DNA of 38,445 nucleotides, taken from contig JAKPXC010000021.1 in NCBI GenBank assembly GCA_029567705.1, forward strand, positions 1 to 38,445, written 5' to 3'. Under the pieces are notes generated by a model. It ran no database searches, was not told the origin of the DNA, and worked only from the letters and a program-made list of their open reading frames with translations. Each line of letters opens with the position of its first letter. Within the stretch, counting starts at the first letter, position 1. Origin of the DNA: Candidatus Cloacimonadota bacterium. GTDB lineage: Bacteria > Cloacimonadota > Cloacimonadia > Cloacimonadales > Cloacimonadaceae. The translations under genes and the position numbers were made by a program. Positions 1 through 38,445 of the stretch are shown piece by piece.

Positions 1-115
1 GGATTCCAATCCTCCCGGTAGAGATACGTAGCTTCGGAAAGCTACGATACGCCCCGTAGAGGAGGATTCCAATCCTCCAGAAAAAGATACGTAGCTTCGG
101 AAAGCTACGATACGC
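1..115. repeat. Truncated 63-bp tandem repeat with two small palindromes per unit
   Basis: A unit beginning GGATTCCAATCCTCC at position 1 recurs at 64, and GATACGTAGCTTCGGAAAGC at 23 recurs at 86, so the period is exactly 63 bp and about 1.8 copies are visible. Each unit carries two self-complementary pieces: GGAGGATT-CC-AATCCTCC (complete at 61-78) and CGTAGCTT-CGGA-AAGCTACG (27-46 and 90-109). The array may continue upstream of the window. Function unknown; it is noncoding and ends about 120 bp before the flavodiiron gene. Confidence 0.75.
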
Positions 116-141
116 AAACCCCATCAACTGCAAAAACCCTC

Positions 142-170
142 TTGACTCCCTCGTCATTTTGCCTATCTTG
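142..170 (+). promoter_or_regulatory. Putative promoter of the flavodiiron-ferritin pair
   Basis: TTGACT at 142-147, 16 nt, then TATCTTG at 164-170, about 63 nt upstream of the ATG at 234. The same heptamer at the same spacing occurs at 14106-14134, and relatives precede several other transcription units here. The layout resembles the Bacteroidota promoter (TTG, about 19 nt, TAnnTTTG) more than the sigma-70 -10 box. Inferred by eye. Confidence 0.45.
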
Positions 171-181
171 TAAATAGGCAA
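159..181. promoter_or_regulatory. Perfect 8-bp inverted repeat, possible operator
   Basis: TTGCCTAT, a 7-nt spacer, then ATAGGCAA. It covers the putative -7 promoter element and lies 53 nt before the flavodiiron start, where a repressor would block polymerase. It does not match the Rex (TTGTGAA-N4-TTCACAA) or PerR consensus as I know them. A role as operator is inference. Confidence 0.4.
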
Positions 182-233
182 TCAAAGCATATACAGCAAA
201 TACAATAAATGTTTATATAACGGAGTTTACTAC

Positions 234-1424
234 ATGAATGCAAGAAAACTGAAGGAAGGGATCTACTGGGTTGGGGGAATTGATTGGAACCTGAGGAATT
301 TCCACGGGTATCTCACCCAGAGAGGATCCACTTACAACGCTTATCTGATAATCGATGAGAAGATCACCCTCATAGATAATGTGAAGTATTATCTCTTTGA
401 TGAGATGATCGCACGCATCAGCGAGATCATCGATCCCTCTAAAATCGACATATTGGTGCAGAATCACGTGGAGATGGATCACTCCGGAGGCATGCCTTAT
501 CTGATGGAGAAGCTTCCTGGCGTCAAGATTTACACCAATGCCAACGGCATCAAAGGCCTCAAGATGCATTATAAAAAGGATTGGAACTTCCAGGAAGTCA
601 AGACCGGCGATGTGCTCAATATCGGGCGCCGCAATCTGCACTTCGTGACCACTCCCATGGTGCACTGGCCGGATAACATGGTGACCTACTGTCCGGAAGA
701 TAAAATCCTCTTTTCAAACGATGCTTTCGGCCAACACATTTCCTCTTCCGAACGCCTGGATACAGAGTATCCTCTGGCAATCATCATGGAGGAAGCCAAG
801 AAATATTATGCCAATATCGTGCTGCCCTATTCCAAGCAGGTGCAGAAGGTTTTGGATCAAGCCGCCGGATTGGATGTGGATATGATCTGCCCGTCCCACG
901 GCATTATCTGGACAGAGCACATTCCCCGCATCATGGAAGCCTACAAGGATTGGGCCTACAACGTTTCCAAAAAAGACCGCGCTCTGGTGATCTACGACAG
1001 CATGTGGAAAAGCACGGAAATGATGGCTATGACCATCATGGAAGCCTTTGAAAACCTGGGTATCAAAGCCAAGCTGCACAATCTGCAACTCTCCCACATC
1101 TCAGATATAATGACCGAGATTATCGATGCGCATTACATCTGTGTGGGCTCCCCCACGCTGAATAGCTCCATCCTGCCCACTGTGGCTGCTTTCATGTATT
1201 ACCTGAAGGGCCTTTCACCCAAGGAACGGGTTGGGCTGGCTTTCGGCTCCTATGGCTGGGGTGGACAAAGCATACCAATTCTGCAACAGCTTTTGGGTGA
1301 TCCCAAGGAATGCGGGTTTGATATGCTGGAACCCATAAAGCTGCAATACATACCCTCTCAGGCCGATCTGGAGGCCATGAGAATCAAGCTCGAACAAGAT
1401 ATTAAAACAAAAATGGAGAACTAA
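234..1424 (+). CDS. Flavodiiron protein (A-type flavoprotein, O2/NO reductase)
   Basis: A 396-aa cytoplasmic flavodiiron protein. Residues 1 to about 245 form the metallo-beta-lactamase-like di-iron domain and about 250-396 the FMN-binding flavodoxin domain. The di-iron ligands are all present: H78, E80 and D82 (in NHVEMDH), H144 (MVHWPDN), D163 and H222 (SHGIIW). The family reduces O2 to water, or NO to N2O, with electrons from rubredoxin; no rubredoxin or flavin reductase domain is fused, so the donor must be separate. The start is the ATG at 234. The ferritin gene follows after one base, so the pair is co-transcribed and probably detoxifies oxygen while sequestering iron. O2 versus NO preference cannot be read from sequence. 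Confidence 0.93.
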   Translation: MNARKLKEGIYWVGGIDWNLRNFHGYLTQRGSTYNAYLIIDEKITLIDNVKYYLFDEMIARISEIIDPSKIDILVQNHVEMDHSGGMPYLMEKLPGVKIYTNANGIKGLKMHYKKDWNFQEVKTGDVLNIGRRNLHFVTTPMVHWPDNMVTYCPEDKILFSNDAFGQHISSSERLDTEYPLAIIMEEAKKYYANIVLPYSKQVQKVLDQAAGLDVDMICPSHGIIWTEHIPRIMEAYKDWAYNVSKKDRALVIYDSMWKSTEMMAMTIMEAFENLGIKAKLHNLQLSHISDIMTEIIDAHYICVGSPTLNSSILPTVAAFMYYLKGLSPKERVGLAFGSYGWGGQSIPILQQLLGDPKECGFDMLEPIKLQYIPSQADLEAMRIKLEQDIKTKMEN

Positions 1425-1425
1425 A

Positions 1426-1938
1426 ATGATAAGCAAATCCCTTAACAAAGCGATTAATAACCAAATCAACAAGGAACTCTTCTCAGAGTACCTGTATCTT
1501 TCCATGAGTGCCTGGTTTGCCAAGGAAAACCTGGATGGTTTTGCCAATTGGATGCTGGTGCAGGCTCAGGAAGAGCACTTCCACGCCATGAAATTCTTTA
1601 ATTATGTGATCGAACGCGGTGGCGAAGTGGAACTGCTGGCCATAGAAAAGCCTGCCAAGGAATTCAAGAATCCGCTCAACGCCTTCAAAGCGGCCCTGGA
1701 ACATGAGGGATTCATTACCAAAAGCATAAATGAGTTGATGGATTTGGCCATCAAGGAGAAAGACCACGCCAGCCGCAGCTTCCTGCAATGGTATGTGGAT
1801 GAACAAGTGGAAGAAGAAGCCAATGCAGACAGGATCGTAAACCAGCTCAAGATGGTTGGCGACCACATGCAGGGTATCTTCATGCTGGATCGGGAATTGG
1901 GTCAACGCACCTACACCGAACCAACCACCGCTGTCTAA
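1426..1938 (+). CDS. Ferritin (non-heme iron storage, FtnA type)
   Basis: A 170-aa four-helix-bundle ferritin, close to the usual bacterial length. All ferroxidase-centre residues fall at the canonical FtnA positions: E17, E50, H53, E94, Q127 and E130. It lacks the heme-binding methionine arrangement of bacterioferritin as far as I can see. Family members assemble as 24-mer shells that oxidise Fe2+ and store Fe3+. The ATG at 1426 comes one base after the flavodiiron stop, and the ribosome binding site (GGAG) lies inside that gene, so translation is likely coupled. Removing O2 and free iron together limits Fenton chemistry in an anaerobe. A strong terminator follows. Confidence 0.95.
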   Translation: MISKSLNKAINNQINKELFSEYLYLSMSAWFAKENLDGFANWMLVQAQEEHFHAMKFFNYVIERGGEVELLAIEKPAKEFKNPLNAFKAALEHEGFITKSINELMDLAIKEKDHASRSFLQWYVDEQVEEEANADRIVNQLKMVGDHMQGIFMLDRELGQRTYTEPTTAV

Positions 1939-1951
1939 GCGGAACAATTAT

Positions 1952-1981
1952 GGCGGGAACCAAGCTGTTCCCGCCTTTTTT
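1952..1981 (+). terminator. Rho-independent terminator after ferritin
   Basis: Perfect 9-bp stem GGCGGGAAC / GTTCCCGCC around a 6-nt loop, followed at once by six T residues. It sits 13 nt past the ferritin stop and ends 15 nt before the next gene, so it should separate that gene from the fprA-ftn transcript, at least partly. Confidence 0.9.
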
Positions 1982-1996
1982 ACACAGGGAGACCAT

Positions 1997-3031
1997 ATGA
2001 AAGAACTTGAGCCGGGGGATCTGTATCAAAAGATCTTTGATAATGCTGTGATGGCCATAGGGGTTACAAATATGGCAGGGAACTATGTGATGGTGAACAA
2101 GGCGTGGTGCAAGTATATGGGCTATTCTCCGGAGGAAGCCAAGAGCTTGAACGTTCAGGATCTGACCGCCCCGGACGAGCTGGATACCAGCGCAGATAAC
2201 TTCTCCAGGCTCATCAGCGGAGAGCTGGACTATTTGCAACGCAGAAGACGTTACAAGCGCAAGGATGGCAGTATTTTCTGGGCAGAGCTTTATGTTTCCC
2301 GCATACATAACGATCTGGGGGAAGTAAGTGGTGTGCTGGGCATCTTCATAGATATTGACAGCGTTGTGGAAACCGAAAAAAGCCAGAGTGAGCTGAATGC
2401 CTATCTGGAAAAGCTCTCTGAAGATCTGGAAAACGCTCACAATGCCATGAAGGTGAAGAACCAGGAACTCACTGAAGCCTATGAGCACCTGAACCGTTTA
2501 TCCCGGCATGATGCCCTCACCGGATTGTATAACCGCAGAACCTTGGATGAAGTGGTTGCCTCTGAAATCCTGAGATCAAACCGCACCAAGCGTGGTTTTG
2601 CCCTGGCTATAGCCGATATAGACAACTTTAAGAAGTTCAACGACAGCTTTGGGCATGATTGTGGAGACGAGGTGCTCAGGACAGTCTCGAGGGTCTTCCT
2701 GGATAAGATCCGCAAAATGGACTATGTGGGCAGATGGGGTGGCGAGGAATTCCTTTTTATCTTCCCGGAAACTCATTGCAAAGGCGCTGAGATAGTGCTG
2801 GACAGAGTGAGGGAAGCCGTTGCAGCCACAAAGGTTGTCCACAACGGCCTTGAACACAGCGTGACAGTTACCATCGGCTTCAGCTACCACAGAGCTCAGC
2901 TTCAGGCCGAAGAGATGATCGTGGAAGCAGACAAAGCTCTATACCTGGGCAAAGCAGCCGGAAAGAACCGCGTCGTATGTTATCAGCCGGAATGTCTGGC
3001 GGAGTATTATCCTGAAGAGGAGATCGTCTAG
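1997..3031 (+). CDS. PAS-GGDEF diguanylate cyclase
   Basis: A 344-aa soluble protein. A PAS domain (about 8-125) is followed by a coiled-coil linker (about 127-165) and a GGDEF domain (about 172-340) that opens with DALTGLYNRR. The signature is GGEEF at 248-252, an active form, and an inhibitory I-site RKMD lies five residues upstream (239-242), so feedback inhibition by c-di-GMP is expected. It should make c-di-GMP in response to whatever PAS senses (ligand, redox or a partner); no cofactor residue can be identified. The frame is open upstream to 1856 inside ferritin, but ATG 1997 with GGGAG nearby is the sensible start. Its stop lies 3 nt from the stop of the convergent radical SAM gene. 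Confidence 0.9.
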   Translation: MKELEPGDLYQKIFDNAVMAIGVTNMAGNYVMVNKAWCKYMGYSPEEAKSLNVQDLTAPDELDTSADNFSRLISGELDYLQRRRRYKRKDGSIFWAELYVSRIHNDLGEVSGVLGIFIDIDSVVETEKSQSELNAYLEKLSEDLENAHNAMKVKNQELTEAYEHLNRLSRHDALTGLYNRRTLDEVVASEILRSNRTKRGFALAIADIDNFKKFNDSFGHDCGDEVLRTVSRVFLDKIRKMDYVGRWGGEEFLFIFPETHCKGAEIVLDRVREAVAATKVVHNGLEHSVTVTIGFSYHRAQLQAEEMIVEADKALYLGKAAGKNRVVCYQPECLAEYYPEEEIV

Positions 3032-3034
3032 CCG

Positions 3035-4441
3035 TTACTTCCGCTTTTCCATGGCTTTCAGGAAGTCCTTGCCAAAGAGCTTGTTCTGCATTATTATTTT
3101 GGCCCCGGTGAAGATTTGCTGAGGACGCATGGCACCTGTTTTAATGCTCTTGATGGCCAAGGGAACCAAGCGCCAGCCCTTGGAAAGATAAATCTGCCTG
3201 TAGGCTTTGGGCATGAAGGCTTCCAAATCATGAGGTTCCATACCCAGGGGTTGATACACGCAGTGGGCGATATCGTAATCTTCCCAATTGTAATGCAGGA
3301 TACGATTCTCTTTCTTTAGTTTATCAAAGAGCTCTGTGCCCGGCAGGGGTGTGAGAATGGAGATCACCAGATAACCCAGCTTGCGGGCTTTGAAGAAATC
3401 CAGATTCTTTTGCAGATACTCCGGGGTGTCATACTCATCGCCGGAACCCAGGATCATATACCAGTTGTGGGTCATCCCGATCTTGTCCATCACTGCAATA
3501 GCTCTGTCTATATCGTTCAGATCGATATTTTTGTGCATGCGCTCTATCACTTCCGGAATACCGCTCTCTATACCAATGGAAAGCAGAGAGCATCCGGCAC
3601 GGTGCATCAGGGCAATGAGCTCCGGTTCTTTGGCGATGATGCTCACACGGGACATGGCATTCCAGCGAATCTTGATCCTTTCGGTGATCAGGCGGTTACA
3701 GAAATCCGTGAGCCAGGCTTTGTTGACTGTGAGGTTATCATCGTGAAACCAGAATTGATCGAAGCCCCAGCTCATATAGTCCTTGAGATCGGTGATCACT
3801 TCATCAACGGTGCGTTGCCGGTATTTTCCGCCGTAGAATGCAGAAATCGAGCAGAAGGAACAGCGGAAGGGACAACCTCGGGAGGAGACCAGCTTGGGGC
3901 TGAAGCTAAATTCCGGAGCTACCAGATCGAGAGTGATCCGGGGCAGATGCGCCAAATCGTCCAGGATGGCTATGACCTCATCGTTGAAACAGATGCCATC
4001 TTGGCAATAAACCATGCCAGGAATGTCCGGATACTTATTGCCGGCTTCCAGAGCCGCCAGGAGCTTCACAAAGACTTCCTCACCCTCTCCTCTGCAGATA
4101 TAATGAACGTCCGTCTCCTGGAAAATCTCCTTGTACATGAAAGTGGCATGATGACCGCCGATAACGGTGGGAAGCTCAGGATACTTTTGGCGAATGTGGA
4201 TCAGGAGTTCCCGTGCCACAGGATAGGTGGCGGTTACACAGGATACACCCACCAGATCGGGCTGATAACGGCGTATGTAACGATCGACGCTCATGGCATC
4301 GGCAATCACGACCACTACTTTGTGTCCGGCATCCCGGGCAGCAGCGGCAATAAATAACAAGCCCTGGAGAATCTGATTCCCCGTGCGCAAGGCTTCCAAG
4401 CCTCCGGTGTGAGACTTGGGCGAGACAAGCAGTACCTTCAT
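3035..4441 (-). CDS. B12-binding-domain radical SAM protein
   Basis: A 468-aa enzyme. Residues about 1-130 look like the cobalamin-binding Rossmann-type domain found before radical SAM domains (MKVLLVSPK start, then PDLVGVSCVT), although the base-off motif DxHxxG is not visible. The radical SAM core (about 180-390) has CxxxCxxC at C190, C194 and C197 for the 4Fe-4S cluster. Relatives include methyltransferases and cyclases such as BchE and hopanoid or lipid-modifying enzymes; the substrate here is unknown. The ATG at 4441 has AGGGGAA upstream. It follows rex by 60 nt and is the last gene of the long minus-strand operon, so a role connected with the membrane system upstream is possible but unproven. 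Confidence 0.85.
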   Translation of the reverse strand: MKVLLVSPKSHTGGLEALRTGNQILQGLLFIAAAARDAGHKVVVVIADAMSVDRYIRRYQPDLVGVSCVTATYPVARELLIHIRQKYPELPTVIGGHHATFMYKEIFQETDVHYICRGEGEEVFVKLLAALEAGNKYPDIPGMVYCQDGICFNDEVIAILDDLAHLPRITLDLVAPEFSFSPKLVSSRGCPFRCSFCSISAFYGGKYRQRTVDEVITDLKDYMSWGFDQFWFHDDNLTVNKAWLTDFCNRLITERIKIRWNAMSRVSIIAKEPELIALMHRAGCSLLSIGIESGIPEVIERMHKNIDLNDIDRAIAVMDKIGMTHNWYMILGSGDEYDTPEYLQKNLDFFKARKLGYLVISILTPLPGTELFDKLKKENRILHYNWEDYDIAHCVYQPLGMEPHDLEAFMPKAYRQIYLSKGWRLVPLAIKSIKTGAMRPQQIFTGAKIIMQNKLFGKDFLKAMEKRK

Positions 4442-4501
4442 TTGTTCCCCTATCCGGCAAGACCACGATCCTGCCGTTAATTCAATCCCTGCTGATTCGG
4501 A

Positions 4502-5134
4502 TTATTCGGTGTGTTCTTTTTCGGCCAGCCGTCTGGAAAGAACCGCCAGCGAAGCGAACATATCCACATTCTCCACGATAATATCGGTGGGAACATGGAG
4601 CTTTTGAGGAGTGAAGTTCCAGATGGCCTTGATACCGCTGTGAACCATGAGATCTGCCACAAGCTGGGCAGCTTCCGGTGGAACAGTGATGATGCCTATC
4701 TGAACTTTTCTCTTCGGAGCCATCGTAGTGATATCTAGCACAGAATACACAGGAACACCATGAGTAGTGGTGTTGATCTTATCCGGATCGTTATCAAAGG
4801 CAGCCACGATGGTAAGCCCGCGTTGAGAGAACTCCTGATAGCCCAGGAGAGCTGAGCCCAGATGACCCACCCCCACCAGATAACTGGAGGAAGTGTCACA
4901 CCAATTCAGGAGTTCCTCAATCGCATTGGCAAGTTTCTTGATATTATATCCGCTTTGAGGGATGTTGTTGATATTCGTATAGGATAGGTCCTTACGTACC
5001 ACGGTCTGGTGGAAATCGGTAAAGACTGAGATCTTGGTGGCGGAAACTTCTCTGAGTCCCGCCCGGGCAAATTGCTTCAGGACTTCCAGATATTGTGGAA
5101 GCCGCTTCAGAGTGGAGGTTGGGATCCTATCCAT
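4502..5134 (-). CDS. rex: Redox-sensing transcriptional repressor Rex
   Basis: A 210-aa Rex-family regulator of normal length. The N-terminal winged helix (about 1-80) contains the family pattern IPTSTLKRLPQYL and the recognition region near SATKIS. The NAD(H)-binding Rossmann domain (about 81-205) has the glycine motif G88-V-G90-H-L-G93. Rex dimers bind operators when NADH/NAD+ is low and release when NADH rises, controlling fermentation and respiration genes. The start at 5134 has AGGAGC 9 nt upstream. It begins 12 nt after the 943-aa membrane protein, so it is probably expressed with that system. I saw no clear Rex box near the operon start. Confidence 0.95.
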   Translation of the reverse strand: MDRIPTSTLKRLPQYLEVLKQFARAGLREVSATKISVFTDFHQTVVRKDLSYTNINNIPQSGYNIKKLANAIEELLNWCDTSSSYLVGVGHLGSALLGYQEFSQRGLTIVAAFDNDPDKINTTTHGVPVYSVLDITTMAPKRKVQIGIITVPPEAAQLVADLMVHSGIKAIWNFTPQKLHVPTDIIVENVDMFASLAVLSRRLAEKEHTE

Positions 5135-5146
5135 GTTTATATGCTC

Positions 5147-7978
5147 CTATTCTACTGGGAAAGCATTGATAAAGCCCATGTAATGCAAGCTGGAAAGGAT
5201 GGTGCCGATGATCATAAAGATTACGATCAGGAGCTTGAAGCCATCCTGCGCTTTGAGCATGGAGACAATATCCGGGTTCTTGGAAAGATATGCTGAAGCA
5301 GCATAGAACTCTTCCCCAATCAGAGTGTAATCGCAAGTGGTGATGAAGAACGGTATCTGCGTGATGGCATCCGAGGCAGCTATCTGGATAGCGCCGCATT
5401 GGTTGCCTGTCTCCGTCATAAGCAGAGCTTCAGCATTGAAGTAGCCCATGTAGAAGATGGTGGCCACCCGGTCACGGATGGTGATGCCGTTGACGGCTGC
5501 CGAGAAGGCAAACTGTACATCGGATACGTAGAAGATATCGTTCTGGTTGTAGCTATCGGGTCTGCCGATCTCGCTATATGCAGTCTTGACCACTTCCTGT
5601 GCCAATGGCACTACGAAGTAATCCACATGCGGAGAGATCAGACGAACGTCAAACTCGGCAGTCTTGCGGGCTACCTGAGAGAGGATCATCATGGCAGAGA
5701 TGGTGCAGGGATCACCCAGAGTTCCCCAGCCGGGGACAAACATCACGGGACGCCCCATTTCTGTGGCTCTTCCCACGGCGTTATCAAGCTCGGCCAATCC
5801 GGCAATGGGACGAATATAGGGATCCTTGCTGCGGGACACAAAGATGCCGTAGATCACCAGGAAGAAGAGAATCAAGCTGGCTATCAGCGTGATGACCTTG
5901 GTATCGTCAAACCATTCATTCTTGGGATAAAACCAGGTGCTGCCGGCTTTGCTGTATATCTCTGATGTGTTGTAGAGCCCACGTCCATTGGTCACCAGCA
6001 TCTGGTAAGCGTAGCTGCGGAAGTTCTTGTCCCTTTCTCTCAGGAAGACCTTCAGCCAGGCAGCCTTGCCTTTCTTGGTGGCAGCTTCCAGCACAGCGGG
6101 ATGTTTCTTGGTGAATTCCAAGGTTGCTTTATCAGAGGCCAGCACTTGCCGGATGGAATCTGCCTTGGCCGTATCGATCGTGGTGGCAAAGAGGTTTGTG
6201 CCTTCTGCGACTTTGCGCTCCAATTCCTTGATCTGTCCCTCAAACTCCTCTTTGAAGAGAGGAACTTTCAAGGCCGCACCATAGGTGGTGTCTGTATCAA
6301 CCGTCACGAAGGGATTGAGCTTGAAGCGATGGCTGCTCTTGTCGTAACCCATCAGGGGTTGATAGAGCATATCTTCATAATTGATGGTGTGGGTATACCC
6401 GCGGGACATACCACCCATGCGGATACCGGGAACGAAGTTGTAATCCAGCTTGTTTGTGGAAATCAGGTCATAATACAGACGGTTAAGCCTCTGCCCTGCC
6501 AGTTCCACTTTGTTGCCGCTGAACCGGCGGTTTGCCTGATCATAAGCCAGATGCTGGATCATCTCGTCTTTCGGATAATCCTTGTCCCCTGTACTCATCA
6601 CGGCAATACGGACAGTGATATCATTCAGGTTCGCCTTACGTGTAGCAGGCAGTTTCAGGTGAATGATCTGATCCATATAATGCTCTGTGATGGTACCGAG
6701 TGCCGCCCCGGATTCATCGAAAAACTGGAATCTGACTTTTTGGATGTTGTAAGCTTCGTTGGCGGAAATCTCATAGTTGATTCTCAGACGGTTGCGGTTG
6801 GCATTGGTGTAAGCAGCTTGTGAGATCATCACCAGAGGCTTACCTATGGAGATATAGAGGTTATCGCCCTTGTCATTGCGCTTATCCAGCACCTTGAAAT
6901 TAGGAAGAGTGGGAATCTCCGAGCTTAAAGCCGTGTGGATTGGCCTGCCCATGCTATAGGCATAAAAACCGTTGTAGTCCATGTATCCCAGCACCAAGGC
7001 ATAAGCCTCTGTATCAAAAGCTTCTGGCATGCCAAGCTCCGCGAGGGCTACAGTATGATAATAGGTACTGGCTTGGGACATGTTCTGAATCTGGAAGAGA
7101 GGACGGGCACTGCCTTTCCACTCTGAAGCAAAGTCCATCTGAGCTTCTGCTTCTGCATTCTTGGCCTGAGCTGCATCAAAAGCAGGTACTGCCGTCTTGG
7201 GCAGCAGATATCCTTCCCAGAGAGCTATATCGGTAGCCACTGAGGGAGGATTCCATTCCAGGCGAAGCTCTTTGTTATCGGTCACCAAAACAGAATTGAC
7301 TGTAGCAGTGGGATCGGGACGATTATCCTCGGGCACCACTTCTTTCACATCTGCAAAAGGTAAGTATTGTCCACGTTCATTGACGCCCAGCACTGTGTAA
7401 TAATACTTCTGTCCGGCCACAACGTTGGCCAGGATGTATTCAAACTGATTAAGCTTCAAGCCTGCAGTAAAGCTGCTATCGGCTTCCACAAGCTTCTTGC
7501 TGTGTTTATAGTAATTCTTGCTGCCCACCATGCCGAGCACGGAATAACGATCCAATATACTCGCCAGGACGGCAGGATCACGGGGAACGCCTTTGAGCAA
7601 CGGGCTGTTCTCTTTCTGTCCCTTTTCCCGTTTAATCTTGCCGGGAGCCGTCTCAAAATCCACCAGGGTGGGATAGTCTTTATCATAGAAAAAGAGCTCT
7701 TCGCTCAAGACTCCCATCTTGGGATCCACTTCCAGATGGCTGAGGAAGAACAGGCTATCGGGATGAACTCCACGATATACATTGTATTGAATGATGCGCT
7801 TGGATTTATCCAGGGGTTTCCAGCGCAGAAGCACGCCGGAACCATCGTCGTAATTAATATCCTCGGCAGTGAACTGCATGATCTTGCCTTCTGTAGCCGG
7901 GTCTACATTGCGATCCGAGAGCAGAAGACTGAAGATTCCCAGAACTACCAAGGCCAGGATGATCAGGTATCTTTTCAT
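5147..7978 (-). CDS. Large membrane protein, FN3-like ectodomain plus conserved cytoplasmic domain
   Basis: A 943-aa protein of unknown function. A signal anchor (about 1-21) is followed by an extracytoplasmic region with fibronectin-III-like stretches (about 42-72 and 185-260, e.g. YNVYRG, YYYTVLGVNERG), a coiled coil (about 573-625), a transmembrane helix (about 694-714) with basic residues after it, a conserved domain (about 722-905) and a last helix (913-935). By the positive-inside rule that domain is cytoplasmic. It contains IRPIAGLAELDNAVGRATEM and IPFFITTCDYTLIGEE; I believe this is Pfam DUF6754, from memory and unchecked. It is a paralogue of the 975-aa protein at 10524-13451. AGGA lies upstream of its ATG; rex follows by 12 nt. 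Confidence 0.85.
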   Translation of the reverse strand: MKRYLIILALVVLGIFSLLLSDRNVDPATEGKIMQFTAEDINYDDGSGVLLRWKPLDKSKRIIQYNVYRGVHPDSLFFLSHLEVDPKMGVLSEELFFYDKDYPTLVDFETAPGKIKREKGQKENSPLLKGVPRDPAVLASILDRYSVLGMVGSKNYYKHSKKLVEADSSFTAGLKLNQFEYILANVVAGQKYYYTVLGVNERGQYLPFADVKEVVPEDNRPDPTATVNSVLVTDNKELRLEWNPPSVATDIALWEGYLLPKTAVPAFDAAQAKNAEAEAQMDFASEWKGSARPLFQIQNMSQASTYYHTVALAELGMPEAFDTEAYALVLGYMDYNGFYAYSMGRPIHTALSSEIPTLPNFKVLDKRNDKGDNLYISIGKPLVMISQAAYTNANRNRLRINYEISANEAYNIQKVRFQFFDESGAALGTITEHYMDQIIHLKLPATRKANLNDITVRIAVMSTGDKDYPKDEMIQHLAYDQANRRFSGNKVELAGQRLNRLYYDLISTNKLDYNFVPGIRMGGMSRGYTHTINYEDMLYQPLMGYDKSSHRFKLNPFVTVDTDTTYGAALKVPLFKEEFEGQIKELERKVAEGTNLFATTIDTAKADSIRQVLASDKATLEFTKKHPAVLEAATKKGKAAWLKVFLRERDKNFRSYAYQMLVTNGRGLYNTSEIYSKAGSTWFYPKNEWFDDTKVITLIASLILFFLVIYGIFVSRSKDPYIRPIAGLAELDNAVGRATEMGRPVMFVPGWGTLGDPCTISAMMILSQVARKTAEFDVRLISPHVDYFVVPLAQEVVKTAYSEIGRPDSYNQNDIFYVSDVQFAFSAAVNGITIRDRVATIFYMGYFNAEALLMTETGNQCGAIQIAASDAITQIPFFITTCDYTLIGEEFYAASAYLSKNPDIVSMLKAQDGFKLLIVIFMIIGTILSSLHYMGFINAFPVE

Positions 7979-8017
7979 TTCTTTATCCTAAAGGTCTAAC
8001 CAGATATGGATTCATCA

Positions 8018-8051
8018 GGATGCCGTGAGCAGCAATGCGCTCACGACATCC
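8018..8051 (-). other. Stable intercistronic hairpin inside the operon
   Basis: Thirteen-base arms (8018-8030 and 8039-8051) with an 8-nt loop; the one mismatch reads as a G.U pair in the minus-strand RNA, so the stem is fully paired. It has no T run after it, so it is not a typical terminator. It occupies the only long gap (87 nt) among the five membrane-system genes, between the 200-aa and 943-aa genes, and could set mRNA processing or stability. Confidence 0.6.
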
Positions 8052-8065
8052 CATGAACAGCTATG

Positions 8066-8668
8066 CTATTTTAATGCGCCAAAGACGTCGTTTACCAGGA
8101 ACTGGATACGACCAATCAATAGCGAAATACGAGCCATAACGGTGAGTCCGAAGGAGGCACCGAAACCGATCATCATATACCATTTGCCAACATCGACAAA
8201 CTTGCCATACACGCCTGTGTGAGCCTTCGAGAAGAAGAAATACAGGAGCACGGCAATGGTTCCGATGAAGATCAGAGCCAGGTTTACACTCTCCAGCGGC
8301 ACCATCGCCTGACGCATCTGCACCAGAATGAAGGTGTGCATGGAAAGAGGCACGCTGGCACCCACACCCATCATGGAAAAGGCGATAGGGTAACGGGAAA
8401 GCCAGCTCAGTTTACGGTTGAAACGCAGGATGTAGAATATACCCATGATGGAGGGAATAATCAGGATCCATTGTTGTTTGAGAATCATAGGTTGATACAG
8501 GAAGGGAACGAACACACGGGTGTAGGTCAGCACCAATCCGTATCCCAGCGAGATACCCACCAGAAGCTGTTCCGCCATCTGGTAGAAAGGATTGTCCTTG
8601 TACAAGAACGAGAAGATACACAGTGTGAAGAAAGCTCCGACCAGGTTACTAAACAATTCAAATGACAT
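8066..8668 (-). CDS. Polytopic membrane protein of the FN3/DUF6754 cluster (200 aa)
   Basis: A 200-aa protein starting MSFELFSNLV, with about six or seven hydrophobic segments: near 3-20, 32-50, 62-80, 90-110, 125-148 and 158-178, plus a short one at the end. I do not recognise the family. The frame is open further upstream, but ATG 8668 has a textbook AGGAGG and avoids overlapping the neighbour, so I chose it. It sits 10 nt after the 395-aa gene and belongs to the same operon. With the 209-aa protein it could form the membrane-embedded core that the large bitopic proteins contact; that is inference from context only. Confidence 0.85.
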   Translation of the reverse strand: MSFELFSNLVGAFFTLCIFSFLYKDNPFYQMAEQLLVGISLGYGLVLTYTRVFVPFLYQPMILKQQWILIIPSIMGIFYILRFNRKLSWLSRYPIAFSMMGVGASVPLSMHTFILVQMRQAMVPLESVNLALIFIGTIAVLLYFFFSKAHTGVYGKFVDVGKWYMMIGFGASFGLTVMARISLLIGRIQFLVNDVFGALK

Positions 8669-8678
8669 TATTCCCTCC

Positions 8679-9866
8679 TTATTTCTTGGCTTGACGCGAC
8701 TTGGAGATGAAGTAACCAATGTTGCCCAGGATGATGAAGACGATGATCATAATGTGAGCAACGGACTGAGCGTTCATGCCTATACGGGCTACTTTAAACT
8801 TATAGAGAATATTGCGGGTCATGCGGTTCAGATCCTTCCAGGCCAGAGGACCCATCTCGTCCTGCTGAGCTTTGGAGACCTGAGTCACGTCTATCTTGAC
8901 CTTGCCGTTATCCATGGTTTTGATTGCATCAAAGACAGCCTTCTTCTCCGGATACTTGGCGGTGAAAGCCTCATAATCCGCAGGACTGAAAGTGGCAATG
9001 TTCTGAGTGGTGATATTGATCAGCTCCTTAGTGGATTCATCCTGAAGCAGCTCACGGCTGAAGGGACGTCCGGGAACAATCTTGTTGCCATCTTCATCGG
9101 TTTGAACCGTGATGGGAGAATCGGGTTCACGATAGGCTCCAAAGACATCAACCAGCTTCTCATATTCTGCAGCACCTTTCAGGCCGGCAAGCATGCCGAT
9201 GAACTGACCGGATTGCAGGTAAGGATACTGATCGGCAGCCATAACGGCGGTCACACCCACAGCCACGTTCAAACCGAACTTGGGACGGGCGTAAACGATC
9301 CAATAGGAACCTGCCACACTGCCGGAGAACTCCACAGCGAGGTTCATTTCACTGTAGTTATTGATCCCCTTCATAATGGGCAAACTCTCGATCTTGCGGC
9401 CTTCAGCATCGGTCTTCACGGTAGCGGCGATGTTATCTCCCATACCAATAACGGTAGGCATGGCAAGAGTGCCAGGGATGTAACCAAAGTTACAATAATC
9501 CACACCGCTGACGATATTGGGATACTCTTCTTTAACACTGTTGATGGCAAAGTCGATCACCGGAGCACCGGAAGGCAGCCAGGTGAGTGTGAAGACTTTC
9601 ACATTACGTTCAAAGCAATGTCTGAGGATGGCAATCTCCATGGGGAAAAGCTCCGGCATGGTGGATGCATCGTGATAGAAACTTAGCAGAATAGCTCTGT
9701 CTTCACGGCCGGCAAAGCTATCGATCATCTGATACAGATTCTCGGTGGGCGGAGTAGTTACGTTATCCGAATTGTAGGGAATCATGAGCGGAATAACTAT
9801 GGCAAGAGCCACAACTATATAGATCCACCTACGATCAAGAGCCTGGATTCGTTCAAAAAAGTTCAT
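8679..9866 (-). CDS. Bitopic protein with large extracytoplasmic domain (395 aa), unknown
   Basis: A 395-aa protein with a transmembrane helix at each end (about 14-30 and 367-387). Basic residues lie before the first helix (LDRRW) and after the last (SKSRQAKK), so both termini should be cytoplasmic and residues about 31-365 extracytoplasmic. That domain starts with an alpha/beta-looking part (AILLSFYHD, VKVFTLTWLPSGAPVID) and has a striking segment near 240, YPYLQSGQFIGMLAGLKGAA. I know no function. The start at 9866 has AGGAGGAG upstream. The 15-nt and 10-nt gaps to its neighbours place it in the membrane-system operon. Confidence 0.85.
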   Translation of the reverse strand: MNFFERIQALDRRWIYIVVALAIVIPLMIPYNSDNVTTPPTENLYQMIDSFAGREDRAILLSFYHDASTMPELFPMEIAILRHCFERNVKVFTLTWLPSGAPVIDFAINSVKEEYPNIVSGVDYCNFGYIPGTLAMPTVIGMGDNIAATVKTDAEGRKIESLPIMKGINNYSEMNLAVEFSGSVAGSYWIVYARPKFGLNVAVGVTAVMAADQYPYLQSGQFIGMLAGLKGAAEYEKLVDVFGAYREPDSPITVQTDEDGNKIVPGRPFSRELLQDESTKELINITTQNIATFSPADYEAFTAKYPEKKAVFDAIKTMDNGKVKIDVTQVSKAQQDEMGPLAWKDLNRMTRNILYKFKVARIGMNAQSVAHIMIIVFIILGNIGYFISKSRQAKK

Positions 9867-9881
9867 CTATTCTCCTCCTGA

Positions 9882-10511
9882 TCAATCACCGCCGCCCAGA
9901 TATGAGCGTTCGATACCAAGTAATATTTTCAGTGTGGTCGCCACACTACCAAGTCCCACGCCCAAAGCTATACCGCGTTTGGAAGCGAGGTTTGGAACGT
10001 CCAGAATCCATTGGGAGATATCCGGCAGATGCCTGGAAATTTTTACGCCCAGCGGCACCTGTGCCAGCATCACCACAATAGCTGCCACCAGCAGCACTGT
10101 GGCTTCCAGGCTTCTGGCCCGGAAAGCTTTGTAAGCGGCTGAAGCCATGTAGAAGGCCAGGAGAGAGAACATCGTGGAGCTCATGGGCATCTGCATGTTT
10201 TCAAACATCCACATAAAGAGGCCACCCTTCTGGGTTCCACCAATAAATCCCGCCAGGGTTGTTACAACAAACCCGGCAAAGAAGAAGAAGCTGTATTGCC
10301 ACTTGGGAGCCTTTCTGCGTATCTTGGCAGAGTGCATCATGGAAAGGCTGATCACGCCCAAAAGCGCCGCAAAGGGTGCCATGGCACGTGCCCAGGGCAG
10401 ATAGAATTGATTGTAGAAGTCATCCTGGATGATCTTGTGCGGAGAGAAGGCCCAGAACACCCAGATCAAACCTCCGATCATGACTATCAGTAATGGTACG
10501 GTCTTTTTCAT
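9882..10511 (-). CDS. Polytopic membrane protein of the FN3/DUF6754 cluster (209 aa)
   Basis: A 209-aa hydrophobic protein with about five or six transmembrane helices (near 4-22, 42-60, 72-90, 106-125, 137-155 and 178-198). I do not recognise the family. Notable loops include GGTQKGGLFMW and LPDISQWILDVPNLASKRG. The ATG at 10511 has GAGG 6 nt upstream, and the gene begins 12 nt after the 975-aa gene, so it is the second gene of the operon. Its size and position beside bitopic ectodomain proteins suggest a structural or channel-like component, but nothing in the sequence proves transport. Confidence 0.85.
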   Translation of the reverse strand: MKKTVPLLIVMIGGLIWVFWAFSPHKIIQDDFYNQFYLPWARAMAPFAALLGVISLSMMHSAKIRRKAPKWQYSFFFFAGFVVTTLAGFIGGTQKGGLFMWMFENMQMPMSSTMFSLLAFYMASAAYKAFRARSLEATVLLVAAIVVMLAQVPLGVKISRHLPDISQWILDVPNLASKRGIALGVGLGSVATTLKILLGIERSYLGGGD

Positions 10512-10523
10512 TAAAGCCTCGCT

Positions 10524-13451
10524 TTATTTCGTGGGAAGAATATTATTAAGTGCTGTGATCTGGAAGGTGGAGAGAATACCACCGGCGATGATCACACTGA
10601 GAATCAGGAACTTGAAGTAGTCTTGGGCCTTCAGGGTTCCCAAAAGCATTGGTTCACGGTTCAGATAAGCTGATGCGGCATAGAGCTCTTCGCCTATCAG
10701 GGTATAATCGCAACTGGTGATGAAGAAAGGTATCTGGGTAACGGCATCGGTTCCTGCCACTTGAATGGCGCCAATGGAGTTCCCGGTTTCTGTCATCAGA
10801 AGCGATTCTGCAGCGAAATAGCCCATAAAGAAGTTTGTAGCGGCTCTTTCACGCACCATGATTCCGTTGAAACCTGCCACATAGGCAAATTGCATATCGG
10901 TCAGGAAGAAGATATTGTTCTTATCATAGGTATCTGGACGTCCCACTGCGTAGTGGGCTTCACGAACTATTTCCTGAGCGATGGGCATGATGATGTAGTT
11001 GTAGCAGGGAACGATCAGCTTGGTATCATATTCCGCAGCTTTCTTGGCAACCAGTCCCAAGATTCCCAGAGAGGCAAGAGTGGCGACGTCTGATAGCCCA
11101 CCATTACCCATGGAGAAGAGCATGGGACGTCCCATTTCGGTAGCGCGGCCAATGGCATTGTCGATCTCACTGAGTCCTGCGATGGGACGGATATAGAGGC
11201 TCTTACCCTGCTTGGCCAAATGCACAAAGACAAAGACCATTGCGGCAAAGAGCAGAGACGTAAAGAGGGTTACCCACTTGTTCTGGTCAAACCAGTTCGA
11301 GATCGGGATATAGTAGTTGAAATCCTCTTCTTTAGTTTGATCCAGATCAGATTCCGTGATGGCACCACGACCGTCTGTGCGGGTGATACGATAGGTCTGA
11401 TAACGGCCATCGGGTTCACGCACTGAACCGATATAGCGCATCCGGGATCTCTGACCCTTGATCTGATTGGCTCGTTTCAGATACTTATTGTTCTGGTAAG
11501 CAGCCAGTTCTTTTTGCACACTCTCAAGCTGAGAAGTGATTCTGGGCATCTGAGCAGCGGCAAGGGCTGGAGGAAGGCTATCCAGGGAAGCCTTGGCGGC
11601 ATTCAGTTCCGCTATCTGATCTTCCAGACCGGAGATGGTCTCCTGCAGGTCTTTGGCGGCTTCAGAGGCAAAGAGTGTGGTGTTCAGAGTGGTCTCGGCT
11701 TCTTTATCAAAGACTAAGTCTATGGAAGGAGAAACAAGTGTGAAGCTTCCGCGGTTATCGCCCTTTTGCAGAGCTCTGGCAGTCCGTTTGCCTTCGATGA
11801 TGGTAACCAGTGAATCACCTTCCACAAAGCGGAATCCGGAAATACCACGGGTGATGGTGGTGGGATAAGGAATCACCACGTCCAGATTGTTATCGTAAGC
11901 AGTATTGCTTTTTATCAGAGTGAATTGGGAACCACGCAGGCTCTTACGGTAAACCACATTCTGCAGCCTGGAAACTTCCACGCCATTACGGTAAAGCTGA
12001 CGACTGGGCATCAGAGACATCATCTGGTCGTCCCTGGCAAGATTCTGCTCTATCACATACTCTTTATTGATCCTGGGCTTCCAATCCATAGTAATCTTCA
12101 CTTTGAATCCGGACTTGTAATCATAACCAGCCGGCACACGCAACATGATGCTGTTATCCGGGTAGAATTCGTTTATCCGTGCAAAGGATTGGCTTTCACC
12201 GGCTTTGAAGAATTCGAAATAGATGTTCTTGACTTTCTGAGTCTCGGCTTTGTTCAATTGATAGTTCACGCGGAGGCGGTTGCCACGGCTGTTGGTGATG
12301 CTGGTCTTGGTTACAAAGACAATCGGATCATCCCAGAGCACTGTGAGTCTATCTCCCTTATCGTTGGGCTTATCCTCCACCTTAAAGGTAGGTTTGGGAG
12401 GAAGCTGAGCCACGGTGATCGGTCTCACATTTGCCGGAGCGGACATGGATGCCATACCCTGGGAATCGACAAAGCGAATAGCAAAACGGGAAGCCTTCAG
12501 CCTTTCCGGGCTCAGACCCTGCTCTGCCAATTGAGTAAGAGGAATCTGCGTATAATTTGGCAAAGCTCCTCCGCCGACTCCTCCCTGAGCGATCACCTGC
12601 AAAGCTTCAGCCGGGATACTGTCTTTCACCGCCATCCAGGCTTCAGAGCTCATTCCATCCGGAATCATCACTATCTGATAAGCCTGCAGATCATCTTTGA
12701 AGAGCGGGAAGTTCCACTCAAAATTCAGGCTGTTGCCATCTTCCACCAAGCTGCTGTAGAGGCTGGTGGCAGGTTCCGGAGCATTGGGAACCGGCATGCC
12801 GGAGCCCACCGGAGCGGGAGTATAAAACTTGTTGCGTTCGTTTACAGCAACTACAGTGTAATAATAGGTCTCACCATTGCGCAGGGCGGCATAGATCATC
12901 TGTTGATGCATCTTTACCCCTGCATAGGTGGAGGAATCCGCGGGGTCGGCAGAATTCAGTTTGGTGGCGCGTTTATAAAGATCCGCTTTATCCACGATAC
13001 TGATCAGATCAAGCTTCTCTGCCATGATTGAGGCAATCTTCTGATCCCTGGGAACATTACGATAGAGCGGGCTATCAGGACCCTGTTGCTTCTCTTTCTT
13101 GAGCTTGCCGGGGGATTCGATGTCGATCAGAGGATTGTAGGAAGTATCGTAGTAATACATCCGGTCGGATGCCACACCAGTCTTCACATTCACTTGCACG
13201 GAGGCATGATAGAAAAGGGTGTCCGGCGATACTCCACGGTAAATACGGTATTCAATAACCCGTTTGTCCTTGTGTAGGGGTTTCCAGCTCAGGATCAGGC
13301 CGGTGCCATCATCAAAAGGCACATCCTCAATCTTGAAGTCCTGGACCACATTCTGACTGCTCGTCTCTTGCTTCTGGGCAATAATCACTGTCACAACAGC
13401 AACGAAAACCAAGAGCATAGCGAGGATTAAACGACGTCTGTCTAACCTCAT
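10524..13451 (-). CDS. Large membrane protein, FN3-like ectodomain plus conserved cytoplasmic domain (paralogue)
   Basis: A 975-aa paralogue of the 943-aa protein downstream, with the same layout: signal anchor (about 7-25), fibronectin-III-like stretches (about 45-75 and 190-260), a coiled coil (about 593-655), a transmembrane helix (726-745), the conserved cytoplasmic domain (752-940, probably DUF6754) and a final helix (947-965). The cytoplasmic parts are strongly alike (IRPIAGLSEIDNAIGRATEM, IPFFITSCDYTLIGEELYAA), the ectodomains much less so, as expected if they bind different partners outside but share one inside. AGGAG lies 8 nt before ATG 13451. It is the first gene of the apparent seven-gene operon. 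Confidence 0.87.
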   Translation of the reverse strand: MRLDRRRLILAMLLVFVAVVTVIIAQKQETSSQNVVQDFKIEDVPFDDGTGLILSWKPLHKDKRVIEYRIYRGVSPDTLFYHASVQVNVKTGVASDRMYYYDTSYNPLIDIESPGKLKKEKQQGPDSPLYRNVPRDQKIASIMAEKLDLISIVDKADLYKRATKLNSADPADSSTYAGVKMHQQMIYAALRNGETYYYTVVAVNERNKFYTPAPVGSGMPVPNAPEPATSLYSSLVEDGNSLNFEWNFPLFKDDLQAYQIVMIPDGMSSEAWMAVKDSIPAEALQVIAQGGVGGGALPNYTQIPLTQLAEQGLSPERLKASRFAIRFVDSQGMASMSAPANVRPITVAQLPPKPTFKVEDKPNDKGDRLTVLWDDPIVFVTKTSITNSRGNRLRVNYQLNKAETQKVKNIYFEFFKAGESQSFARINEFYPDNSIMLRVPAGYDYKSGFKVKITMDWKPRINKEYVIEQNLARDDQMMSLMPSRQLYRNGVEVSRLQNVVYRKSLRGSQFTLIKSNTAYDNNLDVVIPYPTTITRGISGFRFVEGDSLVTIIEGKRTARALQKGDNRGSFTLVSPSIDLVFDKEAETTLNTTLFASEAAKDLQETISGLEDQIAELNAAKASLDSLPPALAAAQMPRITSQLESVQKELAAYQNNKYLKRANQIKGQRSRMRYIGSVREPDGRYQTYRITRTDGRGAITESDLDQTKEEDFNYYIPISNWFDQNKWVTLFTSLLFAAMVFVFVHLAKQGKSLYIRPIAGLSEIDNAIGRATEMGRPMLFSMGNGGLSDVATLASLGILGLVAKKAAEYDTKLIVPCYNYIIMPIAQEIVREAHYAVGRPDTYDKNNIFFLTDMQFAYVAGFNGIMVRERAATNFFMGYFAAESLLMTETGNSIGAIQVAGTDAVTQIPFFITSCDYTLIGEELYAASAYLNREPMLLGTLKAQDYFKFLILSVIIAGGILSTFQITALNNILPTK

Positions 13452-13498
13452 ACGCGGTCTCCTATTTTATGATACTTAGATGTTTCTTGGCTATCTTG

Positions 13499-13528
13499 CA
13501 TACGATTCAGAGGCAGCGAAATTGTCAA
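13499..13528 (-). promoter_or_regulatory. Putative promoter of the membrane-system operon
   Basis: On the minus strand TTGACA (13528-13523) is followed by 22 nt and TG, about 47 nt upstream of the 975-aa gene. The -7 part (CGTATG) fits the family of elements in this window only loosely, so the position is tentative. Confidence 0.3.
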
Positions 13529-13641
13529 CGTCTTTTTTGGTAGAAGCCTTGTACCCAAAAATCCACTTCAGTAAACTAACTGGAGAAACCCGATGTGAGA
13601 ATTCTTGGCGTTTTGAGCTTAGGGCTTGCAAGGGGGTTGCG

Positions 13642-13718
13642 GAGTCTTCACCGAGTCTTGCAGGACTCTTCCCGAGCAAAGTGTTCGGGAAGAGTCCTGC
13701 AAGACTCGGTGAAGACTC
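13642..13718. repeat. Intergenic palindromic repeat, copy 1 (perfect 34-bp arms)
   Basis: Two perfectly complementary 34-bp arms (13642-13675 and 13685-13718) enclose the 9-nt loop GCAAAGTGT. Related copies lie at 18438-18514, with the loop in the opposite orientation, and 30698-30780. It is noncoding and sits between the membrane-system operon and the small membrane protein. It resembles REP/MITE-type dispersed elements; no transposase is present. Confidence 0.85.
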
Positions 13719-13771
13719 GGCAGCTTATTGGGAATGAATGAGTGACGAGTAACTGGTAAGGAATGTTGCTA

Positions 13772-13954
13772 TTAGTTCGGAGTTGCAGGGAGCTCCGTGG
13801 TTTGCTGGACATTGTTTACCTGCTTCATCTGACTCGGTATCACGAAGATATACAGTGCCAATACGACCAGAAATAGAGCCACGCTCAATATAAAGAGAAT
13901 GATGCTGAATCTCCCCATCCTGCACTTGGCAGGGGTTTCCTTTCCGTTACTCAT
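13772..13954 (-). CDS. Small single-span membrane protein (60 aa)
   Basis: A 60-aa reading frame with one clear transmembrane helix (about 16-39, IILFILSVALFLVVLALYIF) after a short basic N-terminus (KETPAKCRMGR) and followed by a polar tail ending ELPATPN. The predicted topology is N-in. ATG 13954 has GAGGTG at a good distance; a GTG at 13963 is the alternative start. A putative promoter at 14106-14134 supports a real gene. I recognise no family. It is a lone gene between a repeat and the hybrid kinase, so its context gives no function. Confidence 0.6.
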   Translation of the reverse strand: MSNGKETPAKCRMGRFSIILFILSVALFLVVLALYIFVIPSQMKQVNNVQQTTELPATPN

Positions 13955-14105
13955 AATATTCACCTCACAGATATACTGAAATACAGGCCTCTGAGCGGAC
14001 CAAGGACACCAATTCTCTCTATGATACTGAACCCGAAGCTGGCTGGCAGGGCTGATCGGAACAGAGAGGGCAACAGTGTTATTGAACCTTTTGCGACCAT
14101 AAGGT

Positions 14106-14134
14106 CAAGATAAATGCCTATACAGGAATGTCAA
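14106..14134 (-). promoter_or_regulatory. Putative promoter of the small membrane protein
   Basis: On the minus strand, TTGACA (14134-14129), 16 nt, then TATCTTG, identical in heptamer and spacing to the element before the flavodiiron gene. It lies about 150 nt upstream of the ATG at 13954. Confidence 0.45.
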
Positions 14135-14263
14135 GCCTAAAGTGGGCAGGTAAAGAGAGTTTGTAGACACAGGAGTAGTGAAATTAAACTGAGTCAATCC
14201 TCTTAGTTTCACGTTCTTGCGTGTGTCAAAGCAGTCGGGAGTGTGATGAAAGCGGAAAATTTA

Positions 14264-14292
14264 TTGACAAACTTCTATGGAGATTTATCCTG
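14264..14292 (+). promoter_or_regulatory. Putative promoter of the hybrid sensor kinase
   Basis: TTGACA at 14264-14269, 16 nt, then TATCCTG ending at 14292, followed by an AT-rich stretch (CTTTAAAAT). It leaves a leader of about 125 nt. It differs by one base from the flavodiiron -7 element. Confidence 0.45.
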
Positions 14293-14417
14293 CTTTAAAA
14301 TGAGAAATGATGCTTGAGTTGCTCATTCTACGATGCTTCCAACTGCAAGCATGTCACAGCGTTTACTAGGCAGGAAAGTTCTCTGGAGAGCCGAAATGCC
14401 ACAGGATAGAGGTTTAA

Positions 14418-17400
14418 ATGATGGAAGACCGTTTTAGTCACTTGGTACAGAATTCTTCTGACTGGATTATGATAATCAGCAGAGAAGGGCAAATGATCTA
14501 TTCCAGTCCGGCTGGGCTCAAGATTGTGGGGCCTCAACAGATTGAAGTTATGCAGACCCGACACATCCTGGAGCTTGTGCATCCCGATGATCGCGCCCGC
14601 ATCGACGAGGTTTTTTCCGATCTGGTCCTGAACTCTGGAAAGACCATCACAGAAGAGCTGCGCATCAAAACAGACTTTGGTACTTATATCTGGATAGATG
14701 TAGTGGCCTCCAGCCTGCTGAATGACCCTTCCGTGGAAGGTATTGTGGCAAATGTGAGGGATATCACCTCCAGAAAGCAGACGGAAATGTTGCTGGAACG
14801 GCAACGTATCTATACAGAATCTTTGTTGAAGGCGATCCCGGACTTGCTGTTTGTGATCGCACCGGATGGCACCATTGCCGATATTAAAGCCGGGCAGGGA
14901 GATGAAACTCCCTATCCCGCTCATGAGTACATTGGCAAGAAGTTTTACGATGTCCTTCCCCAGAATGTGGCAGAAGGCTTCCGCATGGCACAGCAGAACC
15001 TGCTACAGGGAATTGCTGTGGATTCCTTCAAGTATGAGCTTTGGTCTGGCGATCAGACCCTTGAATATGAGGCCCGTTTCAGTACTCTAGGCGGGAAAAT
15101 GATGATCGCCCTGGTTCGAAATATCACTCAGATACGCCGGGCGGAGAAGTCTCTCAAGCATCAGAACCGCTTCTTAAGACTCCTCACTGAGATGTCCACA
15201 AACCTGGTAAAATCCGTGCTGGAGAATGTGGATGCCGTTCTTGCGGAAGATCTGATGAAAGTGGGCGATTACTTTGGTGCGGACAGGGTTTGCATCAGTG
15301 AATTCAATTCAGACGCCAAATTGTTCATCAAGACTCATTGCTGGGATCGAGGAGGAGATTCTTCTGAGGGAGTCCTGTTCTCGGAAATCTCAGCCAAAGA
15401 TTTACCGCTCAGTTACCAAAAGATACTTGCCGGGGAGATCTTGGTGCTTTCGGAGACTCAAGATTGCCCGGACATGCAGCTTGCGGAAAAGGACTATTTT
15501 CTCAGAGCCGGCATCAAGACCCACGTTTCAGTACCGCTCCTGAATGGTGAAGAGGTGCTGGGCTATCTGGGCTTTGAATTCATTCATAGTGAAGCACGCC
15601 TCTCTGAAGCAGATATAGATAATCTGTGGGTCTTGGCCAATCTTTTGGCTGAAGCACTTCAGAAGATATCGATTGGGAAGCGCTTGGAATCTGTGTCCGA
15701 GATTCAAAACATCCTCAATCGTATAGCCATGCACTATATAAACCTGCCGGTCGAGGAGCTGGAGAGCTCTATCACCGAGTCTCTGGCGGAGCTGGCTGTA
15801 TTCACCCAGGTAGACAGAGCTTATATCTTTGATTACCATTGGGATAGAGGTATATGCACAAATACCCATGAGTATTGCGCTCCGGGGGTATCCTCCCATA
15901 TTGCTGAGCTCCAGGCAGTTCCTCTGGCCGAGATATCCGAATGGGTGGAGAATCATAAACAGGGCAAACCTGTCCGCATAGACGACATCTCTCTTCTGGA
16001 TCCCGAGAGCAGCGTATATATGCTTCTGAAGCCTCAGAATGTAAAAAGCCTCTATACACTGCCTATGATGAATGAAGGCAAGTGTATCGGATTCGTAGGC
16101 TTTGACTCTGTGAAGAAGACCTATTGCTACACTGAGAAGGAAAGGCTGATGCTCCAGCTCTTCTCTCAGCTCTTTGTAAACGTGAAGAACCGTACTCTGC
16201 TGGAGCAAAGACTTATCAGCGAGAAGGAAAAAGCCGAAGCCGCCAGCCGCGCCAAGAGCGAATTCCTTGCCAATATGAGCCACGAAATCAGGACGCCACT
16301 CAATGGCATCATTGGCTTCACAGAGCTCCTCTCTCACACCATTATGAACCCCCAGCAGACTCAATACACCCAGAATGTACTGAACTCCAGCTATAATCTC
16401 TTGAGTATAGTAAACGATATCCTGGATTTCTCCAAGATCGAAGCCGGCAAGATGGAGCTTAACCCTGTGGAAACTCCTCTGCCGGAACTGCTTTTGAACA
16501 TGGTCGATGAGATGGAAGAGAAAGTGGCGCAGAAGGGTCTGGATTTCATCCTGGACTTGCCAAGCGATCTTCCCAAGCGAGTCATTATCGATGCTCCCCG
16601 CCTGACCCAGATTCTCAAGAACCTTCTGGAAAACGCCCTTAAATTCACTTCAGCCGGTGAAATTGAGCTGAAAGTGCAGTGCAAGAAAGAAACCGCCAGG
16701 CAGTGGGTGCTGGAATTCAGCGTGAGAGATACCGGAATAGGAATCGGCAAGATCCAGCGGGAAAGGCTGTTCAAAGCCTTCTCCCAGGTAGATTCTTCCA
16801 TCACCCGCAAGTATGGAGGAACCGGGCTGGGCCTGGTGATCTCGAACCATCTGGCTGTCCTGATGGGCAGTGGTATTCTTCTGGATAGCGAAGTTGGCTT
16901 TGGTTCACGCTTCTACTTTGATCTGGCATTTGAGAAGTTACCGAAAAACGAAGACGAGAAATACCCTCTATTACCTCTGCCCAAAAGACCCCACAGAGTA
17001 TTGGTGATAGACGACAATCCCAGGGTCAGAGAGGTTATAAAGCGAGACTTGGCAGACCTCGGCTCGAGCTCCACCTCCTGCGACAACCCTGAAGAAGCGC
17101 TCAGTCTGTTGACTCCTGATGCCAAGTTCGATCTGGCTTTGCTGGACAGCGGCCTGAAGAACGAAGAGTCAAAGAAACTACTGGAGACTCTGAAGCAGTT
17201 CAATTGCACAGCAGTTCTGCTTCATACCATCCTGGAACCCAAGGATCTTTTGGAAGCCGCACAGCAGGAAGGCTTTGCCTACTGTCTGCGGAAACCCCTC
17301 CGTCCCGGAGAGTTGGAACCCATCTTGGTAAATCTTGAGAAAGAAGAAGAGAAGGCAAATGCACCTCAAGCCTTTACTCCCACTGCCAAAGCCCCCGGCC

Positions 17401-18155
17401 AGGCCCCCAAAATTCTGGTGGCCGAGGATAATTCTTTGAACCTCAGCCTCGTACGGGAGTTACTGAAAAAGGCAGTTCCCGGCCTGGAAATCGCAGAAGC
17501 CAGGGAAGGAGAATCTGCAGTTCGTATGGTCAAAGAATTCCAGCCCGATATCGTGCTTATGGATGTGCAAATGCCGATTATGGATGGCGTGAAAGCCACT
17601 CAGGCTATCAGGGAGTTTTCGCTACTACCCATTATTGCACTCACTGCCGGTGCGCTCAGCGAAGAACGGGAAAGATGCCTGAACGCCGGAATGAACGACT
17701 TCCTCACCAAGCCTGTCTCGGCTACTGAGCTTCAGGACACGCTATACAAATACCTGAAGGTCTCCCAAAAAGCCATCAAGGCAGCAGCCCTCTCCGGAGC
17801 TGAAGATCACTTCAATATGGCCAAGCTTCGCACCAATCTCTCCGATGACGATGAAGTGATGCTCAGCCTCCTGCTGATGTCCAAATCCAATTTCCCGGAT
17901 AAGTTTAGTACTCTCAGCGATCAGATTCGCCAAGGTCAGGGTGATCTGGCCAAGAAAACGCTTCACACCATCAAAGGCTCGGCAATGAATATGTTCTTCA
18001 TACGCTTGGGAGAAATGGCTAAAACCTTTGAAACCGAGTATAATGAGCTTGGGGCAGAGGAAAAGGTTAGCCGCCTTTCAGAGATGCACGAAGAATGGAG
18101 CAATCTCACTCACCTGATCGCAGAAGCCGAGGATATGGTCCGAACTCCTCAATAG
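14418..18155 (+). CDS. Hybrid sensor histidine kinase (PAS-PAS-GAF-GAF-HisKA-HATPase-REC-REC-HPT)
   Basis: A 1245-aa soluble multidomain kinase with no transmembrane segment. Domains: PAS about 1-115, PAS about 125-245, GAF about 265-415, GAF about 430-595, HisKA with H622 in [11 protein letters not shown], and HATPase about 720-840 ([21 protein letters not shown]). The first receiver (about 860-970) has D865/D866, D910 and K959 and is divergent. The second (about 998-1115) has D1049 in LMDVQMP and K1098. A C-terminal HPT domain has H1183 in HTIKGSA. The full phosphorelay can thus run inside one polypeptide to an unidentified output regulator. ATG 14418 has AGAGG upstream. No response regulator gene lies next to it. 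The ligands of PAS and GAF are unknown; cytoplasmic cues are implied. Confidence 0.93.
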
Positions 18156-18437
18156 AAGCAGTTATACGCCCTGAGTGAGATAGCATTCCCCGCCATCGTT
18201 GCTGCGAGGATATCTTTGGAGTTCTATCCGGCTATCTATGCTACATACTGGCAAGAGGTTATACAGCCGGATTGGACTACCAACCGTAGCTACGGCAGTA
18301 TCGTGGAGTAGTCCCGCTACGCCGGGAACTTTACCCCTTTTTCTCCAGCCAATGGGGATAAGTCCAGCGACTTTTCTTAACATGTGGTTTCATGGTTTTT
18401 CCTCCCATCAATCGTTACTTGTTACTCATTTCTCCCG
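18156..18437. other. Intergenic stretch downstream of the hybrid kinase
   Basis: Noncoding. It contains a perfect 12-bp palindrome CCGTAGCTACGG at 18284-18295 and a GC-rich imperfect hairpin (CCCGCTACGCCGGG) near 18312 before a short T-rich stretch that might act as a weak terminator. Nothing else is recognised. Confidence 0.4.
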
Positions 18438-18514
18438 GACTCTTCGCCGAGTCTTGGCCGACTCTTCCCGAACACTTTGCTCGGGAAGAGTCCTGCAAGA
18501 CACGGCGAAGAGTC
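18438..18514. repeat. Intergenic palindromic repeat, copy 2 (inverted)
   Basis: Arms 18438-18471 and 18481-18514 are 34 nt each with four mismatches. The loop is ACACTTTGC, the reverse complement of the loop in copies 1 and 3, so this copy is inserted in the other orientation. Imperfect pairs cluster in the middle of the arms. It opens the mosaic that ends at 18912. Confidence 0.8.
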
Positions 18515-18629
18515 GGCGACGAATGAGTGAACAGTGAACAGACAGTGACTAGTGACAAGTAACGAGAGCTGTTGCTTCGCTCTTTATCTCTCCTTTCTCT
18601 TTTACTCCTTGTGATGTAGTCTGTTATAG

Positions 18630-18674
18630 ATGGACGATATGGACACGATGGACGGTATGGACAATATGGACAAG
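18630..18674. repeat. 9-bp tandem repeat ATGGACNNN (five units)
   Basis: Five consecutive 9-bp units, each beginning ATGGAC with three variable bases. The same repeat, in seven units, occurs at 30821-30883 in a similar position after a palindrome. It is open in several frames but has no gene-like features. Confidence 0.85.
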
Positions 18675-18860
18675 TTTTTCCGCTGCTTCGCATATCGCTT
18701 TGAGCTGATTTGGCACCCCAGACCGGGTAGCCGACATGAGCTCCAACGAGATAGAACTGGGTAGCCTAAGCTCTTCTCTCCTTTACTCCTTTCCTCTTTG
18801 TTGAATCATATTGAGTCATCTCTGTTTTCTCAGCCCGGGTAGCGAAGCAGCGCAGCTCTC

Positions 18861-18912
18861 GTCACTCGTCACTCGTCACTCTCTGTTCACTGTTCACTGA
18901 TCACTGTTCACC
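18861..18912. repeat. 7-bp tandem repeats GTCACTC / TGTTCAC
   Basis: Three exact GTCACTC units (18861-18881) run into degenerate TGTTCAC units up to about 18912. The preceding bases (CAGCTCTC) and the repeat are shared with 30988-31047. A related stretch in the other orientation (GAGTGAACAGTGAACAG) follows palindrome copy 2 at 18524. Confidence 0.8.
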
Positions 18913-18916
18913 AAAG

Positions 18917-18942
18917 AAAAGCCCCGGTTTCCCGGGGCTTTT
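18917..18942. terminator. Bidirectional terminator after the surface protein gene
   Basis: Perfect 11-bp stem AAAAGCCCCGG / CCGGGGCTTTT with a 4-nt loop, so either strand gives a GC-rich stem followed by T residues. It lies 38 nt past the stop of the minus-strand surface protein and also blocks read-through from the plus-strand kinase. Confidence 0.9.
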
Positions 18943-18980
18943 CATATCTTGCAGAGGGCTGTTACCAGCCGGATCTGCGG

Positions 18981-21900
18981 TTATTTCATCAGGACCATCT
19001 TGCGGGTGCTGCTGTAGCTGCCGGCTTGCATCTTGTAGTAGTAGATACCACTGCCGATGCTGCGGCCGGTGTTGTCGGTACCGTTCCAGACGATGCTGTG
19101 GTTTCCGGCTTCACGGCTTTCGTTCATCAGGCTCTTCACAAGCTGACCGCGGGCATTGTAGATATCAATCCGGACAGGACCGGCAGCAGCTGTGCTGAAG
19201 CTGATCGTGGTCTCGGGATTGAAGGGGTTGGGATAGTTGCCCAGCAGGCTGGTTTGCAGGCCGGGAACCACGATGTCTTCGTTGCTGACGCTTCCGCCAT
19301 TGGAATGAACTGTGAAGTCATCCACATAGAAGACAAAGGCGTCATTGGAGACACAACGGATACCGATGTATACCTGCTGTCCATCATATTGAGCCAGATC
19401 GTAGATGTATTCTGTCCAAGCGGTGGGTGCTTCCACATAGGTGCCGCCACTGACATACTGGAAGCCCTGAGGAATGATCGTGGCAAGGGTGCTCACGCCA
19501 ACTCTGAAGCGTTCCAGACCGTATTGGGCGGTGTGGCTCTTGGCATAGAATTTCAGCTTGCTGCCGGTGCCCAGAGTCATTCTGGGGGTAACCATCCAGT
19601 CGTTGTTGGGAGGTGTGGTTCCGGCAAAGCTGGCTGCCATCTTGGCACCGCTGTGGGTGGTGATGGTGGTCACAGGAGGAACCGTGGCGGAAGGATTGAA
19701 GACCATAAAGGCCATCGGAGCTCCACTGCCGGGGAATTCCACATCGGTAATGCCATAGGTGGTGGATTGATCCACGTCGATCGTCGTCCAGGGATTGAAG
19801 ACGGTGGCAAAGTCTGTATAGGCTTCGAAATCCGTGCCAAAGAGCACAGGAGGAAGCACGACTTCAACGGTGACTTCAACGGTGGCGGGATCGGATTCAC
19901 CGGTGGTATGGGTGGCAGTTACACCATAGGTATAGGTGCCATTGGCCACGTCCATATCTGTGTAAGTAGTGACGGCAGGATCGGTGATGGTGCCGAGCAG
20001 GACGTTGTCGCGATAGACCTTGAAACCGGTTACAGGACGGGTGGCAGGAACTTCATAGCGTCCCAGAGCCAATTCGCCGGTGCTGATAGCACGGGGAGCT
20101 TCGACGATGGGGCTAAGTTCCACGGCCTTGGTGGCTGCGCCAGTCTGGGCAAAGGCCTTCACAGACCAGTTGTAGGTGAGGGTCGGAGCCAGGGCAGTAA
20201 GTGTAGTCCAAGCGCCTTGGAAATACATCATATTGCCTTTACCTTCGATCTGCGGACCGTCATCGCAACCGGCAGGATATCCACCCTGGGTGTCGACGCC
20301 GAAGCCGTAGTAGAGGTCACCGGTGGTGGGAATCGGAACGGGGGTGTTGAGCACCACAAGGTTCCAATCGCCAATGGTGGGGGCAGTTACGACCTGAGAG
20401 GAGACCAGAGTTCCGGCATTGGAGGCGGAGCCGCCGGTCCAGACTTTCACGGTGTAGGTGCAAGCTTCATAGGCAGGCACGAATTTGATCTGAGTAAGGG
20501 TGCGTCCGGCATAGGGAGCCAGGTCGGCTTGAGTCCAGCGGTGAGCCACGTCGAAGGTGGCAGCGCTGTTGGTTCCCACGGAGTTGCCCAGAGCTTCTGT
20601 GGCCCAGGTGATCCAGTCACCGGTGGCAGGAGGCTCGGGATTGTCCCAAGTGAGGGTTACATCATTGCCTTCCACGCTGGCAGCCAGGTTTTCGGGCATG
20701 GCAAGGGCATCGGTCACGACTGCGGTCGCAGGACCGGCAGGGACGGATTCGCCGCCATCGTAGTAAGCAGTGACGGTGTAGCTGTAGTTACCGGCCACAA
20801 GACCGTTATCGGCATAGTCTGTGGTGGCAGGGTTGCTGACTGTGGCAATCAGGGTGCCATCGCGATAGACCTTGTAACCAAGCAGGTCACGGGTCACAGT
20901 GCGCATAGCAGGAGCCACGGCCTGGGCGATGCCCATCTGACGGGTGTGGTTTCCGGGAGCAGGCTGCAGGTTGGCAAGAATCTCGCCACGGGCTGCAGGT
21001 GCGCCAACGTAGAAATCGTCCACCAGGAAGATGAAGGCGTCGTTGGATAGGCATTGGATGCCGATATAGACATTCTGTCCGGCATAGGCCGTCAGATCAT
21101 AGCTGTATTCTGTCCACTCAATCGGAGCCTGGATATAGCTGGCACCGCTGATGATGGTGAAGTTGGCGGGAGCGGTTCCGGTGGTGGAAACACCAACCTT
21201 GAAGCGTTCCAGTCCGTACTGGGCAGTATAGCTCCGGGCCCAGAACTTGACCACATCGCCACCGGCAACAGTGAGCTGCGGGGTAATCATCCAGTCGTTG
21301 TTGGGAGGTGTGGTGCTGGCAAATGCCGCTGCCATCTTGTCTCCGCTGTGGGCAGGAAGATCAGTGAGGGCGGGAGTGGTGGCACTTTGGTTGAAGATGA
21401 TGTAGGCTTGGGCGGCATAGCCATTGGTCCAGGTGATGCCGGTCATGCCGTAGGTGGTGGATTGATCCACATCAACCAGAGTCCAGGGAGCGAAGGCTAT
21501 GGAGAAGTTTTCATAGGTCTCAAAACCATCCACAAATCCTTCCGGAGGAGGAGGTGTCTCACCCGGGGCATCCCAGTTTAGGGCTACGTTGTAACCGCTC
21601 ACTGTGGCTGTCAGGTTCGTGGGAGGATCGAGAACGTCTGTAAGAAGCTCCATGCTCACTGTATCAATGTAGAGATAGAACATATCTGTTTCGCTGTAGC
21701 CCTTGAAACCAAAGTAGTAGGTACCGGCAGTGGTCGGAGCTAGAGGTAACTGAACTGTCTCATAAGTGATGTTTGTGATGCTCTCGTTTGACCAAAGCAT
21801 ATTGGTCATAGCTTCTGCTGTGGGAGCGGTTCCCCAATAGACAGCAAGTTTCTCAGCATAAGTGGCGCTGGCTGCGCGATACTTGAAAGTAAGCCTGTAG

Positions 21901-23144
21901 TTTGTATCTGCAGTCATGGCAAAAGGAGGCATCACCAGCCAGTCGTTCATAGGGATTGTGGTGTTGTAACGAATGCGGGCGCTGTTGGGTGCTGTGTCGG
22001 CATTACCGGCATAGGTTTCCCAGGCATAGGTATCGCCATTGGCATTGATGGTGGTCCATCCCAGAGGCAGAGCAGGAGGAGTGAGAGTATCAAAGTTCTG
22101 CTCGTAAGGATAGGTGGTCACAGTGGGATCTGCCAAAGTGGTGAAGCTCCAGACAGGGCAATCCACGGCATCACCAAACTGATTGTAAGGAACTATCTTC
22201 CAATAGTAGGTGGTGCTGTAAGCGAAATCTGCAGGATCATAAGTAGTGGCTGTCTGTGTGGTTCCGTTCACCAGGTTGGTGGGAGGATTGTCTGTACCCA
22301 AATAGACTTTGTAACCATCTGTCACGCCACCGCCAACCAGCCAACTGAGGTTGGCATTGGAGGCAACGTTGACAGCGCCATTGGCAGGAGTGGGATTCTG
22401 AGCGGCCAAGGGAGGCTCTCCTGCGACAGCCGGAGCAAAAGTGAAGGTGAGGCCGGCAGCAGGGAAGACTGTGGCACTGAGGGTGCAGTTGTTGTTGGCA
22501 GCAGTACCGGCAGTGGTGGCAGCCCAATCCGTGGTGGTGGTACGATTGTTAAAATCTGTTACGCTATCTCCACGCAGACCAACCTGAATAGCAGCGGCTG
22601 TGGCGGCTGTCACTGCGGTGATGGGTCCGTAAACAAAGGCAACCTTGTTGCCGTTTTCGTGGAGTTGAATCTGGAAATTAAGGACATCGTTCACTGTGGT
22701 GGTGGGAACTCTGCGATAGTTCTTCCATTGCACGGTGAAGATACGATTGGGAGCTGTTCCGCTCAGGAGATACATCAACTCACCGGTATCGCGGCTCTTG
22801 AGATCGCGGCTCAGGCCGGCAACCAGATTGTTAGAGGCACCTGCGGTGGTGGTGCTGATAGGCACGTTTGAAGTGACGGCGACATCGCCCATCACTACAA
22901 AGCCGTTGCAGGCTACGCTAACGGTGGAATAATCCACTCCGTTGTAGTTGAAGACAAATCCCAGAGGGATTGCATTGAAGGTCTCTTGGTCGTTCAAATT
23001 TGAACCGAGGACTGTTCCTCCACTGATTTCTGTGTAGGCAGCCTGAGTGGAAGTGAACGAATACTCGCTCACAACAGCAAAGGCGCTGAGCGCTACAAAG
23101 CTAAAGATCAGTAGAAGAAGATACTTTTGGATACTGTTGAACAT
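18981..23144 (-). CDS. Large secreted multidomain protein with T9SS-type sorting domain
   Basis: A 1387-aa secreted protein. The signal peptide (about 1-24, KYLLLLIFSFVALSAFAV) is followed by a beta-rich N-terminal domain (about 30-245), an FN3 domain (about 250-340), three regions like the choice-of-anchor J / MAM-like fold (about 345-500, 535-715 and 1100-1280) and further FN3 units (about 755-810 and 1035-1095). The C-terminal domain (about 1300-1387) contains NYPNPFNPETTISF and GSGIYYYKM, typical of Por/type IX secretion or FlgD-like sorting domains. Anchor regions 2 and 3 are close copies (VDVDQSTTYG / IDVDQSTTYG), indicating internal duplication. The start was moved to ATG 23144, which has AGGAG and opens the signal peptide. 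Probably surface-exposed, for adhesion or polymer binding; no catalytic motif seen. Confidence 0.88.
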   Translation of the reverse strand: MFNSIQKYLLLLIFSFVALSAFAVVSEYSFTSTQAAYTEISGGTVLGSNLNDQETFNAIPLGFVFNYNGVDYSTVSVACNGFVVMGDVAVTSNVPISTTTAGASNNLVAGLSRDLKSRDTGELMYLLSGTAPNRIFTVQWKNYRRVPTTTVNDVLNFQIQLHENGNKVAFVYGPITAVTAATAAAIQVGLRGDSVTDFNNRTTTTDWAATTAGTAANNNCTLSATVFPAAGLTFTFAPAVAGEPPLAAQNPTPANGAVNVASNANLSWLVGGGVTDGYKVYLGTDNPPTNLVNGTTQTATTYDPADFAYSTTYYWKIVPYNQFGDAVDCPVWSFTTLADPTVTTYPYEQNFDTLTPPALPLGWTTINANGDTYAWETYAGNADTAPNSARIRYNTTIPMNDWLVMPPFAMTADTNYRLTFKYRAASATYAEKLAVYWGTAPTAEAMTNMLWSNESITNITYETVQLPLAPTTAGTYYFGFKGYSETDMFYLYIDTVSMELLTDVLDPPTNLTATVSGYNVALNWDAPGETPPPPEGFVDGFETYENFSIAFAPWTLVDVDQSTTYGMTGITWTNGYAAQAYIIFNQSATTPALTDLPAHSGDKMAAAFASTTPPNNDWMITPQLTVAGGDVVKFWARSYTAQYGLERFKVGVSTTGTAPANFTIISGASYIQAPIEWTEYSYDLTAYAGQNVYIGIQCLSNDAFIFLVDDFYVGAPAARGEILANLQPAPGNHTRQMGIAQAVAPAMRTVTRDLLGYKVYRDGTLIATVSNPATTDYADNGLVAGNYSYTVTAYYDGGESVPAGPATAVVTDALAMPENLAASVEGNDVTLTWDNPEPPATGDWITWATEALGNSVGTNSAATFDVAHRWTQADLAPYAGRTLTQIKFVPAYEACTYTVKVWTGGSASNAGTLVSSQVVTAPTIGDWNLVVLNTPVPIPTTGDLYYGFGVDTQGGYPAGCDDGPQIEGKGNMMYFQGAWTTLTALAPTLTYNWSVKAFAQTGAATKAVELSPIVEAPRAISTGELALGRYEVPATRPVTGFKVYRDNVLLGTITDPAVTTYTDMDVANGTYTYGVTATHTTGESDPATVEVTVEVVLPPVLFGTDFEAYTDFATVFNPWTTIDVDQSTTYGITDVEFPGSGAPMAFMVFNPSATVPPVTTITTHSGAKMAASFAGTTPPNNDWMVTPRMTLGTGSKLKFYAKSHTAQYGLERFRVGVSTLATIIPQGFQYVSGGTYVEAPTAWTEYIYDLAQYDGQQVYIGIRCVSNDAFVFYVDDFTVHSNGGSVSNEDIVVPGLQTSLLGNYPNPFNPETTISFSTAAAGPVRIDIYNARGQLVKSLMNESREAGNHSIVWNGTDNTGRSIGSGIYYYKMQAGSYSSTRKMVLMK

Positions 23145-23282
23145 AAGTACTCCTTTCTTGTAGTCAAAACTTATATACTTCCATCCGGATCGGCTCCTGC
23201 CAACTAACTGCAGCAGAATAGGTATCCGCTTTGAACTTGATTCCCAGCGATATGCAAAACATGCGCCAAAACCGGATATTAA

Positions 23283-23311
23283 CAAGCTAAAAATCACTTC
23301 TATCATGTCAA
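23283..23311 (-). promoter_or_regulatory. Putative promoter of the surface protein
   Basis: On the minus strand TTGACA (23311-23306), 16 nt, TAGCTTG, about 138 nt upstream of the start at 23144. It fits the TTGACA-N16-TAKCYTG pattern seen elsewhere in the window. Confidence 0.45.
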
Positions 23312-23362
23312 GTTAAACTTTCGCTCCCAAGGCCGGATGAATCCTGCCGGATAAGAGCATTA

Positions 23363-25021
23363 TCACTCACCCATGCTAAGGTTCTTGAGAGTGTTCAGAC
23401 TGATCTCCTTATCTGCAGTGGGTAGATAAGTGAGCTCGAGTTCGTCACCCGCTGCCGTGAGAGGCAGGAAGCTGCTGAGATTGCTGGTGGCAATATACAA
23501 CAGGCCAGGCTTGTCCTGAAGGCTGAAGTAGTAGATAGTTCTGCCGTCTTTGACGTCTGAGCCGATCCGGGCCACTCTGCCTCTCAGGGTGTCCGTCACT
23601 GCCGTTACTCCCGCCAGAGTACCCACTCTGCTGCTGGCCAAAGCCATCTGATAGCTGTCCCGGGCGGACTTGATGGATTCTCCCACTCCCACCAGAGAGA
23701 AATCCCGGACAGACACAAAGCAGAACATCTTCACCAAGCCTGCACTGTCTTTGAGAGTCATGAAGTAAGTGGGCTTGCCGTTCAGATTCACCAGAATCGG
23801 GAAGGTGGCACGGTAGCGGAAGTTTTGCACCTTGCCTTCTGCAGAGCTCATGGCGGCATATTCTGTTGCGCCTGAGACCTTGTAAAGATGAGTGCTCTTG
23901 TTACGGGTGTCGGTAAGCGTGAAGCCCACCGTTCCTTCATCAGCGCCCACACTGGACATCCCGGTGTAGAAATAGCTGCGGCCATCGTTGCCGTAGATCA
24001 CGTTGTACCCATCTGTTACAGAAAGCATATCTCTTTTCCCGAAGACGGTATTCCAGAAACCTCTCACATATTTACCCCACCAGGTTAGCTGAGGTATCAC
24101 AAAGTAAGAAGGCTGCACTCTATCAACCCAGGAAGGGATGTTGCTATCGTCTATACCATCTGCATTGCGCTTCAGGGAATAGTGCTTGATCTCGCCGGTG
24201 CCGGCATGGACGGTGACCAGAGCTTCGGCCTCGGGAGCCAACACGCCAATCTTGTGTTTATAGGTAGTGATCGTCCAATAGGGTTCGCCATTGTCATCGA
24301 GCTCAAAAGTATCCCCCGCCAGTCCGATGTTTGCGTATCCATTCAGGTAGAGATGACGATAGAGATTCTGTCCAAAATAGGCATTGCGCTGATACTTCAC
24401 TATGATGGGCTTGTTATTCAGTTCCCGGATGAAGGATACATCCTGAGGATTGGTAGCAGAGACCATGATATAGCCGGGAGTTCCTTCAATGCGGTTGGAG
24501 AGCCATTTGAAGAAGCCACTGTGCAAGAGTGGCGCCACCCAGTAAAGATTACCCTTTACCATCTGTATGGTCGGGGTGCCCAAGGTAACCCGGCTGCCCA
24601 GGGCAAAGTCGTCCCCCAGCTTCTTTTCTGCCAGAGAAGCAGCAAAAGCCTGATCCACGATCGGCACCTGAGTGAGGTTCACCGGTGAAACAAGATCGGT
24701 AAAATTGGTTGATTCCACATTCCCGATCATACTACGGTAACTGCGGGCATGAAAGATCCCGGAGGAAAAGAACGGCACAAGAAACAGCCAAAGTCCCAGC
24801 CCTGCCATTATATAGATCACATACCTGCTGATTCTCCGGATAGTCAGAAGTGGAACCAGAACTATGATCAGTGGAACGATCCAAACAGTAAATCTGAAGG
24901 ACAGAACCGGCTTGACAAAATACAAGATAAAGCCTAAAAGCAGCAGACTGATAACTACTGCCAACCAAGGTTTCATAACAGGAATTTTAAGCTTGATTTC
25001 TGTGGCTTTGCTTTGATTCAT
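23363..25021 (-). CDS. Membrane protein of unknown function (552 aa)
   Basis: A 552-aa protein. The N-terminal 100 residues hold about three transmembrane helices (near 18-36, 42-60 and 66-87). The remaining 450 or so residues form a polar, beta-rich, probably extracytoplasmic part. One segment (about 235-275, with EAEALVTVHAGTGEIKHYSL) recalls PepSY-like repeats, but I cannot assign it firmly. No catalytic motif is visible. ATG 25021 has GAGGTG 6 nt upstream. It is transcribed in the same direction as the surface protein 218 nt downstream, but each has its own putative promoter, so they are probably separate units. A role in envelope maintenance is a guess from topology. Confidence 0.75.
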   Translation of the reverse strand: MNQSKATEIKLKIPVMKPWLAVVISLLLLGFILYFVKPVLSFRFTVWIVPLIIVLVPLLTIRRISRYVIYIMAGLGLWLFLVPFFSSGIFHARSYRSMIGNVESTNFTDLVSPVNLTQVPIVDQAFAASLAEKKLGDDFALGSRVTLGTPTIQMVKGNLYWVAPLLHSGFFKWLSNRIEGTPGYIMVSATNPQDVSFIRELNNKPIIVKYQRNAYFGQNLYRHLYLNGYANIGLAGDTFELDDNGEPYWTITTYKHKIGVLAPEAEALVTVHAGTGEIKHYSLKRNADGIDDSNIPSWVDRVQPSYFVIPQLTWWGKYVRGFWNTVFGKRDMLSVTDGYNVIYGNDGRSYFYTGMSSVGADEGTVGFTLTDTRNKSTHLYKVSGATEYAAMSSAEGKVQNFRYRATFPILVNLNGKPTYFMTLKDSAGLVKMFCFVSVRDFSLVGVGESIKSARDSYQMALASSRVGTLAGVTAVTDTLRGRVARIGSDVKDGRTIYYFSLQDKPGLLYIATSNLSSFLPLTAAGDELELTYLPTADKEISLNTLKNLSMGE

Positions 25022-25098
25022 ACGAGCACCTCACACATTTTCTTTAGCAATACAGTGTATTCCTGTGGCTATGCTGCAGCTACCCGGAGTACTGTCAA

Positions 25099-25121
25099 CA
25101 AAAAAAGGGCTTTTACCGCCC
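25099..25121 (-). terminator. Terminator after the MFS transporter gene
   Basis: In the minus-strand RNA a short GGGC / GCCC stem (25121-25107) with a 7-nt loop is followed by a run of about seven U residues. It lies 44 nt past the MFS stop and would end the long rpmH-to-MFS transcript. Confidence 0.7.
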
Positions 25122-25164
25122 GTTTTTCTGTAAAGATTTCTGAACTTTTTCCACTCTCGCTCTA

Positions 25165-26415
25165 CTAAGTAGATCGTACCCGCAGCCTGCGGTAATCTCT
25201 CCGGCTGATCAACGCCGCAGAAAGCAGGAAGCCTGCTGCCACCAGGAAGACAGCCTGATACCCAAAGAGCCTCATCAAACCCAAGCCCAAGAAAGGTGCC
25301 ACCAGTCCTCTAATGCCAGTAAGTGTCACATGAACACTCTGATACATCGCAGCATCATCTTTCCCGGCAAAGAAGATACTGCTCATATTCCAGGCGATAT
25401 TGATGCCCGTCATCGCCAAGCCAAAGATCAGATAGGCCACAAAGATAAGTGTGGTGGCTATCACCTGATTGCCTGCAAAAGCCGCGGAGACAATCACCAG
25501 AAGCGGAAAGACCATCAGAGTGGCAAAAGACACAGAGATAAAGCTGAGCGGATGCATACGGTCGTGAAGCTTCCCGATCAGCGGTGAAAGCAGCAGCATG
25601 CCCATCTGGGAAAGTATCCCCTTGGAAAGGAAATTGGTCGTGTAGTTCAGCTTCAGAACGTCCACCAGATAAAGCGGTATCACGGGAGTCATCATAATAA
25701 AGCCCATACCGTAGATAGAAAAGCTACGCTCAAAGGAAGCAAAAGCAGGATTCTCTTTCAGAAGCCTGAAGGTTCTACGGATGGGATCCAGCAGAACGGT
25801 CTTCCAGGGCAACTTCTCCTCTTTATTACAATCCGGCAGAGGAGCTATCTTCACCCGGGAGAGGAAGAAGCAATGGATAAATCCGGCGATACCCGTGGCT
25901 GCAAGAATCAGCCTGTAGCTGGATTCCTTGCTGTCCAGCAGCCTCCCGGCAATAAAAGTCACCACAATCGAGATGAGCATGCCCAGCGATTGCGTGTAGC
26001 CATAGACTTTGGCCCGGCGGCTGACGTCGATATTACGTTGAAAGATAGAATTCTGAGCAGGGATTATCAGGGAGTTGGCAGAATAGAGCAGGAGCAAAAG
26101 CAGAAGATACTGGTGGATTCCCACCATCCACAGAGCCCAGAGCAGGCTCAGCCTGCCAAAAAGTCCTGCCAGCAGAATATAACGGGATTTATTGCAGCTT
26201 CGCTCCAGAAAGCGTCCCATCCAGATGGAAAGGAAGTTTGAGACCGGCCAGATCAGGGTGATGATCAGAATCTGCCATTCTGTGGCCAACAGTGCTTTAC
26301 GGGCGATAATGTCCTGCGTCTGCCCAAAGCTCTGCACAAAGCCGTTAAAAGCTGCCGCTATCAGCAGCAGTACTGCCGTCTGGCGTTCGTCCGGACTAAG
26401 CTTTCCCAAGCGCAT
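25165..26415 (-). CDS. Major facilitator superfamily transporter
   Basis: A 416-aa integral membrane protein with twelve predicted helices and a basic central loop (about 190-210, RVKIAPLPDCNKEEKL), as in MFS carriers. Segments such as SIWMGRFLERS and YGYTQSLGM fit the family's first and second halves. The substrate is unknown; drug or sugar efflux types are equally possible. The start at 26415 lies 9 nt past the stop of the MBL hydrolase and has no convincing ribosome binding site, so it may rely on coupling. It is the last gene of the rpmH cluster transcript and is followed by a terminator. Confidence 0.85.
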   Translation of the reverse strand: MRLGKLSPDERQTAVLLLIAAAFNGFVQSFGQTQDIIARKALLATEWQILIITLIWPVSNFLSIWMGRFLERSCNKSRYILLAGLFGRLSLLWALWMVGIHQYLLLLLLLYSANSLIIPAQNSIFQRNIDVSRRAKVYGYTQSLGMLISIVVTFIAGRLLDSKESSYRLILAATGIAGFIHCFFLSRVKIAPLPDCNKEEKLPWKTVLLDPIRRTFRLLKENPAFASFERSFSIYGMGFIMMTPVIPLYLVDVLKLNYTTNFLSKGILSQMGMLLLSPLIGKLHDRMHPLSFISVSFATLMVFPLLVIVSAAFAGNQVIATTLIFVAYLIFGLAMTGINIAWNMSSIFFAGKDDAAMYQSVHVTLTGIRGLVAPFLGLGLMRLFGYQAVFLVAAGFLLSAALISRRDYRRLRVRST

Positions 26416-26424
26416 AAAGAAGCT

Positions 26425-27225
26425 TTACAGGCGAATCTTCAGATCAGTTATAGGTATTTCCCAGTGCCGGGTATCGTGATCCAGCAGCAGATACCCACTG
26501 TGTTCCTTGAGCTTGTTATAGATGTAGCGCTTGGCCTCGAAAGTCTCCTTGCGGTTGACGTCGTAAGCCGAAGTAATGGCAGGAGAAGTATGAAAGCGGG
26601 TCGGGATGATATCACCGGGATAGATATAGAACTTGTCTTCCGCCTGAATCTCCACGATCTGGCTGCCAATAGTATGACCGCCCACACGTTTGAGAGACAC
26701 GCCCGGACAGAGCTCGCACTCATTATCTATAAGTTCCAGCTTCCCTTCTTTTTCCAGAAGAGAAAGCTGCCATTCAAAAGAGTATGCGGCCTGGTTCAAA
26801 CCATCAGGTTGCCTCGCCATTTCCCACTCTGCCTTTTGAATCCAATAACGTGCCTGCGGGAAAGTGAGCGCATCCTCGGTGCCAAAACCGGTTACGATCC
26901 CACCGGCATGGTCAAAATGCAGATGTGTCATCACCACATCCGTGATATCGATATCACGGAAACCAAGTTCCGCCAAAGATACCGGCAGTTGAAAGTCCGA
27001 AGGACGGTAGATATCTTTCTGTTTATCAGTGAGGCGGTTGCCCAGGCCGGTATCAACCAGGATGCGGCGGTTCTCAGTGACTATCAAAAGCAGGTTCAAG
27101 TCCATCCGCTGGCGGCGACGTTCATCCGTGGATACTTCCTTCCCCCAGATTGCCCAGGGAAGCACTCCCATAAAGGCACCGCCATCCGACCAATAGTGCC
27201 CGGCCAGAACTTTGAAGAGCTTCAT
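26425..27225 (-). CDS. MBL-fold metallo-hydrolase
   Basis: A 266-aa metallo-beta-lactamase-fold hydrolase with the metal-binding motif H101-L-H103-F-D105-H106 in MTHLHFDHAGG. Further expected ligands are a His in VGGHTIGS, an Asp in IYPGD and a His in FHTSP. The overall pattern is like AHL-lactonase-type hydrolases, but many substrates are known for the fold and none is indicated here. The upstream khpB stop codon directly abuts this ATG at 27225, and its GGAG ribosome binding site lies inside khpB, so translation is coupled. Its place behind the RNase P/YidC genes is unusual, since mnmE is the more common neighbour there. Confidence 0.88.
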   Translation of the reverse strand: MKLFKVLAGHYWSDGGAFMGVLPWAIWGKEVSTDERRRQRMDLNLLLIVTENRRILVDTGLGNRLTDKQKDIYRPSDFQLPVSLAELGFRDIDITDVVMTHLHFDHAGGIVTGFGTEDALTFPQARYWIQKAEWEMARQPDGLNQAAYSFEWQLSLLEKEGKLELIDNECELCPGVSLKRVGGHTIGSQIVEIQAEDKFYIYPGDIIPTRFHTSPAITSAYDVNRKETFEAKRYIYNKLKEHSGYLLLDHDTRHWEIPITDLKIRL

Positions 27226-28122
27226 TTATTCTCCGCTTTCCTTCTTGGGCTGAGGTTTCCGGCGAGGTCTCTTTTTGGGGATAGGAGCTTTGGCTTCCGC
27301 AGAAGTTGCGGGTTTCGGAGCAGCCTTGGGCTCTTTCTTCTCAGGAGCTTCTGCCTTGGCAGGAGAAGCTTTGGGGTTGCGGGGAGGCCGTTGATTTCTG
27401 GGTTTTGCGGGAGCTTTTTCCGGTGTCTCCGGAGCTTTCGGAGCTTCCTCTGTAGAAGAAGCCTGATTGTTGTTGGCATGCTTGAGCGCATCCTTCTCGG
27501 AAAGCCTGGCATGGAAAACCACCACCCGTTTCTTTTCGCCTTCTCCCACGGTGAGGGTCTTGAGGCCTTTATTGCTTTCGATATAGCGATGGATTACCCT
27601 GCGATCGGCAGGATTCATCAGTGGCAAAGTGACCGCCTTGCCATTCTTTTCCACAGAGCGAATCTGGGGCATGTATTGGCGCAGGAATTGCTGTTCCCGG
27701 CGCTCTCTGTAACCATCCAGGTCAACGAAAACTCTATCAAGATTGCGGTCTGCCTCAAAAGCACGATTGGCTAGGAACTGGATAGTTTCCAGCATGTTGC
27801 CGTTTTTGCCGATCAGAAAGCCGGGATCACTGCAACCCACGACGTCCACATAAACGGATTTCCCTTCCTTGCGGGATTTGATACTTGAGAATCCAACGCC
27901 CATTTCGGAAAGCAATTTCTCCACAAAGAAGCGGATTCTTTCATGCAGGTCTTCCTGATGAAAACGCAATTTGGCCTGACGTCGGCCGATAAAGCCCAGA
28001 AAACCGGAGCTGGGACGCGTGACGATGTCATAACGCAATTCCCACTCGTGTATTTTGAATTCTTTGCAATAAGCGCGGATCACTGCTTCCACGGAAGCTC
28101 CGCTACGTTCTATTGTTGTCAT
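27226..28122 (-). CDS. khpB: KhpB/Jag RNA-binding protein
   Basis: A 298-aa RNA-binding protein, also called Jag or SpoIIIJ-associated. The Jag N-terminal domain (about 1-55) is followed by a KH domain with GKNG at 105-108 and an R3H domain with R174-x3-H178. The tail from about 211 to 298 is a low-complexity run rich in Ala, Pro, Lys and Glu, longer than usual, and may be disordered. In other bacteria KhpB with KhpA binds mRNAs and affects cell division and envelope growth. The gene lies 31 nt after yidC, the standard arrangement. ATG 28122 follows AAAGGAC. Confidence 0.92.
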   Translation of the reverse strand: MTTIERSGASVEAVIRAYCKEFKIHEWELRYDIVTRPSSGFLGFIGRRQAKLRFHQEDLHERIRFFVEKLLSEMGVGFSSIKSRKEGKSVYVDVVGCSDPGFLIGKNGNMLETIQFLANRAFEADRNLDRVFVDLDGYRERREQQFLRQYMPQIRSVEKNGKAVTLPLMNPADRRVIHRYIESNKGLKTLTVGEGEKKRVVVFHARLSEKDALKHANNNQASSTEEAPKAPETPEKAPAKPRNQRPPRNPKASPAKAEAPEKKEPKAAPKPATSAEAKAPIPKKRPRRKPQPKKESGE

Positions 28123-28153
28123 TAAAAGTCCTTTGTTCGATAAAAAAGTTTGG

Positions 28154-29806
28154 TTACTTGGTCACTTCCTGAGTGTGGAAGTGTTTTTGCAGATAATACT
28201 GCTGCACGATGGAGAGGACGTTAAATACAGTCCAGTAGAGCACCAATCCTGCCGGCATGCTGCGGAAGATGAAGAACATCATGATCGGCATCATCCAGGT
28301 CATCATTTTCTGGCTGGATTGCATGGCTTTTTGTTTCTCGTCCATATTGGCTTCATCCTGCACGGGAGGCCGCATCATCCGGCTTTGCAGGATCATAAAT
28401 ACACCCATCAGTATGGGCAGCACCATGAATTTATCCGGCTCAGATAAGTCTTTGAGCCAGAACACGAAGCCGGCATTACGCATATCCAGCGAGTAGCGCA
28501 GCACGTTGTAGAGAGAGATAAAGATCGGCATCTGAATCAAGAGAGGCAGACAGCCGGAGAAGGGGGACGCACCATTCTCTTTGTAGAGCTTGGATAGCTC
28601 CATCTGCATCATCTTGGGATCATTCTTGTACTGAGTTTGAATGGCTTGCACCTGAGGCTGAATCCTCTGCATCTTGATGCTGGCATCCATCTGTTTGTGT
28701 GTGAAGGGATGTAGCAGCACTTTCATGAGGATGGAGAAGATGATGATGACCACTCCATAATTAGGAATCAGCTTGTGCAGGAACTTAAGCAGCCAGGCAA
28801 AGATACCCGCCAGCCAACGCAACCAGGCTGCACCGCGTTCGGCGATATTATCCATGGACTTGCCGTAAGTCTTGAGGATGTCGTAATCTGCAGGACCGGC
28901 AAAAATCAGAAAGCTTTGGCTCCAATCCGAGCGCGCCAGCCTTTGTTTGGAGATCAGCTTGAAAGCCGGAGAAGCGTTTTCCTTGGAGATAAAAGCACTG
29001 TAGTCACTGGTAATGACAGGCTCATTCTCACGTACAGCAATGGTGAAATACTTGCTGCGGATAGCTGCCCAATCAAAACCGCTGATCTGGCTGGTGGGCG
29101 GCTTCTTCTTCAGGGAGTTTACAGAGACTTTCTGTAGCTGAGCATTGTAGATCAAGAACTTATAATCCTGAGCCTTGCTGCGTAGATACTCTTCGCTATC
29201 GGCAATACCGCTGGAAAAATCATGCTCCAGGCCAATGATGCCGGGAACTTCCTGAAGGTTGATATCCAGCTTGATGCCATAGCTGTGGTCCAGACTGTAG
29301 GTCTTGGCAACCGTGGGAGCATCCTGAGCTCCCAAATAGAAAGTGACAGAAGTGGAATCCGGTGCTACAGTGTAGGCAAAGACCTGTGTGTCCAGAGACC
29401 GGGTGGCTCCGACGGAAAGGATAGTGGTGCCGGCAATCCGGCTGTCAGAATTGATCAGGCGAACCTGTTCTTCATCGTTGATCTTGAATTTGTTCAGCTC
29501 CACTTGAGTGATCACTGCACCACGGGTGGAGAAGCTGACTTGCATCAGGTCGTTTTGCAAGCTGATGGTCTCTTCGCTTGCCGTGGGACTTGCCAGACTG
29601 TCCAGAGGCGTCACCGCTGCGAGCTGCCCGGGCTCGGTGACCTCGGAACTGTCTGTAGGAAGCTCGGCAGGAGTCTCAGCCGCAGCCTGACGGCTTTGTT
29701 CCTGTGCCTGAGCTTTGCGTCTGGCTTGGGGACGCCAGACGAACTGGTCAAAGACCAGAAAGAGAGCTAGCATGGCTAGTAGGGCATAAAGTGTTCTCTT
29801 ATCCAC
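28154..29806 (-). CDS. yidC: Membrane protein insertase YidC
   Basis: A 550-aa YidC of the long Gram-negative type. A first helix (about 5-19) is followed by a periplasmic P1 domain (about 80-310) and the conserved five-helix core (about 345-535), with signatures SGCLPLLIQMPIF and LYWTVFNVLSI. The groove positive charge that is Arg366 in E. coli aligns with K362 here, as in Bacteroidota YidC from memory. It inserts and folds inner-membrane proteins alone or with SecYEG. The start is GTG 29806, with AAGGAGG overlapping the yidD stop, so the two are coupled. No other in-frame start fits as well. Confidence 0.96.
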   Translation of the reverse strand: MDKRTLYALLAMLALFLVFDQFVWRPQARRKAQAQEQSRQAAAETPAELPTDSSEVTEPGQLAAVTPLDSLASPTASEETISLQNDLMQVSFSTRGAVITQVELNKFKINDEEQVRLINSDSRIAGTTILSVGATRSLDTQVFAYTVAPDSTSVTFYLGAQDAPTVAKTYSLDHSYGIKLDINLQEVPGIIGLEHDFSSGIADSEEYLRSKAQDYKFLIYNAQLQKVSVNSLKKKPPTSQISGFDWAAIRSKYFTIAVRENEPVITSDYSAFISKENASPAFKLISKQRLARSDWSQSFLIFAGPADYDILKTYGKSMDNIAERGAAWLRWLAGIFAWLLKFLHKLIPNYGVVIIIFSILMKVLLHPFTHKQMDASIKMQRIQPQVQAIQTQYKNDPKMMQMELSKLYKENGASPFSGCLPLLIQMPIFISLYNVLRYSLDMRNAGFVFWLKDLSEPDKFMVLPILMGVFMILQSRMMRPPVQDEANMDEKQKAMQSSQKMMTWMMPIMMFFIFRSMPAGLVLYWTVFNVLSIVQQYYLQKHFHTQEVTK

Positions 29807-29815
29807 TTTTCCTCC

Positions 29816-30091
29816 TTAGGGAAGTGGGTCGTAACCACCCTTGCAAAAGGGGTTACAGCGCAAAATTCGGGTAAAACTTAGCCAGAATGCCCGTATAAAC
29901 GGGTACTTGCGAAAAGCCTGCGCAGCATAGTTGCTGCAGCTTGGCTGGAAACGACAACTGGCCGGAAGTGCCGGAGATATCGCCATCTGGTAGAAACCGA
30001 TCAATCCGAGAAAGATGCGGTTTAAAACTTTCTTGCTCCTGTGGGAAGCTTCTGCTTCAAAGAGCTGACGATCTGCCCGAGCTCGGCACAT
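29816..30091 (-). CDS. yidD: Membrane protein insertion efficiency factor YidD
   Basis: A small YidD protein with the family's cysteine-rich core: a helix LGLIGFYQMAISPALP, then CRFQPSCSNYAAQA and a C-terminal CNPFCKGGYDPLP. It is thought to sit at the inner membrane and help YidC/Sec insertion. The start is uncertain. Homology begins around KVLNRIFLG, where there is no ATG, GTG or TTG. ATG 30091, used here (91 aa), overlaps rnpA by 70 nt and is close behind AGGAG; a TTG at 30103 is an alternative. Strong overlap with rnpA is common for this gene. Confidence 0.88.
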   Translation of the reverse strand: MCRARADRQLFEAEASHRSKKVLNRIFLGLIGFYQMAISPALPASCRFQPSCSNYAAQAFRKYPFIRAFWLSFTRILRCNPFCKGGYDPLP

Positions 30092-30363
30092 AGCTCCTGC
30101 CAATCCAAAGACCCCACGCCCAATCTTGCCACCAGATTGACCTTACAAACCGGTAAATCTTCCTGCTGGCGGAACCAGGCTTTGATTCTGCGTTTAACGA
30201 GATTGCGGGTGACCGCCTTGCCGATTTTTTTCCGGACAGTGATCCCAAGCTGGAAATCTGTCTCACCGGGCAAGACCGGAACATAAAAATGCGCCGTCCG
30301 TACTGAGAATTGAGCTTCTGTAAAGCGTTGATATTCTGAATGCCGCTTGATCCAGCTCAGCAT
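30022..30363 (-). CDS. rnpA: Ribonuclease P protein component
   Basis: A 113-aa basic protein, the usual length, with the signature RNLVKRRIKAWFRQ at 53-66 (the RNR motif region that contacts the RNA subunit) and the conserved F19/F26 region near the N-terminus. It helps the catalytic RNA remove 5' leaders from tRNA precursors. It begins 3 nt after the rpmH stop and overlaps yidD at its end, the universal rpmH-rnpA-yidD-yidC order. The RNase P RNA gene is not in this window. Confidence 0.94.
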   Translation of the reverse strand: MLSWIKRHSEYQRFTEAQFSVRTAHFYVPVLPGETDFQLGITVRKKIGKAVTRNLVKRRIKAWFRQQEDLPVCKVNLVARLGVGSLDWQELCAELGQIVSSLKQKLPTGARKF

Positions 30364-30366
30364 TGC

Positions 30367-30501
30367 TCATACACTGATTACTTTTCTTCCTTTGGCGCGA
30401 CGACGGGCAAGAACCTTTCTGCCATTGGCAGTGGCCATTCTGCTGCGAAAACCGTGAGTATTCTTACGGCTGCGGTTAGAGGGTTGATAGGTACGTTTCA
30501 T
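30367..30501 (-). CDS. rpmH: 50S ribosomal protein L34
   Basis: A 44-aa, very basic protein beginning [19 protein letters not shown], with [18 protein letters not shown] near the end, unmistakably L34. The ATG at 30501 has AAGGAG 8 nt upstream, and the TGA lies 3 nt before rnpA. It is the first gene of the minus-strand cluster that also holds rnpA, yidD, yidC and khpB. In many bacteria dnaA lies next to rpmH, but here a repeat mosaic and then rnc lie upstream. Confidence 0.97.
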
Positions 30502-30542
30502 TATATAACTCCTTGAAATAATCGTATTTTTCTTTAGAATGC

Positions 30543-30571
30543 CAGAGTTTTTTATGCGCCATGGATGTCAA
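30543..30571 (-). promoter_or_regulatory. Putative promoter of the rpmH cluster
   Basis: On the minus strand TTGACA (30571-30566), 16 nt, AACTCTG, 41 nt upstream of the rpmH start. The first element is perfect; the second agrees only partly with the TAKCYTG pattern of this window. Confidence 0.4.
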
Positions 30572-30697
30572 GGTCTTTGTGCTTCACCCTGATACCTTTG
30601 GTTGGATCACCTTTTTGGGGCATCTGGACAGAACGTCCCGGATGATCTGTATGTGGAAGCGGCATCTTGCCGCTTGCTTCCATCTCCCCAATAAGCT

Positions 30698-30780
30698 GCC
30701 GACTCTTCGTCGACTCTTGCAGGACTCTTCCCGAGCAAAGTGTTCGGGAAGAGTCCTGCAAGACACGGTGAAGACTCGGC
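30698..30780. repeat. Intergenic palindromic repeat, copy 3
   Basis: Arms 30698-30734 and 30744-30780 are 37 nt with five mismatches around the same 9-nt loop GCAAAGTGT as copy 1. The inner 20 bp of the stem are perfect. It is followed by the 9-bp and 7-bp tandem repeats in the same order as at 18438-18912. Confidence 0.82.
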
Positions 30781-30820
30781 GACAAATGAGCAGAGAAGGG
30801 GGCTTCGCTGATCTGCAATT

Positions 30821-30883
30821 ATGGACACAATGGACGGTATGGACAGTATGGACTAAATGGACACAATGGACGAGATGGATACA
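30821..30883. repeat. 9-bp tandem repeat ATGGACNNN (seven units)
   Basis: Seven 9-bp units, the last diverged to ATGGATACA. It matches the five-unit array at 18630-18674. Reading frames across it give periodic peptides and are not genes. Confidence 0.85.
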
Positions 30884-30995
30884 CAAACCTGTCTCTTGGA
30901 ATGGAGTCTCTTTTACTCCTTTCCTCTGTTTTGAAAAATCCCTCTGCTTCTCTGTGTATCCTGTGGAAAAATGTGGTGAAGCGGCAGCAGCTCTC

Positions 30996-31030
30996 GTCAC
31001 TCGTCACTCGTCACTCGTCACTTGTTACTC
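30996..31030. repeat. 7-bp tandem repeat GTCACTC (five units)
   Basis: Three exact GTCACTC units followed by GTCACTT and GTTACTC, then a degenerate GTTCACT tail to about 31047. It matches 18861-18912, including the CAGCTCTC immediately before. It ends just before the rnc stop codon at 31055, leaving no room for a normal terminator. Confidence 0.85.
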
Positions 31031-31054
31031 GTCAGTTCCTGTTCACTATTCTTG

Positions 31055-31822
31055 CTATATTCCCAGCTTCTGGCACGCCATGTGGGCTGCATCCTGGTGG
31101 GCATTCTTTTTGGAATTGCCTTTGCCAACTCCCAGGATCTGGCCGTTGCTGCGAACTTCCACCACAAAGGTTTTGTGGTGTTCGGGGCCTTCTTCACCCA
31201 CGGTTACATAGTTTGGCGGGCTCTGATTGCGGGATTGCATGTATTCCTGCAGAATGCTCTTATAGTTCACCAATTCGTTGCGGGTAACCGTGGTTTCATA
31301 ATCCACCAGGATATTGTTCTTGATAAACCGGGTGGCTGCCGCAATGCCGCTATCCAGATAGATGGAGCAGATCATGGCTTCCATGGTATCGGAGAGGATG
31401 GAGGGCTTTCCGGCTCCACCGGAGCTCATTTCTTCCGGACTCAGGAGAATGTATCTGCCCAGCTCGATGGCATTGGCTTTGAGAGTCAGATAGGTCTCCG
31501 AAACGATCTTGGATTTGAGCTTGGAAAGCTTGCCTTCCTGTTCGTCCGGATGCTTGGAAAAGAGCTCTTTACTCACGATGAAGCCCAGAATGGAATCGCC
31601 CAGGAATTCCATGCGTTCAAAGGGAGAAGGGCTTTTGTGGTCGTTGAATTTGCGCCGCAGATAGGATTTATGCGTGAGAGCGGCTTTGAGCAGAGTGAGA
31701 TCGTGAAAGTTGTAATCTATGCGTTTCTGTAGTTGAACCAGGCTTTTTTCCCATTTGGGATACTGCTCGGAGAGCTTCTTGCCATTGATGTAATCGACAA
31801 TTTTGGCTATAATAGGATTCAA
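31055..31822 (-). CDS. rnc: Ribonuclease III
   Basis: A 255-aa RNase III. The catalytic domain (about 25-180) has the signature ERMEFLGDSIL with E69, E72 and D76, and D145 and E148 in DTMEA, which bind the two metal ions. A C-terminal double-stranded RNA-binding domain (about 185-255) ends HQDAAHMACQKLG. It processes rRNA precursors and structured mRNAs. The start is TTG 31822 with GAGG upstream; no ATG fits. It is the last gene of the fab cluster, 66 nt after fabF, a common position. Confidence 0.96.
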   Translation of the reverse strand: MNPIIAKIVDYINGKKLSEQYPKWEKSLVQLQKRIDYNFHDLTLLKAALTHKSYLRRKFNDHKSPSPFERMEFLGDSILGFIVSKELFSKHPDEQEGKLSKLKSKIVSETYLTLKANAIELGRYILLSPEEMSSGGAGKPSILSDTMEAMICSIYLDSGIAAATRFIKNNILVDYETTVTRNELVNYKSILQEYMQSRNQSPPNYVTVGEEGPEHHKTFVVEVRSNGQILGVGKGNSKKNAHQDAAHMACQKLGI

Positions 31823-31888
31823 AATTCCTCTATTAAAGCCCTGCAGCCCGGGTTGACGCTCCGGGCTGAGGGACTGATAGTTATATTG

Positions 31889-33133
31889 TTAGGCTTGGTA
31901 TTTCTTGAAGACTACGGCGGAGTTGTGCCCCCCAAAACCCAGGGAATTGGAAAGCGCCGTGCGGATATCCAGCTTGCAGGCAGCATCTGTGTTATAATCC
32001 AGATCGCATTCGGGATCGGGATTCACCAGATTGATGGTGGGGTGAACCACGCCTTCCGCCAGGGATTTGGCGCAGACGATGGCTTCGATTCCCGCTGCTG
32101 CACCGAGCATGTGCCCAACCATGGATTTGGTGGAATTGACCTTTATCTTATAAGCATGCTCGCCAAAGACTTTCTTGATGGAAGCGGTCTCGCCTTTATC
32201 ATTCAGAGGCGTGGAGGTGCCGTGGGCGTTCACATAATCGATGTCTTCGAGTTTGAGCCCGGCATCATTGATCGCCATCTGAATGGCTCTGGCACTGCCT
32301 TCACCGTCTTCGGTGGGAGCTGTGATGTGATAGGCATCATCTGTGGCACCGTAACCCACCATTTCGGCATAGATCCTGGCTCCACGGGCTTTGGCGTGTT
32401 CCAGTTCCTCAAGAATGATGAAAGCTGCACCTTCAGCCATCACAAAACCATCCCGCTCCTTATCAAAAGGACGTGAAGAGGTGGCCGGATCGTCGTTGCG
32501 GGTGCTGAGAGCTCTCATGGCGGAGAATCCACCTACGGCCAGAGGAGTAACGGCTGCTTCGGCTCCACCGGAAACTATGATGTCCGCATCACCGTATTGA
32601 ATGGTGCGGAAAGCTGTGCCGATGGCATGATTGGCACTGGCGCAAGCGCTGGTGATATTGAAGTTTATCCCTTTGAAGCCTTGCTCGATGGCAATGTGAG
32701 CGGCAGCGATGTTGGCAATCATTTTGGGAATGAAGAATGGAGATATTCTGCGGGGACCCTGAGTGTGGCACTTGATGGTCTCCTCTTCAAAAGTGAGGAT
32801 TCCGCCGATGCCTACTCCACTGATCACGCCAACCCGTTCCGGATTGTAGCTTCCGGGCTCCAGAGCGGCGTCCGTCACTGCTTCACGGGCAGCAACCAGG
32901 GCAAACTGAGTGTATAGATCGAGCTTCTTGATCTCTTTATGATCAAAGTGATCAGCAGGGTTAAAATCCTTAACTTCTGCCGCAATATGTGTGGGTAAAG
33001 TGGAGGCGTCAAAGCGGCTGATCAAACCGATTCCGCTTTTTCCGGCCAACAGAGCTGCCCAGGTATCCTGAACATTGTTTCCGACCGGTGTAATGGCTCC
33101 CATACCTGTGATTACGACTCTCTTCTTTGTCAT
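31889..33133 (-). CDS. fabF: 3-oxoacyl-ACP synthase II
   Basis: A 414-aa condensing enzyme of fatty acid elongation. The catalytic triad is C164 (SACASANHAIG), H304 (NAHGTSTPL) and H341 (SMVGHMLGA). The two-histidine arrangement marks KAS I/II, and length and context favour FabF. It extends acyl-ACP by two carbons using malonyl-ACP. ATG 33133 has AGAGG 7 nt upstream. Unlike the other genes in the cluster it has a long (166 nt) gap before it, filled with RNA hairpins that could tune its expression relative to acpP. Confidence 0.96.
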   Translation of the reverse strand: MTKKRVVITGMGAITPVGNNVQDTWAALLAGKSGIGLISRFDASTLPTHIAAEVKDFNPADHFDHKEIKKLDLYTQFALVAAREAVTDAALEPGSYNPERVGVISGVGIGGILTFEEETIKCHTQGPRRISPFFIPKMIANIAAAHIAIEQGFKGINFNITSACASANHAIGTAFRTIQYGDADIIVSGGAEAAVTPLAVGGFSAMRALSTRNDDPATSSRPFDKERDGFVMAEGAAFIILEELEHAKARGARIYAEMVGYGATDDAYHITAPTEDGEGSARAIQMAINDAGLKLEDIDYVNAHGTSTPLNDKGETASIKKVFGEHAYKIKVNSTKSMVGHMLGAAAGIEAIVCAKSLAEGVVHPTINLVNPDPECDLDYNTDAACKLDIRTALSNSLGFGGHNSAVVFKKYQA

Positions 33134-33166
33134 TAAAAACCTCTCTAATTTGGCTTAGTGGGTCAT

Positions 33167-33226
33167 AAGTTAATAGGTTAAAAAACCGAGCCCCTTTGGG
33201 GTGTAAACTTGCTAACCTGTTAACTT
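33167..33226 (-). promoter_or_regulatory. Nested hairpin in the fabF leader
   Basis: Arms 33167-33180 and 33213-33226 pair over 14 bp with one mismatch. They enclose a short CCCC-AAA-GGGG hairpin followed, after five bases, by TTTTTT in the minus-strand RNA. A terminator-like hairpin inside a longer alternative stem looks like an attenuator, but it could also be a dispersed repeat. No known riboswitch was recognised. Confidence 0.45.
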
Positions 33227-33249
33227 AAAATGTAGTGATAAAAGTGAAC

Positions 33250-33281
33250 CAATCCTGATACCTGAATAGCTATCAGGATTG
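33250..33281 (-). other. Hairpin just downstream of acpP
   Basis: A perfect 11-bp inverted repeat, CAATCCTGATA / TATCAGGATTG, with a 10-nt loop, starting 18 nt past the acpP stop. It lacks a T run. Such a stem could protect the 3' end of an abundant acpP message or partly stop transcription before fabF. Confidence 0.6.
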
Positions 33282-33299
33282 ATTCGGTTTGCTTAGTTC

Positions 33300-33533
33300 T
33301 TAAGCGAGTTTCTCTTTGAGATAGTCGATCGCGGCACCGACGGTACGAAGGCGATCTTGGTCTTCATCGGGGATGGAGAGATTAAACTCATCCTCGAAAG
33401 CCATGACGAGCTCGACCGTGTCCAAGGAATCGGCGCGAAGGTCTTCAATGAAGCTTGCTTCCGGGACTATCTGGGATTCTTCAACCCCGAGTTTGTCCAT
33501 GACGATCTGTTTGACTTTGGCTTCAATATCCAT
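33300..33533 (-). CDS. acpP: Acyl carrier protein
   Basis: A 77-aa acidic protein with the 4'-phosphopantetheine attachment serine S36 in [15 protein letters not shown]. It carries growing acyl chains between the fatty acid synthesis enzymes. ATG 33533 has a perfect AGGAGG 5 nt upstream; the frame is open further back, but that part is not ACP-like and overlaps fabG. It stands in the normal place between fabG and fabF. The strong ribosome binding site and the hairpin after the gene both fit high expression. Confidence 0.97.
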
Positions 33534-33594
33534 TATTCCTCCTATGTTATTGAAGTGGTATTTATGGTTATTGTAACGGATACTCCGTTGTGTT

Positions 33595-34341
33595 TTAGTG
33601 CATTGTGAGGCCACCATCGACAGCGATGGTCTGACCGGTGAGGTAGCTGCTGTCCTCGCTGGCGAGGAAGATACAGACTCGGGCAACGTCGTCTGAGCTG
33701 CCCATTTTGTTCAAGGGGATCACTTTGGCGTATTCAGCACGAATTTCATCCGGCAAGGTGGCGGTCATCTCGGTCTCTATGAAACCGGGAGCCACGGCAT
33801 TGACGCGGACGTTGCGGCTGGCGAATTCTTTGGCACAGCTCTTGGTGAAGGCGATCAAACCGCCTTTGGAAGCTGCGTAGTTGGCTTGCCCGGCATTACC
33901 CATGATGCCGATCACGCTGGAGATATTGATGATGGAGCCTTTGCGCTGCTTCATCATGTGTTTAAAGGCTTTCTGGGTGCAGATGAAGCTGCCCTTGAGG
34001 TTGATATCCAGCACCAACTGCCACTCTTCCTCCTTCATGCGGAGCATGAGGTTGTCCCGGGTGACCCCGGCGTTGTTGATCAGGCAGTCAAGCTTGCCGT
34101 GTTCCTTCACGATGGTGGAAAAAAGAGCGTCCATGGCAGCGCTATCCGTAACGTTTCCGGTGTAACCAAAGGCTTTGTGTCCGGCCTCACGGAGCTTGGA
34201 AACTGCAGTCTCCACAGCTTCAGCCGAGAGATCGAGAATCAGCACTGTGGCACCACTTGAAGCAAAGCGCTCGGCAATAGCAAAGCCAATGCCCCGGGCA
34301 CTGCCGGTGATCAATACTGAATAGTCTTCAAATTTATACAT
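33595..34341 (-). CDS. fabG: 3-oxoacyl-ACP reductase
   Basis: A 248-aa short-chain dehydrogenase. The NADPH-binding motif TGSARGIG is at 12-19, NNAG at 89-92, and the catalytic S142, Y155 and K159 (YAASK) are in place. It reduces 3-oxoacyl-ACP to 3-hydroxyacyl-ACP, the first reduction in each elongation cycle. The C-terminal [16 protein letters not shown] is typical of FabG. ATG 34341 lies 21 nt after fabD and has AGGAA upstream. The gene is in the usual order fabD-fabG-acpP, which supports FabG over other reductases of this family. Confidence 0.96.
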
Positions 34342-34362
34342 AAGTCATTCCTGAATCATTCA

Positions 34363-35298
34363 TTACTTGGAAATAAACTCAAGAACTGCATCCAGTTCCT
34401 CAGCTTTATCAAGATTAATGCACTCCAAATCTTTGTCAATATTCTTTATCATGCCACTCAAGACTTTCTGTGGCCCAAACTCCACAAAGCGGGTCACACC
34501 CTGAGCTTTCAAGTAGTGAATTGTATCCACCCAAAGCACCGGCGAGATGATCTGCCTGCCCAGTTTCCCCCTAATCTGAGCGGGATCTGTGGAAGGCAGG
34601 GCATCCAGATTGGAGACCACAGGAATACTGCCTTGGTTGAACTGCAGCTTCTGCATCTCCTCACCCAACCAGGTGCTGGCGGAATCTATCATGGGAGTAT
34701 GGAAAGGACCGCCCACCACCAAAGGCAGAGCACGCTTGGCACCCTTGGCCTTGGCAAGCTCCATGGCAGCCTGTACACCTGCCTGAGAACCGGAGATCAC
34801 GGTCTGAATGGGAGTGTTGAAGTTCACCGCACGCACCAGACCGGAGGCTTCCGCTTCGAGGCAGACAGCTTTCACGCTTTCGGAATCCAGCCCGATGATA
34901 GCAGCCATGGCAAAGGGAGCATCACCCACGGCTTTGATCATAAATTCTCCCCGCTTGTGCACGATATGCATGGCGTCCTGCCAACTGAGCACTCCGGAGG
35001 CCACCAGAGCAGTGAATTCTCCCAAAGAGTGTCCGGCCACGAAGTCCGGTACCAACTGGCACTTTTCCTGGAAGTACTTCAGAGCGCAGATGCTGTGAAA
35101 GAGAATAGCAGGTTGGGTGAAACGGGTTTCTTTGAGCGCTTCTTCAGGACCGGTGGTCATAATGGATTTGAGATCAGTACCATGCTCACGGTCAAAGCTG
35201 TGCAAGACTTCCAGATATTCTGGCCTGAGGGACACGTAGTCCATTGCCATTCCGATGTATTGAGCTCCCTGTCCGGGAAAAACAAACGCTGTCTTCAT
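34363..35298 (-). CDS. fabD: Malonyl-CoA:ACP transacylase
   Basis: A 311-aa acyltransferase. It opens with FPGQGAQY, has the nucleophile S91 in GHSLGEF, R116 (KRGEFM), which holds the malonyl carboxylate, and the catalytic H200 in GPFHTPM. It loads malonyl groups onto ACP. The length is standard. ATG 35298 is 26 nt after fabH, with GAGG upstream. The conserved C-terminal VEFGPQKVLSGMIK is also visible. Confidence 0.97.
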   Translation of the reverse strand: MKTAFVFPGQGAQYIGMAMDYVSLRPEYLEVLHSFDREHGTDLKSIMTTGPEEALKETRFTQPAILFHSICALKYFQEKCQLVPDFVAGHSLGEFTALVASGVLSWQDAMHIVHKRGEFMIKAVGDAPFAMAAIIGLDSESVKAVCLEAEASGLVRAVNFNTPIQTVISGSQAGVQAAMELAKAKGAKRALPLVVGGPFHTPMIDSASTWLGEEMQKLQFNQGSIPVVSNLDALPSTDPAQIRGKLGRQIISPVLWVDTIHYLKAQGVTRFVEFGPQKVLSGMIKNIDKDLECINLDKAEELDAVLEFISK

Positions 35299-35324
35299 AT
35301 CTCTTTACCTCAGTCTAAGTTCTT

Positions 35325-36314
35325 TTAGTATCTGGCCAAAATGCTGCCCCAGGTGAGCCCTGCTCCAAATGAAGTGAGCAGGATAATATCTCCCCGGCGT
35401 ATCTTCTTGTTGCGAATAGCTTCATCGGTAGCCAATGGGATAGTGGCGCTGGAGGTGTTGCCATATTTTTCTATGTTCACGATTACTTTGGACATTGGTA
35501 CCTTCATCTTGTCTGCCAAGCCTTCAATGATACGCAGATTGGCCTGATGAGGAATCACCCAATCCACGTCTGCAGCTGTGAGATGATTGCGCCTCAGCAG
35601 TTCGTCACTGGAAGCGAACATGCTTTTTATGGCATTCTTGTATATCTTATTGCCTTCCATATAGACTGTATGGAGGTGTTTATCCACTGTTTCGTGAGAT
35701 GCCGGCATGCGGGAACCACCTGCCTGTTGAATCAGGAGATCTCCCTGGCTGCCGTCAGCGCAGATCACTGCATCGATGATGCGTGAGATATCGCTGGATG
35801 TGGCTCTAGAGACAATAGCCGCCCCGGCACCATCACCAAAGAGAACGCAAGTGTTGCGGTCCTGCCAGTTTGTGATCTTGGTGAGCACATCCACGCCCAT
35901 AACCAGCACGTTCTGCCTGCTACCGCTTTCCACAAACTGCCGGGCAGTTTCCAAAGCATAGACAAAGCCCGTGCAGCCGGCGGAGACGTCGAAGGCAGGG
36001 AAACCTTTGAGGCCCAGCTTTTGCTGTACGATGCAGGCAGTTGAGGGGAAGGCATGATCGCCACTGATGGTGGCGCAGATGATCAGATCGATATCCCGGT
36101 AACTGACGGTAGATGCTTCAATGGCATTGATTGCAGCCTTGATGGCCAGATCACTGGCGGCTTCTTCTTCCGAGCAATAATGACGCTCAAACATCCCGGT
36201 GCGGGTGCGGATCCATTCATCCGTGGTTTCGACTATCTTTTCCAGATCGAAGTTGTTGACAATCTTCTTGGGGGCATAACTGCCAAAGGATGAGAATTTT
36301 GCATGGTATAACAT
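35325..36314 (-). CDS. fabH: 3-oxoacyl-ACP synthase III
   Basis: A 329-aa initiating condensing enzyme. The catalytic residues are C114 (DVSAGCTGFVYA), H256 (IPHQANLRI) and N286 (YGNTSSATIP), the Cys-His-Asn triad of FabH. It joins a short acyl-CoA to malonyl-ACP to start fatty acid synthesis; starter preference (acetyl or branched) cannot be told by eye. Its ATG overlaps the plsX stop by one base (TAATG), so the two are translationally coupled. Confidence 0.97.
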   Translation of the reverse strand: MLYHAKFSSFGSYAPKKIVNNFDLEKIVETTDEWIRTRTGMFERHYCSEEEAASDLAIKAAINAIEASTVSYRDIDLIICATISGDHAFPSTACIVQQKLGLKGFPAFDVSAGCTGFVYALETARQFVESGSRQNVLVMGVDVLTKITNWQDRNTCVLFGDGAGAAIVSRATSSDISRIIDAVICADGSQGDLLIQQAGGSRMPASHETVDKHLHTVYMEGNKIYKNAIKSMFASSDELLRRNHLTAADVDWVIPHQANLRIIEGLADKMKVPMSKVIVNIEKYGNTSSATIPLATDEAIRNKKIRRGDIILLTSFGAGLTWGSILARY

Positions 36315-37309
36315 TACAAGCTCCCAAAATACTGCTTTGAGTGCTCAACAAATCCGCTCTTGGAAATCTTGGCAGCAAAGCGTATAGCATTCATCATGGC
36401 TTTGGAATTGGATCTGCCATGCGAGATCACACTGGTGCCATTGAGGCCCACAAGCAGGGCTCCGCCATACTCGGTGTGATCCAGTTTCTTCTTCATATAG
36501 GCATACACAGGATAGGAGAGCAAAGCACCCAGCTTTGCCACCCAGTCTTTGTTGAACTGCTCTTTGAGGATGGCAAAAATACTGAAAGCAGCACCTTCCA
36601 CCGTCTTGAGGATCACATTGCCCACAAAACCATCGCAGACGATCACGTCCGTCACTCCGCTCAGAACGTCCTTTCCTTCTATATTACCGATAAAATTTAA
36701 GTCTTTGGAAGCAGCCAGAAGTTTGTGCGCTTCCTTGGTGATGCTATTGCCCTTGGCGCTCTCTTCCCCGATATTGAGTAGAGAAACCCGGGGACTGTCC
36801 AGCTTGAAGAAATACTGGGAATAGAGCCTGCCCAATTGGGCAAACTGCAAGAGATGCTCTGCCTGGCAATCTACATTGGCTCCCACATCCAGGATGATCT
36901 CGTGATTCTGCTGGGTGGGAAACTGGATGGCGATAGCCGGGCGCATCACATTGGGAATCCTGCCATAAACAAAAAGAGAAGCAGCCATCACAGCACCAGT
37001 GTTTCCGGCACTCACGACTGCTTCGCTCAAACCTTTGTGGTGATGCTCGATGGCTCTCACCAGTGAGCTGTCTTTCTTGGTGCGGTAAGAGCTGGAGGGT
37101 TCATCCTCCATGCTAACCCGCTGGCTGGCATGTACTACAGAGATTCTGGATTTGTCGTAATAAAACTTCTCCAGATGCGATGAGATGATACTCTCATCCC
37201 CTACTAGAACTACTTCATCGCAATAATCTTCTTTGATTGCGAAAACAGCGCCCTCAATCTCCGGCAGCGGTGCATTATCGCTGCCAAAAGCATCGACCGC
37301 TATGCGCAA
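36314..37309 (-). CDS. plsX: Phosphate acyltransferase PlsX
   Basis: A 331-aa enzyme that converts acyl-ACP to acyl-phosphate, the first step of phospholipid synthesis with PlsY. It begins LRIAVDAFGSDNAP, the typical PlsX start, with a TTG initiation codon at 37309 and AAGGA about 6 nt upstream. A longer in-frame extension to 37396 overlaps rpmF and is not PlsX-like. Conserved features include VSAGNTGAVMAAS and VCDGFVGNVILKTVEG. The rpmF stop is 2 nt upstream and fabH starts on its stop, so rpmF, plsX and fabH are tightly linked. Confidence 0.95.
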   Translation of the reverse strand: MRIAVDAFGSDNAPLPEIEGAVFAIKEDYCDEVVLVGDESIISSHLEKFYYDKSRISVVHASQRVSMEDEPSSSYRTKKDSSLVRAIEHHHKGLSEAVVSAGNTGAVMAASLFVYGRIPNVMRPAIAIQFPTQQNHEIILDVGANVDCQAEHLLQFAQLGRLYSQYFFKLDSPRVSLLNIGEESAKGNSITKEAHKLLAASKDLNFIGNIEGKDVLSGVTDVIVCDGFVGNVILKTVEGAAFSIFAILKEQFNKDWVAKLGALLSYPVYAYMKKKLDHTEYGGALLVGLNGTSVISHGRSNSKAMMNAIRFAAKISKSGFVEHSKQYFGSL

Positions 37310-37311
37310 GT

Positions 37312-37491
37312 TTATTCCTTGGTGTCGATTATCTGTTTTCCGTTGTAGGTGCCGCAGTTTGCACAAATATGGTGGCTTCTGGTGGATTCGCCACACTTGC
37401 TGCAGATGCTGAAGCTGGGAAGCTTCAAGGCATCGTGGGTTCTGCGTTTGTCACGACGGGTCTTCGAAGTTTTCTTTTTTGGGACGACCAT
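37312..37491 (-). CDS. rpmF: 50S ribosomal protein L32
   Basis: A 59-aa basic protein starting MVVPKKKTSKTRRDKRR, with a four-cysteine zinc ribbon (C30-x2-C33 and C43-x2-C46), the zinc-binding form of L32. ATG 37491 has AGGAG 7 nt upstream. It heads the fatty acid cluster, as in very many bacteria, linking ribosome and lipid synthesis. The DUF177/YceD gene that often precedes rpmF is not next to it here. Confidence 0.97.
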   Translation of the reverse strand: MVVPKKKTSKTRRDKRRTHDALKLPSFSICSKCGESTRSHHICANCGTYNGKQIIDTKE

Positions 37492-37795
37492 TATATTCTC
37501 CTGTATGGTAAGGCAGCAAGCTCTGGTGCATTAAATCCGGACTATTCCGAAACAATCCCTGCTGCTTCATTCCACTAATTATTCTTTTCTGAAGTACCAA
37601 GGACTTTCGAGGCGGCTTTTTTGTCAATCAATTTCCATCAAAGCAGCTTCTTAGCGCTGCATACAAATCCTGATACAGAGCCCGTAGAAAGGTAAGTAGC
37701 GATTATGAACCGTCAAACCGTCTGAGCATGCCGGAGTTGTGCCGCCAAAAAGCTCCTAAAACGATCCGTGTGCAGCACAAGCTCTGCATGATCTA
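37492..37795. other. Intergenic region upstream of rpmF
   Basis: No gene is supported. It holds the putative rpmF promoter (37598-37627) and otherwise no structure I can interpret up to the direct repeats that begin at 37796. Confidence 0.5.
37598..37627 (-). promoter_or_regulatory. Putative promoter of the rpmF-plsX-fab operon
   Basis: On the minus strand TTGACA (37627-37622), 17 nt, GTCCTTG, about 106 nt upstream of rpmF. The spacing is one base longer than in the other examples of the pattern. Confidence 0.4.
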
Positions 37796-37860
37796 CACTT
37801 TTTGTCGAGAGTAACCGTAAAAAAGTGCGCACTTTTTGTCGGGAGCTACCGTAAATAAGT
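37796..37860. repeat. Two 31-bp direct repeats with a central 18-bp palindrome
   Basis: Copies at 37796-37826 and 37830-37860 share CACTTTTTGTCG and ACCGTAAA with few differences, at a period of 34 bp. Their junction forms a perfect palindrome AAAAAGTGCGCACTTTTT (37820-37837). The second copy ends one base before the TTGACA of the ATPase promoter, an operator-like position. Confidence 0.7.
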
Positions 37861-37861
37861 C

Positions 37862-37890
37862 TTGACAACTTAGTTCTGAACTTCAGATTG
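37862..37890 (+). promoter_or_regulatory. Putative promoter of the AAA_14 ATPase gene
   Basis: TTGACA at 37862-37867, 16 nt, CAGATTG ending 23 nt before the ATG. It directly follows the direct repeats, so a protein bound there could control it. Confidence 0.4.
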
Positions 37891-37913
37891 GACACAGAAG
37901 AAGAGAGGAGTTT

Positions 37914-38445
37914 ATGACTTACATTAAGCGAGACTTGGAAAATGACCTGATACACAGGCTGGACAACAGTAAAGCTCTGTTTATCCTGGGTGCAAGACAG
38001 GTGGGTAAAACCACTCTAATGAAGAGACTTATGCGGCATGTTGGGCAGGATAGGTCCCTATATTATGATCTGGAAATACCGGCAAATTTGAATATGTTCT
38101 CTATGGAACTGGAACGGGTTTTGGCCAGGTTGCGCTTTGATCGTAGTGATCCATCCAAAAAGACTTATGTCTTCATTGATGAGGTCCAGTACCTAAGCGA
38201 CTTCTCCAAGACAGTAAAGATTCTGGTTGATCACCACGCGGATGAGTTTAAGCTGGTTATGACCGGTTCATCCTCGCTCTTGATTAAGCATCAGTTCAGC
38301 GAGTCCTTGGCCGGCCGAAAAGAAGTATTGATCCTGCGTCCCTTGAGTTTCGGGGAATTCTGCAACTTTAAAGGAGAGGGCAAGATTGTCCCAGAGCTCA
38401 GCACTGAGCTCGATCCTTTCAAGAACCCACTGCTTAGCCAAAGAG
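37914..38445 (+). CDS. AAA_14/DUF4143-type ATP-binding protein (cut by window end)
   Basis: The first 177 residues of a P-loop ATPase whose end lies outside the window. It starts MTYIKRDLENDLIHRL, has the Walker A motif GARQVGKTT (about 26-34), a Walker B-like FIDEVQYL (about 88-95) and a sensor-1-like MTGSSSLL. The later RPLSFGEFCNF is typical of the AAA_14 plus DUF4143 family. These proteins are widespread in anaerobes, often in many copies, and their role is poorly known. ATG 37914 has GAGGAG upstream. It is transcribed away from the fab cluster. Confidence 0.88.
   Translation, partial: MTYIKRDLENDLIHRLDNSKALFILGARQVGKTTLMKRLMRHVGQDRSLYYDLEIPANLNMFSMELERVLARLRFDRSDPSKKTYVFIDEVQYLSDFSKTVKILVDHHADEFKLVMTGSSSLLIKHQFSESLAGRKEVLILRPLSFGEFCNFKGEGKIVPELSTELDPFKNPLLSQR

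Follow-up and report, generated by a model that had tools for sequence, protein, structure and literature searches.

A DUF6754 membrane gene module of Cloacimonadota and its candidate ATPase partners across bacterial phyla

Which cellular machine, if any, is built from a run of membrane protein genes that match no described system is the question raised by a locus of a Candidatus Cloacimonadota genome. The locus lies in a stretch of 38,445 nucleotides, here called the window, and consists of five adjacent ORFs in the order A1-B-C-D-A2, all on the minus strand and separated by gaps of 12, 15, 10 and 87 nt, exactly as a preliminary description of this DNA had reported. The features are listed in Table 1.

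Table 1. Features of the DUF6754 locus in the window
Feature	Position in window	Strand	Description
A1	10524..13451	(-)	975 aa; predicted layout: N-terminal membrane anchor, ~700-residue extracytoplasmic region, TM helix, cytoplasmic DUF6754, C-terminal TM helix
DUF6754 domain of A1	10539..11300	(-)	residues about 718-971
B	9882..10511	(-)	209 aa, polytopic membrane protein, without Pfam family
C	8679..9866	(-)	395 aa, two-TM protein with predicted extracytoplasmic alpha/beta domain, without Pfam family
C ectodomain	8763..9767	(-)	residues 34-368, between both TM helices
D	8066..8668	(-)	200 aa from the ATG at 8668, polytopic membrane protein, without Pfam family
A2	5147..7978	(-)	943 aa, paralogue of A1 with DUF6754
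DUF6754 domain of A2	5165..5923	(-)	Pfam PF20539
Rex redox-sensing repressor	4502..5134	(-)	NF003994, 244.8 bits against a cut-off of 130

The DUF6754 locus and its recurrence as a four-gene module

The two large proteins had been proposed to be paralogues of an FN3/DUF6754-like type. Indeed, A1 and A2 share 35% identity and both match DUF6754 (PF20539), with 383.8 bits (E 4e-115) and 357.2 bits (E 5e-107), respectively, far above the gathering cut-off of 27 bits; the same domain was found in 34/34 of the A proteins tested. The FN3 part of the proposal is weak: the best fn3 scores, 18.6 bits for A2 and 13.2 for A1, lie below the Pfam cut-off of 25, and fn3 reaches E<=0.01 in 4 of the 34 A proteins, and the extracytoplasmic region of A1 is described here as weakly FN3-like with a coiled coil. 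The hydrophobic segments of A1 are at residues 8-26, 727-745 and 948-966. C had been described as a bitopic protein with a 335-residue ectodomain; the ectodomain stands, while the protein is not bitopic, since hydrophobic helices at residues 15-33 and 369-387 flank that domain on both sides.

B, C and D gave nothing over threshold in Pfam or NCBIfam, and scans of single members against Pfam (35 B, 95 C and 30 D) returned scattered matches at chance level only. Family alignments show that B proteins share across phyla a C-terminal end reading GIERSYLGG, and that D proteins carry the motifs FLYKDN, YFFFS..H.G and FGA.FG.T.M.R. For D an alternative TTG start is also listed, which gives 217 aa and overlaps C.

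Rex begins 12 nt downstream of A2 and is adjacent to it also in two close relatives; it is probably on the same transcript as A2, and it is outside the wider conserved module. Other genes of the window were noted in passing. A B12-binding radical SAM protein is encoded 60 nt downstream of Rex (3035-4441), and it is downstream of Rex also in the closest relative. Divergent from A1 is the gene (14418-18155) of a hybrid histidine kinase of 1245 aa, which combines PAS/GAF domains with two receiver domains and one Hpt domain. Beyond it, a gene at 18981-23306 encodes a secreted protein of 1441 aa that contains Cleaved_Adhesin domains and has a sorting region of the Por_Secre_tail/FlgD_ig type at its C-terminus.

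When named genomes were scanned with a 71-residue stretch of DUF6754, more than 570 places were recovered. The best 80 fall in Cloacimonadota, Zixibacteria, Fermentibacteria, Stahlbacteria/WOR-3, Coatesbacteria, Riflebacteria, Neomarinimicrobiota, Planctomycetota, Methylomirabilota, Acidobacteriota, one "Deltaproteobacteria" bin and a few others. In these loci, from about eleven phyla, B, C and D follow directly after A in 95 of 109 A genes; 10 of the remaining 14 are cut by contig or locus ends, and the four exceptions comprise a masked stretch (L055), a broken C gene (L116), a real dispersal in Thalassoglobus (L123) and locus L102. In L055 (9011-11398) DUF6754 appeared to be fused to an S49 peptidase; this was rejected as an artefact of the masked N stretch inside the ORF. 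The recurrence of an identical gene order in about eleven phyla places the cassette far beyond chance. The idea that the gene set is conserved as a unit thus holds for the four genes A-B-C-D and fails for five, A2 being an additional copy of A1 that was duplicated locally: all the complete Cloacimonadota relatives that were fetched have A-B-C-D in order, and A2 is an addition in part of them.

DUF6754 is present in 122/125 Cloacimonadota genomes, and module copies number from one to three per genome; many Zixibacteria carry two or three modules head to tail. The window's genome has a second module on another contig (C179), formed by a short A protein (367 aa, with DUF6754) followed by sB, sC and sD, each 34-48% identical to its counterpart in the window. 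This second cassette is preceded by the gene of a 268-aa probable lipoprotein (5709-6515) and followed, after 11 nt, by an AMP-dependent acyl ligase-like gene (9837-11363), both of which recur in some relatives. In the tree of DUF6754 domains two ancient module clades were separated with 99% SH-aLRT: A1 and A2 group with the last modules of the Zixibacteria arrays, the short cassette groups with nearly all others, and in the window's family the A2 copies fall together in a single clade next to A1. From this grouping, the duplication into module types appears to be older than these phyla, and A2 appears to have arisen later, inside Cloacimonadota.

The genes around the module vary by phylum and include fatty-acid genes, TonB/ExbBD, roadblock-like genes and Rex; reading a function from the flanks was therefore rejected, since the neighbours differ in each phylum and the context gives no single function. 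In six loci of Phycisphaerae-type planctomycetes, plsX-, fabH- and fabD-like genes come after the module; the window also contains a fab cluster, at about 31.9-36.3 kb, distant from the module. Five Fermentibacteria loci continue with genes for a TonB-dependent receptor-like protein and ExbB-, ExbD- and TonB-like proteins, and three WOR-3/Stahlbacteria loci with genes for a DUF4388-like protein, two roadblock-like proteins, a small membrane protein and a MotA/ExbB-like protein.

A candidate partner set of L1, L2 and p137, and the co-inheritance of L1 and L2 with the module

As a boundary of the system, the five-gene set proved too narrow: a further cluster, p137-L1-L2, lies outside the window, unlinked to the module in this genome and linked to it in other phyla. 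Forty loci have an L1 or L2 homologue next to the module, in most cases immediately upstream, and in 21 loci the small protein p137 is encoded next to it; where the linkage is most complete, the genes run p137 - L1 - L2 - A - B - C - D. This upstream linkage is common outside Cloacimonadota; the window's genome has L1, L2 and a p137 relative in a separate cluster, on contig C188.

L1 is a protein of about 620 aa that matches the MutL/GlmL family (PF13941) with 428 bits. Its ASKHA motifs DCGSTTTK, D.GGATTD.FSVF and SGG.LSHAP are invariant in 24 sequences and correspond to the phosphate-1, phosphate-2 and adenosine elements, so that an ATPase activity is predicted from the motifs. Conservation of L1 is high, with 212/619 positions invariant across phyla and roughly 60-80% identity between them. 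Its closest relatives are GlmL and the ornithine-degradation family Or-4, both accessory proteins; however, L1 scores below the curated GlmL cut-offs (226 against 475 for NF040745, and 166 against 204 for the GlmL subfamily TIGR01319) and below that of Or-4 (206 against 600). As it fails the GlmL thresholds, the name "glutamate mutase L" would be misleading. The recurrent neighbours of L1 are p137, L2 and A-B-C-D; no mutase was recognised among those neighbours that were annotated.

L2 is a protein of about 375 aa with a barrel-sandwich N-terminus, an alpha/beta middle part and a KOW-like tail. The N-terminal part matches Biotin_lipoyl in 14/24 members and RnfC_N in 10/24, and in the barrel-sandwich hairpin, the site of the lysine of carrier proteins, the family alignment has no invariant lysine. 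Natural fusions of L1 and L2 also occur, one in locus L114 and one as a paralogue encoded on contig C110 of the window's genome (locus L129). The latter, a protein of 960 aa (3500-6382), is encoded directly downstream of the genes for V-type ATPase subunits A, B, D, I and K; a link of the system with the V-type ATPase was considered and rejected, since this adjacency is missing in the other genomes checked.

L1 is present in 122/125 Cloacimonadota genomes and in 33/33 of the ABCD-bearing genomes tested outside this phylum. Most can be learned from Planctomycetota, where the system has a patchy distribution. Among 149 planctomycete genomes, A was found in 41, C in 42, D in 41, L1 in 39 (a count that omits two weak matches) and L2 in 37; all five are present in 35 and none in 105. 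The preliminary description had asked whether its gene families co-occur in other genomes, and in Planctomycetota they do: A and C are both present in 41 genomes, A only in 0, C only in 1 and neither in 107, with a Fisher p of 5e-36 that ignores shared ancestry. Pairwise p values among A, C, D, L1 and L2, calculated likewise without regard to shared ancestry, range from 1e-25 to 5e-36. The full set is retained also where the genes are far apart, as in two genomes (G181 and G294), and it is found in a Gimesia metagenome bin; in Thalassoglobus neptunius A and L2 are side by side and L1 is elsewhere.

The identity of L1 across phyla, together with the near-universality in Cloacimonadota, is a degree of conservation typical of a core cell process. 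As the set is present in planctomycetes that include cultured members, its function can be tested by gene removal.

Predicted topology, a candidate mechanism and its rivals

Confident AlphaFold2 models were obtained for C (mean pLDDT 85.5) and for residues 685-975 of A1 (mean pLDDT 90.6), each containing a TM helix, a short helix, six strand-helix units and a second TM helix. Positively charged residues precede TM1 and follow TM2 of C, which indicates that both ends of C are cytoplasmic; by the positive-inside rule, DUF6754 of A would lie in the cytoplasm and the C domain outside. Thus, C and DUF6754 are predicted to be six-unit alpha/beta domains placed on opposite sides of the membrane. A sequence homology between the two was tried and rejected, since hhalign gave E values of 0.008-0.18 over short stretches only and the real order of units scored no better than 200 permuted orders; for this reason, and with a secondary-structure variant that left the scores unchanged and contributed nothing, only a likeness of predicted secondary structure is noted.

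Across 95 aligned C sequences the residues R12, E72, P75, G100, D153, G224, E236, Q367, H371 and N382 are invariant, and the invariant polar residues that lie in or beside TM helices are Q367, H371 and N382 of C, and R180 of D. The ectodomains carry variable additions: FN3-like sequence, a PQQ propeller on one A protein and FG-GAP repeats on one B protein. From this variability it seems that different partners are recognised on the outer side, with one module type for each job. Searched against the PDB with Foldseek, neither model gave a match at E<1e-3.

The preliminary description saw in the locus one envelope complex that passes material or a signal across the inner membrane, and on sequence grounds we also infer that A-D form one complex with such a role. 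With moderate confidence, we propose that A-B-C-D are the membrane part of an undescribed inner-membrane or envelope machine that works with a cytoplasmic ATPase set formed by L1, L2 and p137. The membrane core would comprise B, D and the TM helices of A and C, DUF6754 would provide the docking face in the cytoplasm, and C together with the A ectodomain would face outward. L1 and L2 would dock at the cytoplasmic face, where binding or hydrolysis of ATP may drive an assembly step or a conformational change that reaches the ectodomains of A and C; one shared L1/L2 ATPase unit could serve from one to three module types.

The chief rival makes L1, L2 and p137 assembly or repair chaperones, and A-B-C-D a membrane enzyme or channel whose working cycle uses no ATP. 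GlmL relatives otherwise serve soluble B12-dependent mutases, and GlmL is regarded as a chaperone that assembles or repairs them; accordingly, L1 may act as a chaperone and not as a motor. The kinship of L1 with accessory proteins is in line with this, as is the single L1/L2 set that serves two or three paralogous modules in the manner of an assembly factor, and the invariant polar residues near the TM helices of C and D resemble ion or electron paths. A membrane enzyme is, however, harder to reconcile with A-D, in which no motif for a redox cofactor, a metal or B12 was recognised; Foldseek with the C and A1 models returned no enzyme match at E<1e-3, and the variable ectodomain decorations suit a recognition role better; we regard this explanation as unlikely.

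Improbable, in our judgement, is a sensory or regulatory complex, in which the ectodomain of C or A would sense the state of the envelope or its redox condition and signal to L1/L2 and to gene expression through Rex and the kinase. The closeness of Rex to A2, shared with the two relatives, and the kinase encoded divergently upstream of A1 speak for such a role, yet neither recurs as a neighbour in other phyla, the conserved set is without a DNA-binding, kinase or second-messenger domain, and the near-universality of the system suits a housekeeping role better. It is equally improbable that co-inheritance reflects a conserved operon whose membrane proteins work independently of one another: the complex is deduced from order, co-occurrence and topology, but the A-B-C-D order is invariant over about eleven phyla, whole modules are duplicated in tandem, and all parts are kept where the genes are scattered.

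For the ATPase-dependent machine that we favour, transport or envelope assembly is thought more likely as output than signalling. It is quite possible, although we would stop short of calling it probable, that the system represents an unrecognised class of ATP-powered envelope machines, in which a four-protein membrane module, with predicted alpha/beta domains on either side of the membrane, is driven by a GlmL-like ATPase and a barrel-sandwich partner, is old enough to extend over about eleven phyla and has paralogous forms dedicated to different extracellular partners.

Comparison with known systems

The job of the system is not described in any resource that was searched. DUF6754, the family carried by A1, A2 and all A homologues, has no function given in Pfam, and nothing that was found describes B, C, D, L1 or L2 as its partners. 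A literature search, beyond whose reach most subscription journals lay, retrieved no paper on DUF6754, PF20539 or PF13941 and nothing relevant on GlmL. Three of the four membrane families are thus without a Pfam model, and the fourth is a DUF without a paper found. The PADLOC models of anti-phage defence gave no match across the system, apart from a weak match of the A1 coiled-coil region to LmuB (E 0.0011). The seven named parts, with their order and co-inheritance, now offer a concrete hypothesis in place of the labels "hypothetical protein" and "glutamate mutase L".

Two known families resemble the partner proteins. L1 is like GlmL/MutL in its PF13941 match and ASKHA motifs, but it has ~130 extra residues at the C-terminus and sits with a membrane module. 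L2 resembles RnfC/NqrA and the biotin-lipoyl domains in its barrel-sandwich N-terminus, while it differs from Rnf/Nqr in the rest of the protein and in all its partners.

For the module as a whole, the preliminary description had recognised no known machine, and this was borne out: the PDB offered no convincing counterpart to the sequence profiles of A (including DUF6754), B, C and D, or to the predicted folds of C and the A1 C-terminus. A-D have no Pfam match to PilN, PilO, PilC, GspL, GspM or GspF, L2 has none to pilus components, and the recurrent neighbour families include no pilin and no PilB/PilT-type ATPase. With no homology to pilus or secretion components, the system is not filed with the PilM-PilN-PilO platforms; however, the PilM-PilN-PilO(-PilC) platform of type IV pili, in which a cytoplasmic protein of actin-like ATPase fold is combined with inner-membrane proteins bearing ectodomains, may serve as the nearest working analogy for the proposed machine.
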